A stretch of 64,000 bases of DNA from Nostoc cf. commune SO-36. GTDB taxonomy: Bacteria > Cyanobacteriota > Cyanobacteriia > Cyanobacteriales > Nostocaceae. Shown one piece after another: positions 1 to 64,000 of this stretch. Location of the stretch: assembly GCF_023734775.1 (NCBI RefSeq), contig NZ_AP025733.1, forward strand, positions 1 through 64,000. The letters run 5' to 3'. The position numbers were made by a program, and so were the translations under genes. The notes below the pieces were generated by a model. That model did not search any database, was not told the origin of the DNA, and was given only the letters and a program-made list of their open reading frames with translations. Position 1 is the stretch's first letter, and every line of letters starts with the position of its first letter.

Positions 1-209
1 TATTCTGTCAATGCGTAAGTCCTAGCTTCTTGTAATGTTAAAGTCCGTGTGGGATTATTACTTCGCATTGCACCATAGAATAGTTCGGCTTTTACTACCG
101 AACAAACAACAATATCTGCTGGTGATAGCGATTCTAACCTCTGCCTCACAGCAGACATAGGACGATTCAGATAAACAATACAAGCATTGGTATCTAACAA
201 AAATCTCAC
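1..209 (-). CDS. vapC: VapC-like PIN-domain toxin (3' part outside window)
   Basis: About 69 codons are visible before the window edge. The N-terminus reads VRFLLDTNACIVYLNRP, the PIN-domain start with the first acidic metal ligand (LLDTN), and continues to VVKAELFYGA, the second conserved acidic position. PIN toxins of the VapC type are Mg-dependent ribonucleases. The GTG start overlaps the upstream antitoxin stop (GTGA), a translational coupling usual for VapBC pairs. The C-terminal acidic residues lie outside the window, so catalytic completeness cannot be judged. Too short for a standard ORF scan because it is cut by the edge. Confidence 0.85.
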   Translation of the reverse strand, partial: MRFLLDTNACIVYLNRPMSAVRQRLESLSPADIVVCSVVKAELFYGAMRSNNPTRTLTLQEARTYALTE

Positions 210-460
210 TCTAATGGCTCCCTAGTGTCATACTCACCTTGGGGATATCTTTGAATTGGGTCATCCGCTAATGATCCAGCTGTTTGTTCAAAAAATCCGG
301 CTGGCCATCCTAATTCTTGGGGTGTTTTCGGGGGCACTGATGGTTCTAGCTGTTGATATATTACTGTTACTTCTATTTCTTTGTCTGTTATCCCCGTGGG
401 GATACTAAGGTGTAAAATGCCGTCAGCCCCAACATGAGAACATAACTTAATACTTTGCAT
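206..460 (-). CDS. vapB: VapB-like antitoxin
   Basis: An 84-residue protein directly upstream of, and overlapping by 4 bp, the PIN-domain toxin gene. The N-terminal half (MQSIKLCSHVGADGILHLSIP) fits a small antitoxin with a beta-strand DNA-binding fold, and the acidic C-terminal half (ELGWPAGFFEQTAGSLADDP) resembles toxin-neutralising tails of cyanobacterial VapB-type antitoxins. Assignment rests mainly on gene order and overlap. Expected role: bind and inhibit the neighbouring PIN toxin and repress the operon. Confidence 0.75.
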   Translation of the reverse strand: MQSIKLCSHVGADGILHLSIPTGITDKEIEVTVIYQQLEPSVPPKTPQELGWPAGFFEQTAGSLADDPIQRYPQGEYDTREPLE

Positions 461-507
461 TACTGTTTTCTCCTATTCCTTGGTTTATCAAGAATTGGGT
501 AGTACCT

Positions 508-705
508 CATCTATGATGCCGTATTCTTTCTCAATCAAACTCAACAGTTTCTCTTCCACATCAGTCGAATACGGTTACTTCAACTCCCCCAAGTGCTTTA
601 AGACAGCATGGGCAGCCTCTTCCAAGTTCTTGTTTTCCTGTAACCTACTGATGTTTAGTGCAACCCGCCGCAGGCATCGCTAATTAACTGCATCTGCTGA
701 CATTC
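508..705 (-). pseudogene. Family R remnant 1 (C-terminal piece)
   Basis: Read on the minus strand, this stretch encodes NISRLQENKNLEEAAHAVL, KHLGELK, a stop, then EEKLLSLIEKEYGIID. This matches the C-terminus of the complete family R gene at 12062-13009 (ISRLWEKGKLEAPTEAVL ... EEKLLGFIEQEYGIVD). The match is broken by a stop codon and, at the place where complete copies have a HIP1 site, by a short GC-rich repeat containing CCGCCGCAGGCATCGC (near 661-680). The plus-strand frame over it is a shadow. Confidence 0.8.
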
Positions 706-707
706 AG

Positions 708-884
708 ATGAATAAGCCAATTTCTGAGAAATTATCTAGCCAAATCGACGCAGGTGTTAAACTCGCTATGAAGAAAACTATTGAAAAACATCGCCGTCTA
801 GTAGAATCTATTAGCATTTGGCAAAATGGCCAAGTTGTGAGATTAACCGCCATACAAATTCCTCCTTTCAACTCAGATGAGTAA
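708..884 (+). CDS. Small hypothetical protein (58 aa)
   Basis: An ATG-started frame encoding MNKPISEKLSSQIDAGVKLA and ending IPPFNSDE. It is basic, probably helical in its first half, and has no motif I can name. Its stop overlaps the start of the pRiA4b ORF-3-like gene by 8 bp (877-884), which argues that it is a real, translationally coupled gene. Confidence 0.65.
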   Translation: MNKPISEKLSSQIDAGVKLAMKKTIEKHRRLVESISIWQNGQVVRLTAIQIPPFNSDE

Positions 885-2148
885 CCTATTTTCCCTCATT
901 CCAGATCAAATCCGAGATAAACTACCACTGACGGAAGATAAAAAAGAACTACTTCAACAGCAAACTATTAGTCAAAATACTCCAGGAACAATTCTGCGGG
1001 ATTTTCAAACTATTTTAGAATTTCTCCAACCCAACGGCGTTGAAGTTAGTAGCACTTATCACCAATTATCCCTTAAATATCTCCAACAACTTAACTCACA
1101 ATTGAGTTATCCCATAGATATTAACCTCAAACGTCCTGTACAAAAATCCTATCCTTATATTCACGGTCTTTATTTCCTTCTCCGCGCCTCTGGACTGTCT
1201 CAAGTTATTACCGAAGGTAAAAAGAGCAAGTTAGTTTTAGACCCAAAAATTCTGCAAATTTGGCAAGGATTAAACTACACAGAACAATATTTCACACTGT
1301 TAGAATCTTGGTTAGTTTGGGGAGAAAGCGAACTCTTAGGCGACCAAAGAGATATGTTTGACCAAGCATATCGCTGTTTATTATTTTGGAACAATCTCCC
1401 ATCATCAGGATTAAAAATTAATAATTACTCAGAACAAGATAAATTAGTTTATTATCCTGGTTTCCACAATCTCGCTCTCTTACATTTATTTGGATTAATT
1501 GAACTGACATCAGGAAAACCACAAGCCTCTAAAGGCTGGTGTTTTACTCATGTAAACCCCAAGGGTTGGGGTAATGCTCTCATGGCTGTACTAACAGAAA
1601 GTCGCTCAAATATCCAAGTAGAAGATTACGCCACTTTTCGGTTAGATTTTCGCATAGCTTTTGACAATTTAAAACCTTATCTCCAACCCTATTTCCCGGA
1701 ATGGTCACAAACATTAGTGATTGCAGAAGGCGGTTTTACTGAGGGTGTTTATATATTTAAAGCCACTTTACAGAATGCTTGGCGACGGATTGCTATTCCT
1801 AGTTACTTTAATTTGGATGAAGTAACCTCTGCAATTGTGCAAGCATTTGATTTTGACCCAGAACACCTTTACAGATTTATTCACAAAGACCGTTTAGGAA
1901 GAACTTTGGAATTTAATCATCCTGTTGTCGAAATTCCCCCTGATACCTGCGATTTTCGTTTAGGCGATTTATCCTTAGAGGTAGGTAGTCATTTACAATT
2001 TATCTTTGATTTACTGCAAGAATGGGAATTTGATTTATATGTAGAGAAAATTGAACCAGCTAATGACAAAATGAAAAAGCCTAAGATTCTTGAATTTCAT
2101 GGTGAACCGCCAGCGCAGTATGGTGAAGAAGAAGAAAGCTGGGAATAG
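877..2148 (+). CDS. Plasmid pRiA4b ORF-3-like family protein
   Basis: A 423-residue protein. The C-terminal ~150 residues (from about EGVYIFKATLQNAWRRIAIP through SLEVGSHLQFIFDLLQEWEF and an acidic end) carry the typical pattern of the plasmid pRiA4b ORF-3-like family: an alpha/beta domain with conserved WRRI, FDFDPEHLYRF and DLxYxYDFGD-like segments. The N-terminal ~270 residues are less recognisable. The family is frequent on plasmids and mobile elements; its biochemical role is unknown to me. It starts inside the preceding 58-codon gene, so the two are likely co-transcribed. Confidence 0.75.
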   Translation: MSNLFSLIPDQIRDKLPLTEDKKELLQQQTISQNTPGTILRDFQTILEFLQPNGVEVSSTYHQLSLKYLQQLNSQLSYPIDINLKRPVQKSYPYIHGLYFLLRASGLSQVITEGKKSKLVLDPKILQIWQGLNYTEQYFTLLESWLVWGESELLGDQRDMFDQAYRCLLFWNNLPSSGLKINNYSEQDKLVYYPGFHNLALLHLFGLIELTSGKPQASKGWCFTHVNPKGWGNALMAVLTESRSNIQVEDYATFRLDFRIAFDNLKPYLQPYFPEWSQTLVIAEGGFTEGVYIFKATLQNAWRRIAIPSYFNLDEVTSAIVQAFDFDPEHLYRFIHKDRLGRTLEFNHPVVEIPPDTCDFRLGDLSLEVGSHLQFIFDLLQEWEFDLYVEKIEPANDKMKKPKILEFHGEPPAQYGEEEESWE

Positions 2149-2169
2149 ATTTGCTACTGTGATTGGCTA

Positions 2170-2400
2170 CGTTCCAATCCATACATCTTCCAACTCAGTC
2201 AAATAAGGTCTATTCAGCTTACCCAACGACTGCAACAGATTTTTGGCTATATCCTCTATTAAGTCGGAATACACCCGATTGATGCGTAGACGCTTTGTGG
2301 CTTGCCGTCAGGCATCGCACATCTCCCACATCCGTTCACATTCCTGGGGCAAGTATTTGTAAGACTTTAGATAATGCATATTCCATTTGGTTCCAGGGTG
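2170..2400 (-). pseudogene. Family R remnant 2 (C-terminal piece)
   Basis: The minus strand reads HYLKSYKYLPQECERMWEMC, then a GC-rich insert, then INRVYSDLIEDIAKNLLQSL and GKLNRPYLTELED. Complete copies have LQHLKSYNYLPAECEQMRVI, CDRINRVYSSGLED and GKLNRAYLTALEE. The insert (around 2285-2316, GCGTAGACGC...CAGGCATCGC) sits exactly where intact copies carry GCGATCGC. Stops and frame breaks show it is not functional. Confidence 0.8.
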
Positions 2401-2451
2401 CTATCAGCTGCACATCTGATTTAGCTTGGCAGTTCGCTGCTGAGGAAGAAT

Positions 2452-2472
2452 CCCCTGTGTAGAACACAGGGG
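2452..2472. repeat. Perfect short stem-loop
   Basis: Inverted repeat CCCCTGTGT / ACACAGGGG with a 3-nt loop. It could fold in RNA from either strand but has no following T-run, so a rho-independent terminator is not well supported. Confidence 0.5.
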
Positions 2473-2502
2473 AAGAAAGTCAAACGAATCAGTGTATCTA
2501 AA

Positions 2503-2692
2503 GCACTTAACCCTCTTGTGTCAAACTAGGAGAACCCTATCGCTCTCAAAGTTTTGAGAGCTTTATCTTCCAGTTTTTTGCGAAAAATTTTAGTTTCTAG
2601 AAGAAAATAAAGCTTTAAACCTTGACTAACTCAAAGTTTCAGAATCAGGCTTTGATGATGTTTTCCAAAAGTGACACAAGAGGGTTAAGTGC
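2503..2692. mobile_element. MITE-like element with 21-bp perfect terminal inverted repeats
   Basis: A 190-bp unit bounded by perfect 21-bp inverted repeats (2503-2523 and 2672-2692), beginning GCACTTAACCCTCTTGTG. It has no coding capacity. Inside it a second hairpin (2542-2561, GCTCTCAAA / TTTGAGAGC) is followed by a T-rich stretch and could terminate transcription. No clear target duplication is visible. It ends 8 bp before the stop codon side of the secreted-protein gene. Confidence 0.6.
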
Positions 2693-2700
2693 CAACATTT

Positions 2701-3072
2701 TTAGTTGAGTCTACAGCTTGCAGTCAGTTCTACATTGAGGAAAGTTCCTGAGCGGGGTGTAATTGAACGCAACTGCTGGATAAAACCATTAAATCTAGCA
2801 TCAGTTACGCCGAACCCAGCTTCAACACAAGCAGATAACCCCCCTTCAATGGCAATAGGAGCGCCTTCTCTTGGGCTATATACAATAAATTTATCAACAG
2901 TACCAGTACCAACCGCAAACCCGATAACTTGGCGAACTGTTCGCAAAGCAGCATTATCTAGAGCGCCACCTATACTGCCAACACTGATATTAACCGCACG
3001 ACTTTCAGCCAATGCTGGCGCACTCATCGACAATACTGCCCCAACAATCATTAAACAGGTGAACTTATTCAT
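2701..3072 (-). CDS. Secreted hypothetical protein
   Basis: A 123-residue protein with a clear Sec signal peptide (MNKFTCLMIVGAVLSMSAPALA, cleavage expected after ALA). The mature part has two Cys (one near residue 82, one near the C-terminus) that could form a disulfide, and is rich in Gly and small residues. A purine-rich GAGGAAAG precedes the ATG. The family is not recognised. A similar-length frame on the other strand lacks a signal peptide and is treated as a shadow. Confidence 0.65.
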   Translation of the reverse strand: MNKFTCLMIVGAVLSMSAPALAESRAVNISVGSIGGALDNAALRTVRQVIGFAVGTGTVDKFIVYSPREGAPIAIEGGLSACVEAGFGVTDARFNGFIQQLRSITPRSGTFLNVELTASCRLN

Positions 3073-3310
3073 TTTCTTTCCTCACTCGACTTAAACTTAT
3101 GTATTTACAAAAACATAGACTCACTAACTAATATACGGACATTATCTGAAGATAATCATTTATTAAAGCAGGGTTTAAGAAGCAGCTTTTTGACAGGTTT
3201 TATGCGTGGAACAGTACAACATGGGAGGGAGCAACGCGATTTTGTGAGGTGCGAAAAATTAGGAGTATGAATCACCTGTTTGATAGTGCGACACCGAACA
3301 GCACACCGTA

Positions 3311-3382
3311 GGCATCGCAAATTACCTGCATCTGCCGACATTCCAACTCCAGGTATTTCAGTAACTTTAGGTGTTGTAACTC
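3311..3382 (-). pseudogene. Family R remnant 3 (short internal piece)
   Basis: The minus strand reads ELQHLKLLKYLELECRQMQV followed by ICD, matching LQHLKSYNYLPAECEQMRVI CD of complete family R copies. The match stops exactly at the HIP1-equivalent position, where it runs into GGCATCGC of a GC-rich short repeat. This is a 24-codon scar of a further copy. Confidence 0.7.
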
Positions 3383-3546
3383 AATGGTTTACCATGCCTA
3401 AGAGATTAAGATAAAACGGTTTTAGTGAGAGTCCATGAGATTGCTTCCTACCCTGCGGGAACGCTAAGAGCGAACGTCGCAATGATGGGGTACTATTTTT
3501 GAATGCAGTCTATTATTAGACCCACTTTTTGAGTGAAAATAAATCT
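3383..3546. other. Intergenic region upstream of GST gene
   Basis: Holds a GC-rich imperfectly palindromic stretch near 3448-3482 (CCTGCGGGAACGCTAAGAGC...) typical of cyanobacterial short interspersed repeats. No promoter was identified with confidence. Confidence 0.4.
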
Positions 3547-4167
3547 ATGAATAGAACGTTATATTATCATCAGCAATCAAACTTTTCTCGGAAAATCCGA
3601 ATATTTTTAATAGAGAAAAATTTAGATTGTGAATTCCTTGAAATTAATTTAGCCAATAAACCCCCTGAATTCCTTGAAATTTCTCCTATTGGTCAAGTCC
3701 CTGTGTTTGTAGATCAAGATGGCACGGTAATTTGGGACTCTACATTGATTGCGGAGTATCTAGACGAAACTTATCCACAGCCTAGCTTCTACCCAAGCGC
3801 TCCTCACATACGGCTTGAGTGCCGCAAATGGGAACAACTAGCAGATACTTTAGGCGACAATATTATCAGTTTATGGGTACTAGATTTTATGGGTGATCTA
3901 GCTCCTGCTTATTATCGAAAAAAATATGAAACATTAATTAATCGCCTTTTACCAATCTTTGATGGACAACTGCGTTCAGCTAAATATTTGTTAGAGGGTG
4001 AAACATGGACAGCAGCAGATGTGGCAGCGTTATGTTCCCTCGGTTACTACAGCTTTCGCTTAAATGAAGACTGGCTTCTTCAGTATCCTTATTTGAGAGA
4101 CTGGTTTAATAGATTACACGAGCGTGAATCAGTCAAATCAACTATTCCAAAAAAGATCCCTACTTAG
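3547..4167 (+). CDS. Glutathione S-transferase family protein
   Basis: A thioredoxin-fold N-terminal domain (LYYHQQSNFSRKIRIFLIEK, then SPIGQVPVFVDQDG with the cis-Pro of GST domains, then DSTLIAEYLDETYPQPS) is followed by an all-helical C-terminal domain with the N-capping/hydrophobic-staple region WTAADVAALCSLGYY. GSTs conjugate or reduce substrates with glutathione in the cytosol. The ATG at 3547 puts the first beta-strand at the usual distance from the N-terminus; an in-frame TTG at 3529 would add six residues. Substrate unknown. Confidence 0.88.
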   Translation: MNRTLYYHQQSNFSRKIRIFLIEKNLDCEFLEINLANKPPEFLEISPIGQVPVFVDQDGTVIWDSTLIAEYLDETYPQPSFYPSAPHIRLECRKWEQLADTLGDNIISLWVLDFMGDLAPAYYRKKYETLINRLLPIFDGQLRSAKYLLEGETWTAADVAALCSLGYYSFRLNEDWLLQYPYLRDWFNRLHERESVKSTIPKKIPT

Positions 4168-4372
4168 AGGTTGCTGAAAAAGTAATAAGAAAGCAAAGAT
4201 CAGGATTGGTTAGTTATTCAAGCAAACCCTACTTAGGAGCCTTGCAAAAATAATTTGAATAATTTTCATTAGGAAGTTAAGCTCACAAGTCGTTCCCGAT
4301 TAAATTTGTATAACTTATTTTTACATGATGCCTATTAATAATGACGCACCAGAACAATCAAATTAATTGCAT
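4168..4372. other. Intergenic region, nothing identified
   Basis: About 200 bases between the GST gene and a fragmentary frame on the other strand. I see no convincing RNA, promoter or repeat. Confidence 0.4.
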
Positions 4373-4605
4373 CTACCAAAAATTCTTTTCAATAGGATCT
4401 GAACCAATCAGAAAATCAAAATTACCTTCCCCCCTACTTCTCTTCAATGTTTTCATGATTTTTTTCGGGTTATCATGGGGGCTATTCACATAAAATGGTT
4501 TCCCGTCACGACCACATTCAATACGTATACTCCCATCCCATTCTCCGATGTGCGAACGCGATTTAGATGGATTCGGACAACAAACCTGACATATCTAATA
4601 CTTGT
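4373..4605 (-). other. Short cysteine-rich frame without a start codon
   Basis: On the minus strand, one frame after a stop reads CQVCCPNPSKSRSHIGEWDG, then SIRIECGRDGKPFYVNSPHD, and ends at 4373. It looks protein-like (CxxCC motif, regular amino-acid mix) but has no ATG/GTG. It overlaps the 3' end of the next gene by about 45 bp in another frame, so it is either the frameshifted tail of that gene or a decayed gene. Confidence 0.35.
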
Positions 4606-4919
4606 TCTGACCAAGCACTAGATTGCTCGGACATATTTTTCCGTTCACTCTCTTCAGACCAAAGACTATCAAATTTTAATTTCCATCGTGCCAGTTGAAC
4701 TTGAATGTTAACCAGTTCTTCAGCATATTCAGGTTCAATTTCTGCTGCCGTCCATTCAATAAAACACATAGTTTCATCTGCAACACTTTTGACCGCTTCA
4801 GGGTAAGCAGTGTCACAAAATGTTCTCAGCCTAGCTAAATTAGAAGCTATATGACCTAAGCGATGTGATGTATTTTCGCCTTGAAACCGTGCTTGTTTTT
4901 CATCTAAATTCTGGTTCAT
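4563..4919 (-). CDS. Hypothetical protein, coupled to DUF5674 gene
   Basis: About 118 residues, helical and acidic, with Trp/Glu-rich segments (FIEWTAAEIEPEYAEELVNI, RWKLKFDSLWSEESERKN). No known family recognised. The ATG at 4919, preceded by GGTGGAT, lies inside the end of the DUF5674 gene, so the two are probably translated from one mRNA; an upstream TTG at 4928 is also in frame. The protein could be a partner of the DUF5674 protein (inference from overlap only). Confidence 0.6.
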   Translation of the reverse strand: MNQNLDEKQARFQGENTSHRLGHIASNLARLRTFCDTAYPEAVKSVADETMCFIEWTAAEIEPEYAEELVNIQVQLARWKLKFDSLWSEESERKNMSEQSSAWSEQVLDMSGLLSESI

Positions 4920-5286
4920 ATCCACCAATTAACTCCTGAGTTATTTTTTTAACACGTTCTTGAATCGCTGGGTCTTGAATTACCATTGAGCGATTATTTT
5001 GGCTTGGACGTATGTTAATAATCGATTCATAGGCGATTGATTGGTTAAAGGGAGTCCAATCCGCACCCCAGATATCTCGCTGTCTACTACCGTCTTCAAG
5101 CAATGCTGCTTCACAGTAGGCGTGTTTTTCCCCTCCCCCCGCTAAAATACCTCTTTCTATGTCTACTGCTATTTTGATATAAAGTCCCAAAGTTTGCAGC
5201 ATTTGCTCAACCTGTTCTAGCGTCGCCCTTTCTTTGATAATCAGTACCAATATTACACCCCTACCACAATAGATTACAGAAAGCAT
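4900..5286 (-). CDS. DUF5674 family protein
   Basis: 128 residues. The core LIIKERATLEQVEQMLQTLG, VDIERGILAGGGEKHAYCEA, LLEDGSRQRDIWG and INIRPSQNNRSMVIQDPAIQ matches the DUF5674 signature (conserved GGExHA, DGSxQxxxWG and INIRPSQxNRS motifs). Function of the family is unknown. The family normally begins near LIIKE, so the first dozen residues may not be translated and a TTG near 5250 is an alternative start. Overlaps the downstream gene. Confidence 0.75.
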   Translation of the reverse strand: MLSVIYCGRGVILVLIIKERATLEQVEQMLQTLGLYIKIAVDIERGILAGGGEKHAYCEAALLEDGSRQRDIWGADWTPFNQSIAYESIINIRPSQNNRSMVIQDPAIQERVKKITQELIGGYEPEFR

Positions 5287-5293
5287 TGTTGCA

Positions 5294-6052
5294 TTAATCT
5301 TTTATCTCAGACTCTAGAACACTCAACAATTTTTCTTCCAACGCCGTCAAATAAGCCCGATTCAACTTCCCCAGCATCTCCAAAAACTTCTGCACCGAAT
5401 CTTCAAGCCCACTCGAATACACCCGATTGATGCGATCGCAAATCACCCGCATCTGCTCACACTCGGCGGGCAAGTAATTGTAAGATTTCAGGTGCTGTAA
5501 CCCAACGGCGTACTCCCCATCCCACATTGTCACCGTGCAACTAAAGTCATTCACTGTGCTGACAACTGCCCAACAGCCACCTTTGCCTCTCAGTTCCGGG
5601 TTGTCCTTTGCAAGAATTTGGCAGACTTCGCCAATCTGGTAGGTATTGGGTACTTGGGTTCGCTCCATAATTCTTTGCACCACATCTTTGACGATTCTAC
5701 CAGTTGGCACTTTCCCACCAGCGAGTTCTACCGCTCTTAGCCATGCTTCCTGCTGTTCCTGGGGTTCAAGCTTTGTCATGGGTCGAACTTGTCCCTCTGC
5801 TGTGGGCAATTTGTGATCAAATTGATCACAAATTTCAACCAAGTTATCAAAAACAACAGCCGCATCCATTAAAAGATAAGACTGGCGACGACTATGCCCA
5901 AAGCGATCACGACAATAATCCTCAAACGTGCGGTGACTTGAACGGTAAAGCCGACGATCGCGCAATTCTGCCAGTGCCTTACATGCCTCAAAAAACGCCC
6001 GCTCCACTTTCCTCTCCAGATGTAGGCGATCGCTTTGCTCCTCTTGGGTCAA
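5294..6052 (-). CDS. Family R copy A: putative HTH plasmid protein, N-terminally truncated
   Basis: 252 residues. N-terminal module: LHLERKVERAFFEACKALAE, LRDRRLYRSSHRTFEDYCRD and RFGHSRRQSYLLMDAAVVF, a helix-turn-helix-like arrangement. Then comes a linker encoded by a perfect palindrome (5809-5833), the motif LPTAEGQVRPMTKLEPQEQ, and a C-terminal beta-rich module (IGEVCQILAKDNPELRGKGG, WDGEYAVGLQHLKSYNYLP). Compared with copies B and C it lacks the first ~45 codons: homology continues upstream (SATITVSAVEVTEL) to an in-frame TAA, so only a TTG start (6052) is available. Function unknown; the motif order recalls DUF3102/ParB-associated plasmid and phage proteins. Confidence 0.7.
   Translation of the reverse strand: MTQEEQSDRLHLERKVERAFFEACKALAELRDRRLYRSSHRTFEDYCRDRFGHSRRQSYLLMDAAVVFDNLVEICDQFDHKLPTAEGQVRPMTKLEPQEQQEAWLRAVELAGGKVPTGRIVKDVVQRIMERTQVPNTYQIGEVCQILAKDNPELRGKGGCWAVVSTVNDFSCTVTMWDGEYAVGLQHLKSYNYLPAECEQMRVICDRINRVYSSGLEDSVQKFLEMLGKLNRAYLTALEEKLLSVLESEIKD
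5809..5833. repeat. Palindrome inside family R copy A
   Basis: A perfect 25-bp palindrome with arms ATTTGTGATCAA and TTGATCACAAAT around one central base. It lies within codons for ICDQFDHKLP. Copies B and C carry different palindromes at the same position. Confidence 0.75.
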
Positions 6053-7035
6053 CTCTGTTACTTCAACAGCGCTAACTGTAATTGTTGCTGAAGCGGGATC
6101 TACTTAAGTAGATGAAAACTACTGTAATTTGTAATTTTTTTTTAATTTGGGATTACTAAGGCTATAACGCTAAGGACACTTGATATGTCAGAAAGATTTA
6201 TCGCTACAGAGTTAACGGGAGAACCTGGAGAAAAAGCTGAACAAATAGTTTGGGAGGCTATATGTCAAGCTTTTAAACAAAAAGCAGAACAAGAAGAGTG
6301 TTTAGCTTATTGGCAATATCCACTGTTCCCTCCAAAATTTAGTAATGTTCTTAGACGGCCTGACATTTTGATAGCTGAGAAAGAATTGGGCTTGATAGTT
6401 ATTGAAGTCAAAGGAATCAAGATTGATGATTTACAGGCAATTCAGGGAGATGATTGGCTAATGAAGCCAGGATTTTATTCTCCAAGTATTCATCCTTACA
6501 AACAAGCTGAAAAACAGTTAAAAGCAGTTACGGGTCATTTTATTTTAATAGATGACTTATGGAATCAAGTTTTAGGAAGAGCAATGGTTGCTCTTCCTTA
6601 TATTACAAGGAAACAGTGGCAGGAGAAAAGTTTTACTCAGATTGCAGCTAAAGTTCCTATCATTTTTGGAGATGAACTAGCTCCAAAGGATTTACTTAAA
6701 ATAATTCGTAATAGCTCTCTAGTTATTCCAGGAAATCAATTGAACAAAACACAATGGAAGAATTTAGAGTTGGTTATTAGCGGACGACCAGTACCAATAA
6801 TCCCCATTAATCCACCATCACCTGAGCTTTATCTTAAACAGGCTGCTATTGATAAATTAAACAAATATCTGTATGAAATAGATATAAAGCAAGAACATAT
6901 AGGAAAAACAATTCCTCCTGGTGTTCAAAGGTTCTCAGGGATCGCAGGTTCAGGAAAAACAGTACTGCTCTGTCAAAAAGCTGCAAATATGCACCTCAAA
7001 CATCCTGATTGGGATATAGCTTTAATATTCTTTAC

Positions 7036-8307
7036 CTGACGGGGCGACAAACAAGGCTGAAAACAAGACCGTGTAAAGAATGTAACGATGTATGGTAAAA
7101 AAAAGATAGGTCAGATATTGTCAATAAGACCTATCTAATGAAAATGATACCTTTATTCTATCAAAAGCACTTAAAAAGTCAATTGAGTCTAGCAGAATAC
7201 CTGTTTCTCCAAATTTTGGTGAACATCTTACAGTCAATTAAAAATGTGAATTTAGAAAGGTTAGCGAATGGGATACCTTTGCCAATTAAATTTGAGAGTA
7301 GAAGAAAAAGAATACAAAGATTTCTCTCATTACCAAATTTAACAATTGAAAAAATTTGGTTTCCCATTATAAAAGAATGGTTATCAATATATTTTACTAA
7401 TGAAAAAATAATTTATGTAGCAATTGATAGAACTAATTGGAGTCGGATAAATTTGTTTATGGTGAGTGTCATTTGGGATAAAAGAGCATTTCCAATCTAT
7501 TTTAAATTATTGCCCAAATTAGGGAGTAGTAACATAGATGAGCAACAAAAACTATTGTCTCAAGTAAGTCCACTTTTTCACAACTATAAAATATGTGTAT
7601 TAGGTGATAGAGAATTTTGTTCTGTAAAACTCGCTAAGTACCTTCAATCATTGGGTGTATACTTTTGCTTGCGATTAAAAAAGAACGAATTTGTAGAGGT
7701 TGAAAAAGATATTTTTCAGGAATTAAACAGTCTGGGATTAGAACCAGGAGTATCATTTTTTATTCAAGGTGTAAAGGTAACAAAGACTCGCGGTTTTATG
7801 AGCTTTAACGTTGCTTGTAAATGGAAACGTAAAATTAACGGAGTAGCACCGAAAGAAGGATGGTTCATCTTAACGAATTTTGAGGCGTTAAAATTGGCTA
7901 TTTCTGCCTATAAACAAAGATTTGATATTGAAGAAATGTTTAGAGATTTCAAGAAGGGAGGCTATAATTTAGAGGATACTAATGTAACTGATGAACGCTT
8001 TATTTCTCTAGTTTTATTGATAGCAATTGCTTACTCTTCTGCAACAATTCAGGGTCAACAAATCAAACGTAAAGGAATACAAAAATATATTGCTCGGATC
8101 AAAGAACATGGTCGAACGGAACGGAGACATAGTAGTTTTTATATCGGCTTATATGGTCAAAATTGGGTCAATTTCAAGGATGTTTGTATGGATTTAGTCA
8201 CGGAATTAATGAAATTAAATCGCAATAAATGTAAGTATTATCAACAAGGTCTAAGAGCTATGAAGCTTATAGAGTCTGTCTTGTAGCTGATTTTGTCCCC
8301 CCTTCAG
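7036..8307 (+). mobile_element. IS4-family insertion sequence with 9-bp target duplication
   Basis: A 1272-bp element. Ends: left CTGACGGGGCGACAAA, right (reverse complement) CTGAAGGGGGGACAAA. Flanked by the direct repeat ATTCTTTAC at 7027-7035 and 8308-8316. One transposase gene inside. Clean ends and an intact reading frame indicate a recent insertion. Confidence 0.9.
7138..8286 (+). CDS. IS4-family transposase
   Basis: 382 residues. The DDE residues are visible: D97 in VAIDRTNW, D157 in VLGDREF, and the family YxxRxxxE signature in YKQRFDIEEMFRDFK (Y258, R261, E265 region). Length and motif order fit a complete cut-and-paste transposase of the IS4 group. It has no frameshift or stop, so the element may be active. 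It sits in the same orientation as the disrupted helicase gene. Confidence 0.9.
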   Translation: MKMIPLFYQKHLKSQLSLAEYLFLQILVNILQSIKNVNLERLANGIPLPIKFESRRKRIQRFLSLPNLTIEKIWFPIIKEWLSIYFTNEKIIYVAIDRTNWSRINLFMVSVIWDKRAFPIYFKLLPKLGSSNIDEQQKLLSQVSPLFHNYKICVLGDREFCSVKLAKYLQSLGVYFCLRLKKNEFVEVEKDIFQELNSLGLEPGVSFFIQGVKVTKTRGFMSFNVACKWKRKINGVAPKEGWFILTNFEALKLAISAYKQRFDIEEMFRDFKKGGYNLEDTNVTDERFISLVLLIAIAYSSATIQGQQIKRKGIQKYIARIKEHGRTERRHSSFYIGLYGQNWVNFKDVCMDLVTELMKLNRNKCKYYQQGLRAMKLIESVL

Positions 8308-9691
8308 ATTCTTTACACGCAGTCTCTACAACTTAATTATCAAAGAAATTAACTTTTGGCTACATCAATTTAGCGACGGCGAACTTCAGTATGACCCGAC
8401 TAATTCAAACTCAAAGCTAAAAATACTTCATGCTTGGGGAGTTAACAGTATAGATAATGATGATCGAGGTTCTAAACAGCCTGGCTTTTACTCTTTAGTT
8501 AAAGAAACTCATCATATAGGTACAGTCTTAGATGGGCCACATCCAAGTTTTCCAAAACTAAGCCCACCAGAGAAATTAGCTTATCTATGTAAACAGATCC
8601 TTCTCAATCACCAAATTCAGCCTATGTTTGATGCAATTTTGATTGACGAAGGTATGGATTTAGTTGTAGATAGCGATGAAATTAAATTTGAAGGTAAGCA
8701 ACCTATCTTCTGGTTAGCATGGCAGACATTAAGACCTGTAACTCCTGAAAAACAAGAACAAAGGCGTTTAATCTGGACTTATGACATGGCTCAAAGTCTA
8801 GATGCCCTTAAAGTTCCGACAGCTAAAGAATTATTTGGGCAAGAACTAGGAACTTCCATGCTGAAAGGGCAGTATCCTGGTGGGATAAAAAAGAGTGAAG
8901 TAATGTCTCGTTGCTATCGGACTCCCGGCCCTATTCTTACAATGGCTCATGGAATTGGAATGGGTTTGCTAAGAAAAGAAGGTATGTTAACAGGGCTGAC
9001 CACTAAAAAAGAATGGCAAGATATAGGATATGAAGTAACAGGTGACTTCCGAAAAATTGGACAAGTTCTTGTTATATCTCGTCCTTCTGAGAATTCTTGT
9101 AATCCAATATCATCTATATGGACAGAATCACCACTGATAAAATTTGAAACTTACAAAAATAGAGAAGAAGAATTAAAAGTATTAGCCAATCAAGTTAAAG
9201 CTAATCTAGAATATGACCTTCTAAAACCTAGCCATGACATTCTAGTAATTGTTTTGGGAAATAGCCAAGATGCTCAAATCTTAGAACAAAAAGTAGCAAA
9301 AACATTAATATCTCATAATGTAGAGATTTTTATTCCTAGCGCACTAGAGTCTAATATTTTGAATCCAATTTTTCCAAATACTAATGCGAATAACTTTTGG
9401 TATGAAGGTGCAGTCACAGTATCTCGTATTCACAGAGCAAAAGGCAATGAAGCAAATATGGTTTACATTGTTGGTTTAGACAATATTGCTAGTAATGAAA
9501 GTGATATTAAACTGAGAAACCAACTGTTCGTTGCATTAACTCGCTCTCGTGCTTGGGTAAATTTAAGTGGTGTTGATGGGAATCATCCTTTCTACGAAGA
9601 ATTGAGAAAAGTAATGGAAAGTGGTAATAGCTTCCAATTTGAATACTATCCTCCAAAAGTAGATATTGGAGAAACAATAGATATAAGGTAA

Positions 9692-9923
9692 CTAATAGAA
9701 ACCAGCGCTCACTTATACAGCGCTAGGTTTGTTTGATGTATCTGTTTTGGGTATCCGATGTATGACTTTAAGAAGATTTTGGACAGCTTCTGTAAGGAGA
9801 AGTTGGACAAAGTATCTTAGGGTCAACGATACTATTATATCTTTTTAGTATAAATACTGAGATACTTAACAACAAACTAGGTTATTTTTGTAGTAACTTA
9901 TTATTGCATAAATTTCAGTATAT
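9692..9923. other. Intergenic region, nothing identified
   Basis: AT-rich spacer between the helicase gene and the next hypothetical gene. No hairpin or conserved repeat recognised. Confidence 0.4.
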
Positions 9924-10424
9924 ATGTCTACCACTAAAAAAATTAACAATATAAAAATACTTCTTCAAGTTTGGAATTTAGAAAATGATGATTGGGACAA
10001 TACCTTAGATATTTATAAATGTGGATTTTCAACATCAAAATCCTGGATTGATGACGAAAAAAATCAAGGACTAGCTTTTTGTATTGTGAAAGGAAAGCGT
10101 GAGTTTTATGGGTTTAATAAATTTTCTAATTATGAACAGCTTCCTACAACTAAAAAAACTATCCATATACTTTGGCAAAAATTTTATGTGCAAAATGTAA
10201 GTAATTATGGAGGTGGGAACTATAAATATTATTACGTTTCTGGAGAAAAGAGAGCAACAATTTTTAAGGAAAAGCCTATTGTTTTAGATACAATTACAAA
10301 TTTTGTGACTTTTGAACGTAAGTACATGAGAACTGGGATGACTAACATAGCAAATGATGAGACAGGCGTAACAAAAGAGTTATTAAGATTAAGTGATGAA
10401 TTAAAATTTTATCCTGGTTTCTAG
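9924..10424 (+). CDS. Hypothetical protein
   Basis: 166 residues, AT-rich codons, beta-rich and aromatic composition (NLENDDWDNTLDIYKCGFST, YKYYYVSGEKRATIFKEKPI). No family recognised, no signal peptide. It follows the NERD-helicase gene on the same strand after 230 bp, so it may belong to the same acquired segment, but co-transcription is uncertain. Confidence 0.6.
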   Translation: MSTTKKINNIKILLQVWNLENDDWDNTLDIYKCGFSTSKSWIDDEKNQGLAFCIVKGKREFYGFNKFSNYEQLPTTKKTIHILWQKFYVQNVSNYGGGNYKYYYVSGEKRATIFKEKPIVLDTITNFVTFERKYMRTGMTNIANDETGVTKELLRLSDELKFYPGF

Positions 10425-10614
10425 CTTATAGTAAATTTTAAACATATAAGATAACCGTGAATCTGAAATCTCAAATAGATATGTAGTTCTATAAAATTAT
10501 TAGCACATTCGCTATTCTTCGATCACTCCATCAGTTGCGTTGCTTCAGCTATCTAAATACTGTAGCTAGTAAATTAATTGATGCAGTGTTGTGTAGGCTT
10601 ACCCAGTGAAAGGG

Positions 10615-10955
10615 TTATCCTATCTCATATTCAGACTCCAAAACACTTAACAACTTCTCTTCCACAACAGTAAGATAAGGACGGCTCAACTTACCCAATA
10701 ACTGCAACAGACTTTTGACTGTCTCTTCCAGCGAATCGGAATACACTCGACTGATGCGATCGCAAATCACCCGCATCTGCTCACACTCGGCAGGCAAGTA
10801 ATCGTAAGACTTTAGGTGTTGCAACCCAACTGTATACTCACCATCCCAGGTTCTGACGGTGCAACTGAGTTGCCCCACATGGTTGACTATGCCCCAACAG
10901 CCACCCTTACCTCTGAGTTCGGGGTTATCCTTTGCAAGGATTCGGCAGACACAAA
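10615..10955 (-). pseudogene. Family R copy D (C-terminal third only)
   Basis: The minus strand reads VCRILAKDNPELRGKGGCWG, IVNHVGQLSCTVRTWDGEYT, VGLQHLKSYDYLPAECEQMR and ends VVEEKLLSVLESEYEIG. It is closest to copy A. The N-terminal HTH module and the palindromic linker are absent: homology stops near 10955 and unrelated sequence follows. It may still be translated from an internal ATG (10878), but as a fragment. Confidence 0.75.
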
Positions 10956-11097
10956 CTCACCTTAATGTCAGTAGGAGCTTGCTTGACTAGCAGTTAGCAA
11001 TATCGAGGCTATTATACCGAATAGCAGGTAAATAAATATACTGATGTCTTACAGCAAACTAAGATAGTAAACTATTCGGTACATTAAAATTTAGCTA

Positions 11098-11535
11098 ATG
11101 AAAAAACTATTTGTAACTTTTAATATTTTGGTGTTTTTATTACCTGTAACTGCTGTAGCTAGCAGCACAAATGACGATTTGTCATTCTTCGGGGGTAATA
11201 ATAATTTGATTATCGCACTGGATAACAAAACTAATACTGCATGTTCTTTCAACACCGAAACTAATTCAGTCGTTAAGATGTCTGGCGTTAAGTTTACTAA
11301 TACCCGAATGGTTGGGGCCTCTTACTGGTGGGGAAAACTAAGCGGCAACTTAAACCATTTCCTTGATCCTAAAACATTAAAGATTAGCGAAATTAAAGGT
11401 AAATGGAGCGACAACAACGTAATGTTAATCAAAATACAACATTACAAAGACTACGGTACTTACACTGAAAGTCTCGGTGCAACTTGTGTTAAAGAAGGCG
11501 GGTTAAACGAAGTAGCTAAGAGGATGAGAAGGTAA
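11098..11535 (+). CDS. Secreted hypothetical protein
   Basis: 145 residues with a signal peptide (MKKLFVTFNILVFLLPVTAVAS, cleavage after AVA). The mature part holds two cysteines (one in NTACSFNTE, one near GATCVKEGG) and ends with a basic tail KRMRR. No recognised domain. The ATG directly follows an AT-rich upstream region; no strong ribosome site is visible. Confidence 0.65.
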   Translation: MKKLFVTFNILVFLLPVTAVASSTNDDLSFFGGNNNLIIALDNKTNTACSFNTETNSVVKMSGVKFTNTRMVGASYWWGKLSGNLNHFLDPKTLKISEIKGKWSDNNVMLIKIQHYKDYGTYTESLGATCVKEGGLNEVAKRMRR

Positions 11536-11628
11536 CTGAGCTTATATTTAATCTCAATTATAAGAATTTTATACTGTGCGTTTATCTGCTTGTATTCAAG
11601 TTATTTAGCAATTGTTGCTTCTAATTAT

Positions 11629-11940
11629 TCACACAGGAGCAAAACGATCGCGCCCAATGTGAACTTCCCACTCCACAACTCTAGCAGAGTCCGCTAGCAT
11701 ACCATCTCGTACACGAGGACTGCTGTTTACAACAGCTTGAGCCTGTTCAAGATTCTCTGCCTGGATTACCCAAAGCCCAGTTCCATCATGGGGAAAAAAC
11801 GGCCCACAGCACAGTAGTGTTCCTTTCTCATGTTGCTCATTAAACCAAGCGAGTTGATTTTGGTCATGCTCTGGGTGAGCCAATTTATAGTCGTAATACT
11901 CTGGAACGGTTGCAACCACAACGGCAAAAAGTTTAGACAT
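11629..11940 (-). CDS. YCII-related (YciI family) protein
   Basis: 103 residues with the dimeric alpha-beta-barrel pattern of the YCII family: LFAVVVATVPEYYDYKLAHPEH, HEKGTLLCCGPFFPHDGTGL, WVIQAENLEQAQAVVNSSP, VVEWEVHIGRDRFAPV. The invariant His/Asp pair of the family can be placed at H22 (AHPEHD) and in the loop FFPHDGTG. Family members are small enzymes or enzyme-like proteins of mostly unknown substrate. Monocistronic by position. Confidence 0.85.
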   Translation of the reverse strand: MSKLFAVVVATVPEYYDYKLAHPEHDQNQLAWFNEQHEKGTLLCCGPFFPHDGTGLWVIQAENLEQAQAVVNSSPRVRDGMLADSARVVEWEVHIGRDRFAPV

Positions 11941-12061
11941 AATACTCTGGTTGGTGATTTGAGATCATGTTCAGATTGTATGACCCAAGAAATACTTCTG
12001 TGTTAAAAAATAGCGATTGTATGAACACCAGTGTATGTTCAAAGATCGGGTTAAATCTGCC

Positions 12062-13009
12062 CTAATCTACAATCCCATATTCTTGTTCAATAAAACCTAA
12101 TAGTTTTTCCTCAAACTCAGTCAAATACGGGCGCTTCAGTTCTCCCAAGCACTTTAGCACTGCCTCTGTTGGTGCTTCTAGCTTGCCTTTTTCCCATAAC
12201 CTACTGATGCGATCGCTAATCTCCTGCATCTGCTGACATTCCGATTCCAGGTAATTCAGTGACTTGAGGTGGTCAATTCTCATTGTGTATTCCCTATCCC
12301 ACATTGCCACTGTACAAGTGAATTCACCCACATGGCTAACGATGCACCAGCAACCACCTTTACCCCTGAGTTCGGGATTATCTTTGACAATGATTTGGCA
12401 AACTTCGCCAAGGTGGTAAGGATTAGGGGCTTTAGTACGCTCTAGAATTCGCTCAATCACATCTTTGACAACACGGCCAGTTGGCACTTTGCCATCAGCT
12501 TCTTGCACTGCCGCTTGCCACACCTGCCATTGTTCTTGAGGTTCTAGCTTCGTCATTGGTCGAACTTGACCTTCACTGGTAGGTAAGATTTGTGATCCAT
12601 TTGTTGTCAAATCCTCAATCCCAGAGTTTTGACAACAAATTGTTGTCAAATTTTCGTACACATCAGCTGCTGCAATCAAGTAGTTCGACTTTTGGCGGCT
12701 GTGACCAAACCTATCGCGGCAATACTCCTCAAAGGTTTTGTGTGTGGAACGATATAATCTGCGATCGCGTAACTCAGTCAATGCCTTCCCTGCTTCAAAA
12801 AACGCCCGTTCCACTTTCCGCTCAAAGTGCAGGCGATCGCTAATTTCCTGCTCGGTTAACTCTGGGACTTCAACAGCAGTAACGTTAATTGTTGCTGTAG
12901 CTGGGTTTTCTTGAGGGGAGATATCCTCTTCTACAAGGTCATTTGGTAATGTGCTGTCATTAGATGCGGCAGGGGTGGTTTTTTTCCGCCTAGAAGGTGG
13001 CTTATTCAT
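12062..13009 (-). CDS. Family R copy B: putative HTH plasmid protein
   Basis: 315 residues, apparently complete, with GGAGGAGGTGG before the ATG. Order: basic N-terminus (MNKPPSRRKKTTPAASN), Ala/Pro/Glu linker, ERKVERAFFEAGKALTELRD, RRLYRSTHKTFEEYCRDRFG, putative recognition segment HSRQKSNYLIAAADVYENL, a variable repeat-encoded linker (CCQNSGIEDLTTNGSQ), LPTSEGQVRPMTKLEPQEQW, then the beta module (GEVCQIIVKDNPELRGKGGC, WDREYTMRIDHLKSLNYLES) and a helical tail. No enzyme motif. The DUF3102/ParB-like arrangement suggests sequence-specific DNA binding. It lies just left of the GIY-YIG/XRE regulator and the replication operon. Confidence 0.75.
   Translation of the reverse strand: MNKPPSRRKKTTPAASNDSTLPNDLVEEDISPQENPATATINVTAVEVPELTEQEISDRLHFERKVERAFFEAGKALTELRDRRLYRSTHKTFEEYCRDRFGHSRQKSNYLIAAADVYENLTTICCQNSGIEDLTTNGSQILPTSEGQVRPMTKLEPQEQWQVWQAAVQEADGKVPTGRVVKDVIERILERTKAPNPYHLGEVCQIIVKDNPELRGKGGCWCIVSHVGEFTCTVAMWDREYTMRIDHLKSLNYLESECQQMQEISDRISRLWEKGKLEAPTEAVLKCLGELKRPYLTEFEEKLLGFIEQEYGIVD
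12589..12650. repeat. Palindrome plus third half-site inside family R copy B
   Basis: Palindrome TTTGACAACA / TGTTGTCAAA at 12628-12650 and a further half-site TTTGTTGTCAAA at 12600-12611. Next to it is TTTGTGATCCA (12590-12600), close to the half-site of copy A. All lie in the linker codons between the HTH-like segment and LPTSEGQ. Confidence 0.7.
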
Positions 13010-13083
13010 GTTTCCACCTCCTCTAACTCAATGGTATTTGCTCAAAGTCAATCGCAACACAGCTTTTGAATGTAGATGGTAAA

Positions 13084-13113
13084 TGCGTAGGCGTAACCCA
13101 CCGCAGGCATCGC
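13084..13113. repeat. GC-rich short interspersed repeat
   Basis: TGCGTAGGCGTAACCCACCG followed by CAGGCATCGC. Same class as the inserts that break family R remnants 1-3; here it lies between two genes. Confidence 0.6.
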
Positions 13114-13168
13114 TTATAAAATGAGACAGAGGTTAGAGCAAAAAGAGGTTCTTCAGCAGGTTCAATCA

Positions 13169-13663
13169 TCACACTGCTTCTTCCTCAAACAAATCTTCAA
13201 TATCACATTCCAGCACTTTACAAAGTCTTGCTACTTTTGCGAAAGTTTCTGACCCTTTGCCATATTCCCAATTTCTGATTGTCGAAGTATCAACTCCAAC
13301 TAAATCACCTAGTTGCTTTTGAGTTAATCCAATTTTTTCCCTTAAAGCTGCAATGCCTTTTTTGGGTGCTTCCGTTAAGTTCAACGGAGGTTTGAAAACT
13401 TTGATTAGGGCATTTTCTAGCTTTCTGAGTAATTCAGCTTCGGTTCTAATGTACGAGATTTTAACGCCTTCAAGACGACTTAAGGCTTCTAGCTTAGGAT
13501 GGCTTTTCCATTTCTGCCTTAAATTATCTGACATACCTACGTACAGCACCGAGTTATCTTTATCGATTGCCAAGTAAACACAAGGCTCATCCGGCAATGA
13601 GTTTCTGTCTTCAAGTGCCACAAATGGCAGCTCCCATAAATTAATATCCTCCATATAAACCAT
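13169..13663 (-). CDS. GIY-YIG-like domain fused to XRE helix-turn-helix, probable autoregulator
   Basis: 164 residues. N-terminal ~95: a GIY-YIG-like fold (CVYLAIDKDNSVLYVGMSDN, then LRQKWKSHPKLEAL, then a late Glu in RKLENALIKVFKPPLN). The canonical GIY and YIG triplets appear as VYL and YVG. C-terminal ~60: an XRE/Cro HTH (LREKIGLTQKQLGDLVGVDT, STIRNWEYGKGS). XRE domains bind palindromic operators; several lie directly upstream (13670-13751). The fusion suggests a nuclease domain reused in a regulator, or a regulator with DNA-cleaving ability. AAGGAAG lies 13 nt before the ATG. Confidence 0.8.
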   Translation of the reverse strand: MVYMEDINLWELPFVALEDRNSLPDEPCVYLAIDKDNSVLYVGMSDNLRQKWKSHPKLEALSRLEGVKISYIRTEAELLRKLENALIKVFKPPLNLTEAPKKGIAALREKIGLTQKQLGDLVGVDTSTIRNWEYGKGSETFAKVARLCKVLECDIEDLFEEEAV

Positions 13664-13669
13664 AACTTT

Positions 13670-13756
13670 TTAGCGCTTCCTTTGTAATGTACACGCTAAT
13701 ATATTAGCGTTAATAGCTAAAATATTCTTGACAGCGCTAAAAAATTAGCGCATAAT
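13670..13756. promoter_or_regulatory. Divergent promoter with palindromic operators
   Basis: Rightward promoter: TTGACA (13728-13733), 17-bp spacer, CATAAT (13751-13756). The spacer is filled by the palindrome GCGCTAA-AAAA-TTAGCGC (13734-13751). A second perfect 18-bp palindrome, ACGCTAATA/TATTAGCGT, is at 13693-13710 and overlaps likely leftward -10 sequences. A single half-site TTAGCGC is at 13670-13676, just before the start codon of the GIY-YIG/XRE gene. Occupancy would block both directions, which fits autoregulation by that XRE protein. Confidence 0.8.
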
Positions 13757-13768
13757 AGTAAAAGATAA

Positions 13769-13809
13769 AGAGAAAGCGCCCTCGACTACCAATCTGAAGC
13801 GCTTTCTCT
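13769..13809 (+). promoter_or_regulatory. Leader stem-loop of the rightward operon
   Basis: Arms AGAGAAAGCGC and GCGCTTTCTCT (11 bp, perfect) enclose a 19-nt loop. It lies in the expected 5' leader about 12 bp after the predicted -10 and 27 bp before the first ATG. It could stabilise the mRNA or act as an attenuator; no T-run follows, so a simple terminator is unlikely. Confidence 0.6.
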
Positions 13810-13835
13810 GTCCCTAATAATAAGGAAACTTAATT

Positions 13836-14642
13836 ATGACCCATCCAACCTACACACAGCAAGCCCTTTCCCGCTATAATCTCCCCCGCCTCAAAAGAAT
13901 CGCCACTGAACGCGGCGTAACACCCACCGGGGACAAAAGAGCGGCTGACACCTGGGTAAACGCAATCATCACCCACCAATCCACCCAGCTTCAGAAAGTT
14001 GACAACCAAGCCACAGCCCAAGCCGAACTCAACAACTACATCACTGACCAAGCCCAAGTTATAGCTCCCGAACTCCTCAGAATAGTCGAAATTTCGTTTG
14101 GGGATCACGAATATTATGCTGGTGATGAACTGATAGCCAGCATTAGCCATGACGACAACCACTTAACGCAACGCTGGGTAGTCATGGTCAACGATAAAGA
14201 AGTATTCCGTGCCAGCACTCTAATGCGTTGCGATCGCTTCATCTGCACTCACTACAAAGACGGTTCATTACCTGTGCAGGAACAAGAAGCAACACCCCCC
14301 ACGACTGAGAACCTAATCATGGCGCATATCTTCAACGAGTGCCAGAATTATGGGTTTGAAGTTCTCAATGATGGCATTTACAACAACAACGGCGTGAAAC
14401 TGGGGCAAGTCGGATGCACTGATGGTAACTGGTGGGTGAAGAGGCGTTATTCAGTCCAGCAGCAGTATTCTAACTCGGTGCTTGATGCTGTGCGCTCATT
14501 GTCGATGGTGGATACATCGCTGGCTGAACCAGTTCACGAATACTTGCAATCCCGACCCTTGGAACAACTGAGTTCTAATGAATTACAGCAGCTTTTCAAC
14601 CATGAAGTGCGATCTCTTCTTCAAGAATTAGTGACAGTGTAA
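13836..14642 (+). CDS. Hypothetical protein with SAP/Rho-N-like N-terminus
   Basis: 268 residues, first gene of the rightward operon, preceded by AAGGAAA. The N-terminal ~40 residues (ALSRYNLPRLKRIATERGVT, PTGDKRAADTWVNAIITHQ) resemble a SAP/Rho-N-type helix-extended-loop-helix used for nucleic-acid binding. The middle ~90 residues have beta-rich segments (VEISFGDHEYYAGDELIASI, WVVMVNDKEVFRAS). The C-terminal part is unassigned. A role in plasmid or phage-like biology is inferred from context only. Confidence 0.65.
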   Translation: MTHPTYTQQALSRYNLPRLKRIATERGVTPTGDKRAADTWVNAIITHQSTQLQKVDNQATAQAELNNYITDQAQVIAPELLRIVEISFGDHEYYAGDELIASISHDDNHLTQRWVVMVNDKEVFRASTLMRCDRFICTHYKDGSLPVQEQEATPPTTENLIMAHIFNECQNYGFEVLNDGIYNNNGVKLGQVGCTDGNWWVKRRYSVQQQYSNSVLDAVRSLSMVDTSLAEPVHEYLQSRPLEQLSSNELQQLFNHEVRSLLQELVTV

Positions 14643-14753
14643 AGCCTCATGTGGGCAGCAGTGAAATTGCTGCTCACTTTAAGGTATTTTTTGGGCGTTA
14701 TTCTCCAAACATTGCCGAAGATTCTTAGGTTATTAATCCCAGGGAAGAAAAGC

Positions 14754-15212
14754 ATGATTGACCATATTAATACACTCAAAACAAGTTGGTATCTCTCTCC
14801 ACCTTGGCGTGGAACAATTCCACCTGTTGAGGTGAATTTACTGGAGAGAGTTTACTTGAGAACCACGAGAACATTCGGCTACTGTTGCGGTATGCAATGG
14901 AAACATGAGTGTTGGCTTTATACAGTTATTTGTCGTGATGAAATTGTCCACGCCACAGAATATCAATTTATTGGGACTGGTCAATTAGAAACCCTCACTG
15001 TGCAAAAACCTGCTTTCGTTTTAGGGCAGAAAGTAATCCTATGTTCTTATGGTGATGACACAAAGCAACGGCTGATTTTAGGAGTTGTACTTGTGGATAA
15101 GTTTTGGTTTTACCTTGTCGAATTGGTATCGCCAACATTGGCTGAAACACCAACCATACTTAATCGCTTCTCGCTAGTTGGTGAAAAAAGTTTGGTATGC
15201 GTGAATGCCTGA
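14754..15212 (+). CDS. DUF1392-like protein
   Basis: About 152 residues from the ATG at 14754, which has GGGAAGAAAAG just upstream; an in-frame ATG at 14649 would add a hydrophobic stretch that looks untranslated. The sequence (LKTSWYLSPPWRGTIPPVEV, LLERVYLRTTRTFGYCCGMQ, FVLGQKVILCSYGDD, RLILGVVLVDKFWFYLVE) matches my memory of DUF1392, a ~150-residue family reported only from Anabaena-type cyanobacteria. Function unknown. Second gene of the operon. Confidence 0.7.
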   Translation: MIDHINTLKTSWYLSPPWRGTIPPVEVNLLERVYLRTTRTFGYCCGMQWKHECWLYTVICRDEIVHATEYQFIGTGQLETLTVQKPAFVLGQKVILCSYGDDTKQRLILGVVLVDKFWFYLVELVSPTLAETPTILNRFSLVGEKSLVCVNA

Positions 15213-15251
15213 ATTAATTAACTATTTTGTTCAATAAGCAGGTAATAAACT

Positions 15252-16064
15252 ATGTTGACACATTCATGGCGCGACTCAGAAATTCAGCAAATGCTCCAGG
15301 ATGGAGAAATAGGTAAATACACAATACCCAAAGGCTATGTAAATGCAACTCAGATGTGCGCGGCAAATGGGAAACTTTGGGGACATTACAAAGAGAGAAA
15401 ATCTACAAAGGCTTACTGGCTGGAGCTTTCTAACGATATCGTCATTCCGATATCGTCATTAATTATTGAAGTTTCAGGACGTGGAAGCACTCAAGGCACT
15501 TGGGTACACCCAGAGGTAGCAATTGATTTAGCTCAGTGGGTATCTATTCCATTTCGCCTCTGGGCAAACAGAACTCTAATGAGGGTGATGATCTCAAGTG
15601 AAATAGAGTCGAAGCCAGTACAAGAGCAAGAACCACCAAAAGCATTAACCCCATCCCATGAAGCTGCACAATTAGCCCTGCTGGTGGGAGAATTCGCAGG
15701 GTTAGAGAAATCCCTCACCGCTCAGTTAGCAGTTAATGCTGCCACTAGAGTTAACCCCGCACTCAAACCCGCAGCAGATGAGCTTAAGACTGCGATCGCT
15801 TCCACTAATACCGCAGAGGACGCATTTCTCAACCCAACACAAATCGGTGAGGTAGTGGGAATGTCTGCACGGGCTGTTAACCACTGCTTACTAAATTCTG
15901 GACTGCAATACAGAACAAATGACAAGAAAATTCCCTATCGTCCTACTGAATCTGGTAAGCAATGGGGTCGCATGGTTCCCGCAGTCGCCAAATCCTCAAA
16001 CCAAACTGTTTTTCAACTACGGTGGTTGCCAAGCATTACACAATTGTTTAATGAACGCAACTGA
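15252..16064 (+). CDS. KilA-N domain protein (antirepressor-like)
   Basis: 270 residues. The KilA-N domain spans about 20-115: KGYVNATQMCAANGKLWGHY, YWLELSND, then QGTWVHPEVAIDLAQWVSIP and FRLWANRTLMRVM, the hallmark of this DNA-binding domain of phages and large DNA viruses. C-terminal region: LNPTQIGEVVGMSARAVNHC followed by QYRTNDKKIPYRPTESG, a winged-helix-like part seen in phage antirepressors. Its presence supports a phage- or plasmid-derived operon. AGCAGG precedes the ATG by about 10 nt. Confidence 0.88.
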   Translation: MLTHSWRDSEIQQMLQDGEIGKYTIPKGYVNATQMCAANGKLWGHYKERKSTKAYWLELSNDIVIPISSLIIEVSGRGSTQGTWVHPEVAIDLAQWVSIPFRLWANRTLMRVMISSEIESKPVQEQEPPKALTPSHEAAQLALLVGEFAGLEKSLTAQLAVNAATRVNPALKPAADELKTAIASTNTAEDAFLNPTQIGEVVGMSARAVNHCLLNSGLQYRTNDKKIPYRPTESGKQWGRMVPAVAKSSNQTVFQLRWLPSITQLFNERN

Positions 16065-16073
16065 GGTGAAACA

Positions 16074-16448
16074 GTGGAAGAACAGATTGATGAAATTGGT
16101 AAAGAGATTAGCCTTGCTTACAGGTTTTATCAAGGTTATGGCTACTTCCTCTCGGCTACTGTTGCCGAATGGTTAGGTATTGAGTCTTTAGTAAATTGGC
16201 AGTACAAAACAATCTTGGATCTGCGTGCAGTCGATTTAATTAGCGATGCTGTCCACAACTCGGAAAATCAACGAGGGAGACGATACCTTTCATACTTCAT
16301 GCTACATGGAACTTACTCAGGCAGACAAACAGTTTTTGGAGATGGCGTGAATGTAGCTGACATAGAAAGATTGGTCGTTATGATTGACCTGCAAAAAGCA
16401 ATTGCACCTCAATTTATAAAAGACTTTGAGGTATGCAACCATGAATAA
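16074..16448 (+). CDS. Hypothetical protein
   Basis: 124 residues from a GTG start ten bases after the KilA-N gene. Largely helical; no domain recognised (IDEIGKEISLAYRFYQGYGY, ERLVVMIDLQKAIAPQFIK). Overlaps the next gene by 8 bp, so translation is probably coupled. Confidence 0.6.
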   Translation: MEEQIDEIGKEISLAYRFYQGYGYFLSATVAEWLGIESLVNWQYKTILDLRAVDLISDAVHNSENQRGRRYLSYFMLHGTYSGRQTVFGDGVNVADIERLVVMIDLQKAIAPQFIKDFEVCNHE

Positions 16449-16785
16449 CTGCCCCAAATGCGGAAGTAAAGAAATTTATAGAAAAGCTCTTGATGATTTA
16501 GTAGTTTATTGCGATTGCTGTCATCACTCTTGGGAAGATAAACAACCAAAAAGACCGATTCTTGAAACTAGCGTTTACATGAGCCGAGGAGCAATGAAGG
16601 GTAAACATAATGTAACAGTTTGGCACTGCCCTACAGACCCAGAACGTTATTCTTTTTCTCTAACCTACGGTGGTGGAGTTTGTATGTTTAGTGAGTTTTC
16701 GGAAGACCGTTATTTGAGTGGCAGTTATACCACCCCAGAAGAAGCATTAGAAGCAGGTATTACAGAGGTAAAAAATGATGACTAA
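16441..16785 (+). CDS. Zinc-ribbon hypothetical protein
   Basis: 114 residues from ATG 16441 (an upstream TTG at 16426 is in frame). The N-terminus has CPKCGSKEIYRKALDDLVVY, then CDCC, a four-cysteine zinc ribbon of the kind used for nucleic-acid or protein contact. The rest, with NVTVWHCPTDPERYSFSLTY and a GGGVCMF turn, is unassigned. Its ATG overlaps the stop of the upstream gene, and its end overlaps the next gene by 11 bp. Confidence 0.65.
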   Translation: MNNCPKCGSKEIYRKALDDLVVYCDCCHHSWEDKQPKRPILETSVYMSRGAMKGKHNVTVWHCPTDPERYSFSLTYGGGVCMFSEFSEDRYLSGSYTTPEEALEAGITEVKNDD

Positions 16786-17440
16786 ATTTCAAGATCCAAG
16801 AGCCGCCGCACTTGCCCAACAGATAGACCAAATCAACGCAATCGGTTGGGGGTCGGCGTGTGACTTAGCACTACAAAACCACGCAGTTAAAGGTGGACTC
16901 TCACCAGTAGAAACAGTATTACGTTTCGATATGTTCCTCGCCAGGACAGAAGAAACTGCCAATAAAAGAAAAGGAATTTGGGCAGAACAATTAAGCCAGG
17001 GTATTAGCGGAATCGAATGGTACACCGTTGAGTACGGCGGCATGGCTGTAGAGCTTCCCCGGCTGTGTGAGGAATTGACGCTCGTTCCTGGGGATAAAGA
17101 GATTCTTGTGCAGTCCAAGTCGGTGGCGCTCGACTTCCTCGCACACTGGAACATGGTGTTTAAACTGTGGCACTACGACCGTGAAGCTGAATCACGCTGG
17201 AATCAAAGTCGATGGAGCGAGTTTTACGCAGAGTACTTGCATGGGCAATGGTTAGAACTGTGGGCTGAGGATGAGGTTTACCAGATTCAATTAAAAGACG
17301 GAACACTCTTAGATAAACCCACATTTGCTATCAACGCTTGCTGCTGCTGGGGTAATCCAGAAGCAATCCATCGTACTGCGGCTTACTCCGAAGCTGGCTC
17401 AAGTTGGTTCCAGTGGAATAATTTTACACCTTGGAAGTGA
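16775..17440 (+). CDS. Hypothetical protein
   Basis: 221 residues, rich in Trp and acidic residues (SAVALDFLAHWNMVF-like segment, AESRWNQSRWSEFYAEYLHG). No known motif. AGAGG precedes the double ATG. Overlaps the zinc-ribbon gene; part of the same operon by spacing. Confidence 0.6.
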   Translation: MMTKFQDPRAAALAQQIDQINAIGWGSACDLALQNHAVKGGLSPVETVLRFDMFLARTEETANKRKGIWAEQLSQGISGIEWYTVEYGGMAVELPRLCEELTLVPGDKEILVQSKSVALDFLAHWNMVFKLWHYDREAESRWNQSRWSEFYAEYLHGQWLELWAEDEVYQIQLKDGTLLDKPTFAINACCCWGNPEAIHRTAAYSEAGSSWFQWNNFTPWK

Positions 17441-17506
17441 GAGCGATTTCTTGTGCCATAGGAAACTAATTTTAAGCTAACAATTTTCACATTGAAAGGA
17501 AAAGAT

Positions 17507-17722
17507 ATGGAACTCGGATATTTCCAAAAAGATGTACTCATTGAAAAATTAGCCAAGAAGTTCTACGCAATTCAGGGCTATGTAGTCCCCGAATCATATC
17601 GAATGCAATCAGCTACACATCCAGCAGAAAGAGCTTGTGTGGCTATGGCTTTGTTTGCAGTAGAAGAATTTCAACTAATCACAGAAGAGGAATCAGATGA
17701 GTACGAATCAGATGAAGAATAG
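17507..17722 (+). CDS. Small hypothetical protein with acidic tail
   Basis: 71 residues from ATG 17507, which has AAAGGAAAAG at the right distance; an in-frame TTG at 17492 is less likely. Sequence MELGYFQKDVLIEKLAKKFY ... ending in the acidic run EEESDEYESDEE. The acidic tail is reminiscent of DNA-mimic or antitoxin tails, but no family is recognised. Confidence 0.6.
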   Translation: MELGYFQKDVLIEKLAKKFYAIQGYVVPESYRMQSATHPAERACVAMALFAVEEFQLITEEESDEYESDEE

Positions 17723-17839
17723 TCTACTAATTTCTTATTTACTGAAGAAAGCTTATTGCAAAATATTCAGTTAAAGCGCGAGTAATATACCAGAGAAATA
17801 CTTTCTTACAAATTACAAAATACAGAGAGTGGAGCGTAA

Positions 17840-18298
17840 ATGAAAGCCATAGTCACAGTTGTTGAAAAAATCACATCGGAAGCTCACATTAATATTCCTG
17901 ACGGTTTAGCAGTAACAGCAATTAGCCAGCACATTGTAGACCGCTACAACAGTGGCGAAATGCAAGCAGATTTGAACATTTTTCACGTTGATTTTGAATC
18001 TATCAGCGCTCATATTGGTTCAAAAACTTATATTACTTGGCATCAAGGCAATCCTTGTGATCACCGTGCGTATTACTTCTGCAAACTGGGAAGATTTACT
18101 TTGACTCTGTTAACTGATACAGAACAAAACTTGACTCGTACAGAAGCTTATTTAGGCAATTTTAAGCAACTTATTTACACATCGGAAAAAGAGGTATCCA
18201 AAGAATTGGCAACAGTCGAACTCCAAAATTTCTTATCTGGACTCGCTGTTGAACTTCAGACTTTAAGCCACATTGAATTTAATGAGGATTCAGTATGA
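17840..18298 (+). CDS. Hypothetical protein
   Basis: 152 residues, preceded by AGAGAGTGGAG. Contains IPDGLAVTAISQHIVDRYNS and a central beta-rich part (HIGSKTYITWHQGNPCDHRA, YYFCKLGRFTLTLLTD). No family recognised. Its TGA overlaps the ATG of the DNA methyltransferase gene (ATGA), indicating coupled expression. Confidence 0.6.
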   Translation: MKAIVTVVEKITSEAHINIPDGLAVTAISQHIVDRYNSGEMQADLNIFHVDFESISAHIGSKTYITWHQGNPCDHRAYYFCKLGRFTLTLLTDTEQNLTRTEAYLGNFKQLIYTSEKEVSKELATVELQNFLSGLAVELQTLSHIEFNEDSV

Positions 18299-18987
18299 AT
18301 GCCACACAATTGCTAACACCACAATCACATACAAGTGCATCTACAGCAGAAACTGTTGGTAGACATCCACTGAACTTTTACGAGTCTCCATCGTGGTTTA
18401 CTACAGAACTACTACGTCACGTTAGGTTGTCAGGTGTCATTGGTGAGCCGTGTGTGGGGCATGGAGCGATCGCATCTTTACTCAGAGTGTGGCCCTACAC
18501 CAAGCAAATGTGGACGAACGATATTGATCCACATAAAGCGGCTGATTACCATCTGGATGCAACACTATCCGAGTCATGGTCTAAATTTCCTGATTGCGAT
18601 TGGATCTGTACTAACCCACCATACGCGGAATTTGCTGCACCAATCATCAGAAATGCTTACCAGAAAGCGCATGTGGGTGTTGCCGCTTTTTTACTTACCA
18701 GCTTTCTTGAACCTTGCGATGACCGGGCTGATTTCTTACAGCAGCACCCGCCGTCACTTGTCTTAATCATGCCGCGCTTCTGCTTTCGGAAAGACAAACG
18801 GGGTACTCGTTGGGCTACTGATAACGTTACAATCTCGTGCTTTGTGTGGGACAAACGCGCAACAGGGCAGCGCATTATCGTGCGTCCCAAACCAGAAATT
18901 ATTGGGTTTTACAAAAATCCAGAACAGGCTATTTCACAAGAACGGGCTATTGAAATCGTTCGGGCAATCGCCAAAGGAGAATTATGA
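18295..18987 (+). CDS. SAM-dependent DNA methyltransferase, N6-adenine type
   Basis: 230 residues. Motif I-like EPCVGHGAI (51-59) binds the cofactor; acidic NDIDPHKAADYH follows beta-2; catalytic motif IV NPPY (107-110) identifies an amino-methyltransferase, most likely adenine-N6. Later segments (FLLTSFLEPCDDRADFLQQH, RWATDNVTISCFVWDK) fit the phage-type stand-alone methyltransferases with little target-recognition sequence. No restriction gene is adjacent. Coupled to both neighbours by 4-bp overlaps; the downstream neighbour is an AlkB-like demethylase. Confidence 0.85.
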   Translation: MNATQLLTPQSHTSASTAETVGRHPLNFYESPSWFTTELLRHVRLSGVIGEPCVGHGAIASLLRVWPYTKQMWTNDIDPHKAADYHLDATLSESWSKFPDCDWICTNPPYAEFAAPIIRNAYQKAHVGVAAFLLTSFLEPCDDRADFLQQHPPSLVLIMPRFCFRKDKRGTRWATDNVTISCFVWDKRATGQRIIVRPKPEIIGFYKNPEQAISQERAIEIVRAIAKGEL

Positions 18988-19583
18988 AACAGATGTCGCT
19001 TTTTGATGAACCAACTGCTGTTTTACCAGTCAGTTATTATCCAGATTTCTTGAGCAAGCATGAAGCAGACGAACTTTACCAACATTGCCAAGAACTGCAA
19101 TGGCAGCAAAACCAAATCAGGATGTTAGGTAAAACTATGCCTGTTCCGCGTCTGGAGTGTATTTATGGGGACGAAGACTGTGATTACCTCTACTCCAAGA
19201 GCGTACTGCTTAAGCCATTACCTTGGACTTCATCGCTAGTCCAACTGCGAGATAGAATTACTGCGGCTACTGGTTACAGCTTCCGTATTGTCATTGGTAA
19301 TCAGTACAGAAGCGGACAAGACTCGATAGGGTGGCATAACGACAGTGAAGCTTCAATGGGGTTAAATCCAGCGATCGCCTCTGTCAGTCTGGGTTCAATG
19401 AGGAAATTCCAAATCAAGCCCATTGGGGGTAAGCCTACTGACTTTTGGTTGGAACACGGGAGTCTGCTGGTGATGCTTCCAGGTTGCCAATCAACACATC
19501 TGCATCAAGTTCCGAAGACCAATAAGGTCGTTAGTACACGGATTAATCTAACTTTTCGACCGCACGTTGGAGGTAAAAGATGA
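18984..19583 (+). CDS. AlkB-like 2-oxoglutarate/Fe(II) dioxygenase
   Basis: 199 residues. Double-stranded beta-helix signature: GNQYRSGQDSIGWHNDSE with the HxD iron pair (H118, D120), the distal His in STHLHQVPK (H172/H174) and the 2-oxoglutarate-binding RINLTFR (R186 and R192). PRLECIYGD and NQYR match the nucleotide-recognition part of AlkB homologues. Expected reaction: oxidative removal of methyl or alkyl groups from nucleic-acid bases. Overlaps the adenine methyltransferase gene by 4 bp, an unusual pairing of opposite activities. Confidence 0.88.
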   Translation: MKQMSLFDEPTAVLPVSYYPDFLSKHEADELYQHCQELQWQQNQIRMLGKTMPVPRLECIYGDEDCDYLYSKSVLLKPLPWTSSLVQLRDRITAATGYSFRIVIGNQYRSGQDSIGWHNDSEASMGLNPAIASVSLGSMRKFQIKPIGGKPTDFWLEHGSLLVMLPGCQSTHLHQVPKTNKVVSTRINLTFRPHVGGKR

Positions 19584-19645
19584 CCTCAAGTTATCGCTAT
19601 TGCTGAGGTTTATATCCAAAATTATTAATATTCAAGGAGGATTCT

Positions 19646-20950
19646 ATGGGATTTCGTAATGGTAAACCCTCTAAACAGTTTACTGCAATTCCCAACAGTT
19701 TAATTCGCGATCACAACGTTACTGATTCAACATTTAGGTTAATTTCTTGGGTAGCTTCTCACGATGAAAACTTTGATATTAATTTTACGGTAATCGAAAA
19801 ACATTTGGGGTATAAACGAGACAAAATCCGTAATGCTATCAAAAACGCTGAACAAAATGACTATTTAGTGAGAGTTCAAGAGAACAATCCGAACAATGGT
19901 AAGTTTGACTGGCAATATTACATTTTTACCAGCAAAGAAGACACAAAGTTATTTCGAGAAAATCATTCATCCATAGGTGGGTCATCCGTAAGTGGGTCAT
20001 CCATAGGTGGGTCATCCATAGATGGGTCATCCATAGGTGGGTCATCCACCCCTCATATAAAAAAACAATTAGAAGAAAATAAATTAGAAGAAAAACACAT
20101 ACAAGAAGCACCCCCAACTCAGAACGCACTTCCCGCCCAAGAATCGTGTGTGTGTGAAACTGAACAACTAAACCTTGAAAAACCAACTCCAGAAAAACCA
20201 AGTCTAGAAGAACCAACTCCAGAAGAACCAACCCCAAAACAACTCACTTCGTTGTCAAAAAATTCCGAGTCTTCGCAACAAACCGATAACCCCTCTTGTA
20301 GACCAACTATTGCGGTCGGGTCGTTCGATAAAAACGAACAATCGAACAACCCGAAACAACCAAAATTCCAGTCGATTGAAGATTTGATTGACATGGTTTT
20401 AGTAGATCCAAGCATCATGGCAACTGACTCATTGCCTACCGTGTACAGAACAGAAATCAAAATGCGTAATTGGCGCTTCCCCTGGCGTACTGCTACCAGG
20501 GACAAGATTTACCAAACCTGCGATCGCCGACTGGTGGAGTTGATAGCTAAACACAGAGCTAAGTGGAGTGAGAGTGAATCTTGGCAAGAGAAAATCCCCA
20601 CAGTTCTCAAGTCAATTGGTAACTTAGAAGGCTCCAAAGCCGGACTAGAAGAATTACTGGGCTATTGGTCACAAATTTCTGAACCAGAAGCCACATCATC
20701 ACTAACAAAACAACAAAAACCAGATGAAAAACGACCCATCGGCTATTTCGCTAACCGTTCTCTTGATTGGCATAAGTCCACCTTCAGCGAGTTTTTAGAT
20801 CGTGTCGATGAAGTTGGCAAGGACAAAGCTTGCGCTTCTTTTAGTACCCGCTATGACCAGCAATTTCCAGGTGCAACGGACAAATGGCTGGAGTGGATAA
20901 AGTTCACACATCCCTCCATGTATCTCTATTTACATCAAAATGCTGCGTAA
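19646..20950 (+). CDS. Replication initiator-like protein with internal iterons
   Basis: 434 residues with AAGGAGGA before the ATG. The N-terminal ~95 residues (FTAIPNSLIRDHNVTDSTFR, LISWVASHDENFDINFTVIE, KHLGYKRDKIRNAIKNAEQN) form a winged helix like that of phage and plasmid replisome organisers. Residues ~108-132 are a five-residue repeat (GSSIG units) encoded by 15-bp tandem repeats. A Pro/Glu/Thr-rich linker (~160-230) leads to a C-terminal helical part. Together with the next gene (DnaB) it mirrors the lambda O-P arrangement. Role inferred: origin binding and helicase recruitment. Confidence 0.75.
   Translation: MGFRNGKPSKQFTAIPNSLIRDHNVTDSTFRLISWVASHDENFDINFTVIEKHLGYKRDKIRNAIKNAEQNDYLVRVQENNPNNGKFDWQYYIFTSKEDTKLFRENHSSIGGSSVSGSSIGGSSIDGSSIGGSSTPHIKKQLEENKLEEKHIQEAPPTQNALPAQESCVCETEQLNLEKPTPEKPSLEEPTPEEPTPKQLTSLSKNSESSQQTDNPSCRPTIAVGSFDKNEQSNNPKQPKFQSIEDLIDMVLVDPSIMATDSLPTVYRTEIKMRNWRFPWRTATRDKIYQTCDRRLVELIAKHRAKWSESESWQEKIPTVLKSIGNLEGSKAGLEELLGYWSQISEPEATSSLTKQQKPDEKRPIGYFANRSLDWHKSTFSEFLDRVDEVGKDKACASFSTRYDQQFPGATDKWLEWIKFTHPSMYLYLHQNAA
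19967..20048. repeat. 15-bp tandem repeats, candidate iteron origin
   Basis: Five head-to-tail units of 15 bp (consensus TCATCCATAGGTGGG, 19967-20041) with one or two substitutions in units 2 and 4, plus a partial sixth unit to 20048. They lie inside the initiator-like gene and are followed by an AT-rich stretch (20055-20100), as expected for an origin with a melting region. Confidence 0.75.
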
Positions 20951-20986
20951 AAATAATTTGCAATTTATCTTCCTCTCCAGGTAGTC

Positions 20987-22351
20987 ATGACACAAAACAA
21001 ACTGAACTTTTCATCCGAACAAGACCGCTTACCACCTCAGAACATTGAGGCAGAAGAAGCTATACTCGGCGGTATTATGCTTGACCCGGAAGCAATCAGC
21101 AGAATAGTAGATCGCTTAATCCCCGAAGCATTTTACATTTCCTCCCACAAAGACATTTACCAAGCTGCGCTGCGGCTCCATACACAAAACAGACCTACAG
21201 ATTTATTATCTGTAACCAGTTGGCTAACTGACAATGGGCTTTTGTTTCGTGTTGGTGGTCGAGATAAACTGGCTACACTCATTGACCGTACAGTTTCAGC
21301 CATCAACATCGACGCTCTGGCAGAATTGGTAATGGAAAAATACCACCGCCGACAATTAATCAAGGCGGCAAACGAGATTCTACATCTCGGCTATGAAACT
21401 GAAACTGAATTACCACAGGTTCTTGACGCTGCTGAACAAAAAGTTTTCAGTGTCACACAACAGCGCTCTCATGATGACCTGATTCATATTTCTGACTGTT
21501 TGGTTGACGCTTACCAAGAAATCGAGTCGCGCCACGCCGGTACATCTAGTCCCGCCATTTCTACTGGATTCTATGATTTGGATGGTTTACTCGGTGGTGG
21601 CTTTCGCCCCAAACGCCTGTATATACTCGCTGCTCGTCCATCTGTCGGTAAGTCCGCCCTTGCTGGTAACTTAGCTCTTAATGTCGCTCAATCCCAAAGA
21701 TTACCTGTAGCTATCTTCAGTTTGGAAATGAGCCGCGAAGAATATGTGCAGAGATTCTTGTCAAGTGAATCCGGCATTGAGAACAGTTTACTCGAAACGG
21801 GGCGGCTCTCTAACAATCAGTGGCAACCCCTGAGTCAAGCGGTAGCACAACTTTCCGAACAAGGGATTTTTATCAATGATAATTCCTGCCCCACAATGAA
21901 TGAAATTCGTAGTCAAGTCCGAAAAATCTCAGCCACACATGGCGGTGTCGGACTCGTTATCGTAGATTATTTACAGTTGATGGCTGAGGGTACTGATTCA
22001 AGAATGAACATGACCCAGAGAGTCGGTCAAATCAGCCGAGGACTGAAAAAATTAGCTAAGGATCTTGATGTTCCAGTCCTAGCCTTGTCTCAGTTAAGCC
22101 GGGAAGTCGAACACCGTAATGATAAACGCCCTATATTGAGTGATCTTCGAGACAGTGGGGCGGTGGAACAGGACAGTGATGTTGTGATTATGCTTTACCG
22201 TGATGAGATTCATAATCCCAATTCCCCTGACCGTGGCATTTCCGAGTTAATTGTCCGCAAGCAGAGAAATGGCCCTACTGGTACAGTCAAGCTGCTATTT
22301 GATAACCAGTTTACCAAGTTTAAAAACTTAGTGCGTCATCGGCAGTTTTAA
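20987..22351 (+). CDS. dnaB: Replicative DNA helicase DnaB
   Basis: 454 residues. N-terminal domain: LPPQNIEAEEAILGGIMLDP; Walker A ARPSVGKSAL (216-225); ifslEMSREE, VIVDYLQLM (Walker B), ALSQLSREVEHRNDKRPILS and DLRDSGAVEQDSDVVIMLYR are all standard DnaB motifs. Full length, no intein. The hexameric helicase unwinds DNA at the replication fork. This copy is accessory (plasmid or element) because it lies in a mobile operon directly downstream of the initiator-like gene. Confidence 0.95.
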   Translation: MTQNKLNFSSEQDRLPPQNIEAEEAILGGIMLDPEAISRIVDRLIPEAFYISSHKDIYQAALRLHTQNRPTDLLSVTSWLTDNGLLFRVGGRDKLATLIDRTVSAINIDALAELVMEKYHRRQLIKAANEILHLGYETETELPQVLDAAEQKVFSVTQQRSHDDLIHISDCLVDAYQEIESRHAGTSSPAISTGFYDLDGLLGGGFRPKRLYILAARPSVGKSALAGNLALNVAQSQRLPVAIFSLEMSREEYVQRFLSSESGIENSLLETGRLSNNQWQPLSQAVAQLSEQGIFINDNSCPTMNEIRSQVRKISATHGGVGLVIVDYLQLMAEGTDSRMNMTQRVGQISRGLKKLAKDLDVPVLALSQLSREVEHRNDKRPILSDLRDSGAVEQDSDVVIMLYRDEIHNPNSPDRGISELIVRKQRNGPTGTVKLLFDNQFTKFKNLVRHRQF

Positions 22352-22355
22352 GTAT

Positions 22356-22460
22356 ATGAGAATACATCGCTGTAATTTGATGGATCTCAATTGGGCATAC
22401 TACTGCCGCCATTTCGGTCACGCAGGTATTCCCAAATTCGCACTCCAGTATCAATTTTAA
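22356..22460 (+). other. Short protein-like frame upstream of the ASCH gene
   Basis: A 34-codon ATG frame (MRIHRCNLMDLNWAYYCRHF, GHAGIPKFALQYQF) ending in TAA. The same frame continues after the stop as LYTAWDYRHNLQWSKVTTTS and runs straight into the ASCH gene at 22572. It may be the broken 5' part of a longer gene or an independent small gene. Confidence 0.35.
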
Positions 22461-22571
22461 CTTTACACAGCTTGGGACTATCGCCACAATCTGCAATGGT
22501 CTAAAGTCACAACCACATCCGGCGATCGCTGCATTAGACCTGTGCGTTCAACTATTGGAGTTTTAAAACAG

Positions 22572-22964
22572 ATGAAAGCGCTATCCGTTCGCCAACCCTG
22601 GGCTTATGCCATCATTCACTCCACCAAAAACATAGAAAACCGAGGCTGGCCTATCAATTATCGCGGCGATATTCTGATTCACGCTGCGAAAACCTGCACA
22701 AAAAAAGCGTACTTTGAGGCGAAAGAATTTTGTCAAGATATGGGGGTAATAATACCAGAATTAATCTCTTTACGTCGCGGACAAATCATTGGCATTGTCA
22801 CAATAGTTGATTGCCAGTTTTCACCGGTTGCGTCTGGCTGGGGAATGCCTGAGCAATACCACTGGAAGTTGGAGAATCCACGCGAGATTACACCGATTCC
22901 TTACATTGGGCGGTTGGGGATTTTTGAAGTGCCGGATGATTTGGTCATGGAGGTGGCTGCATGA
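22572..22964 (+). CDS. ASCH-domain protein
   Basis: About 130 residues from ATG 22572. The ASCH fold is recognisable: MKALSVRQPWAYAIIHSTKN, IENRGWPINYRGDILIHAAK, GQIIGIVTIVDC and YIGRLGIFEVPDD. ASCH (PUA-like) domains bind RNA or modified nucleic acids; some are nucleases. An in-frame GTG at 22542 would add ten residues. It overlaps the C5-cytosine methyltransferase gene by 4 bp, which suggests a link with modified DNA (inference). Confidence 0.82.
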   Translation: MKALSVRQPWAYAIIHSTKNIENRGWPINYRGDILIHAAKTCTKKAYFEAKEFCQDMGVIIPELISLRRGQIIGIVTIVDCQFSPVASGWGMPEQYHWKLENPREITPIPYIGRLGIFEVPDDLVMEVAA

Positions 22965-24388
22965 CTAAATCAGTACTACTTGAGTTATCTGCAACACCCG
23001 AAAAATTCTTAGAGAAAGGGGGCAAAGCCTTACAGGGGGAATCAGTCGGTTGTCTTTATCAGTACCTCGAAACTAAAAAACTACTTGATGGGGAGACTGT
23101 TTCTTATCCCCGTGTGATTGGTGAACGTGACCCGAATAATCCCTTTCATTGGCGATGGGCATTCAATTGGAAAGAGAAGATAAACGGGGCATGGAAAGGC
23201 AAAAGTATAGGTTCAATTCCCCCTGGCACTGTGACAATGATTCGGACACTGCAACAAGAGAGGGCAACGCGAGAGAATATCATCGCTTTTATCAAAAAAG
23301 CGAAAACCAAAAAGCCATCACCAAAATTAGATGTCTGCACAAATTTTGAGAACACAAAAATAAAACCAGTTCTGCCAAATAATGCCCCGATCGCTGTAGT
23401 ACTTTTCGCGGGTGGCGGCGGGATAGAAGCGGGGATGGTTGAAGCCGGGATTCGTCCAGTCATTGCAGTGGAGTTCGACCCCACAAAACCAGAACTGAGC
23501 CGCGCGATCGCTCTCAACCATCACTGCAACTTTAGTGAGTGCGGCTGTAGAGTCGTCCAGCTAACAGTTCAAGAAGTAGCGCGGTTAGGATTTGCAGGTT
23601 TTCCCCGCCGCCCTGATTACCTCCACGCCTCCCCGGTGTGCGCCAACTTTAGCCAAGCCCATACAGCGAAAGCGGGTAAGGGTGAGGAAACGGCTGATGA
23701 TCTGACGGCGGCGATCGCGGTAGCAGAAGCCATCCGACAGTTACAGCCACGGGTGTTCACGCTCGAAAATGTGCCGCGCTATCAGAACAGTCAGAGTTTC
23801 GCTGCTATTTTGGAAACTCTCGAAAGTTATAGATACTTGATTAATTATAGCGTGGTCAACATGGCTGACTTTGGGTTGCCCCAGGCGCGGCGGCGGTTAG
23901 TTCTGGTTGCCAGTAGGGGTTTTCAGGTTGCCCTACCAACAGAGAGTAAATCCTGTGGTTGGTACGAGGCGATCGCCCATCTCATCCCCGCAATGGCTGA
24001 TTCACACCTGCTGCCCAAACAGCAACAAGCTTTGGAGAAATTTTTAGCAGGAAATGCGCCCACACCTCTGCTGATTGAAAGGGTTGGAGGACGTTCACAG
24101 TCCAAGTACAAACCTGGGCATTTACCCTGCAATACCATACTGCGATCGCATTTCACAGATCACAAGGGCTGCAACCGGAGCAAATTCGCTGATATCTGGT
24201 TGCCGGATGGTACGGTCAAATCTTTGTCTATCCAAGGGGCAGCCATTTTACAGGGTTTCCCTAGCTGGTACGAATTCCCGCCCGAAACTGCTACGGCGGG
24301 GTCAATTATCGGGTATTCCGTGCCTCCCAGTTTTGCAAGTCAATTATTGATGTCGGCACAAAGTTATAGCTATGTAGGCAATAGCTAA
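22961..24388 (+). CDS. C5-cytosine DNA methyltransferase with cyanobacterial N-terminal domain
   Basis: 475 residues. N-terminal ~115: a cyanobacterial domain (SVGCLYQYLETKKLLDGETV, GERDPNNPFHWRWAFNWKEK, NGAWKGKSIGSIPPG). Catalytic part: motif I VVLFAGGGGIEAG, motif IV ASPVCANFSQA with nucleophile C227, motif VI ENVPRY with E269, motif VIII QARRRL, and motif IX-X IGYSVPPSFA. Motif I and IV deviate from the usual FxGxGG and PPCQ forms, yet the Cys and Glu are kept. No restriction partner is visible. It is the last gene of the operon. Confidence 0.9.
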   Translation: MTKSVLLELSATPEKFLEKGGKALQGESVGCLYQYLETKKLLDGETVSYPRVIGERDPNNPFHWRWAFNWKEKINGAWKGKSIGSIPPGTVTMIRTLQQERATRENIIAFIKKAKTKKPSPKLDVCTNFENTKIKPVLPNNAPIAVVLFAGGGGIEAGMVEAGIRPVIAVEFDPTKPELSRAIALNHHCNFSECGCRVVQLTVQEVARLGFAGFPRRPDYLHASPVCANFSQAHTAKAGKGEETADDLTAAIAVAEAIRQLQPRVFTLENVPRYQNSQSFAAILETLESYRYLINYSVVNMADFGLPQARRRLVLVASRGFQVALPTESKSCGWYEAIAHLIPAMADSHLLPKQQQALEKFLAGNAPTPLLIERVGGRSQSKYKPGHLPCNTILRSHFTDHKGCNRSKFADIWLPDGTVKSLSIQGAAILQGFPSWYEFPPETATAGSIIGYSVPPSFASQLLMSAQSYSYVGNS

Positions 24389-24582
24389 AGCTCTACTCCT
24401 TCATCAATCCAAGCATCAAAGGATATTCGCGGTTTTGGACTGTCCGTATGTCAACAATGGGTCATAGGGACGAAATGCGGGGAGCCTTCGTATCGCTCAA
24501 ATGACCTAATAAGCGCTACCTTATCAGTAGTTTTTTCTCTTATAGCAGCTTCATCAGTGAGAGGATGTGAAGCTGGTCTCAA
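24389..24582. other. Intergenic region between converging genes
   Basis: About 190 bases between the end of the rightward operon and the end of a leftward gene. No clear terminator hairpin was recognised. Confidence 0.4.
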
Positions 24583-25213
24583 TTAGACGCTGTTGCGATC
24601 GCTCAATGTTTGCGGAGTAAATTCATCCAATTTCTGTTCCAACTCTTCAATTCGAGCCAAAAGGGGAGCCATCATAGCTTCAACCTCGGTAGCAGAATAG
24701 CGGATAGGAATATGCTGAGAACAATTCTCACTCAAAGCTTCGACATGAAATAGAATAGCTCGCTCAACTTTTGCTGGATAGCCAGGGATGCGAAGTCGCT
24801 CAATTAAAGCACTATCCCCTTCAACATATTCTGCCTTACCCCAAACTTTGATACGTCTGCGTTGGCGGTAATCCATCAGGAACAGAAATGCTTTTGCTTC
24901 TCCTTCAAGGTTGCCTACGGTAATGTACTGCACATTCCCAGAAAAATCGGCGAATCCCAGGGTTTTCTCATTCAACACTTTCAGAAAACCGGGCGCTCCC
25001 CCTCGAAACTGGATATAGGGATAGCCATTAGAACTGACCGTTCCCAAATAAAACCCATCCAGATGAGCAATAAATTCCGCAATTTCTAGGGTAATTGAGT
25101 CATTAGCAGGGCCATTGGCAATATAGCGTTCATAGGTTTGCCGCGACCCCCCGTTGTGACTGCGCGGCTTCAACTCCAGGAGTAAAAGCAATTTCTCCAA
25201 ATTTACGTGGCAT
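24583..25213 (-). CDS. Pyridoxamine 5'-phosphate oxidase-like flavin protein, frameshifted
   Basis: From the ATG at 25213 the product begins MPRKFGEIAFTPGVEAAQSQ RG, the expected family N-terminus, and is in frame only up to a run of six C (25147-25152, six G in the coding strand). Beyond it the family continues in another frame: SRQTYERYIANGPANDSITL, AHLDGFYLGTVSSNGYPYIQ, FRGGAPGFLKVL, GFADFSGNVQYITVGNL, FLFLMDYRQRRRIKVWG. Deleting one G makes a single ~210-residue FMN split-barrel protein. So this is either a frameshift in a homopolymer or a sequencing error. The longer uninterrupted frame to 25251 has an unrelated first 30 residues. Confidence 0.8.
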
Positions 25214-25222
25214 AGGGCGCTC

Positions 25223-25341
25223 CTAAATTCTAGCAGGTTCTTCAATGCCAATTATTCTAATAAAACCGGGGAGATACTTGAGCCGTTCAATCCAAGCTCG
25301 AACATGAAAATAGGGTTTAGAGAAATCTTGCCACTGAAAGA
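25223..25341 (-). pseudogene. C-terminal fragment of a glutathione S-transferase
   Basis: The minus strand reads FFQWQDFSKPYFHVRAWIER followed by LKYLPGFIRIIGIEEPARI and a stop, typical of the last helix and tail of a GST. Nothing upstream continues the fold; instead a short inverted repeat with HIP1-like sequence lies at 25346-25376. It ends 10 bp before the start of the flavin-protein gene. Confidence 0.65.
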
Positions 25342-25401
25342 AATGCGCTCACACGATTGCGATGAATGTGTGAACGCCTGAGCAAATTCTGCGAAATGTT
25401 T

Positions 25402-27471
25402 TCAGATCACGATAAAATCTGCACTTGTGAGGTCATGTCTCACTCCATCCAGGATAGCTAGTGTTTGGTCTTCAAACCCAATTAGCGTTCGGTTTCCCCT
25501 TGAATAGATAGATAACTCACCGAATTTTAGACCATCAGCCAGACCAAGGAGATCCTTGCCAAGGTGGAAGTCAATAATCGTGTCAGTACCTTCACCAGCA
25601 GCTACGACGAAGGTATCACGACCTTTATTGCCCGAAATGCGATCACTACCTAGACCACCTCTGAGAATGTCATCGCCACCACCACCCCAAATGCGATCGC
25701 TACCTAGACCACCTCTGATAACATCATCGCCACCATCACCCCAAAGGCGGTCATTCCCATCACCACCAAAGATTTGATCATTACCTAAGCCACCAATAAC
25801 CGAGTCATTACCAGAACGAGCATAAATCTTCTCATCAGCATTGGTGCCAACGAGTCTATCTGAATTTTTAGTGCCAAAAAGGATTTTCTGCTCCTTACCA
25901 CCTTCAATAAAAAACTGTGCTTGCTCCCAAACACTCAAACCAACTTTTTGTCCTACAATCTGACCGTTAAGATTTCCTTCATCAAAATGAATCCCACCGT
26001 AGATGCGAGAGTCACCAGCCTCAATTGCGGCCTCGGAAAAAGTATCCCACCTCAAGGTAACGGCTTTTTCAGGTGTAATACCAGGTTCAAAGCGAGACAG
26101 CCCAGGTTGAAAGGTGACGTTGCCACCAAAGTAGTCTGAATCTGTGAATAGCTCAAGAATTGTTGAACCTGCACCACTAAATCCACTGTGACCGGAAGTA
26201 TATTCTTGAAAAGGTGGTGATGGATTGCTGCCAGGGAGTTGATAGGCCACAAAGTCGGTTGCCAAAATTGTCTGAGTTCCTTGCCCTGGTTTCCAAGCCT
26301 CAATGGCATAACCTCCTAGTTCTTTGTTGAATTCCCCAATCAGTCCTAGTTCGCCTAGAGAACGGATTACCCGCACTGGACGAGCATAGTCGTAGAATCT
26401 TTTAGCTTCCCAAGTTGCAACTCCTGCATCAAAAACGCCATTTCCTAAAGTAAAGAAGAGTTTAGCATCATCATCAAGAGTATGATTATCCCGCGCCGAC
26501 ACGTATTGCCCAAAGGTCATCCAGGAACCGGCGGGGAAGGAACTACCAATTTGGTCTTCCCAGAATTCCGCAATCAGCTTTTGCTTGTCGGTGAGATTGG
26601 CGCTGACATTAACTACTTTTTCTGCTTGGGCAATAAATTTAGGATTGATGACTGTTCCGATTAAATCTTTAGTGATGGGAAGTACTTGCCCATTTTTGAG
26701 AGTAATTGTCTTTGCTTGCAGATTTACTTGTCCATCGACTAAAAGAAAGGGTTGGGGTGCGGGGGGTCGAAATTGCTTGTTGCTTTCCAAACTGAAGGAG
26801 GTTACACCACTCCAGTTGGCACCTAGAACCTGTTGAACTCTCCCTTGTCCTGGGAGGGCATCAATCGGTATTGTTTCTGGCGTCCAACGCTCTATGTTGA
26901 TGACATTGCCTGGAGAGTTAACGGGCTTGTAGCCAGTGATATCAGAGTAGGGAACGCCAAGTACACCTTTAGGATTGTTTCCAAGTTGGTTAGAACCATC
27001 TTCACGACGAAATTTTAATAACGCTTCGGCAGAAACATTGCCAATTCCAGCAGCTTTAGTCGTGTCAGTAGTTGTATCGTTAGGGTTAAAGCCAAGTTTG
27101 CCCATCAATTCGTCAAAAATGCTCACTTGGCTCGGAAATAAATCTTTCAAAGTCCGATAAGCTGCAAAGCTCATCGCTTCCTTTTTATTAGCTTCTGTAT
27201 TTTCGGCTTGGGGACGTTGTAATTGGTCTTTGAGTTGGGTAGCAATTGCGGTTGGGTCATAAGCAGCCCAAGCATCAAACATACTCGTATGCACCATAGA
27301 ATAGACGCGATCGGCTATGGTGGGGCCGACAATGGCATTACTTACAGCTTGTTGAGCAACTTTATCCCACAACACAGAAATAGTAGGTGTTGGGTCATTA
27401 ACTGTAACTCCTTGAAGTATGGGATCGAGAATTAGTTCAACAGAGGGGTTTTGATTAGGTGTGTTTAGCAT
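25402..27471 (-). CDS. Vanadium-dependent haloperoxidase-like phosphatase with RTX tail
   Basis: 689 residues. Residues ~20-525: PAP2/vanadium-haloperoxidase fold with vanadate (phosphate)-binding motifs FYDYARPVRVIR (357-370), YTSGHSGFSGAG (424-435) and SRIYGGIHFDEGN with H495. Residues ~535-640: RTX calcium-binding nonapeptides (GGLGNDQIFGGDGNDRLWGD and similar), then a C-terminal beta region typical of type I secretion substrates. No Sec signal peptide. Expected: secreted enzyme oxidising halides with H2O2, or an acid phosphatase; the two cannot be told apart from motifs alone. It is near an AurF-like oxygenase and an NRPS. Confidence 0.88.
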   Translation of the reverse strand: MLNTPNQNPSVELILDPILQGVTVNDPTPTISVLWDKVAQQAVSNAIVGPTIADRVYSMVHTSMFDAWAAYDPTAIATQLKDQLQRPQAENTEANKKEAMSFAAYRTLKDLFPSQVSIFDELMGKLGFNPNDTTTDTTKAAGIGNVSAEALLKFRREDGSNQLGNNPKGVLGVPYSDITGYKPVNSPGNVINIERWTPETIPIDALPGQGRVQQVLGANWSGVTSFSLESNKQFRPPAPQPFLLVDGQVNLQAKTITLKNGQVLPITKDLIGTVINPKFIAQAEKVVNVSANLTDKQKLIAEFWEDQIGSSFPAGSWMTFGQYVSARDNHTLDDDAKLFFTLGNGVFDAGVATWEAKRFYDYARPVRVIRSLGELGLIGEFNKELGGYAIEAWKPGQGTQTILATDFVAYQLPGSNPSPPFQEYTSGHSGFSGAGSTILELFTDSDYFGGNVTFQPGLSRFEPGITPEKAVTLRWDTFSEAAIEAGDSRIYGGIHFDEGNLNGQIVGQKVGLSVWEQAQFFIEGGKEQKILFGTKNSDRLVGTNADEKIYARSGNDSVIGGLGNDQIFGGDGNDRLWGDGGDDVIRGGLGSDRIWGGGGDDILRGGLGSDRISGNKGRDTFVVAAGEGTDTIIDFHLGKDLLGLADGLKFGELSIYSRGNRTLIGFEDQTLAILDGVRHDLTSADFIVI

Positions 27472-27512
27472 TACAGTAAAAATTGATTAGATGGTATTTA
27501 CTTAACTCTCTT

Positions 27513-27747
27513 CTAAGAAACCAGATTTTCTGAGGGCTGAGGAATAAGCTCAAAACCAAAAGCCTGGGCTTTCTTGTGGAGGTTATTAACCATTCGCTCT
27601 CGGTAACGCTGCTCATAATAATCCATGCCAGGATCAGTATAATCGCCTCCAGATGTCCAAAGTTTGTAAAAAATCCGCGCAATCTTATGAGCAGTAGCAG
27701 TAATAGCTTTAGGAGAGCCAAGTCGAGCGCCAAAAACAGTGAAAGCC
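27513..27747 (-). pseudogene. C-terminal remnant of an IS110-type transposase
   Basis: The minus strand reads AFTVFGARLGSPKAITATAH, KIARIFYKLWTSGGDYTDPG, MDYYEQRYRERMVNNLHKKA, QAFGFELIP and a stop. The segment GxPKAITATAHKxAxxxYxxL followed by QxYYExxYxxRxxxNLxxxA is the usual C-terminal end of cyanobacterial IS110-group transposases. No catalytic part remains. The hydrophobic frame over it is a shadow. Confidence 0.6.
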
Positions 27748-27754
27748 TTGATTT

Positions 27755-27788
27755 ACTGTAGGTGTAATTCATGAATTGCACCTACAGT
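27755..27788. repeat. 34-bp near-perfect palindrome
   Basis: Arms of 17 bp (ACTGTAGGTG...) meet with no loop and one mismatch. It lies 25 bp downstream of the AurF-like gene and could be its transcription end in the leftward direction, or a terminus left by the IS remnant next to it. Confidence 0.55.
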
Positions 27789-27813
27789 GTATAGCCTTGC
27801 GTAAGTCCTAAGC

Positions 27814-28773
27814 TTAGTTAAGAACTTGTTCAGGTTCAGGCAATACGTCTGAATCTGAAAATAAGCCTATTTGGGTCAAAAATTTTGCAGTGCTTGCTAT
27901 TAATTTTATGTTGAATTGTTGACGCACTGGATGCGAGAGCAACTCTTTTCGCATCTTACCTGGCTCATCAATTCCGGCATCAACAAATATCTCCCGTCGA
28001 TAAAGCTTTTGCACAGAAAGTTCCATAAAACCTTTAACAGCAGACTCAATCTCCAAAATTCGCTCCTTTGGATACTTATTTAGCAACTCTTGACAGATTA
28101 AATTAACATACTGACGGCCATATTTAATATGTCTGCCTTCGTCTAAGTGGTGAAGCCAATTTATCTCTTGAATAAACTTCGGCAACATCTTATCTTGACC
28201 CATTTTTCGATTATAAAAATCGACAATTTCTTCAAATATCAGGGTGCGAACGAAGAACATAAAGTTGGCTATATCAGCTTCTGGCAAACTAACCATTGCC
28301 AAACCTCGATCGGGGTAAATTTTACCCGCGTATTGCAAGCAAAATTTAGAAAAATACCACATATGTTCATTTTCTTCTGCAATTAAATGATGCAAATATT
28401 CTGATAAAACCTCAAATCCTGGTGTATGCAACCGATTTGCTGTCCCTGCTAATAATTCGCGGATACCAGTTACATTCAAACTGCAAAAATTGATAAATTC
28501 CCACTTGCTTATTTCAATTAATTGTTCTTCAGAAAGCTCTTGCTCAAACCGAGTTGCATGAATCGACATCAGACTCGGTGACATCCATAATTTGCCGCTC
28601 TCTATACTATCCGGCCAAACAATTTCTTTGAATGGGTCATAAGTATCAGAGTTCGTTAGATTAATGAGCGTAAGGAGAGTTTTCTCAAATTCGGATTTAT
28701 CTTTGATCAAGACTGATTTATTCACAATTTTTGCTCCTGAATTAAAGCTTATTTTTTGCTTTTGAATTATCAT
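27814..28773 (-). CDS. AurF-like diiron N-oxygenase
   Basis: 319 residues, largely helical. Metal-ligand motifs in the expected order: E92 region (SKWEFINFC), EENEHMWYFS (E133, H136), IFEEIVDFYN (E181) and LHHLDEGRHIKYGR (H208, D211/E212, H215). This matches the AurF/p-aminobenzoate N-oxygenase family, which oxidises aryl amines to hydroxylamine or nitro products. Its ATG overlaps the stop of the upstream secreted-protein gene (28770-28773), and an NRPS gene lies upstream in the same direction, so a role in tailoring an NRPS product is plausible. Confidence 0.85.
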   Translation of the reverse strand: MIIQKQKISFNSGAKIVNKSVLIKDKSEFEKTLLTLINLTNSDTYDPFKEIVWPDSIESGKLWMSPSLMSIHATRFEQELSEEQLIEISKWEFINFCSLNVTGIRELLAGTANRLHTPGFEVLSEYLHHLIAEENEHMWYFSKFCLQYAGKIYPDRGLAMVSLPEADIANFMFFVRTLIFEEIVDFYNRKMGQDKMLPKFIQEINWLHHLDEGRHIKYGRQYVNLICQELLNKYPKERILEIESAVKGFMELSVQKLYRREIFVDAGIDEPGKMRKELLSHPVRQQFNIKLIASTAKFLTQIGLFSDSDVLPEPEQVLN

Positions 28774-29624
28774 TTGGAAGAGTCGAAAGTTGTCTTAGTG
28801 GAATTTGTGTTAGGAAATGCTGCGCCGGCTGGGAATGTCATAATGTTGCGGTTATTTGTTTGCAACTTACCATCCGGTTGTAGGACATCGGTGATATGAG
28901 CAAATGCCCATCCATGCCCCCATTCTGGATGATATACATCAAACGGGGCTATTAATGTTCCATTGCCATTTCGTTCTAAAGGAAACCCACTATTTTGGAG
29001 GACAGGTTGCCGCGATTCGTAATGAATGATAATTTCCTTGGGTTGCTTATAAGTTTGAGGAGCTACCTGAATATTGAATTCGCCAAAAGCGGCGATCGCA
29101 CCTTTGGATGCGTGCCAACCACTAAATTCTCCACCAAGCTCAACACCATCAGGAGCGATCGCAATCAACTGAAATCCACCATCGCGTGCAACCCATCCTT
29201 GCGGTGGCACATAAGCGTTTGATTTATTGTATACGCGGTACTCCCATCGAGGGTCTAGCATGAAAGGAACCATGATGACGCGCCCAGTATATTCAGCACT
29301 ATCAGGATTAATCCCAAAGCGTTTTACAAAGAAACTTACAGCTTTTTGCCGATATTGGGCTATCTGTGCATCGTTCCAACCCATGATTTTATGTGAAAAA
29401 AAGTTGAAGTCAGGAGGCGTGAAATATGGGTCTTTCGGATCGTAAACACCGTTAGCCATCAGTACTAAGTAATTTGTGTGAGCGATCGGAGGACTATATA
29501 AGCTGTTATTCGGTTGCTTGTTTCCCATATATGGATACGCGAATCCAGCTATGGATGTAGTCAATACAATGCTGAATACAAAGAATGCTACTAGCAGATT
29601 AGTTTTTATTTTTTTTGGCTTCAT
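28770..29624 (-). CDS. Secreted hypothetical protein
   Basis: 284 residues with an N-terminal signal/anchor (KIKTNLLVAFFVFSIVLTTS, IAGFA). The mature protein begins YPYMGNKQPNNSLYSPPIAH and contains NFFSHKIMGWNDAQIAQYRQ, GGEFSGWHASKGAIAAFGEF and a His-rich EWGHGWAFAHITDV. No domain recognised. Lies between the NRPS and the AurF-like gene and overlaps the latter by 4 bp, so it is probably part of the same expression unit; an export-located step or binding role is possible. Confidence 0.65.
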   Translation of the reverse strand: MKPKKIKTNLLVAFFVFSIVLTTSIAGFAYPYMGNKQPNNSLYSPPIAHTNYLVLMANGVYDPKDPYFTPPDFNFFSHKIMGWNDAQIAQYRQKAVSFFVKRFGINPDSAEYTGRVIMVPFMLDPRWEYRVYNKSNAYVPPQGWVARDGGFQLIAIAPDGVELGGEFSGWHASKGAIAAFGEFNIQVAPQTYKQPKEIIIHYESRQPVLQNSGFPLERNGNGTLIAPFDVYHPEWGHGWAFAHITDVLQPDGKLQTNNRNIMTFPAGAAFPNTNSTKTTFDSSK

Positions 29625-29802
29625 AATGTACCACTTATTAGATGTCTGGTGAAAATAATCAAAGCCTGGATTTAAGAGATAAATGCAATCCTCATAAATT
29701 AGCTAATATGTCCAATAAAATCAGGCTTTTAGATATTTTTCGTTGCTAATTAGGCAAAAATCAGGGCTGATTCATCTACCACAAAACTGTAAAATCAAGT
29801 AC
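29625..29802. other. Spacer between NRPS and secreted-protein genes
   Basis: About 180 bases, AT-rich. A separate leftward promoter here is possible but no confident -35/-10 pair was seen. Confidence 0.35.
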
Positions 29803-32800
29803 TTAGCTTACTTTTACCTTTGTTTTCAAATGTTCTAAAATTAGGTGTGTCACTTCACTTACTAACGGATATTTTAGAAGTGAATAATGATTTCCCTCAA
29901 TTTCACGAAATGAAGTTGTTTTTGGTAGTAGGGAACGCCATATCTGCATAGACTCACTAGCGACACGCTCTTGCACATTTTGGGTTGCCATTACAAGCAA
30001 GCAGGAAACATCTTCTTTCATTGGTGATGCTTGATAGTTATACAGGGCGTGGATATTAGAGTGGAAGACATTAAAAATAGGGCGTAAATCCTCCATCTTC
30101 CCAAATGAGATCAAACCCATCTCTTGCGCCTCTTGTAATGCTTCAAATAGTACATTGTTATCGGACTCTTTTTGTTTTATGCAACTAAGTTTTAACGTTT
30201 GTTCTACTTCAGCCAGATCGGATATAAACCAAGAGACAATTTCTGCGAATTCGGGAATCTTGCGCTGTAAAGGTGCAGGACTATCAATTAAAACTAGACT
30301 TTCTACCTGAATACCCTGCTGAATTAAGTGTTGAGCTGCAACGTAAGCAATAACTCCACCCATTGACCATCCACCTAAATGATATGGCCCTGATGGTTGG
30401 ACAGCACGTATTTCATTTAGATAGAGATCAAGCATTTCAGGTATCGAATTCATTAAATTTTGTTGACTTACAGGCTGTGCCTGAACGCCAAATAAATGTA
30501 GATGTGATGACAATAGTTGTCCCATATCTCTGTAACACAAGACTCCTCCACCAGATGGGTGAAACCAAAATGTTTTTGGACTAGGTTCTCGACCAGCAAT
30601 TGAAATTAGAAACGACCACCGATTCGACGAATTATTGTAATATTGTTCATCAATTAATTTGGAAATTTTTTCTAATGTTGGATGTTGCAGAAGCGCGGTT
30701 ACTGGAATCTCGACCCCAAAGGTATTATTAATAGCAATGGTTAGGCGTGCTGCTGCAAAAGAGTTTCCACCTATGTTGAAAAAATCATCTTCGGCAACAG
30801 GTGTGTCTATCTCCAGAATCTCTGACCATAATCTGGCCATTGTAGATTCTGTTTGAGTTAGAGACCGAGTACTAACTTGAGCTTTTTTAATATCAATTGG
30901 TATTGGCAATGCTTTGCGATCAATCTTTCCTGTTGCACCAAGGGGAAGTTGTTCGAGAAAGATAAATTTTGCCGGAACCATATACTCAGGTAAAAATGCA
31001 GCGACGTGTTGATGTAGCTCTTGCAAGCTGGGTGTTGCTTCATCTTTGGAGACGATATATGCGGCTAAGTAAGCGTCTTGTGTCTGATATCCGATAACTT
31101 TTGCGATCGCATTTGCCACACTAGGATGCTGCTGTAATATGCTCTCTATCTCGCCTAGCTCAATTCGGTGCCCTCGCACCTTTACTTGTCCATCTTCCCT
31201 CCCCAAAAAGTCAATATAACCGATTTTGCGCCGTATTCCCCAGTCCCCAGTTCGATAAATTCGCTTTTTCAAAACTGGATGGAATACGTATGATTGTGCT
31301 GTTTTTTGGGAATCCAACCAGTATCCTTGTGCTACGCCAACACCACCTATGTACAATTCACCTGGAACGTTATTAGGGCGCGGTTGCATTCTCTGATCAA
31401 GTACATAAAACTCTTGATTAGTTAGGGGATATCCATAAGGTATGCTTTTCCAATTTGCGTCTACTTCATTAATGTCATAATATATTGACCAAATAGAGCC
31501 TTCGGTTGCACCACCAAGACTTACTATCTTTGCGGAAAACAACTGCTTAATTTTTTCCGGTAATTTAATAGGAATCCAATCGCCGCTCATCATAAACAGC
31601 CTAAACGACAGTTTGTGCGATCGCGGATTGATTTCAAAATCCTCTACTAGTAGCTGAACTAATGCCGGAACTGAATTCCAAACAGTTACATTATGTTCTG
31701 CACACAATCTTGCACATAAAGCAGGTTCCAGATTTGCCCCTGGTGGAGGAATAATAAGCGTCGCACCAGCAGCTATACTTCCAAATATATCATATACTGA
31801 TAAATCAAAACTCAGTTCAGAAATACCAAATATTACATCATTGGAGCCAATATTAAAACGATGATTTATATCATCTATAGTATTAACTACTCCCAGATGG
31901 TTAAGCATGACTCCTTTTGATTCACCAGTTGAACCAGAGGTAAAAATTACATAGGCCAGATCGTTTGAAGACTGAATCCGGGGTAAATTTTCAGATTCCG
32001 TAACTAAGTTATCAGTAAGATCGACTGCGATTTTTTCGAAGCTACTGATACATTTATCATTCAAGTGAGCCTCAGATGTTAATACTATTTTGCACCCACA
32101 ACGTTCTAATATATTTAACTTTCGATTTTCGGGAAAGGCAGGGTCGATAGGTACATAAGCAGCACCGGCGGCGATAATAGACTGCACCGCAATAACCTGT
32201 TCCCAACCTTTTGAGGCATATACTGCAATTAATTCGTTGGGCTTGACATTGCATCGCTGACGTAATGTCCAGGCGATTCGGTTAGAAATATAAGTTGCCT
32301 CACCATAACTTATTGTTCTGCGAGAGTCGATGAGCAAAGGTTTATTTGGTAATAGCTTTGCTTGGCTGTAAAGATATTCATGCAAACATCGATCTGACAA
32401 AGAAGTCTTTGGTTCGTTATATTCTGAATGCTGTGTTTTTTCTTCTTTCGACCTAAAATCAAAATAAGATGTGTTCCAGACGCTTTCATCTTCGGTAAAT
32501 TTGGATACTAATGATATATATGCGTTGAACATATCGTCAACGACTCCCTCTGCAAACGCTAAATCCATAGCATCCCAAATTAAGGAAACACCACCATCAG
32601 GTCTACTAATAGCTTGATGGTCTAAAAGAACTTGAGGTGTTTCAAGACCACTGAAAACCATATTATCGTTTTCAAGCTGAAATAATGTCGGTATAATTTT
32701 ATTTTCATGTTCGTTCAGCATACTGACAAATGCCACTGGGCTTGCAGCATGAAATGCTGAACCCTCATGACGATTCCGCTCTTGAAGAATATCTAAACCA

Positions 32801-32874
32801 CAGACCATTGAATGAGCAAGATCGCGGAATATTTGACGGTGTATCTCGACTGCTTGTTGTACAAATGTTTTCAT
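29803..32874 (-). CDS. Single-module NRPS: partial cyclisation domain, A, T, TE
   Basis: 1023 residues. 1-135: only the C-terminal half of a condensation/heterocyclisation domain (PVAFVSML, SGLETPQVLLDHQ, WDAMDLAF, GVVDDMFNAY). 165-650: adenylation domain with A3 FTSGSTGESKG (311-321), A4 FGISELSFDLSVYDIFG, A5 region GGATEGSIWS, A7 YRTGDWG, A8 GREDGQVKVRGHRIELGEIE and A10 GATGKIDRKAL. 675-745: carrier domain with IGGNSFAA (Ser 705). 765-1020: thioesterase with GWSMGG (835-840), LIDSP and EGNHYS. Binding-pocket residues resemble Cys-activating domains (DLY, WNSVP, IW), so a cysteine/thiazoline product is a reasonable guess. The missing half domain is not found upstream. Confidence 0.92.
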   Translation of the reverse strand: MKTFVQQAVEIHRQIFRDLAHSMVCGLDILQERNRHEGSAFHAASPVAFVSMLNEHENKIIPTLFQLENDNMVFSGLETPQVLLDHQAISRPDGGVSLIWDAMDLAFAEGVVDDMFNAYISLVSKFTEDESVWNTSYFDFRSKEEKTQHSEYNEPKTSLSDRCLHEYLYSQAKLLPNKPLLIDSRRTISYGEATYISNRIAWTLRQRCNVKPNELIAVYASKGWEQVIAVQSIIAAGAAYVPIDPAFPENRKLNILERCGCKIVLTSEAHLNDKCISSFEKIAVDLTDNLVTESENLPRIQSSNDLAYVIFTSGSTGESKGVMLNHLGVVNTIDDINHRFNIGSNDVIFGISELSFDLSVYDIFGSIAAGATLIIPPPGANLEPALCARLCAEHNVTVWNSVPALVQLLVEDFEINPRSHKLSFRLFMMSGDWIPIKLPEKIKQLFSAKIVSLGGATEGSIWSIYYDINEVDANWKSIPYGYPLTNQEFYVLDQRMQPRPNNVPGELYIGGVGVAQGYWLDSQKTAQSYVFHPVLKKRIYRTGDWGIRRKIGYIDFLGREDGQVKVRGHRIELGEIESILQQHPSVANAIAKVIGYQTQDAYLAAYIVSKDEATPSLQELHQHVAAFLPEYMVPAKFIFLEQLPLGATGKIDRKALPIPIDIKKAQVSTRSLTQTESTMARLWSEILEIDTPVAEDDFFNIGGNSFAAARLTIAINNTFGVEIPVTALLQHPTLEKISKLIDEQYYNNSSNRWSFLISIAGREPSPKTFWFHPSGGGVLCYRDMGQLLSSHLHLFGVQAQPVSQQNLMNSIPEMLDLYLNEIRAVQPSGPYHLGGWSMGGVIAYVAAQHLIQQGIQVESLVLIDSPAPLQRKIPEFAEIVSWFISDLAEVEQTLKLSCIKQKESDNNVLFEALQEAQEMGLISFGKMEDLRPIFNVFHSNIHALYNYQASPMKEDVSCLLVMATQNVQERVASESMQIWRSLLPKTTSFREIEGNHYSLLKYPLVSEVTHLILEHLKTKVKVS

Positions 32875-33036
32875 ACTTAAAGGGAACCTATATTAATTTA
32901 TCAGTATCAAATAGATAGCTTTACGCGAATTCCTATGAAATCTTTACAAAAGTATACAACTTGCATTCAGCAGGTTTGAAAAGGGGCCGTGTCGGAAAGC
33001 GTCTTGCTAAAAGAGATACTGTAGGCATTAATCTAG
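32875..33036. other. Divergent spacer NRPS / TniQ fragment
   Basis: About 160 bases. The leftward NRPS start has no good ribosome site, consistent with a truncated 5' end. No remnant of the missing half of its first domain is visible here. Confidence 0.4.
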
Positions 33037-33493
33037 ATGTTAGTTAATCATTATACTAGTGAAAAGTTGTGGAACTTAGAAAAACCAGTTATTCCACAAC
33101 GTAGTCGGTTGTTCCCTTTAGAACCTATTGGCATTGGTACAATCTACGTAGAAAGCTTGAGCGGGTATGTAGCTCGTCTTGCTGAACATCATTTTACTAC
33201 TACCGAACAATTAATTTTGTCTCAGGTTCTTCCCTTGATGGGGCAAAAAATGTCTCGGACAAGTCCCATAGACATCATTAATAATTTTTTTGGAATTCAC
33301 CACTCTTTAGCAGCTGCAAATGAAATCAGAGGTATTTTTGCTACAACTCTAATTCAGGTTCTTGAAGAGTTAACTTTACGTCGAGATTTAGCTAATTTGT
33401 CACCCCTAAAGTGGGCAAGTTTGACCTTTGAGTTTAGTTTTCTGCGCTTGTATCAAGCTTGGTGTCCATTGTGTTACACCAGTTGGCGTACCT
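33037..33493 (+). pseudogene. TniQ-family transposition protein, truncated
   Basis: 152 residues. The TniQ/TnsD N-terminal pattern is clear: LFPLEPIGIGTIYVESLSGY, VARLAEHH, LANLSPLKWASLTF, LRLYQAWCPLCYTSWR. The last part is the first CxxC of the family's zinc finger (WCPLCY), after which the frame runs into an IS630 element. Family members choose target sites for Tn7/Tn5053-like and CRISPR-associated transposons. No TnsA, B or C gene is present nearby, so this is a relic. Confidence 0.8.
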
Positions 33494-33516
33494 AGTAGTC
33501 TGCCAAGGTAACTTTG

Positions 33517-34797
33517 CTAGGTTAAATTTGGATATAAACGCTGCATTTTGCGACGAGCATCTTTGGTTTGAAAACCCCAATAAACGCTGGCTTTTTGTTG
33601 ATTACGTTGTTTCTCCCAAGCGGCAATTTCAGAAGTTAATGTTTCTGCATTAGGAATACGCCGTTCTAAACATTGGCGAGATAAAACAGATAATTCGATT
33701 TCTACTTGATTCAGCCAAGAAGCGTGTTTAGGAGTATAGTGAAACTCTAACTTTTGAATAATTCGGCGTGCTTCTTCTGGTTGAAAAACTTCGTATAACG
33801 CACTTGGGGTATGAATATTAAGGTTATCTACTACTAAAAGAAGCACATCAGCATCTCGGTAATCAACATCTACTAACTTTTTCATTTGAAGAGCAAAGTC
33901 TACTTTTGTGCGACGCTGTGTAACTTCAATATGCCGCCAGCCTGCTAAGGGTTGAAAACACGCGAATAAATTTACTGTCCCGTTACGTTTATACTCGAAA
34001 TCATAACGTTCAGGTTGCTCTGGCTCTGGTGGTAAAGGAAGTCGGTTCTTGCGTTACTTTTATGGTGATTGACGATTTATCGTGACAGAACCCTTACTAG
34101 GCAAGGATTATAAAGGATCATGGAATTATTCTGAATAAAATCCTTATAGGATAAGGCTTTCAACGATCTTGAACCGTATTCTCCATAAAAATAACCGAAG
34201 AACCAGGAAGTCTTACTTCTTCTACTAATTGATATGGGCGTTCATCAAAGCAGAGTACGGGGCGTTTAGGATCGTAAGGCTCATTGTACAAATCCAGTAC
34301 ATCTTCCATTCGGAAAACATATTCAGCATTTACTTCAGGAATACACCACTGTTCTTTCAACCAAGGTTTAATTTCGTTTTTTTTAAAGTCTGACGTACTG
34401 TTTCATCTGAAATTGAATCTATGATACCAACGTTCACTAAATGATCTGCTAATAATTGCATTGTCCAACGTACTCTTCCAACTGGTGGATTAGAACAAGC
34501 AGTTGCAATCAAAAATGCTTCTTGTTTTCCATCTAACTTTTTAGGTTTTGGTGGATGAACTTCATCCTTTAAAGCAAAATCTAACCCCCCAACGACAAAT
34601 TTTTCTCGTATACGTTGCACTGTCGCAACATGCGCTCTAACTATGCCAGCGATCGCTTGATCCGTTTCTCCTTCAGAAGCCATTAGAAGAATGTTTGCAC
34701 GGGTTATGGTTCTTGCTTTGTGCTTACCTTTTTTTATTATCGATTGCAATTGAGAAACTTCATCTTCATCCAAGTCAACAATGTACTTTTTCGCCAT
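33517..34797 (-). pseudogene. IS630 transposase, frameshifted and interrupted
   Basis: orfA (34357-34797) encodes the HTH part: VSQLQSIIKKGKHKARTITR, GETDQAIAGIVRAHVATVQR, IREKFVVGGL. At an A8 run (34377-34384) the frame must shift by -1 to continue as [20 protein letters not shown] and the DDE part ([17 protein letters not shown] ... VLLLVVDNLNIHTPSAL ... HASWLNQVEIELSVLSRQCL). A 161-bp MITE with an 8-bp target duplication splits the DDE domain between EVRLP and LPPEPEQPERYDF. The A-run shift looks like the programmed frameshift known for this family; the MITE makes this copy inactive. Confidence 0.85.
34044..34204. mobile_element. ISL3-type MITE nested in the IS630 transposase
   Basis: 161 bp. 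Ends GGTTCTTGCGTTACTTTTAT (left) and, reverse-complemented, GGTTCTTCGGTTATTTTTAT (right). They match the termini of the full ISL3-family element at 41062-42495. Flanked by perfect 8-bp direct repeats AGGAAGTC (34036-34043, 34205-34212), the duplication length of ISL3 elements. No coding capacity. Confidence 0.88.
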
Positions 34798-34868
34798 GTT
34801 ACACCTCGTTTTTGGCTATTTTACTAATTAGAGGTTTTACTTAGCAAAGTTCCCTTGGCAGACTACTA

Positions 34869-35197
34869 GGAGGGCATCAAATGCTCAAATATGACATATA
34901 AAGGATGCAGAAAACATCAAATTTTGGTAATTTATTGTGCCTGAAAACTGCATAAATATCAACTTAATAACTGATTAATAACTGAGAGGATGTTTGAAAA
35001 GTCTGTAGTAGTGTCAATACCTTCGCCAATTTAGAGGGTGAGATGATGATGCTTTAACCATTAACTCCCATTTCTCTGATGCTTGGCAAAAACAATCAGT
35101 CCTAAAAATTCCTGTGATTAATAATCACAGCCAACTACTTTTCAAACAACCTCTGAAGTTAAGTTACTGAACAAATCGATTTAGGTAGGTAAAAATT
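34869..35197. other. Spacer upstream of the RTX gene, with a dispersed repeat
   Basis: Contains a ~100-bp dispersed repeat (about 35017-35115; TACCTTCGCCAATTTAGAGG near one end, GCTTGGCAAAAACAATCAGT near the other) that recurs at ~40728-40830 and ~47128-47225. A small palindrome TGTGATTAATAATCACA is at 35115-35131. The RTX gene promoter should lie here but was not identified. Confidence 0.5.
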
Positions 35198-38100
35198 ATG
35201 GCAAATATCATTGGAACCAACGGTAATGATACTCTAATGGGCAGCGACAGCGCGGACACGATCAATGGTAAAGCAGGTAACGACCTTTTGAGAAGTGGTG
35301 CAGGAAATGATACTCTCATTGGTGGTGCTGGTGACGATACCTTGAGTGCTAGCGATTCATCAGGCAATAAGTTACTGAATGGGGGCGATGGCAATGATTC
35401 TCTCTCTGTCTCTAAATCCCCTCCCGAACCACAGGACTACTTCCAGGAACAACGTGACAAAAACACCCTCAACGGTGGTGTAGGTGACGATACCTTGAAT
35501 GCTAGCAATTCATCAGCTGATAACCTGCTTTCTGGGGGCGATGGCAATGATTCTCTTTTTGCCTCTGGCGCTTTTGGTAATAATACCCTTAACGGTGGTA
35601 ATGGCGATGATATCTTTACAGATGGCGATGGCAAGGATATCTTCATAGGTGGCGGTGGCAAGGATAAATTTGTTTACACCTCTTTCTCCTACAACAATAA
35701 TAATATCACTGATTTCGGTGGCGTAGGAAAAGGAACAAACCCGACAGCAGCAGTCATTGCCGAAGTGGACACCCTAACATTTCAACGTGCAGGCTTCACT
35801 GCCAAAAATCTACTGTTGACCCAGAATGGCAAGAATCTGGAAATCAGCTTTTCTGGGGTGTATGGGCCTAACAAACTCATCCTGGAAAACTTTGCCCTGG
35901 AAAACCTGGAAAACTTGAGCAAATCTACAGGAGCCGCTGTAGACTTGGGCAATATTTTGTTTAATGGGCAAACTACCATCACAGACAGCTTTGATGTCTT
36001 CAATGCCAACTCCACTCAAAGCACTATCTTCAACTTGAACACTGTTACTTTTCTTAATGACCTCGACAATAATGTTAAGGGCTTTGACAACTCAGATGAT
36101 GTCATCAATGGTCAGGGGGGTGATGACATCATTGATGGCAAGAGTGGCAACGACCTTTTGAGGGGTAGCGCGGGCAATAATACTCTCAACGGTGGTGCTG
36201 GTAATGATACCTTGAACGTTGACTCTTTACTAGGCGATAATTTGCTCTCTGGGGGCGATGGCAATGATTTTCTCTTTGCCTCTGGCTACCAGTATGAGTC
36301 CGGCTCGTTCTACGGCCCACAAAAAGATGACCTTCTTTTGTTAGGTAATAATACCCTCAATGGTGGTGCAGGGAAAGATACCTTGAGTGCTAGTGGTTCA
36401 AAAGGCGATAACCTGCTCTCTGGGGGCGATGGCAATGATTTTCTTGACATCTCTGGCTATGAGTATAGAGGTAGCGGATACTACTTCTCCTCTTCCAGCA
36501 ACTCTGTCTCATCTGGTAATAACACCCTCAACGGTGGCGCTAGTGACGATACCTTGCGTGCTGGCGGTTCAAGAGGCGATAACCTGCTCTCTGGGGGCGA
36601 TGGCAATGATTTTCTTGACATCTCTGGCTATGAGAATCAAGCTAGCGACTTCTACTACGACTATCGCTCCTTAGGCAATAACACCCTTAACGGTGGCGCT
36701 GGTAATGATTCCTTGGATGCTAGGGGTTCGACAGGCGATAACCTACTCTCTGGGGGCGATGGTAATGATTCCTTCTATCTAAACTTCTTATCCGAACCTT
36801 CTGCCGCCTCTGATTTAATTACACAAACGGTAGATGGGGGTAAGGGTGACGATGTGTTGTCCGTCATTTTTAACTATTATGCTACCGGAGGAATCACAAC
36901 CACATTCAATGCCACTACTAACATTGCCTCAATGACGGCGGGCACGAATAGCGTTACCTACAAGAATATCGAACAATTAAATATCTCAGGTACAGAGTAC
37001 AATGACAACATTGTGGGGAGCAATGGCAACGATACGCTTTCTACGGGCTATGGTGGTAAAGATACGATGGATGGGGGTAAGGGTGACGATTTGTTGTCCG
37101 TCGATTACGACACCTATTATGTTACCGGAGGAATCGCAACCACATTCAATGCCACTACTAACATTGGCTCAATTACGGCAGGCACGAATAGCGTTACCTA
37201 CAAGAATATCGAACGATTAAATATTTCAGGTACACAGTACGATGATTTTATTGTGGGGAACGGTGGCAACGATACCCTCTCCACAGGCGGTAGTGGCAAT
37301 GATACGATAGATGGCGGTAAGGGTGACGATGTGTTGTCCGGCAATTACAGGTTTGCTAGCGGAGGAATCACAACCACATTCAATGCCACTACTAACATTG
37401 GCTCAATTACGGCGGGCACGAATAGCGTTACCTACAAGAATATCGAACGATTAAATATTTCAGGTTCACAGTACGATGACAACATTGTAGGGAACGATGG
37501 CAACGATACGCTCTCCGGGAACAATGATGATTCCAATGGTGGTAGCAGTGGCAATGATACGATAGATGGGGGTAAGGGTGAAGATTTGTACTCCGTCAAT
37601 TTTAACGGTGCTAACGGAGGAATCACAACGACATTCAATGCCACTACTAACATTGGCTCAATGACGGCGGGCACGAATAGCGTTAGCTACAAGAATATCG
37701 AACGATTAAATATCTCAGGTACAGAGTACAATGACAATATTGTGGGGAGCAATGGCAACGATACGCTCTTTGGGGGGTATAGTAACTATGACAATGATAC
37801 CATTATTGGCGGTGCAGGTAATGATAGCTTGAGTGCTGCTGTCTATTCAGGCAATAACCTACTCTCTGGAGATGACGGTAATGATATCCTCAGAGGTGGC
37901 CGGGGTAATGATAGTCTCTATGGAGGAACTGGTACTGATACCTTTGTTTTCAATAGTTACTATGGAAGTGTTGATACTATTTATGACTTCAACGCCACCA
38001 ATGAACTAATTCAGGTATCGGCTGCTGGTTTTGATGAGGAGTTATCATTAGCTAGTCAGTTTACCGGAACATCTGCAAGGTTATCAATAGGTTCACTTTT

Positions 38101-38281
38101 TGCTAATCAGTTTACAATCGGAACATCTGCAACGACAAGTAATCAACGATTTATCTATGACAATATTACGGGCGCATTGTACTTTGATGCAGATGGTAGT
38201 GCAAGTGAATTTACTCAGGTAAAATTTGCACAACTTTTGGGCAATGTGACACTAACCAAAAACAACTTTGTGGTCGTTTAA
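35198..38281 (+). CDS. Large RTX calcium-binding protein
   Basis: 1027 residues composed almost entirely of RTX blocks: GNDTLxG / GGDGNDxL nonapeptides (for example NGKAGNDLLRSGAGNDTLIG). Several ~60-residue modules of the type TTFNATTNIGSITAGTNSVT-YKNIERLNISG lie between ~residue 560 and 850. The C-terminal ~110 residues (TDTFVFNSYYGSVDTIYDFN ... GALYFDADGSASEF) are the non-repeat domain that normally carries the type I secretion signal. No Sec signal peptide, no catalytic domain. Expected: secreted or surface Ca-binding protein exported by an ABC transporter encoded elsewhere. DNA-level repeats may recombine and change length. Confidence 0.9.
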   Translation: MANIIGTNGNDTLMGSDSADTINGKAGNDLLRSGAGNDTLIGGAGDDTLSASDSSGNKLLNGGDGNDSLSVSKSPPEPQDYFQEQRDKNTLNGGVGDDTLNASNSSADNLLSGGDGNDSLFASGAFGNNTLNGGNGDDIFTDGDGKDIFIGGGGKDKFVYTSFSYNNNNITDFGGVGKGTNPTAAVIAEVDTLTFQRAGFTAKNLLLTQNGKNLEISFSGVYGPNKLILENFALENLENLSKSTGAAVDLGNILFNGQTTITDSFDVFNANSTQSTIFNLNTVTFLNDLDNNVKGFDNSDDVINGQGGDDIIDGKSGNDLLRGSAGNNTLNGGAGNDTLNVDSLLGDNLLSGGDGNDFLFASGYQYESGSFYGPQKDDLLLLGNNTLNGGAGKDTLSASGSKGDNLLSGGDGNDFLDISGYEYRGSGYYFSSSSNSVSSGNNTLNGGASDDTLRAGGSRGDNLLSGGDGNDFLDISGYENQASDFYYDYRSLGNNTLNGGAGNDSLDARGSTGDNLLSGGDGNDSFYLNFLSEPSAASDLITQTVDGGKGDDVLSVIFNYYATGGITTTFNATTNIASMTAGTNSVTYKNIEQLNISGTEYNDNIVGSNGNDTLSTGYGGKDTMDGGKGDDLLSVDYDTYYVTGGIATTFNATTNIGSITAGTNSVTYKNIERLNISGTQYDDFIVGNGGNDTLSTGGSGNDTIDGGKGDDVLSGNYRFASGGITTTFNATTNIGSITAGTNSVTYKNIERLNISGSQYDDNIVGNDGNDTLSGNNDDSNGGSSGNDTIDGGKGEDLYSVNFNGANGGITTTFNATTNIGSMTAGTNSVSYKNIERLNISGTEYNDNIVGSNGNDTLFGGYSNYDNDTIIGGAGNDSLSAAVYSGNNLLSGDDGNDILRGGRGNDSLYGGTGTDTFVFNSYYGSVDTIYDFNATNELIQVSAAGFDEELSLASQFTGTSARLSIGSLFANQFTIGTSATTSNQRFIYDNITGALYFDADGSASEFTQVKFAQLLGNVTLTKNNFVVV

Positions 38282-38295
38282 TTGTGATTAGCGTT

Positions 38296-38420
38296 CTAAG
38301 TAGGCGGGACTAATTAAATATAAGACCTATGTAGGTTGGGTTTAGGCACGAAACCTAACATCCGTAGGGGTTACGCTATCGCTAACCCATCCTACGTTTG
38401 ATTTCCCCCACCTACTTAGG
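38296..38420. repeat. Nested inverted-repeat element (MITE-like)
   Basis: Outer arms CTAAGTAGGCGGGA (38296-38309) and CCCACCTACTTAG (about 38407-38419). Inner arms GTAGGTTGGGTTTA (38331-38344) and CTAACCCATCCTAC (38382-38395), the latter a common cyanobacterial repeat. Directly followed by ACTTACGCAT, the end of the IS4-type fragment. Confidence 0.55.
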
Positions 38421-38471
38421 ACTTACGCATGTGTCACAAAAAATAAAAGTTTTTTGTTTGTAGTGAGGACT

Positions 38472-38970
38472 TCAGCCCTTATCTTGAGTTGTTAAACTGA
38501 ATATCACACCAATTTTGGCAATTGGGAACCCACATCCTGATTTTTGAGTGTTAGGTTGAGGATATTCTTTTTGGTTCTCTACTGTGTCTGGCATAGATAC
38601 AGTAGAGCCATCTATTACTTTTACGTTTCGACCACACCATAAATTTTCTTGGTTCACTTTCTCTTCTAAGCTTTGTGCTGAATGATTGAAAAGTTTTTCT
38701 AATAACTTTTCTGGGAATCTCGCCCTAGCTTGACAGTAAGCACTCGTATCTGATGTTCGCGGAGCGTCTCGAAGAGAAGGAATTTCTACATCTGAATCTG
38801 CTAAATGAGCAATTATTTTACTCACAGCATTATGACAAGTTTTATCACTATCCAAAACTTGCGACAAAAATGCCCACAAAGTAATAAATGGGTCAAATAA
38901 TCGCTTTTTATATTTAATACCAATTTGAAAAAAGAATGCGACAAATGGTAAATGTAGGATAGGTATAATT
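38472..38970 (-). pseudogene. IS4-family transposase fragment
   Basis: The minus strand reads LPFVAFFFQIGIKYKKRLFD, PFITLWAFLSQVLDSDKTCH, NAVSKIIAHLADSDVEIPS and then NVKVIDGSTVSMPDTVENQK, EYPQPNTQKSGCGFPIAKIG, VIFSL: the N-terminal half of an IS4-group transposase with the first catalytic Asp in VIDGSTVSMPD. It lacks the second Asp and the YREK region, ending at 38472. A GC-rich short repeat (TCTCGAAGAGA, near 38768) lies within it. Confidence 0.75.
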
Positions 38971-38981
38971 CAAGGTGGGCA

Positions 38982-39550
38982 ATGGCAGGGGTAGTGAATA
39001 TCGATATCGAAGAAAGCGTCGAGGAGCTAGAGGGGTTAGTTCGGCAACAGAAAAATGCTCGACTCAAAGAACGCTTACAAGCACTCTATCTGATTAAAGC
39101 CCAAGGCATGAACGTATGTGCGATCGCTAAAATATTGGGAAAACATCGGGGTACAATACATCGATGGTTGGCAGATTATCGAAAACGAGGAATCGAGGCA
39201 GTTGTTGAATTTGGGACGAGTTCAGGTCGAACAAGGGTAATACCAGATTGGGCAGTATCGAGTCTGAAAAAACAACTCGAACAAGCAGAAAGTGGGTTTC
39301 AACGGTATACACAAATTCAACAGTGGTTAGATTCGACCTTAGGTGTGCAAGCCGAGTACGCAACTGTACATTATTTGACTCGTTACAGGCTCAAAGCAAA
39401 GTTAAAAGTACCACGTCCATGCAACCGAAAACAGGACAAAGAGAAACTTGAGGCTTTTAAAAAAACCTTGGTCACGACCTTCAACTAATTAGCCAATATG
39501 CTGCCATCGTTTTACCACAATATAAAAATCGGGGGCAGCGATAGGGGAAT
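38982..39550 (+). pseudogene. IS630-family transposase fragment (HTH part)
   Basis: The frame 38982-39488 encodes an HTH/homeodomain-like DNA-binding part (LQALYLIKAQGMNVCAIAKI, LGKHRGTIHRWLADYRKRGI) and a linker (GFQRYTQIQQWLDSTLGVQA). At an A7 run (39459-39465) a -1 shift would continue it as KNLGHDLQLISQYAAIVLPQ YKNRG before it stops at ~39541. The DDE part is missing. The adjoining IS4 fragment abuts its start. A second example of an A-run shift in this family within the window. Confidence 0.75.
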
Positions 39551-39782
39551 CTTGAGCTTTTGCGATCGCCATTGCAACCGTGTTTTGAGGGAGCAGTACA
39601 GGCTAAAAATGAGCAAACTATAAATTTTATTTTAAAGATTTGATGAACTTCAGCACAAACACTAGTTTTTTTTGCTATGTAGAGTATTTTCATTGTAGTG
39701 CAAAAAGGTATTCACATTTATTCAGTACCTAACATGAGCTAAATCTTAGGATTTAGTTTGTTCGCTCAGAAGCATTACAACT
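39551..39782. other. Intergenic region upstream of the PEP-CTERM gene
   Basis: Contains one HIP1 site and AT-rich sequence. Nothing else recognised. Confidence 0.35.
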
Positions 39783-40670
39783 ATGTCTAAAAAAAATATT
39801 TTCAACAAGATTACTACCGCTCTGGCCACTAGTACCGCCCTTTCTCTGGCGTTCATGGTAGATTTACCTAAAGCTAAAGCATTTTCCCTAATTCAGGAAG
39901 ATTTGTTTTTTGGACGTAATATTGCCGGAGGTCAAGAGGTATCCCAGAAAGAGTTTCAGGCTTTTGTTAATGGTGTAATTACCCCTCGTTTCCCAAGTGG
40001 TCTAACAATTTTTGATGCCAATGGGCAATTTCAACATAGTACAGGAAAACTCATCGAAGAACCTGCCAAAGTTGTTACCCTTTTCCGAGAAAACACTCCA
40101 ACAAACGAAGTTTCTATCAGCGAGATTGTTAGGGCATACCGTAAGCAGTTCAATCAGGAAAGTGTTTTGCAAGTGGCAAACTTTGACGAGCTTGCAGTTA
40201 GCTTCGATTTAGGTGAGGATTTATTTAACAATAGTTCAGTTCCAAAGCTCATCCAAACGGATTTATTTTTTGGGCGTAACATTCCTGGGGACGGCGAAGT
40301 ATCTCAGAGCGAGTTTCAAGCGTTTGTTGACAGTGTGATTACCCCTCGTTTCCCAAGTGGTCTAACAATTTTTGATGCCAATGGGCAATTTCAAGACAGT
40401 ACCGGAATCATTATTGAAGAACCCTCAAAGGTTATCAGCCTTATCTTTGAAGATACTCTGGATAACGAAACTTCTATTAACCAAATTATTGAAGCTTACC
40501 TTCAACAGTTTAGTCAAGAAAGCGTCTTGACAGTTGTTGATGAAGATATCCGTGTGCGTTTTGTAGAGTCTGAGCCTGTTCCAGAACCTTCTTCTGTTAC
40601 TGGAGCGCTTCTATTTAGCACTTTGATCGTCGCTTGCAGATTGAAAAAGAAAGAGCATAAGCATCGGTAA
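39783..40670 (+). CDS. Tandem DUF3574 protein with PEP-CTERM tail
   Basis: 295 residues. Signal peptide (ITTALATSTALSLAFMVDLP, KAKAF). Two DUF3574 repeats (about 37-150 and 160-270), each with DLFFGRNI, GEVSQ-EFQAFV, VITPRFPSGLTIFDANGQFQ and QESVL. C-terminal VPEPSSVTGALLFSTLIVAC and a basic end form a PEP-CTERM sorting signal, meaning exosortase-dependent cell-envelope or exopolysaccharide targeting. The two repeats are nearly identical at DNA level over ITPRFPSGLTIFDANGQFQ, so duplication is recent or maintained. Biochemical role unknown. Confidence 0.85.
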   Translation: MSKKNIFNKITTALATSTALSLAFMVDLPKAKAFSLIQEDLFFGRNIAGGQEVSQKEFQAFVNGVITPRFPSGLTIFDANGQFQHSTGKLIEEPAKVVTLFRENTPTNEVSISEIVRAYRKQFNQESVLQVANFDELAVSFDLGEDLFNNSSVPKLIQTDLFFGRNIPGDGEVSQSEFQAFVDSVITPRFPSGLTIFDANGQFQDSTGIIIEEPSKVISLIFEDTLDNETSINQIIEAYLQQFSQESVLTVVDEDIRVRFVESEPVPEPSSVTGALLFSTLIVACRLKKKEHKHR

Positions 40671-40742
40671 GAGATTAAGATAAAGCACCTTTATCAATCA
40701 GTTAAAATACCCAATTTTTTATTAATCAATACCTTTGCCAAT

Positions 40743-40910
40743 TTACGAGGGTTCAACGCCTGTGGAAACGTTATGAATACGTCCTAAAGAAGTAAGCTTG
40801 GCAAAAATCTGGGTTAGTAAAATAGGCTCAGGCATTTCCGGAAGCATTTTTAAGATTTCACGAACATAACTTGAATTTAAGTCATCGGTAAATAAACGTT
40901 AAAGCATAGC
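40743..40910 (-). pseudogene. C-terminal fragment of an unidentified protein
   Basis: The minus strand reads RLFTDDLNSSYVREILKMLP, EMPEPILLTQIFAKLTSLGR, IHNVSTGVEPS and a stop. It looks like real protein sequence but I do not recognise it. Its end overlaps the dispersed repeat that also occurs near 35017 and 47128, so that repeat is probably the 3' end of a once-common gene or element. Confidence 0.45.
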
Positions 40911-40943
40911 CTTCAAACTGAAGCAGAATCAGGAACAGTGAAT

Positions 40944-40981
40944 ATATAAGCTTGTTTTCATTTGTAAAAACAAGCTTATAT
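40944..40981. repeat. Perfect 15-bp stem-loop
   Basis: Arms ATATAAGCTTGTTTT and AAAACAAGCTTATAT with an 8-nt loop. It lies between the PEP-CTERM gene and the ISL3 element. It may act as a bidirectional transcription end, although a T-run is short. Confidence 0.6.
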
Positions 40982-41061
40982 TTGCTGCCTTTCCTTAGCA
41001 ACAAAGCTCATTTTAAGCATCTTTGCTTTTCAAGTAGCTATTACTTAAAGCAAAGATTACG

Positions 41062-42495
41062 GGCTCTTGCGTTATTTTTATGGTAAAAATTAAAATAATT
41101 ACATTTCAATGAGTAATAATTTTGATTTTTGAAGCCCAGAGTTCTGTGTAGTTAAGAATTTACAGGTTTTTAAATATGTTTAAACACAGTAGATTATATA
41201 ATCTTATTTATAAAAAGCAAAAATTTTAGCGAGTGCTATGAAATTTCCTGTAGAGCAAATCCTGAATCTGCCAGAGATGAAAGTGTTAGACTGTCTTCGC
41301 GTAGCGTCTCGCAGAGAAGAAATTGAAGGCATAGGAATAGTTATAACAATAGAGAAATATGTCAACTATTCTGCTTGTCCTTCGTGTAGGCAAATTACTC
41401 GCAGTATACATCAAAATCATTGGAGGATGATTCATGATTTATCTTGGAGTGAGCAAACAGTGTTATTAAAAATAAATCGTCGCCAATTCAAATGTAACAA
41501 TTGTAAAAAAGTATTTAGCGAAAAACTAGATTTTGTCGATAAAAACAAAGGATATACTAAGAGATTAGCCCAAGACATAGTACAACAAGTATTAGATAGC
41601 AACATTCATAGTGTAGCGAAAAGGAATGACTTAAGTGATGAAGAAGTTGAATCAATGTTAAAAGGGCAAGTATCGCAAATATTAAACATAAACTTAACTC
41701 AAATAAAAAGATTAGGTATAGATGAAATTGCTCTAGTTAAAGGACAAGGGAATTACTTAGCAGTATTAGTAGATTTAGATACTCATAAACCTATAGAAAT
41801 AGTCAAATCAAGGCGGATAGAAGAACTACGTGAAGTCCTTATCAAATGGGGAGTTCAGGTGCTTGAAGAAATCATTGAAGTGAGCATTGATCTCTGGTCT
41901 CCTTATAAAACTTTAGTAGAAGAATTAATGCCCAATGCTAACATAACTGCTGATAGATTTCACGTTATGAAACAAGTAAATGATGAATTAGATACAATGC
42001 GTAAAGCCGAGAAGAAGGCAGCAATATCGCTAGAAAATAAATCCGAAAGAGACAGAATATTAGAAGGATTGAATAAAAGTAAATATAGCTTCATTAAAAA
42101 TGAAGATTCTTTAAATGAAAAGCAAAAAGAGAAATTAAAGGCAGCCCAAGAAGTTTCACCAATTCTTGCTAAAATGCATAGGCTGAAAGAAGAATTCAGA
42201 GATGTATTTGAATCTTGCAAATCTTGGGGAGATAGCATAATTAAATTATTAGATTGGATGCACGATGCACTTTTATATTTTCCGAAAAGTATAGGTACAA
42301 TGATTAGATGGTTTGGTGAAATAGTCGGTTATTTCGATGGTAGAACTACGAGTGGTACTGTTGAAGGAATTAATAATAAACTTAAGTTAATTAAAAGACT
42401 TGGATATGGCTTTCGTAATTTTAGCAATTTTCGACTACGCAGTTTATTAAATTGGCACTTTAGTATTAATTCTCCATAAAAGTAACGCAAGAACC
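41062..42495 (+). mobile_element. ISL3-family insertion sequence
   Basis: 1434 bp. Terminal inverted repeats: left GGCTCTTGCGTTATTTTTAT, right (reverse complement) GGTTCTTGCGTTACTTTTAT. The expected 8-bp duplications are not seen (AGATTACG on the left, TGAATTTT on the right), so the flanks were rearranged after insertion. Likely source of transposase for the MITE at 34044-34204. Confidence 0.85.
41238..42479 (+). CDS. ISL3-family transposase with an in-frame short-repeat insert
   Basis: 413 residues. N-terminal zinc-binding part (C47-x2-C50 in ACPSC; C86-x2-C89 in KCNNC). DDE residues: D162 in LGIDEIALVKGQ, D218 in VSIDLWSPYK, E376 in TSGTVEGINNKLK; RFHVMKQVN and AKRLGYGFRNF-like motifs are typical of ISL3. 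Residues ~19-28 (CLRVASRREE) have no counterpart in the family and come from a GC-rich short repeat (41298-41325) inserted in frame near the N-terminus. Otherwise full length, so activity is possible. Confidence 0.88.
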   Translation: MKFPVEQILNLPEMKVLDCLRVASRREEIEGIGIVITIEKYVNYSACPSCRQITRSIHQNHWRMIHDLSWSEQTVLLKINRRQFKCNNCKKVFSEKLDFVDKNKGYTKRLAQDIVQQVLDSNIHSVAKRNDLSDEEVESMLKGQVSQILNINLTQIKRLGIDEIALVKGQGNYLAVLVDLDTHKPIEIVKSRRIEELREVLIKWGVQVLEEIIEVSIDLWSPYKTLVEELMPNANITADRFHVMKQVNDELDTMRKAEKKAAISLENKSERDRILEGLNKSKYSFIKNEDSLNEKQKEKLKAAQEVSPILAKMHRLKEEFRDVFESCKSWGDSIIKLLDWMHDALLYFPKSIGTMIRWFGEIVGYFDGRTTSGTVEGINNKLKLIKRLGYGFRNFSNFRLRSLLNWHFSINSP

Positions 42496-42517
42496 TGAAT
42501 TTTAAAACAGAGGTTGT

Positions 42518-42679
42518 ATGAACAAAAACAAAAGAGAACTTTTAGCACCTCCGATCTCAAACAAGATTCCCAAAATGCTCCCTGGTAGAGTTAAGCGACG
42601 TTTGTTTTTGGGTGGGTTAATTATTGGGATGTCTGCTGTTACTTTCTGGGGAGGAGAATTCTTCGATACAAATTTTTAG
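42518..42679 (+). CDS. Small membrane-anchored hypothetical protein (53 aa)
   Basis: ATG frame encoding MNKNKRELLAPPISNKIPKM, LPGRVKRRLFLGGLIIGMSA, VTFWGGEFFDTNF. A basic N-terminus is followed by one hydrophobic segment (~29-44). AGAGG lies just upstream of the ATG. It begins 23 bp after the ISL3 element end. No family recognised. Confidence 0.5.
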   Translation: MNKNKRELLAPPISNKIPKMLPGRVKRRLFLGGLIIGMSAVTFWGGEFFDTNF

Positions 42680-42924
42680 GTTTAATCATTTTTCTTAATC
42701 ATCTTTATAGAATATTATAAACCTTCGCTCATCAATAAGAAGAGTAGTTTGATTTTCTATGATGGCTGCTAATTAAGGAGATTATCATAACTTTAGTGTT
42801 AAGTTTGTAGTGAGGAAATGGCATTAATTAAATTAGGTTTATTTCCGCGTATATAGAGCATAACAAAAAGGTTTCTTCGCTTAAAAGTGCGGTTTGAGGT
42901 GATTATCCCGAAATTAGAATAACT

Positions 42925-43185
42925 TCAGTCTTTTGCCAATGGCTCCTCACCAATTCCCAGTCCCTTCTTACTGCGCTTTAGCTGTTTCCAAAGTTCCTTA
43001 ATTTGCTGATAAGCATCTTCTGGTTCAAGCTTACCATTGCTTTCTAAACTGGTGATCATGCCAACTTTTTGAGCAAATTCTTGTAAGTTAGCATTAAACA
43101 CTAAGTTTTCTGGTTTAACTTGTCCGTAGTAGCGACCACGAGGGGAAATGAATTTATCTTTGTCTTCCTCATGAGACTGATTCAT
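42925..43185 (-). CDS. Conserved cyanobacterial small protein (DUF7219-like)
   Basis: 86 residues: FISPRGRYYGQVKPENLVFN, ANLQEFAQKVGMITSLESNG, KLEPEDAYQQIKELWKQLKR SKKGLGIG. The RxRYYGxxKPENLVFNANLQEFAQ motif is very characteristic of a short cyanobacterial family that I recall as DUF7219. Function unknown. GGGAGGTGAGG precedes the ATG. Monocistronic. Confidence 0.75.
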   Translation of the reverse strand: MNQSHEEDKDKFISPRGRYYGQVKPENLVFNANLQEFAQKVGMITSLESNGKLEPEDAYQQIKELWKQLKRSKKGLGIGEEPLAKD

Positions 43186-43767
43186 GACCTCACCTCCCTA
43201 CTAATAAGTTTTCACCAATAATGTCAATCCAGTTTCAACTATCTCCTTAGCACTTTCACAAAAATACTTACTGAGTTATTCACATTAATATAGTATATAA
43301 ATTTACTATAATCATTTTTTACAAGCATTCAGTTTATACTTTAGCAACTATTTATACCTCTGGATAAGTACTGCAAATCTTGCCTACAGCGATCGCATGA
43401 AGCACTGCATGAGGTCAATCGCTCCAAAACCCACTCTCATCACTGCGGCTATCTCCTGATATCCCTTGACAGCATAGATCATATTCGTGCATTGCCCCTG
43501 CTGATCTCAAGGGCTGCGATCGCAACGCAACCAAGAGAAATCAACTTCTCATTTTCGCCTTTGTATGCAGAGAAGAAAAAATCGTCGTTTTGAGTAACTA
43601 TCCTCTGAAGGGGTAATTGAGGGGCTACACCCGCATTTCTCACAACCTTCAGGCGTTTGATCGAGCAGAGGAGCGGAGGGGCAGAGGAGAAAGAACTCGG
43701 CAAAATGTCTCGGATTCGCTAATACAGCACTTGTATTCTAGGATATCCGTTCTTTGTGAAGAGCCAA
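43186..43767. other. Long intergenic region
   Basis: About 580 bases with HIP1 sites near 43388 and 43516 and a purine-rich stretch near 43672-43695 (GAGGAGCGGAGGGGCAGAGG). Frames on either strand here look like noise. No RNA gene recognised. Confidence 0.4.
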
Positions 43768-44055
43768 ATGATTCCTATAGATGTGAAACTACTCATCAAA
43801 AAAACCTCTAACCCAATCCGCAATAAAACAGAACTAACCCCACCACCGACTGAACCCATTGAGATTCCTGAGAGCCAAAATATTTCTGAAACAGTGATTG
43901 AACCAAATCCACCTGTGTACATTGAAGACTACGTTTCCGAATCCGAATCCGAATACATTTCAGAACACTATCGCCCCCTACGCTCTATTGGCAACTCTGG
44001 GTGGCAACCATCTGATGTGTGGCGCGAGTTGAGGGTTGATGATTTCTGCGGGTAA
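43768..44055 (+). CDS. Hypothetical protein sharing a C-terminal motif with 57460-57750
   Basis: About 95 residues from ATG 43768 (an in-frame GTG at 43756 is possible). The N-terminal part is Pro/Glu/Thr-rich (ELTPPPTEPIEIPESQNISE) and likely disordered; the middle is acidic (YVSESESEYISEHY). The C-terminal 21 residues, RSIGNSGWQPSDVWRELRVD plus DF, are nearly identical to the end of the protein at 57460-57750. The rest of the two proteins differ, so the tail is the functional part, perhaps a docking or binding peptide (inference). Confidence 0.65.
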   Translation: MIPIDVKLLIKKTSNPIRNKTELTPPPTEPIEIPESQNISETVIEPNPPVYIEDYVSESESEYISEHYRPLRSIGNSGWQPSDVWRELRVDDFCG

Positions 44056-44414
44056 ATTAAGCTCTGGCTGAATAGAAATTAATATATCATGCTAAATTAC
44101 CTTCAAAAAAGCTATAAAAGCCTTACTAGGCAAGAAAAATAAACGTTAACTAGTTATTTTTTATGGGTTTAGCACTGATTCGGGCTTTTGAGCTTTATTG
44201 TCGAGCCTAGTTTTGATATCTAACTAATAATTTGGCATAACAGCTAATGATTTATCAGTGAAGTTTTGGGCTGCAAGTAAATACTCTGGTGAGGGATGTG
44301 CTAAAAATAGTTTTCCGGCAAGTATGCTGTGGTTAACATCTATATATTTGTTAAGTATTGCACAAGGCATTTAAAGTCTAGATAATTCATTAAATTTAAT
44401 TATTAGGGCAAGTC
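44056..44414. other. Intergenic region, nothing firm
   Basis: AT-rich. A short stretch near 44122 (CCTTACTAGGCAAGAAAAAT) resembles internal sequence of the MITE at 34044-34204, so it may be an old IS scar. Confidence 0.35.
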
Positions 44415-44618
44415 ATGAACAAAAAATGGGCTATCAAACGAATCACAATAAATCTTGCATCAGTTGAAAGCGAAAAACTTGAACGATATTGTGCAATGAC
44501 AGGTAGACCTGCAACTGATGTGATTCGGCAGTTGATTCGCTCTCTCTCCATAACGGAGTTGTCAGCGTCTGAACAGACTACACCTACGCTAAAATATGAT
44601 GTTCCCATTTTGAAATAA
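44415..44618 (+). CDS. Ribbon-helix-helix small protein
   Basis: 67 residues: KRITINLASVESEKLERYCA, MTGRPATDVIRQLIRSLS, a beta strand plus two helices typical of MetJ/Arc/CopG DNA-binding proteins. Such proteins act as dimeric repressors or antitoxins; no toxin gene follows. Its 3' end overlaps the convergent dinB gene by 30 bp. Confidence 0.7.
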   Translation: MNKKWAIKRITINLASVESEKLERYCAMTGRPATDVIRQLIRSLSITELSASEQTTPTLKYDVPILK

Positions 44619-45713
44619 TGGCAATTGAATTACTTGGGTTTGTTTGGCGTTATCCAAATTGGACAAGGAAATGCCCAGTAACCTAATACTGCGGTTTTCC
44701 AAATCAATCGACTCAAACAGTGCTTTAGCTATCTCAAAAATCGTAGAGAGTTCACTAATTGGAGCAAGCATTGTTTTACTGCGGGTTATCTGATGATAGT
44801 CAGAAAACTTGACTTTTAACGTTAACGTGCGACCTCGCGTTTCGTGCTGCTCTAAGCGTTGCTCGACAATTTGGGCAATCTGTTCGAGTTGTTGCAACAT
44901 CTGACTGATATCGCTTAAGTCTTGTGCAAACGAGGTTTCTGCACCGATGGACTTGCGAACCCGATTCGCCTCAACTGGGCGGTCATCTTCTGCCCTGGCA
45001 ATCTTATAGTAATAATTCCCTGCTTTCCCAAAATGGTGTGTTAACTCCAAGGGCGAACGCTCTTTCAAATCTGCGCCAGTATGAATGCCGAGCGAATGCA
45101 TCTTCGCCGCCGTAACTTCTCCTATACCGTGGAATTTTTCAATCGCTAGCTGTTCTACAAAGGCGATCGCATCCTCCGGTAAAATAACCGTTAGTCCATT
45201 GGGCTTGTTCTGCCCTGATGCCATTTTTGCAAGAAACTTGTTAATCGACACACCTGCGGTTGCCGTCAACTGAGTTTCCTGAACAATTGCAGTTTTGATG
45301 TGTCTTGCGATAGTAGAAGCGTAGGGGATGTTTTGCCTATTCTCAGTAACATCAAGGTATGCCTCATCTAGTGCAACTCCTTCCACTAAATCACTGTAGC
45401 GTTTAAAGATAGCGTGGATTGAAGTGGAAATATCTCGGTAAACGTCGAATCTCGGTCTGACAAAGATAAGTCCAGGGCATTTGGCAAAAGCGGTTATGGA
45501 AGGCATCGCGGAATGAATGCCAAACTTCCTCGCTTCATAACTGGCGGCTGCAACCACGCCTCGTTGATTCGGGCTGCCACCGACGACTAACGGTTTACCT
45601 CGGTAGCTAGGGTTATCTCGCTGTTCTACTGATGCGTAGAAAGCGTCCATATCTACATGGATAATTTTTCTAGTTGTAGCAACTGATTCTTGCCCCAAGG
45701 GTAGCTCCACCAC
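44589..45713 (-). CDS. dinB: DNA polymerase IV (DinB, Y family)
   Basis: 374 residues. Catalytic acids: IIHVDMDAFYASVE (D21, D23) and VEGVALDEAYLDVT (D116, E117; the usual SIDE is ALDE here). Little-finger domain VRKSIGAETSFAQDL and TLTLKVKFSDYHQITRS are present. The C-terminus carries a beta-clamp-binding QLPLF (365-369). Role: error-prone translesion synthesis. Complete length. No LexA box was recognised upstream. It faces the RHH gene and follows a Rieske pseudogene on the same strand. Confidence 0.95.
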   Translation of the reverse strand: MVELPLGQESVATTRKIIHVDMDAFYASVEQRDNPSYRGKPLVVGGSPNQRGVVAAASYEARKFGIHSAMPSITAFAKCPGLIFVRPRFDVYRDISTSIHAIFKRYSDLVEGVALDEAYLDVTENRQNIPYASTIARHIKTAIVQETQLTATAGVSINKFLAKMASGQNKPNGLTVILPEDAIAFVEQLAIEKFHGIGEVTAAKMHSLGIHTGADLKERSPLELTHHFGKAGNYYYKIARAEDDRPVEANRVRKSIGAETSFAQDLSDISQMLQQLEQIAQIVEQRLEQHETRGRTLTLKVKFSDYHQITRSKTMLAPISELSTIFEIAKALFESIDLENRSIRLLGISLSNLDNAKQTQVIQLPLFQNGNIIF

Positions 45714-45728
45714 AAGCAGTCTCGTTTA

Positions 45729-46062
45729 TTACGCACTATTGACTTGTTGAGGAATCCTTTGACAATTTCCATCTCCAGAAAAACCCCAACCGTGATAAGG
45801 ACATTCCAAAAGCCCATCGTCACTAATTCTGCCTTCAGACAACGGTGCTAAACGATGAGGACACTGGTCTTCAAAGCTTCTCCAAGATTGGGCAAGTTTA
45901 TCCCACCAAATTACAATATCTCTTCCCAACACTGTAAAAGGGGTTGGTTTTGATTTGTCTAAGTCCTGTAGGTAATGGATGGGATACCATGTCTCTTTAC
46001 AATCAAAACTATTGGATCGCTGCCGCCCCCAGGCTGTTTTGAGTGAAAACTATCTCTGACAT
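45729..46062 (-). pseudogene. Rieske oxygenase N-terminal fragment (pheophorbide a oxygenase-like)
   Basis: The minus strand begins MSEIVFTQNSLGAAA, then in a shifted frame FDCKETWYPIHYLQDLDKSK, VLGRDIVIWWDKLAQSWRSF, EDQCPHRLAPLSEGRI, LLECPYHGWGFSGDGNCQRI PQQ and a stop. The Rieske 2Fe-2S ligands CPHR and CPYHGW are intact, but one frameshift lies near the N-terminus and the catalytic mononuclear-iron domain is absent. Relatives are plant/cyanobacterial PaO-type oxygenases. Confidence 0.8.
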
Positions 46063-46287
46063 TAACTTCTTTCTCAAGCATTTTTGATGTTTATTGACTT
46101 TTATTGCCCACTCTAAGATTTATTTTAGCTATTATGAACATTGGCTGTATGGCGATCGCATTTCCTAGTCAAGGGGCAAGAGGAAAACTGTATTGCATAA
46201 TAGCCGGAAGCTCTGTATCCGCCGATATCAATATGGAATTAGACATCATAACTATAGTTAATCCGATTGCCAAAGCAACACTAATTG
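46063..46287. other. Intergenic region
   Basis: About 225 bases with one HIP1 site. A plus-strand frame here (46104-46298) has no ribosome site or family support and is not called. Confidence 0.35.
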
Positions 46288-46956
46288 CTATTTTTTAGAC
46301 TTTTTGTGAAGAGTAGGGTCAACTAACCGATATGATTGGTCAGATTCACTCGTCGGAGGAAACGGATTTCCAGCAGTTGATGTTACCTCTAGCCCTGTGC
46401 CTTTTCCATTAGAATTGATTACTTCGTACTGTCCGCTAATGGGAGTGCGTTCCCCTGGAATATACAATGAAGATTGAGCCTCCAATGTTTGATCACCTGA
46501 CTGGCTTAACTGTGCAGTGCCAGCAGTATAAATTAGAGAAAACTGCCTCATAATTTCAAAACCTGGAACATAACCGCCGTGGAACGGTATTTCTAATAGT
46601 TGACTGAGCGCCCCTTTAATTTCTGAGATTGGTTTAAGCAGTTTTTCGTTGTCCTGGCTCCATCTAATAATTTCTGCATCTAGCAATTCTTGAAACTCAA
46701 GAGCGTGTAACGTCGCATCCTCTGAGGAAGTTTGGCTATCTATAACAATCGATAACTTGAGAGTAAACAAAAGTTTCGTTTGTATTTGTGAAGAATCATC
46801 ATTAGAGGTAACTTGCGTACAATACTCGTCTACATGAAAACCAAACTGAGCCTTAAAATGGGAAAAACTCTGTGTTTAAAGTTTTTGACTAAGATATGGT
46901 AGCAATCCAGTGTCTGGATCTAATAAAATTTGACGGATGATTGGTGTTTGTATCAT
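46288..46956 (-). pseudogene. YjzC-like C-terminal domain protein with in-frame stop
   Basis: From the ATG at 46956 the frame reads MIQTPIIRQILLDPDTGLLP, YLSQKL, a TAA (46876-46878), then without frame change TQSFSHFKAQFGFHVDEYCT and on into the uninterrupted frame to 46288. The C-terminal ~55 residues (SSLYIPGERTPISGQYEVIN, GLEVTSTAGNPFPPTSESDQ, SYRLVDPT) resemble YjzC-like proteins (PGExAPxSGxY...GxxFPPT). The N-terminal part is unassigned. Either one nonsense mutation has cut the gene, or the shorter downstream part is used from an internal start at 46770. Confidence 0.6.
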
Positions 46957-47519
46957 AAATACTCTACAAATTTTAAATTAGACGTTTTCTTGACCAACAA
47001 TTTCACCAGATTCAGCACTTTGAGGCATCCATCAAACTGACGAGAGTTAGCTCAATCGCTCTACCGATTTACTTAAAACATCTTTGGTGCTGCTTTTTTG
47101 CCAGATAATTGGTAAATTCTTCACCAAAGCAATGCCTTCGCCAATTTACGAGGCTGAATTGATGTATTAACGTCCTGTTCTCAAAGGTCTGGCAAAAACA
47201 ATAAGCCTTAAAAATTCCTTCAAAGTTCCCTACAAGCATTTGTTTGCGTATTGCACGCAGTATAAAAATCAAGAACAAAATCTACCTGAAGGTAAAGGCT
47301 GAAACAGCCAGCTAAACCATAGGCTAGAAGGGTTTGTAATTAACATAATCGCAATTAAATGTCAGATAGATTTTAAAACGGCGATTAAAATTGCCTGCGC
47401 TTTACCCCATGTCTGAATGGCACGCTTGTAAAGGGAAAATCGTTGAGGCAGCAGGGGTGCAACTTGTATTTCATTGCCGATTTGTTAATAAATTTATTCA
47501 AAAGTTGAGAAGTAAGCTA
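46957..47519. other. Intergenic region with a dispersed repeat
   Basis: Holds the third copy of the ~100-bp dispersed repeat (about 47128-47225; ATGCCTTCGCCAATTTACGA ... GGCAAAAACAATAAGCC), see 35017 and 40743. Otherwise nothing recognised. Confidence 0.45.
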
Positions 47520-47649
47520 GTAGTGTACCAACCCAAAATTGCTACGTGGAGGTAAGCAAGGGAGCAGGGGAGAAACTTGCAGTAAGTCTTTCCCCCCTGC
47601 CCCTCTGCTCCTCTGCTGACCACAACGCAAAGTTTCCTTGTCCGACTAC
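47520..47649. mobile_element. IS630-type MITE
   Basis: 130 bp between TA dinucleotides (47518-47519, 47650-47651). Ends GTAGTGTACCAACCCAAAAT and, reverse-complemented, GTAGTCGGACAAGGAAACTT resemble the ends of the IS630 element at 33495-34866 (GTAGTCTGCCAAGG...AACTTTG). The interior has a purine/pyrimidine inverted repeat (GGGAGCAGGGG / CCCCTCTGCTCC). Non-coding. Confidence 0.75.
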
Positions 47650-47739
47650 TAGGACGATCAATTTTTTAGCGATCACAGCTAGAACACAAGAGATTATGGC
47701 TTAAATAATACCCCAACTGAAACTAACGAGGTTTTTTCA

Positions 47740-49254
47740 ATGACAACTACAAAATCTAATCGTACAACTAGTTCAAATCCTAGTAAATCACCTGTTCCCT
47801 ACACAGGATTTGATCGCCTGTTTATTGGCGGACGTTGGGTTACAGGCCGTTCCGAACACAAATTGCAGCCCATCAACCCATACTCCCGAGACGTGATTAT
47901 AGAAATTCCGGCGGCGGACAAACGAGACTTAGAAGATGCTTATCAAGAAGCACAGCGTACTCAAGTGGCATGGGCAGAGGCTTTGCCGAGTGAGCGATCG
48001 CTGATTATGCGTCGTGCAGCTGATATTATGGATGCCCGTCGTGAGGAAATGATTTCGTGGTCGATTCGGGAAGCAGGTAGCCCGCGCAAGAAGGCAATGC
48101 TGGAATGGAAAGCAGCGCGTGATGTCATGGAACAAGCTGTTTCGGCTCCTTATGGTGCCCAGGGGCGCATTCTTCCCTCTGATATTCCAGGTAAAGAAAG
48201 CCGAGTTTATCGCCGTCCAGTGGGTGTAGTCGCTGTAGTCAGTCCGTGGGACTTTGCCCTCAACCTCGCCAATCGCTCGATTGCCCCCGCCCTTGCACTA
48301 GGCAATGCGGTAGTGCTGAAACCACCCTCGAATACTCCCGTCACAGGTGGTCTGATCTTTGCCAAGATATTTGAGGAAGCGGGACTTCCTGCCGGTGTGT
48401 TTAGCGTTGTGGCAGGATCAGCCAGTGAGATTGGAGATGCATTTGTGAGCCACCCTATCCCACGTGTGATTACCTTTACCGGCTCGACAAAAGCAGGCCG
48501 ACATATTGGGGAACTGACAATGACTAGCCCCATCATGAAACGGGCTTCCCTTGAGCTTGGGGGTAACAATCCACTGGTGGTTTTAGACGATGCCGATCTG
48601 GAACTGGCGGTAAAGGCTGCTGTGTTTGGTAAGTTCTTAAACTCAGGTCAGATCTGCATGAGTATTAATCGGCTAATTGTTGATGAGCGGGTGCATGATG
48701 AGTTTGTCAATCGCTTTGTCGATCGCGTCCGTAATCTAAAGATAGGCGACCCGAATCAGGCAGATACTGACATCGGCCCGATTATTAATGAAGCTCAGTT
48801 GAATTCACATATCAAGCATATTCAGAAGGCGCATCAAGAAAGTGCCCGTCAATTGCTCGGCGGCAACCCGGATGGACTAATGCTCCCGCCACACGTCTTT
48901 GTCGATGTCAACAATCAGATGTCAGTGGCACGTGAGGAGATGTTTGGGCCTATCGCCTCCATCATCAAAGTTCGCAATGAGGCAGAAGCATTACAAGTGG
49001 CGAATGATACTGAGTATGGCTTATCAAGTGCCGTATTTACCCGTGATGAGGGACGTGGGCTGCGTTTTGCACGCTCAATGCAAGCGGGGATGACGCATAT
49101 CAACGATCAGACAGTAAACGACCTAGCGAATGCTCCCTTTGGTGGCGAAAAAAATAGTGGCATAGGACGTTTTGGTGGTGATTGGGCAATTGAGGAGTTC
49201 ACCACCGATCATTGGATTACTGTGCAGCAGGCTCCGCGCACTTATCCCTTGTGA
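47740..49254 (+). CDS. Aldehyde dehydrogenase (benzaldehyde/vanillin type)
   Basis: 504 residues. NAD(P)-binding VVSPWDFALNLANRSIAPAL and TFTGSTKAGR; general base E272 in SLELGGNNP; nucleophile C306 in NSGQICMS; C-terminal EEMFGPIASI and APFGGEKNSGIGRFGG. It is closest in motif style to aromatic or semialdehyde dehydrogenases. Reaction: NAD(P)-dependent oxidation of an aldehyde to the acid; substrate not determined. The first ~22 residues are Ser/Thr-rich and probably disordered. Stand-alone gene; GAGG lies about 10 nt before the ATG. Confidence 0.92.
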   Translation: MTTTKSNRTTSSNPSKSPVPYTGFDRLFIGGRWVTGRSEHKLQPINPYSRDVIIEIPAADKRDLEDAYQEAQRTQVAWAEALPSERSLIMRRAADIMDARREEMISWSIREAGSPRKKAMLEWKAARDVMEQAVSAPYGAQGRILPSDIPGKESRVYRRPVGVVAVVSPWDFALNLANRSIAPALALGNAVVLKPPSNTPVTGGLIFAKIFEEAGLPAGVFSVVAGSASEIGDAFVSHPIPRVITFTGSTKAGRHIGELTMTSPIMKRASLELGGNNPLVVLDDADLELAVKAAVFGKFLNSGQICMSINRLIVDERVHDEFVNRFVDRVRNLKIGDPNQADTDIGPIINEAQLNSHIKHIQKAHQESARQLLGGNPDGLMLPPHVFVDVNNQMSVAREEMFGPIASIIKVRNEAEALQVANDTEYGLSSAVFTRDEGRGLRFARSMQAGMTHINDQTVNDLANAPFGGEKNSGIGRFGGDWAIEEFTTDHWITVQQAPRTYPL

Positions 49255-49513
49255 TTAAGCCCAAGCAGTAGAAGTAATTTACCAAACTTTAACACTCACT
49301 GAACCTTCTACGTTAAAAACAGCGGCAATAACTCCAAGCTGCTGTTTTGACGACAGTAGCAAGGAAGGTGGTTTCACCATTTTTTTATAGCAAGGGACGG
49401 GGACTGGGGACTGGGTGAAAAGCCTTTTTGTGTCTAAGTTTTATCGTCTGTTGATGTCTTAACCACCAAGGCTTGTGCTATAAAATTGCTTGTAATTCGT
49501 TCATAAAATATGC
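49255..49513. other. Intergenic region
   Basis: Contains a purine-rich run (49393-49415, GGGACGGGGACTGGGGACTG) common in Nostoc intergenic repeats. No gene recognised. Confidence 0.4.
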
Positions 49514-49959
49514 TTATCGTGTCGGATCGTCACTGACTTGAACAATCAGCTTGCCGAAGTTTTTCCCTTGTAGTAAGCCGATGAAGGCGTGCGGGGAGTT
49601 TTCCAGTTTCTGTACAACATCTTCCTTGTACTTGAGCTTACCTTCTTGCAACCACCCAGAAACATCTTTGACAAACTCTGCCTGCCGATGTTGGTAATCA
49701 CCCACAAGAAATCCTTTGATTAACGCCCGTTTAACCAACAGCGGCATTAAATTAGGGCCAGGAGGAGAATTTTCAGCATTATACTGTGAGATTAAACCAA
49801 CCAATGGGATTCTTGCTCCTTGATTAATGTGCTGCAACACCGCTTCTAAAATAGGGCCAGCTGTATTGTCAAAGTAAATATCCACCCCGTGTCGCTCTCT
49901 TTCGGTTCTCCAACCGGACGGCTTTTGAGTAAGATTTGTTGGTTAATTGAACTAGTCAT
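49514..49959 (-). pseudogene. Zn-independent NADP oxidoreductase with internal deletion
   Basis: The first 20 codons from ATG 49959 read MTSSINQQILLKSRPVGEPK ES, the usual start of the medium-chain NADP-dependent oxidoreductase (prostaglandin reductase/CurA-like) family. The sequence then jumps to its C-terminal third: GVDIYFDNTAGPILEAVLQH, RIPLVGLISQYNAEN, LIKGFLVGDYQHRQAEFVKD, YKEDVVQKLENSPHAFIGLL, GKNFGKLIVQV. About 200 codons, including the cofactor-binding domain, are missing and the two parts are in different frames. Confidence 0.8.
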
Positions 49960-50114
49960 TGGTTGTGCCTGTTTATTTGCTCGTTTTTTCTATCAAAACT
50001 ACAAGTCGTCTTACAATACCTTTGTTACCGAGAAATTGGGTCTAAAGCCCCGTCATAAAGGACGGCTTTATATTCTATTATTTTATCTGCAATATTCCGT
50101 GATAAAATAATTAG

Positions 50115-51509
50115 ATGATAGTAAGAGAAGCCAAGCTACTAAACGGAACAAAGGCACAATACCAAGCTCTTGATGATGCCATTCGCACTGCCCAATTTAT
50201 TAGAAATAAAGCAGTTCGTTATTGGATGGATAATCAAAGTGTCGGTAAAGCTGACTTATATAAGCTGTGCAAAGACTTAGCGGCTGTTTTCGACTTTGCT
50301 TTAAAGTTAAATTCTGCTGCGCGTCAAGCCAGTGCCGAAAGAGCTTGGGCTGCTATCTCAAATTTTTATAAACGTTGCAAAAAACAGGAGAAAAATATTG
50401 GTTATCCCAAGTTTAAAAAGCATTGTCGTTCTGTAGAGTACAAAGTCTCAGGCTGGAAACTATCTGATGATTGTAAAATTATTACTTTCACGGATGGCTT
50501 TAAAGTTGGTTCTTTATCTGTCTTTTGTAATTCATCTACACGAGAAGACCTCCTAACACTTAAAATCAACCGCGTCCGTGTAGTCAGGAGAGCAGATGGG
50601 TATTATGCTCAATTCTGTTTTGATGCCGAACGCAAGGAAGTTGGGGAATTTACTGGCAAGGTTGTTGGGTTGGACTTGGGGTTAAAGTTTTTCACCAAAG
50701 ACCAAAATGATAATGCTGTAATTTATCCGCAATTTTTAAGAAAATCTGAGCGCAGACTTAAAAAAGCACAAAGGCGGTTAAGTAAAAAGTTTGTTAAAGA
50801 CAGAAAACCTCAGTCAATCAATTATCACAAGTCGCGGAAACGATTAGGTAGAGTTCATCTAAAAATCACTAGACAGCGTAAAGATTGGGCTATAAAGCAA
50901 GCCCGATGCGTAGTGGCATTAAATGATGTCGTAGTCTACGAGGATTTGAAGATTGCGAACATGGTCAAAAATCACCATTTGGCTAAATCAATTTCCGACT
51001 GTAGTTGGCATCAGTTCACTCAATGGCTAGAATACTACGGGAAAATCTGGGATAAAGCAGTTGTGGCAGTATCGCCCAACTATACATCTCAGGACTGTAG
51101 CAATTGTGGACATAGAGTGAAAAAGTCACTCAGCACCCGAACTCATTCATGCCCTAATTGCAGGGTTGAAATATGCCGTGATACGAACGCGGCAGTTAAT
51201 ATTCTCAAGAAAGGAATGAAGATATTAGGAGTTGAGTGGCAAAGCGGAAAATCCGGTCTTCTCCCAAAGGGAGACCCCAGGGGCGATAGCGTTCGCGTTG
51301 CGTCTCGAAGAGAAGCGGTAGCGAGTCAGACGCTCCTGCCGTCGCTACCGCTACGCTACCCTGCGTCTGGGGTTTCCCCAAGTGGAGGACTTTTTCAAGA
51401 CAACAGTACTTCTGGGCAAGAAGGATCTGCCGAGCAATCGGGAAAGCATGGGGAGAAGACCGCCAATACTATTGATGGGAAACTTGATATAGCAAGTGGA
51501 TTTCTGTGA
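50115..51509 (+). CDS. tnpB: TnpB RNA-guided nuclease with a repeat-derived C-terminal extension
   Basis: 464 residues. RuvC-like catalytic acids D187 (VVGLDLGLKFF), E276 (VVVYEDLKIANM) and D356 (CRDTNAAVNIL). Zinc finger C328/C331 and C346/C349 (SQDCSNCG ... SCPNC). All are intact, so cleavage ability is plausible. From ~residue 380 the protein is unusual (DSVRVASRREAVASQTLLPS and more) because a GC-rich repeat at 51258-51390 has inserted in frame. The 3' part of tnpB normally doubles as the omega-RNA, so the insert also lies in the guide-RNA region. The guide would be the flank just right of the right end. Confidence 0.88.
   Translation: MIVREAKLLNGTKAQYQALDDAIRTAQFIRNKAVRYWMDNQSVGKADLYKLCKDLAAVFDFALKLNSAARQASAERAWAAISNFYKRCKKQEKNIGYPKFKKHCRSVEYKVSGWKLSDDCKIITFTDGFKVGSLSVFCNSSTREDLLTLKINRVRVVRRADGYYAQFCFDAERKEVGEFTGKVVGLDLGLKFFTKDQNDNAVIYPQFLRKSERRLKKAQRRLSKKFVKDRKPQSINYHKSRKRLGRVHLKITRQRKDWAIKQARCVVALNDVVVYEDLKIANMVKNHHLAKSISDCSWHQFTQWLEYYGKIWDKAVVAVSPNYTSQDCSNCGHRVKKSLSTRTHSCPNCRVEICRDTNAAVNILKKGMKILGVEWQSGKSGLLPKGDPRGDSVRVASRREAVASQTLLPSLPLRYPASGVSPSGGLFQDNSTSGQEGSAEQSGKHGEKTANTIDGKLDIASGFL
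51258..51390. repeat. GC-rich palindromic repeat cluster inside tnpB
   Basis: Contains TAGCGTTCGCGTTGCGTCTC followed by GAAGAGAAG, and an 11-bp inverted repeat AGCGGTAGCGA (51314-51324) / TCGCTACCGCT (51342-51352), bracketed by imperfect outer arms (GGAGACCCCAGG / CTGGGGTTTCCCC). A related unit is in the ISL3 transposase gene (41298-41325). Confidence 0.7.
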
Positions 51510-51551
51510 ACCATGAATTAGAATCCCCGACCGTTCACGGCGGGGAGTATG

Positions 51552-51629
51552 TCAAAACAGCTTGTCTAATTTAATGGGCAGGTCACGAATCCGTTTGCCT
51601 GTAGCGTGATAGACCGCGTTAACTTGTTG
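51552..51629 (-). pseudogene. C-terminal scar of a molybdopterin xanthine dehydrogenase/aldehyde oxidase
   Basis: The minus strand reads KQQVNAVYHATGKRIRDLPI KLDKLF and a stop. This is the characteristic end of the large molybdenum subunit (INAxYHATGKRxRxLPIxxDKL). Only ~25 codons remain, adjoining the IS1341 right end on one side and a second gene fragment on the other. Confidence 0.7.
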
Positions 51630-51760
51630 TTTGATGCACACAGATGCCCTACTGCCTCGGCGCTGGCACGCTTGGGATCGTAAGCAATCTGCATATACTC
51701 CTTGACAAGCTCAATGTTTTTCTGCTCTTGTGGTGTGTAGTTATCTCTCATCTCTCCCAT
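51623..51760 (-). pseudogene. N-terminal fragment of a SnoaL/NTF2-like protein
   Basis: MGEMRDNYTPQEQKNIELVK, EYMQIAYDPKRASAEAVGHL CA is the start of a SnoaL-like (ester cyclase/NTF2-fold) protein; the remaining ~90 residues with the active-site pocket are missing. The visible frame runs on to 51566 through unrelated sequence. Confidence 0.6.
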
Positions 51761-51797
51761 GCTTGCACCCTCTTTGGATTTTTAGAATTATTTGATG

Positions 51798-52262
51798 TCA
51801 GGATTCATAGACTCCAACCAGCCGCGCTTGCTCAATCACATGATCAGCGATCGCATTCAGTAGTTGCTCGCGGTTCATATTTGGCTTCAGGTCAAGCTCT
51901 GCATCTAGGGCATATAACCAGAAATAGTAATGGTGAGGCCCGTGCCCCTGTGGTGGAGCAGGCCCGGTATACCCTCGCTGATTGGAACTGTTCATGCCTT
52001 CAGTAAATTTACTACCATCTCCCTCTGGAATCTGGTTAATTCTTGGCGGGATGCCATAGATTAACCAGTGAGTAAACCCCTGTGGCAAGGGCGCATCTGG
52101 GTCGTGGCAGATGAGTGCTAATTGCTGGGTTCCGGCTGGCAGTCCACTCCATTCCAAGGGAGGTGAGATGTTTTCACCGTCGCTGGTATACTGTTTCGGT
52201 ATATGTCCCAAAGAAGTGAATGCAGGACTATAAATCCGTAAATCTTTGATATTCAACGCCAT
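51798..52262 (-). CDS. YbhB/YbcL-type PEBP-like protein
   Basis: 154 residues. Phosphatidylethanolamine-binding-protein fold: FTSLGHIPKQYTSDGENISP, PLEWSGLPAGTQQLALICHD, PDAPLPQGFTHWLIYGIPP, RGYTGPAPPQGHGPHHYYFW and LYALDAELDL. The conserved DPDAP and GPxPPxGxGPHxYxF pocket motifs are complete. Bacterial members are cytosolic or periplasmic proteins of uncertain ligand; no signal peptide here. It lies 40 bp downstream of the yellow-family gene on the same strand and may be co-transcribed. Confidence 0.92.
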   Translation of the reverse strand: MALNIKDLRIYSPAFTSLGHIPKQYTSDGENISPPLEWSGLPAGTQQLALICHDPDAPLPQGFTHWLIYGIPPRINQIPEGDGSKFTEGMNSSNQRGYTGPAPPQGHGPHHYYFWLYALDAELDLKPNMNREQLLNAIADHVIEQARLVGVYES

Positions 52263-52302
52263 TATGTATTTCCTTTAGCAACAATCGGTTGCATTGAAGA
52301 AT

Positions 52303-53415
52303 TTATCGCAGCAGCACAGGTTGAGCATTAATGCGAATGCGGAAAAGACTATAAGGCAACTGACGTAAATCACACCCTTTTTGGTAGCTTGGTTGACGGT
52401 GCAACTGGTTGGCTGTGACGTAAAGATAACCGTCTGTTGCTACTGAAAGGGTATCAGGCCAAAGGAGGCGAGGATCGTGTACTACCGTTTCCCAGGCTCC
52501 ATCAGGATGGCGACGCCCAATTGCATTATGTTCATAGTTAGTTGCATAAATACATCCGTCGGCATCTGATTCGAGTCCATCTGCACCGCCGCCTTTATCC
52601 CCCTCATCAATTACCGTTGCAGCAACAGCACCATCGTTGATCGCTCGATCCACAAGAGCATCAACCGCAACACTGTAGAGATGACGACTAGCAAGGGGAC
52701 AGTAATACAAACGCGATCCGTCTGCACTAATCGCAATTCCATCTGACCCCATTTTGACGGGTTTGGTTAACCCATCTGGCTGACGTTCCATGAATGGGCG
52801 ACCCTCAACCACAGGCAGAAAGGTGGATAATTCTTGGGCTTTTGTGGAAGGATGATCGTGCAGTCTGCGCCAGCTTTCGCCCGATGCCAAATCTACAACA
52901 ATAATCCCGTTCGCGCCTTGATCTGATGAATCGGTAATGAACGCCATGCCCTCAGCACCGCGTCTCAAATCAAACCGGACATCATTAAGGTAGGTTGTTG
53001 GCAATGCTACATATTGGGGAAAAAGAATCGTTTTGATGACTCGATCGCTTGTTAGATCAACACAAACCAGCTTGGGGCCACCGTACTGTGTCGGTTGGAA
53101 CATCGGGCTACCAGTATCGAGAATCCACAGGCGATCGCGGGGATCAACCACAACACTTTGCACAGATACAAGCGTTTGGGCAAGGTTATCTGGGTTTGTG
53201 CGATTAATTGCCTCATTAGGATAAGCCACCGGACGACCATCTCGGATTTCTGCCACCGTGAAGGCAACTTCATCGCCCCACTTAGGAAAATTGACAAAGA
53301 TGCGCCCTTGATGAGATACCGTTACACCCGTGGGCATAGCACCATCAAAGTGTGCAACTGGCTCCAGTGTGCCTAATGATTTATCTGTCGGTAACTTCTG
53401 TAATTGACTGACCAT
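52303..53415 (-). CDS. Major royal jelly/yellow-family beta-propeller protein
   Basis: 370 residues from ATG 53415, with AAGGAAAAA upstream; an in-frame ATG at 53493 would add 26 basic residues that look like leader. Family segments: MPTGVTVSHQGRIFVNFPKW, VVVDPRDRLWILDTGSP, TYLNDVRFDLRRGAEGMAFI TDS, GIAISADGSRLYYCPLASRH, ADGLESDADGCIYATNYEHN, LWPDTLSVATDGYLYVTANQ. These mark a six-bladed propeller related to SMP-30/yellow proteins, possibly a lactonase-like or binding protein. No signal peptide from this start. Confidence 0.88.
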   Translation of the reverse strand: MVSQLQKLPTDKSLGTLEPVAHFDGAMPTGVTVSHQGRIFVNFPKWGDEVAFTVAEIRDGRPVAYPNEAINRTNPDNLAQTLVSVQSVVVDPRDRLWILDTGSPMFQPTQYGGPKLVCVDLTSDRVIKTILFPQYVALPTTYLNDVRFDLRRGAEGMAFITDSSDQGANGIIVVDLASGESWRRLHDHPSTKAQELSTFLPVVEGRPFMERQPDGLTKPVKMGSDGIAISADGSRLYYCPLASRHLYSVAVDALVDRAINDGAVAATVIDEGDKGGGADGLESDADGCIYATNYEHNAIGRRHPDGAWETVVHDPRLLWPDTLSVATDGYLYVTANQLHRQPSYQKGCDLRQLPYSLFRIRINAQPVLLR

Positions 53416-53493
53416 AAAATTTTTCCTTGCTTGCTGCTTAATACTTACTTCTCTTTTGTTACCAGACGGTCTGAGCCGATTACAAGCTTTCAA

Positions 53494-53887
53494 CCCCTAC
53501 CATACTAGGGAAGCAGTTGTGCGATCGCGTCTTCCTAGTGAAGGATAACAACTGTCAATGGAGATAGTCAGCTACCAGACTGCGAAGACTATTTCAGACC
53601 AATTCAAAATTAAGAAATCCATATTTGACAAGGTTTTCTGGATTTGGATATGTTTCAAAATTTTAGTGAATTGGTATCACTAGTTGCATTAAAGCCTTTT
53701 CTATCAATATAAGCATCCAGCTTCAGTTCACTCCGAAGCACCCGCGATGCTTACGGCGGGCTGCGCCTACGCAAACGGCTTTTTATACCAGTTCAAATCT
53801 AAGCCAAAAGGTAGGGCAATTCGTTGGGTCTTGCATTTACGCTAAAGAAGTCTGTAAATCCGTAGAAACTACCACTCAATATATTTT
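53494..53887. other. Intergenic region with a GC-rich short repeat
   Basis: Carries one short interspersed repeat at 53741-53782 (CACCCGCGATGCTTACGGCG followed by GGCTGCGCCTACGCAAACGG), the same class that broke the family R remnants. Otherwise AT-rich with no gene recognised. Promoters for both flanking genes should be here. Confidence 0.5.
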
Positions 53888-53890
53888 GTG

Positions 53891-54580
53891 ATGAGTCCAA
53901 AAGGAACGATCGCCTTTGATATCCTTGGTACTTGCTTTAGCCTGGATAAGCCGCGTCAAGCCTTGATTGAGTTGGGCGCTCCTGCATATACACTAGAACT
54001 CTGGTTTGCTCAAACCCTGCGGGATGCTTTTGCACTTTCTCATGCAGTGCATTACCAGCCCCTTAAGCAAATTTTAGCAGCAGAACTACCGCGCTCGCTT
54101 GCTGCCATTGGGCTAGAAACAACCGAACAACAGCGTTCGCAAGTACTCGATACATTCAGCCACTTAGAACTACAAACAGGTGCTTTGATTGCCTTTGACA
54201 AGTTGCAATCGGATGGATGGAGACTGATTGCACTGACTAATGGCAGCGAAGAGTCTACTCGGAAACTGCTTCAACAATCCAACGCTCTACCATTTTTTGA
54301 TGGTATCCTCTCTTGTGATGCGATTGAGAAAACCAAACCACATCCTGATGTTTATGCACTGGCAAAACAAGAAAGCGAAGGCGAAGTATGGTTGGTTGCT
54401 GCCCACGCTTGGGATGTAATGGGCGCAGTACTGGCTGGTTTGCAAACCGTCTTTATCACATCAGCAGAAAAAGCATACTTGGGAGTTTACCCACAATCAA
54501 CTATTGTGGCAGCTGATCTGGGAGATGCTGCCAATCAAATTTTGCAACAGGTTCCTAACTCTCTTTTATTACCTACCTGA
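53891..54580 (+). CDS. HAD-superfamily haloacid dehalogenase type II
   Basis: About 229 residues from ATG 53891 (preceded by an in-frame GTG). HAD motifs: TIAFDILGTCFSLD with nucleophile Asp, ALTNGS (motif II), K-P-HPDVY (motif III, EKTKPHPDVYALA), and VAAHAWDVMGAVLAG (motif IV as in L-2-haloacid dehalogenases). Expected reaction: hydrolysis of C-halogen bonds or a related small-molecule hydrolysis. In 2-haloacid dehalogenases the residue after the nucleophile is often aromatic; here it is Ile, so substrate assignment is tentative. Confidence 0.88.
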   Translation: MSPKGTIAFDILGTCFSLDKPRQALIELGAPAYTLELWFAQTLRDAFALSHAVHYQPLKQILAAELPRSLAAIGLETTEQQRSQVLDTFSHLELQTGALIAFDKLQSDGWRLIALTNGSEESTRKLLQQSNALPFFDGILSCDAIEKTKPHPDVYALAKQESEGEVWLVAAHAWDVMGAVLAGLQTVFITSAEKAYLGVYPQSTIVAADLGDAANQILQQVPNSLLLPT

Positions 54581-55043
54581 CACTCTAATTAAGATGCTCT
54601 ACTTAATACTTCAATAAGAGTGATAGATAAAGCAGGAAATCGCTCTATAACTAAAAGCTGAATTAAACAATGCATATCTAGCTAAGGTTTTGTATCAAAG
54701 TCTGATTAAGCATTAATCTAGATATATTTACCTTGATGAAATTCCCAATATCTTCAAATAAATTTGTATTCAAAAACACACAAAAATAATAATTTATAAC
54801 TAATCTCATTCTGTAGTTAGAGGTTGGATAAAAGAATACATAGTTAATTGTTAATTAGTAAAAAGAAAGAATCAAATAACACCCATAAGAAACATTAAAA
54901 CAAATACTGCGCTAGCCCCTCGAACAAGAGCAGCACAGATGCTTCGGCTGAACCTGCCCTGGCATTTGCAAATCTGCCTTTGAAGCTGCTTTCAAATCAA
55001 TTCAATAGAGCGAAATCCGAGTCAAACAGCCCAATCAATATTC
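54581..55043. other. Intergenic region, nothing identified
   Basis: About 460 AT-rich bases. I looked for repeats, tRNA-like folds and IS ends and saw none that I can support. Confidence 0.4.
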
Positions 55044-56084
55044 ATGGAACAAAAAGATACCTTCAAAAAAGCCTCACGCCGTCAAGTTCTTGGTGGGCTA
55101 TCCGTTGGCATTGTTGCAGCGCAAGCGGTACCAGCTTTAGCGCAACAGTCATCTACCCCGGCAAAGCGACAGGAAACACCCACCCAGGGGACACCTAACC
55201 AGTCTGTTAAGCAGAACCCAGTTAACGAATATCCAAGTCCGCCCTTTTCACGACAACCGCAGGAGCCACCTGGTCTTGCCAGCCAAATGACCCCGCGACC
55301 CGACCACGGTGAGAAAAGTTATCAGGGTTCTGGACGGTTAGTAGGACGCAAGGCGCTCGTTACAGGCGGCGATTCCGGCATCGGTCGAGCAGCAGCGATC
55401 GCATTTGCGCGTGAAGGTGCTGATGTTGCAATCAACTATCTACCCGTCGAGGAGCCAGATGCCCGCGAGGTAATCCAACTGATTCGGGCAGCAGGACGTA
55501 AGGCGGTGGCGATTCCCGGCGATATTCGAGACGAGAAATTCTGCAATCAGCTCGTCGCTAATGCTGTGCGCGAACTTGGCGGACTCGATATTCTAGTCAA
55601 CAATGCTGGTAGGCAGCAGTCTGTTGACTCAATTCTCAATCTGACGACCGAGCAGTTCGACTCAACGTTTAAGACGAACGTCTACGCGATGTTTTGGATC
55701 ACCAAAGCTGCTGTGCCGCACTTCTCGCCCGGTGCCAGCATCATCAATACCTCCTCAGTCCAAGCCTATGACCCTAGCGCCAATCTGCTCGATTATGCCC
55801 AGACCAAAACGGCGATCGTCGCCTTTACCAAGTCTCTAGCAAAGCAGCTTGCAAAAAAGGGCATCCGTGTGAATGCGATCGCGCCTGGGCCTTACTGGAC
55901 ACCGCTCCAGGTCAGTGGCGGTCAACCGCAGAGTACCATCGAGAAGTTCGGCGGTGACACACCGATGGGCCGTCCCGGGCAGCCAGCGGAACTTGCCCCC
56001 ATCTATGTGCTTCTTGCTTCACAGGAGTCGAGCTACGCTACTGGGCAAGTGTACGGCGCGGCGGGTGGAAGCGGGAATCCTTAA
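55044..56084 (+). CDS. Tat-exported short-chain dehydrogenase/reductase
   Basis: 346 residues. N-terminal twin-arginine signal [25 protein letters not shown], then a Pro/Gln-rich linker (~36-90). SDR domain: cofactor loop TGGDSGIG (107-114), NNAG (186-189), catalytic S237/S238, Y251 and K255 ([10 protein letters not shown] ... DYAQTK), [10 protein letters not shown]. Resembles YghA-like NAD(P)-dependent reductases. Export of a folded, cofactor-loaded enzyme by the Tat system is expected. Confidence 0.9.
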
Positions 56085-56462
56085 TGCCCAACTACCAATA
56101 CAGCAAGCAACCTACATGAATTTGTATGCGATCAAATTAATCACTTACACCAATGACTACGTTTCCGGCGATCGTCTCATCCAGGGACGACTCGCATTCC
56201 TAAATACTACTGCTCATAAAAAGAAACTAAAACAAGAATTATAGCAGGAGGCAGGAGGTAAAAACATTACTCTTCCTGACATTCACGCTTGTCATTATGT
56301 CCTAACCTATATGACTACGGCTATAACTATTAAAAAGTTTAATTTGGATACAAGATTTATGACTCTATTGCAGATATATTTTCTCGTGTTTTTTAGTAGC
56401 TAAAAACACAAGCTACTCATTTTTGTCTGAAATGTAAACCTCATGAATTAGGAGTACTCACC
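56085..56462. other. Intergenic region
   Basis: Contains an ATG frame of 42 codons at 56116-56244 (MNLYAIKLITYTNDYVSGDR ...) with no recognised relatives, which may be a fragment. One HIP1-like site. No terminator was recognised after the SDR gene. Confidence 0.35.
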
Positions 56463-56723
56463 ATGAAAGCGGTTGTTTTTCACGGAATCGGAGATATTCG
56501 ATTATATAACGTACCAGAACCAAAAATTAAAGAACTAACTGATGCCATTATTCGGCTGACCTCTAGTGCAATCTGTGGCACGGATTTACACATGATTCGT
56601 GGAACATTCACAGGAATGAAACCCGGTACAATTCTGGGACATGAAGGCGTTGGTATTGTTGAAGAGATTGGCTCCAATGTACGGAATTTGAAAATAGGCG
56701 ATCGCGTTGTGGTTCCCTCGACA
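56463..56723 (+). pseudogene. Zinc alcohol dehydrogenase, N-terminal fragment
   Basis: About 87 residues: MKAVVFHGIGDIRLYNVPEP, SSAICGTDLHMIRGTFTGMK, PGTILGHEGVGIVEEIGSNV, RNLKIGDRVVVPST. The first catalytic zinc ligand (C38 in AICGTD) and the GHE of the second (H60, E61) are intact. The frame then runs into transposase sequence and stops at 56744. The structural-zinc loop and Rossmann domain are gone. Confidence 0.85.
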
Positions 56724-57067
56724 TTCTATTTTCTAGTGACCTAAAGTTGTCATACGAAAAGATAATCGACTACTACAAACTGCGCTTTCAAATCGAGTTT
56801 AACTTTCGAGATGCTAAACAGTTTTGGGGATTGGAAGATTTTATGAACCTGAGCCAAGCTGCCGTGACTAATACTGCTAACTTGGCATTCTTTATGGTCA
56901 ACTTATCCCATCATCTTTTACCTTCATCAGCAGAGGCACAACGTTTAAATAATATTTTTCCTAATTCTCAGATAATAACTTTACCTCATAGCAGTCATGC
57001 TTGTTTAGTTCAAAATAATGTTAATCTTTATCAAATTTTATTATCAGCTAATTTTATCGTTGCGTAA
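56724..57067 (+). pseudogene. IS4/IS701-type transposase, C-terminal fragment
   Basis: Reads SDLKLSYEKIIDYYKLRFQI, EFNFRDAKQFWGLEDFMNLS, NTANLAFFMVNLSHHLL. The YYKLRFQIEFNFRDAKQ segment carries the last catalytic Glu of the DDE triad with the Y-(2)-R-(3)-E-(6)-K pattern. The N-terminal two thirds are missing. Its 5' edge is the junction with the truncated alcohol dehydrogenase. Confidence 0.75.
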
Positions 57068-57459
57068 TTTATTATAAGTGGTATGTAATGACTCCTTTTT
57101 TTCCTGCTGAAAACGTATCCAAAAATTGTACTAATTTTTTCCTGTGCCTCTGGGCGATAAACCAATACAGTTAAGATTAGCCTGTTTTTTTCTCTCTGTT
57201 CTCTTTCCTTCACAGAGGAACTTTCTTAACTTAACCACATTGAGCCAATTGCGATCGCTGTAAGCCATCTGACCTCCTCCACAGCTAAAGCATCTGCACT
57301 AAAAAGAAATTTGTACTCAATTGGTAAATTTTTCAACCAGGGACTCGTATTTCCCATCGATTTGGTGTACTTTGTTAATTCTGTGCAATTATTAATACTC
57401 ATCTTTTCCCAACTTTACAAGGGACAAATTTTAAGCCAATGCCTTCGAGGAAACAGCCA
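57068..57459. other. Intergenic region
   Basis: About 390 bases with one HIP1 site (near 57251). No further feature supported. Confidence 0.35.
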
Positions 57460-57750
57460 ATGAATACTTCTAATGATACAGATACTAAGAAGATCATCAA
57501 AAAATCCGACAAGCTTACCCTGAGACAGATGAAGCTAATCGAGGAGGCTGAAGACCAACTTCTTCTTGAAGCTAATACTGTGAATTCTTCAGCCCCTGTG
57601 GTTGAGGAGGAACCAGTAGCGATTTCAGAGCCTAGAGTTCCTGACTATATTCCATTTCTTGATAATCCTCCAGTACAATCGGTGGGCAATTCCGGCTGGC
57701 AGATTTCTGATGTCTGGCGGGATCTGCGCGTGGATAGCTTCTCGAATTAA
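57460..57750 (+). CDS. Hypothetical protein with conserved C-terminal motif
   Basis: About 96 residues from ATG 57460, which has GAGG at nine bases; an upstream in-frame ATG at 57439 has no such site. N-terminus: Lys/Thr-rich helix (KKIIKKSDKLTLRQMKLIEE, AEDQLLLEA). C-terminus: QSVGNSGWQISDVWRDLRVD SF, nearly identical to the tail of the protein at 43768-44055. Family not recognised. Confidence 0.65.
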   Translation: MNTSNDTDTKKIIKKSDKLTLRQMKLIEEAEDQLLLEANTVNSSAPVVEEEPVAISEPRVPDYIPFLDNPPVQSVGNSGWQISDVWRDLRVDSFSN

Positions 57751-58086
57751 GCCGGAACTAAGGCAACCGCCTGAGCAACTTTTGTAAACTATCTTTGCAC
57801 CAAGTCAAAGCTATAGTTGCATTGTGCTTATAATAAGTTACGGCTAACTCTAACTGAAAGTTAGCACCCTGTAAATGGTTATCGGTTGGATTACGCATCA
57901 AAGGCGATACCAAAGACAAACAAAATTTATCGGCAACGGAATAGAAACTATTACGCTGCCAACATGCACCCAGAGCGATCGCATGTTGGTGAAAGTCTTG
58001 TGTCTAGGGAAAAGCAGTTTTAATCGTATTTTATATCGTATAAAAGATAAGGGTATCTTATTTTGTGTTCGGGGTGGGGTATGATG
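57751..58086. other. Intergenic region
   Basis: Contains a small hairpin near 57843-57866 (GCTAACT / AAGTTAGC) and one HIP1 site. Nothing else recognised. Confidence 0.4.
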
Positions 58087-58150
58087 GTTGAAGTCGGAGG
58101 TCGGAGGTCGGAAGTCGGAAGTCGGAAGTCGGAAGTCGGAAGTCGGAAGT
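58087..58150. repeat. Heptamer tandem repeat (STRR), left flank
   Basis: About nine consecutive 7-bp units (GAAGTCG / GAGGTCG variants), of the short tandemly repeated repetitive class found in heterocystous cyanobacteria. It ends with GGAAGTAAGAAT. The same sequence in reverse orientation lies on the other side of the next gene. Confidence 0.85.
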
Positions 58151-58179
58151 AAGAATATGGAAGTGAAGTAGGTGCAGTT

Positions 58180-58635
58180 GTGGATAAAAATGTTGGGATT
58201 GCTGACAGGAGTAAGGCGTTTGCAATTAGAATCATCAAAGCTTGCAGCTTTCTTGATGAAAAACCGGGTATTTGCCGCACGCTATCAAAGCAACTGTTGC
58301 GTTCTGGAACAAGTGTTGGTGCAAATATAAGAGAGTCACGTTCGGCTCAGTCTGATAAAGACTTTTTGCACAAGATGGAAATCGCTTTAAAGGAAGCGCG
58401 CGAAACTGAATACTGGTTGGAAATTTTAATTGAATCTGAAGTTGTAGAAAAATCTAAATTTTATTCGTTACTTCAGGAAGCTGATGAGATAGTAAAAATA
58501 CTCGTGGCCTCTACACGCAAAATTAAAGAGAGATTAAATGGCAATAAACTTCGCAGTAAAAAGATAGTGATTGCAAGAGATAAGCACTCAGAATTTACAA
58601 GTACTGTGAACTCGAAAGCGATACCCCCTAGCTAG
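58180..58635 (+). CDS. Four-helix-bundle protein (23S rRNA IVS-type)
   Basis: About 151 residues from a GTG start. Core: DRSKAFAIRIIKACSFLDEK, TLSKQLLRSGTSVGANIRES, RSAQSDKDFLHKMEIALKEA, RETEYWLEILIESEVV. This is the four-helix-bundle family first described from 23S rRNA intervening sequences and related to Avd of diversity-generating retroelements. No reverse transcriptase or template repeat is visible. The C-terminal ~30 residues are basic and extra. Bracketed by inverted heptamer repeats. Confidence 0.88.
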   Translation: MDKNVGIADRSKAFAIRIIKACSFLDEKPGICRTLSKQLLRSGTSVGANIRESRSAQSDKDFLHKMEIALKEARETEYWLEILIESEVVEKSKFYSLLQEADEIVKILVASTRKIKERLNGNKLRSKKIVIARDKHSEFTSTVNSKAIPPS

Positions 58636-58644
58636 GTTACACAT

Positions 58645-58677
58645 TCTTACTTCCGACTTCCGACTTCCGACTTCTAG
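58645..58677. repeat. Heptamer tandem repeat (STRR), right flank, inverted
   Basis: About three 7-bp units (ACTTCCG) in reverse orientation relative to 58087-58150; both sides share the edge GTAAGAAT when read outward to inward. Confidence 0.8.
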
Positions 58678-58702
58678 TCGTTGAGACTGAGGAAATAGAA
58701 CA

Positions 58703-59038
58703 ATGGATAAGTTAAATGAATACCGCACAAAAGTTAGGCAGTTATTAACTAAGTATATCGAGTACAAGCCTAGTTATGGAGATGTAGAGGTCGAACAGAT
58801 TTTTGATATAGAGTATGACCATTATCAAATTATTAGCATTGGATGGAACAATCAAAAACGGATCTATGGCCCAATAATGCACCTAGATATAAAAAATAAT
58901 AAAATTTGGATTCAACAAAATACAACGGAAGTAGATATTGCTTTAGAACTGATAGAAATGGGTGTACCTAAACAAGATATTGTCATTGGTTTCCATACTC
59001 CTAAAATGCGTCAATTATCGGGGTTCGCTGTGGAATAA
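58703..59038 (+). CDS. xisI: XisI-like fdxN element excision controlling factor
   Basis: 111 residues: LNEYRTKVRQLLTKYIEYKP, VEQIFDIEYDHYQIISIGWN, RIYGPIMHLDIKNNKIWIQQ NTTE, ALELIEMGVPKQDIVIGFHT. These match the XisI family. XisI normally works with XisH and a recombinase to excise the fdxN element in heterocysts, and is often paired with XisH as xisHI cassettes. No xisH is next to it here; a tyrosine recombinase gene follows ~520 bp downstream. Confidence 0.9.
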   Translation: MDKLNEYRTKVRQLLTKYIEYKPSYGDVEVEQIFDIEYDHYQIISIGWNNQKRIYGPIMHLDIKNNKIWIQQNTTEVDIALELIEMGVPKQDIVIGFHTPKMRQLSGFAVE

Positions 59039-59190
59039 ACATGATACCGAGCGCAGTATCTTATTCCCCATTAAATTAATCCCATTTGAGTATGTATTAG
59101 TTAATAGAGAGCTATGAGGTAGTAAAAGGACTACTTTATTGTGTATAAAATCGAGTAAAATTTGGTTCTGATAGCCACAAGTTGTCAATC

Positions 59191-59505
59191 ATGATTTATT
59201 ACAAACTCGTAGGACATACCCCTGTTGCTATTAATTCATTGTCAGAATGGCAAAATTATTTACACTCTGTACAAGATTCAGCACAACATCTAGTTGCCGA
59301 AACTATAGTTGGGGATGCCAAAGTATCAACTAGTTTTTCGGGATTTGATCTCACTTTTGGAGATCCCCCGTTGCTTTTTGAAACGATGGTTTTAGGCGGG
59401 ACTCATCACGGGAGAATGCAGCGTTATTCTACATGGGAGCAGGCATTGTTAGGTCATGATCATACCGTCATAGAAGTCATGACTACCTCACCACCAGACG
59501 AGTAG
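59191..59505 (+). CDS. Hypothetical protein
   Basis: 104 residues from ATG 59191 (in-frame TTG at 59182). Sequence IYYKLVGHTPVAINSLSEWQ, VSTSFSGFDLTFGDPPLLFE, GGTHHGRMQRYSTWEQALLG. It looks like a compact beta-rich protein of the kind encoded by phages and plasmids. No family named. May be in one unit with xisI or the recombinase gene. Confidence 0.6.
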   Translation: MIYYKLVGHTPVAINSLSEWQNYLHSVQDSAQHLVAETIVGDAKVSTSFSGFDLTFGDPPLLFETMVLGGTHHGRMQRYSTWEQALLGHDHTVIEVMTTSPPDE

Positions 59506-59559
59506 ATAAACAGAAAGTTATATTTAATACTTAGTAATTAATAATTTACACAGAAGTGG

Positions 59560-60573
59560 ATGAACTACAGCGCAGATTCTTTACCTCCAATCAAACTCAT
59601 TCCCCTTGATCGTGAAGCTCTACATTTCACACAGCCGGGAGAAACTAGAAGACCACCCACAGATATTCGATGGGTAAAAGTCCTGGAATTTTTACGCAGC
59701 AACAATCTCGCACCTAACAGCCGCAAGCTTTACGAACGGGAACTCAGAAGGTTTCTGGTTTGGAGTGAACTACATTATCATGAACTGCGTCCACGTCACC
59801 TTGCGCTATATAAAGAATACCTAAAAGATGAAATACGGACTGATGCCGGCAAACCGCTTTCCAAAAGCAGCATTAATGCGGGAATTGCGGCACTTAAAAG
59901 CTTTTTCAAATGGATGTCCTATACGTATCCTGAAATTATTGCTACTAATCCTACACTGGGGATAAAACTGGAAAAAGTGCCACTGCCACCAGCCCAAAGT
60001 TTGACTCCTGAAGAAATGGAACGAGTGTGGTCAGCGTTAGAGTTATTGGGAGAAACAAAGCAACGGGATACAGCACTGGTTCACATTCTCAGTCATGGAC
60101 TGCGGGCTGGAGAAATTGTGGAATTAAATGTTGGCTCATTTGATGGCAAGCTACTGTTTTTACCTGATACCAAAACCAACGAACCACGCTTAGTTCCGCT
60201 AAAAAAGGAAAGCCGAGAAGTTTTGGCAGAGTATTTGCTTACGCGAGAACAACAAGGAGAGGTATTAAATAGTCTTAGCCCACTAATGATTTCACACCAT
60301 GCTTCATATAAAGGTGAACGCTTAAGTTATTACGGCATTTACTTCGCTGTGGAAAAAATTGGTGAAATAGCTCATATTGAAGACTTGCATCCTCATTCCT
60401 TTCGCCATACCTACGCTACGGATTTAATATTACTGGGTCTTGACCCGACTCATGCTCGTAAGCTAACAGGACATCAGAGTGACAGAGCTTTTAGGCGGTA
60501 TACACTTCGTGGCGAACAACAAGCTGCGATCGCAGCTTACTATCGTGCGATTGGAGAGGACGAAGTGGAGTAG
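59560..60573 (+). CDS. Tyrosine recombinase (phage integrase family)
   Basis: 337 residues. N-terminal SAM-like core-binding domain (~35-125: NSRKLYERELRRFLVWSELH, AGIAALKSFFKWMSYTYPE). Catalytic residues: R182 (HGLRAGEI), K205 (TKTNEPR), H279-x2-R282 (HSFRHTYA), H305 (LTGHQS) and Y314 (FRRYTL). All six are present, so the enzyme should be active. It could serve an integrative element or resolve plasmid multimers. Two small genes follow directly (3 bp and 3 bp gaps), so a three-gene operon is likely. No attachment site was identified. Confidence 0.93.
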   Translation: MNYSADSLPPIKLIPLDREALHFTQPGETRRPPTDIRWVKVLEFLRSNNLAPNSRKLYERELRRFLVWSELHYHELRPRHLALYKEYLKDEIRTDAGKPLSKSSINAGIAALKSFFKWMSYTYPEIIATNPTLGIKLEKVPLPPAQSLTPEEMERVWSALELLGETKQRDTALVHILSHGLRAGEIVELNVGSFDGKLLFLPDTKTNEPRLVPLKKESREVLAEYLLTREQQGEVLNSLSPLMISHHASYKGERLSYYGIYFAVEKIGEIAHIEDLHPHSFRHTYATDLILLGLDPTHARKLTGHQSDRAFRRYTLRGEQQAAIAAYYRAIGEDEVE

Positions 60574-60575
60574 AT

Positions 60576-61043
60576 ATGCCAAAGCCACTCGATCCCAAAT
60601 GTCAGTTATGCGCCAAGTTGCCAACGGCTAAAGCTAAAGTTTTACACGGGACAAATGGGGATGGATGCTGGAATCCTAAAGTTTGCCATAATCGCCGTTC
60701 TTTCTACCGCCGTCGAACCGATGATAATTCCGCGCAACTGGATGCGATCGCTGTTGAGCCACCTGCAACATATTTCGCTGTGTTGTATCTATATAAAGAA
60801 CCAGGGGATAAACCATTACACGCGTTGGGTGCAGAACTCTGGCTGGGGCAAAAACCTGTTTGCCGCTTAGAACCAATTCACTGCTTTGGGTTAACGGCGG
60901 GTAAAATACGCACTTATACAGATCAGGTGTTACAGGCTTTTGCATCTCAATATAGTGTTTCACTATATCAATATAAGGATATGTTTGAGATTACCTCAAG
61001 CTACTGCCCAGTGCGTCCTTGCCCCTTGCATCCAGAATCGTAG
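60576..61043 (+). CDS. Cysteine-rich hypothetical protein in recombinase operon
   Basis: 155 residues. The N-terminus has PKCQLCAKLP, HGTNGDGCWNPKVCHNRRSF, which gives a likely zinc site (CxxC, then C and CH). The middle is beta-rich (TYFAVLYLYKEPGDKPLHAL, GAELWLGQKPVCRLEPIHCF). Two bases separate it from the recombinase stop, so it is probably co-translated and may be an accessory factor. No named family. Confidence 0.7.
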   Translation: MPKPLDPKCQLCAKLPTAKAKVLHGTNGDGCWNPKVCHNRRSFYRRRTDDNSAQLDAIAVEPPATYFAVLYLYKEPGDKPLHALGAELWLGQKPVCRLEPIHCFGLTAGKIRTYTDQVLQAFASQYSVSLYQYKDMFEITSSYCPVRPCPLHPES

Positions 61044-61045
61044 AG

Positions 61046-61735
61046 ATGACCACATACCGCCAATTAACAATTTGGGATGTGCTTGATGAGTTGTCCGAAT
61101 CTCCAGCGACATCAACACTAGCACCAATGTGGGAATGTTTAGATGCGGAGCTTGAAAAATTACCCTTGGAGGCACAGCTATTAACCGCAGCGCTTGCCTT
61201 CACTCAAATTGCGGATATTCTCAAGTCTCGTGCCGAAGTGCTGTTGCAAGATACCCGCGATCGCAATAACCCAAAGGGGCCAATTGTTAGTACCGATCTC
61301 TTTGCTGGTCTAGTGCGGACAACAATGCATCTAGATTTAGATGATTTAATTGAACCGCAAACACCACAAACCTTTAAACCACACGGCCCACACCAATTTT
61401 CATCTCATACTGAGTTGGGTGATTCTGTAGCAGTACCTGTTGAAAAAGCGAATGTTTTGGCAATGCTCGATGAGGTGACAACTTTAGAAGATGTCCGCAA
61501 TTTGGCATCAGATGAGGATGTCCAAAAATGGCACAGCGCCATCGCTAACCATCTGATAAATGTCAAAGATGAGATTTCTTTAGTTAAACTGCAACGTGTG
61601 TTGCAAATGCCGATGGTAGAAGTATGGTTAGGATTGTTGCTTGGTGGGTTTACATTAGAACAACGTGGAGATTTTTATAACAGTCGGAATATTTGGGTGA
61701 AAAGTTCTCCAATTACTAACACCTACCCGATTTGA
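61046..61735 (+). CDS. Hypothetical protein in recombinase operon
   Basis: 229 residues from ATG 61046, two bases after the preceding stop; an in-frame ATG at 61019 would overlap that gene. Mostly helical and acidic (LDAELEKLPLEAQLLTAALA, FTQIADILKSRAEVLLQDTR, LEDVRNLASDEDVQKWHSAI). No motif recognised. Gene order suggests a function with the recombinase. Confidence 0.65.
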   Translation: MTTYRQLTIWDVLDELSESPATSTLAPMWECLDAELEKLPLEAQLLTAALAFTQIADILKSRAEVLLQDTRDRNNPKGPIVSTDLFAGLVRTTMHLDLDDLIEPQTPQTFKPHGPHQFSSHTELGDSVAVPVEKANVLAMLDEVTTLEDVRNLASDEDVQKWHSAIANHLINVKDEISLVKLQRVLQMPMVEVWLGLLLGGFTLEQRGDFYNSRNIWVKSSPITNTYPI

Positions 61736-61781
61736 TTTGAATTTTTGAACTTTCAAGCTGCTTTGACACTCAATAAATTCA

Positions 61782-61905
61782 TCACTTCTGCTGCTTCCAA
61801 ATAAGATTGTACTCCCTTTCAACAGCTGCCAGCAGCAAAGCGTGCAATAATGACAGATAAGGTTTGGTAAAATCCCCAATCCTTGCAAATGCAAAATACT
61901 TGAAA
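61782..61905 (-). pseudogene. Family R remnant 4 (C-terminal end)
   Basis: The minus strand reads FARIGDFTKPYLSLLHALLL, AAVEREYNLIWKQQK and a stop. Copy C ends GKQAKPYLSSLQAKLLATVE, REYKIEWRQQK. So this is the tail of another copy, closest to copy C, lying only 550 bp from it on the same strand. Upstream homology is lost. Confidence 0.75.
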
Positions 61906-62047
61906 CCCTTGATTTATCGTTATAATAGTATTAGTAGTTAATAACCCCCAGAGGGTTAGTCTGAGCGCTATTGAGCTTACTCGTCGTCAGGAGATTCCTT
62001 ATCTTCTGGGTCATCTTTGTCAAAATTTGTATTGCTGAGGGGGACTT
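61906..62047. other. Intergenic region
   Basis: About 140 bases without a recognisable signal apart from an AT-rich stretch at 61915-61945. Confidence 0.35.
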
Positions 62048-62416
62048 ATGGGTGAATCGAAACGCCGAAAGGCAATATTAGGCAATCACTATGGTTTGCC
62101 TAATATTTTCAATGAAGTCCAATCAATGTGGACGCAGATTAATTTGTCGATCAAGCGAGTCAAAGATTCTGATAATGGATGTTTACTTGTTCAGTGTTCC
62201 AACAACGACCGAGGATTTCATCAGGACACTATTGCCCAACTTCAGAAAGAAATAGAAAATTGGAAATGTGATTTGGATATTCCTATCTTGATCCAAGTTC
62301 TCCCAAGGGGAGTTGAAAATTCAGAAACTAAACTTTTTGATGGGTTCGTTACCCTTTGGTGCAATTGTCCGGAATTTGAATTGTGGCGAGAAATATTTGA
62401 AACTAAACGAGTTTAG
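62048..62416 (+). CDS. Hypothetical protein
   Basis: 122 residues. The N-terminus MGESKRRKAILGNHYG is a pattern common in small cyanobacterial proteins. Then IFNEVQSMWTQINLSIKRVK, DNGCLLVQCSNNDRGFHQDT and PILIQVLPRGVENSETKLFD. No function assigned. GAGGGGG lies shortly before the ATG. Confidence 0.65.
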   Translation: MGESKRRKAILGNHYGLPNIFNEVQSMWTQINLSIKRVKDSDNGCLLVQCSNNDRGFHQDTIAQLQKEIENWKCDLDIPILIQVLPRGVENSETKLFDGFVTLWCNCPEFELWREIFETKRV

Positions 62417-62457
62417 TAAACTTTGTTGCATTAAATTATTGTTTCCTCGCTAGACCA

Positions 62458-63399
62458 TCATTTCTGTTGCCTCCACTCGATTTTGTACTCCCGTTCCACA
62501 GTCGCCAGCAATTTTGCCTGCAACGAAGATAAATAAGGTTTAGCTTGTTTCCCCAAACCCTGCAACAGCCAATCAACAGAAGAGTCACGGCTGGCCACTT
62601 GATGCAACTGCTGTAACCTCACACATAGCTGCTGCATAAAAAAGCAATCTTCATCAAGGAATTCCAGTGATTTCAGGTGTTCAATCTTCACGGTATAATC
62701 GCCGTCCCAGGTCTGGAATGTACAACTGTATTCGCCAACATGAGTTACCACGCCCCAATAACCTGTTTTACCTCTCAAGTCTAGGTTCTCTTTGGGCAGA
62801 AGGATGCATATTTCACCAATATGGTAAGGATTGGGTACTTTCGGACTTTCGCGTATTTTATCCACAACATCTTTCACTATGCGACCAGAAGGAATCTTAT
62901 TCCCAGCTTGCTCTACTGCTTGTTGCCATACATCCGCTTGCACAGCCGGTTCCAACTCGGCTTTCGCCAAAAACCGTAGTTGTCGTTCGTTGGTCGGCAT
63001 TGGAATTTGCTGACCATTGGTCGGCAAAAACTTTTGAAGATTCTCGTAAACAGCAGTAGCCGAAATCTTCAAGTACGCTGCATCACGGCTGTAACCAAAC
63101 CGTTCGCGGCAGTATTCCTCAAAAGTTCGGTGCGTGGAACGGTATAGCCGTCTGTCTCTCAACTCCATCAGCGCCTGACCCGCTTCTAAAAATGCACGTT
63201 CTACACGGCGTTCCAATTGCAAGCGTAAGCTTTGTTCTTGGTCGGTCAACTCTTTTACTTCAACAGCCGTTACCGTGATAGTTGCTGAAGCTGGGTTATC
63301 CTGCCCAGAATTATTTTCCTTTGTAGAGTCGGTTGCTAGCTTTGCTTCCTCAGATGTCGCAGGGGTAATTTTCTTGCGTCTAGATGGTGGTTTGTTCAT
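62458..63399 (-). CDS. Family R copy C: putative HTH plasmid protein
   Basis: 313 residues from ATG 63399, which has GGAGGTGGGGC upstream; an in-frame ATG at 63507 lacks such a site and is unlike copy B. Order as in copy B: MNKPPSRRKKITPATSEEA, LERRVERAFLEAGQALMELR, DRRLYRSTHRTFEEYCRERF, recognition-like GYSRDAAYLKISATAVYENL, a repeat-encoded linker (PTNGQQIPMPTNERQ), PSGRIVKDVVDK, NPYHIGEICILLPKENLDLR, WDGDYTVKIEHLKSLEFLDE, basic C-terminus EWRQQK. The LPTxERQxRPM motif has become MPTNERQLRFLAKAELEP. Function unknown; likely DNA binding. Confidence 0.75.
   Translation of the reverse strand: MNKPPSRRKKITPATSEEAKLATDSTKENNSGQDNPASATITVTAVEVKELTDQEQSLRLQLERRVERAFLEAGQALMELRDRRLYRSTHRTFEEYCRERFGYSRDAAYLKISATAVYENLQKFLPTNGQQIPMPTNERQLRFLAKAELEPAVQADVWQQAVEQAGNKIPSGRIVKDVVDKIRESPKVPNPYHIGEICILLPKENLDLRGKTGYWGVVTHVGEYSCTFQTWDGDYTVKIEHLKSLEFLDEDCFFMQQLCVRLQQLHQVASRDSSVDWLLQGLGKQAKPYLSSLQAKLLATVEREYKIEWRQQK
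62988..63027. repeat. Palindrome plus third half-site inside family R copy C
   Basis: Palindrome TTGCTGACCA / TGGTCGGCAA (63007-63027, one mismatch) and a further TTGGTCGGCA half-site at 62990-62999, within the linker codons NGQQIPMPTNE. The arrangement (palindrome plus one extra half-site) is the same as in copy B but the sequence is different. Confidence 0.65.
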
Positions 63400-63506
63400 T
63401 GCCCCACCTCCAGGCTGACAGCAGTTGAACAAATATTGAATTGTGTCATCATGGGATATATGTTTTTTATCTATCCCCCCAACAATACGAAGGATGGGGT
63501 TTTTCA

Positions 63507-63980
63507 TTGCTTTTTATATTTTGCGGCCTTAAAGCACTACCAAATATAAAACTCATTAAAAAATCTCATAGACCAATTATCAAAAAAACACCACACCAGA
63601 GTCACCACAACAATATACTGTTTGGGCGTATTCTAGAAAATACCCTCTTCAAGACATGGGTAAAACAACGGCTAATGCTTGATTATTTGACGGCGGGTAT
63701 TGTATTTTGGATGATTTTGTTTGGAGTCCAAGAGTCGTTGTTAGAATTTCGCCTGGGTTATCTCGGTCGTTACTGGTTTCTTGCGATTAGTGCTAGCTTA
63801 CTCCTGAGCTTTTTGCTCTCTGCCCCAATTATTATCACGCTAATCATTAAATTTGCAGTAGATCCATTCACTTTTCCACGTAATGTTATTCTTTGTGCTG
63901 TCGCTGAGGTAATCTTTGGTGTGATTCTTAGCTTTTCCCAAGGTTACAAGGGAACTAAAAATTTCAACTATACAATATAG
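63507..63980 (+). CDS. Membrane protein, unknown function
   Basis: About 158 residues if started at the TTG near 63507; the only internal ATG is at 63675 and would leave 101 residues. Three hydrophobic segments: LTAGIVFWMILFGVQ, FLAISASLLLSFLLSAPIII TLIIKFA and NVILCAVAEVIFGVILSF. The N-terminal part is Lys/His-rich (KLIKKSHRPIIKKTPHQSHH). No family recognised. Start is uncertain; the gene ends 20 bp before the window edge. Confidence 0.5.
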   Translation: MLFIFCGLKALPNIKLIKKSHRPIIKKTPHQSHHNNILFGRILENTLFKTWVKQRLMLDYLTAGIVFWMILFGVQESLLEFRLGYLGRYWFLAISASLLLSFLLSAPIIITLIIKFAVDPFTFPRNVILCAVAEVIFGVILSFSQGYKGTKNFNYTI

Positions 63981-64000
63981 TTATAATTTTATAGTAGCTA

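Follow-up and report, generated by a model that had tools for sequence, protein, structure and literature searches.

The closest described system is ParATS of the Streptomyces coelicolor plasmid SCP2, in which SCP2.04c is ParT (Sukhoverkov et al. 2025, PMC12260392). According to the available part of that report, ParT binds an 18-bp inverted repeat within its own coding sequence, as seen by ChIP-seq and BLI, contacts ParA through an N-terminal SRR, activates it and needs no nucleotide to diffuse along DNA (PMC12260392). Homologues were reported there in 21 cyanobacterial species; those with a ParA neighbour amounted to 45 cases, 44 of them from Actinomycetota, and homologues without parA were reported as well (PMC12260392).

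Canonical ParB/Spo0J with parS and Noc with NBS are HTH clamp proteins on palindromic sites, as the family described here (called R) would be, and differ from it in carrying a CTPase domain. The sites of canonical ParB/Noc are not known to be bound to one place of the protein's own gene. Lambda O (ori iterons) and the RepA_N initiators likewise have their binding sites within the gene that encodes them, with site and protein specificity varying in concert between alleles; these proteins are replication initiators. In B. subtilis, parS-359 is located within parB (PMC4442127), and ParB/Noc have served for work on how specificity switches (PMC7383237), according to the portions of both sources at hand. 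CyRepA/CyRepX, which occur on the same kind of plasmids as R and at times in adjoining genes, are described in the accessible text as helicase-type replication proteins of cyanobacterial plasmids (PMC10899382).

The window analysed here, 64 kb long, is the start of the 271,158-bp replicon C2 of Nostoc cf. commune SO-36, whose genome comprises 7.4 Mb in five contigs. Copy B of the R gene (12062..13009, minus) encodes a protein of 315 aa, which is ParT-like according to the hhalign comparison given below. Copy A (5294..6052, minus, with an open frame extending to 6103) is without the N-terminal part and its basic peptide; a stop codon lies immediately upstream, and the gene is probably 5'-truncated. 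Copy C (62458..63399, minus) is a C-type R with the segment YSRDAAYLKISAT, and a fourth full-length copy, D, lies at C2:136160-137104. In addition, six R gene fragments were present besides A-D, three in the window (509-793, 2173-2379 and 10621-10950, the last a C-terminal fragment on the minus strand) and three elsewhere (C2:137900-137995, C2:139948-140106 and C1:910923-911402). They were mostly C-terminal and some contained stops; R genes have been gained and have decayed repeatedly in this genome.

No informative match to R proteins was found in Pfam, NCBIfam or PHROG; Pfam gave no family for copies A and B and merely an unrelated sub-threshold match for copy C. Comparison of R with a ParT alignment (6 sequences) by hhalign gave a probability of 99.0 and an E value of 6.8e-18 over 112 columns, and BLASTP of copy B against SCP2 ParT gave 28% over 138 columns (E 2e-6). 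Judged by these alignments, R is homologous to ParT of the Streptomyces plasmid SCP2. Neither Pfam nor the AF2 model showed in R the CTPase domain that canonical ParB/Spo0J carry ahead of the HTH. Set against what the available part of the SCP2 report gives, R resembles ParT in having a ParB-like HTH without CTPase domain, a long helix ahead of the HTH, a basic N-terminal peptide, an in-gene site and the pairing of RAHAYR with TGTCTCC. It differs in its KOW/SH3-like C-terminal part, the mostly 5-nt site centre, the several and chimeric sites in many genes, the many copies per genome and the lack of an adjoining parA in the loci seen, and because of this last point R is classed with ParT by homology and not as a ParATS system. 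In copy B, the basic peptide is MNKPPSRRKK, and the AF2 model starts with a low-confidence stretch followed by a single long helix (53-82). At least 4 K/R within the first 13 residues were counted in 105 of 127 R proteins, and 55 of 177 contained the exact string SRR or SRK.

The 13-aa recognition segment of copy B, HSRQKSNYLIAAA, is encoded at 12665..12703 (minus) and falls in helix 105-123 of the AF2 model. It is followed by a linker of residues 124-151 (codons 12557..12640, minus) with pLDDT <50 in the AlphaFold model, a spot where, on this model, extensive changes of sequence may be acceptable to the protein. Site 1 (12628..12650, minus; residues 120-128) is a perfect 23-bp palindrome with core TGACAAC; in coding orientation it reads TTTGACAACAA-T-TTGTTGTCAAA (full form TTTGACAACAATTTGTTGTCAAA). 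Site 2 (12589..12611, minus) is a chimeric 23-bp site that joins the gene's own TGACAAC half to a class-A TGTGATC half and reads TTTGACAACAA-A-TGGATCACAAA (full form TTTGACAACAAATGGATCACAAA); the "third half-site" and the A-type half-site of the sequence-only reading are its left and right halves. The site of copy A (5810..5832, minus) is perfect with core TGTGATC, and that of copy C (63006..63028, minus) has core TGCCGAC/TGCTGAC with one mismatched pair. The gene-specific palindromes claimed for A, B and C are thus real and of distinct sequence, and copy D adds another, TGTGTCC/GGACACA. Gene B holds a further, lone TTTGACAACA half-site at 12464-12473, not in the linker but in the codons of a conserved VVKDV stretch.

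Relatives of copy B numbered 2,078, of which 120 were listed; from all sources 179 distinct R-like frames were gathered, and 177 remained after two unparsed ones were left out. The linker that follows the recognition helix held a paired site, usually of the form TGNNNNC, a 4-5 nt centre and GNNNNCA, in 173/177 with at most one mismatch; the count took the core NGNNNNC and, 4 or 5 nt further on, its complement, and did not require the initial T. The TGNNNNC form was seen in every site class except one. A palindrome in the linker is therefore general among homologues, which supports the sequence-only reading. Three of the four remaining relatives had a slightly deviating palindrome (L116 and L166, of one gene type, and L126), while in L168, on plasmid pNsp_f, no palindrome was visible in the linker, the single such case among the 177. 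The same Nostoc plasmid carries a gene annotated as a protelomerase family protein (NZ_CP046709.1 46533-47573, L173), accompanied by CyRepA1 and parA/CopG genes. In the best 80 of 378 loci together with the window and D, all 88 R genes found had a palindrome in the linker, in which between 8 and 11 of the 11 arm positions were paired.

These linker sites are far beyond chance. With the four middle bases free and the remainder of each gene as control, 171 perfect cores were counted in 17,400 nt of linker vs 1 in 155,934 nt of remaining sequence (177 genes), so that 144/177 genes had one in the linker and 1/177 elsewhere. Homotypic sites likewise numbered 171; over 50 rounds of synonymous shuffling they averaged 9.7 and never exceeded 18. 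The TGNNNNC form and the repertoire of 17 cores come from the same data as the counts. A free search for any palindrome over the entire gene is a weak test (in just 49/134 genes did no more than 1 of 60 synonymous shuffles equal the real gene), and the form-specific tests are strong. Some linkers held two to six sites, often spaced by 39 nt.

The core goes with the recognition segment. From 49 distinct 13-residue segments came 50 segment-core pairs, with the segment of L131/L271 misparsed in this pairing (the true one is KSHAYR); 48/49 segments had a single core, and the remaining one paired with two cores related to each other. The link between segment similarity and core was reached by 0/2000 permutations, which bears out the covariation predicted from the three window copies. 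About 17 half-site cores make up the repertoire of the family. HSRQ[KQ]S and HTRQK go with TGACAAC (46 genes), [FY]SRRQPYHL with TGTGAAC, HSRRQSYLL and YSRRQPYFL with TGTGATC, RRHPYRL with TGTGTCC, YTHR[RH]VNYL with TGGGAAC, YNRSRSYQ with TGTCCAC and YSRDAAYLK with TGCCGAC.

The pairing could also be followed outside cyanobacteria. SCP2 ParT has the segment MKRAHAYRMIEGW, and its own gene carries TGTCTCC-AATT-GGAGACA; RAHAYR with TGTCTCC is common to SCP2 ParT and two cyanobacterial genes (RAHAYRLINAA), and the identical segment with an identical core provides a cross-phylum check of the pairing. Likewise, KSQAYR and TSQAYR occur with TGTCCCC in two actinobacterial genes, and KSQAYR (L157) and KSHAYR (L131/L271) occur with the same core in cyanobacteria. 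The 18-bp TGTCTCCAATTGGAGACA at codon 142 of SCP2.04c is a candidate parS of SCP2, identified here from the sequence, and two other palindromes scored equal to it in a free scan of the gene. As protein and likely site can both be taken from the sequence of one gene, a DNA-recognition code becomes readable from sequence. The evolution of protein-DNA specificity is thereby made directly testable, and candidate orthogonal protein-site pairs for DNA marking are supplied.

In a tree built from the protein flanks, leaving out segment and linker (158 rows, 155 classed), the site class changed at least 54 times vs 95 to 106 in 20 shuffles, and the helix class changed 49 times. An IQ-TREE tree of 123 rows, excluding classes with fewer than 3 rows, site-less rows, six divergent loci and rows at ≥90% identity, gave 42 site-class changes vs about 77 in shuffles. 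The trees were FastTree and quick IQ-TREE trees with long branches present, and the C-type was the lone single-clade class among those with more than 2 rows. With so many class changes relative to the protein backbone, helix and site travel as a cassette, moved jointly and many times between differing backbones. Because both lie within about 150 bp, a single recombination event would exchange helix and site with no non-functional intermediate, and the arrangement can be read as a short linkage that holds lock and key together.

Codon usage and reading frames show that selection acts on the DNA of the site, beyond the peptide alone. Among 45 genes of class TGACAAC, the entropy of codons was 0.21 bits in site 1 (6 codons) vs 1.10 outside (72 codons). 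The innermost pair of class B was A:T in 24, C:G in 21 and G:C in 1 of 46 genes, complementary throughout, and its switch alters Cys to Gly or Arg with pairing retained. TGTGATC and TGTGCGC were each found in two reading frames. Sites started 53, 59, 61, 62, 64, 65 nt or more past the RFG motif in frames that differ by class, so the fixed codon position of the sequence-only reading gives way to a shared linker with several offsets (53-65 nt) and frames. An inserted palindromic repeat or a conserved linker peptide with no DNA-binding role has a precedent in the palindromic inserts that Rickettsia elements form in protein genes; it is nevertheless hardly credible for R, where the site sequence is class-specific and tracks the helix, the frame differs between sites, and synonymous codons are near fixed within sites and variable outside. 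The in-gene binding of the SCP2 homologue, as given in the available part of the report, argues against it too (PMC12260392).

R is thus probably a ParT-like centromere-binding protein that reads a palindromic, parS-like site in its own linker-coding DNA. In the proposed mechanism, the ParB-like HTH protein without CTPase domain would bind the in-gene site past its recognition helix, its dimer would load there and, by analogy with SCP2 ParT, slide to flanking DNA, and the bound protein would mark the plasmid for a ParA-type ATPase. The sites, their covariation, selection on DNA, the homology and cassette exchange are evident from sequence; we infer binding, sliding and the partition role. The in-gene parS of one distant homologue, SCP2 ParT, is known already from a report of 2025, as its available part states, which overtakes the earlier remark that no description existed (PMC12260392). 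As far as searches of the literature show, the family-wide validity, the set of about 17 cores, the helix-site pairing, the cassette exchange and the chimeric sites are new, and the one published case, parS inside SCP2 parT, becomes a rule for a large plasmid gene family.

Within its own genome, the pattern TTTGNNNNCAANTTGNNNNCAAA occurred only at copies A and B. Allowing at most one mismatch, the paired core of B was found at copy B alone and that of A at copy A alone. The D paired core matched copy D alone without mismatch and one chromosomal place with one mismatch; the C paired core matched copy C and one chromosomal place, each with one mismatch, and gave no unmismatched match. Apart from the two one-mismatch places, paired sites are therefore confined to their own genes, which argues against a regulon. 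Beyond the R genes, C2 held a sole perfect TGNNNNC palindrome, TGACGGCATAAAGCCGTCA at C2:109679-109697.

The same confinement would suit an autoregulator or long-range silencer, in which R, bound to the intragenic site, represses its own operon and, by sliding, neighbouring plasmid genes in a KorB-like manner; KorB is described, in the part of the source available, as a clamp that slides and can silence distant genes (PMC11790492). Lone 9-nt half-sites outside linkers in some loci also fit. Yet no whole site was found by the divergent promoters, whole-site matches outside linkers were weak and limited to L090 and C2, the site begins about 360 nt into gene B, and parA operons exist in two other phyla, which makes autoregulation or silencing an unlikely role.

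The HTH part of R has relatives outside cyanobacteria. ParA was directly upstream of the R relative in 10 of 12 non-cyanobacterial plasmid loci, hand-picked from match lists. These parA-linked relatives belong to Bacteroidota (Emticicia, Spirosoma) and Actinomycetota including SCP2; 8/10 had a linker palindrome, some imperfect, and in L279 and L281 none was seen in the linker by eye. For the best 80 of 378 loci, no ParA with Walker motif was found within 8 kb or up to the contig end, and R-bearing plasmids possess other partition genes.

Immediately upstream of copy B is a fusion of an Xre-type HTH and a GIY-YIG nuclease-like part (13169..13663, minus), followed by a divergent plasmid gene row (module B, 13836..22351, plus) that ends with an HTH_36 protein (19646-20950, plus) and a DnaB helicase (20987-22351, plus). 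R was divergent from such a row in relatives, with cluster 1 in 60/80 loci (best 80 of 378), and in many relatives small variable genes, several of them HTH-like, lay upstream of R. Where the contig sufficed, the row ended in cluster 9 (16 loci), which we take to be a CyRepA-like gene, or in clusters 11 and 14 (11 and 8 loci), which are the HTH_36 protein and DnaB.

A replication initiator with an in-gene origin, as in lambda O and RepA_N plasmids, would explain why R edges a conserved row ending in CyRepA-like or HTH_36 and DnaB genes; bound to iteron-like sites in its own gene, two to six in some linkers and often 39 nt apart, R would recruit a helicase (CyRepA-type, or HTH_36 protein plus DnaB). 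In other arrangements R also adjoins a CyRepA-like or DUF3987 gene. Against this, the homology is to ParT, whose operon partner is ParA, two fully read R-bearing plasmids have an annotated CyRepA1 elsewhere, and the GC skew of C2 indicates no R gene, though the pattern is unclean throughout; an initiator is accordingly improbable.

For R as a ParT-like protein, the ATPase gene does not lie beside it in the Nostocales loci seen, so the ATPase would act in trans or the role would have shifted. The lack of a nearby ParA, the presence of other partition genes and the pattern of the C-type suggest that R may take part in partition from a distance, in trans, or may have a derived function, for instance in pairing plasmids or in silencing. 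In the loci compared, from the genomes of 15 relatives and the own genome, an R helix was present on 25 non-chromosomal contigs; 12 of these carried variable-class and C-type R together, and the C-type core was constant over those plasmids (TGCCGAC, at times with one base changed). C-type copies with the same core were present on several plasmids of one cell, and some variable classes repeated too. Coexistence of same-class copies on co-resident plasmids means that the site is no simple identity tag. The idea that each protein recognises a site in its own gene has its SCP2 precedent, as given in the available part of that report (PMC12260392); the idea of one address per gene copy is not supported. 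The neighbours of C-type R are presumably secreted and CHAT protein genes and, in several plasmids, an XerC-like recombinase.

The A-type half-site in copy B, singled out earlier as if sites were exchanged or added, proved to be part of a wider pattern. The second site of class B had the exact own left half in 44/46 genes, and its right halves were TGTGATC 19, TGTGTCC 7, TGGGAAC 5, own TGACAAC 3, TGTAAAC 2, TGTGAAC 1 and other words 9 (mostly one base off). The right half was thus an exact member of the 17 cores in 37/46 genes, foreign in 34 and own in 3, and as many class-B genes are near relatives these counts are not independent. Over all genes, 72 chimeric pairs were found vs 7.0 in shuffles (maximum 18); 23 of the 72 belong to the YTRIAA and YTRMAA classes, in which the main site itself is asymmetric, and 11 are TGTGACC/TGTGATC, two close cores. 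Such sites may reflect heterodimer loading or relics of exchange.

Taken jointly, a swappable helix-site cassette of ~150 bp, chimeric sites that load heterodimers and a C-type that acts as a common plasmid address form a tentative and rather doubtful reading. If true, plasmids would exchange centromere identity by one recombination step, and heterodimers of co-resident paralogues would couple different plasmids in one cell. More generally, the helix-site pairs of the family give a handle on how filamentous cyanobacteria distinguish or coordinate the many plasmids that they carry side by side.

Two repertoire halves were also paired in TGACAACCATTGGTTTACA, carried by an R-like gene without adjoining parA on a plasmid of Deinococcus sp. 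QL22 (L268, 4001-4828). Meanwhile, the HTH-plus-site module was seen fused to other C-terminal parts (L150-L154, L158; L128-L130, L133; L269), which, named by eye, include a cysteine-rich and RHH-like part, a coiled-coil-like part and a Streptomyces DUF5131 protein.
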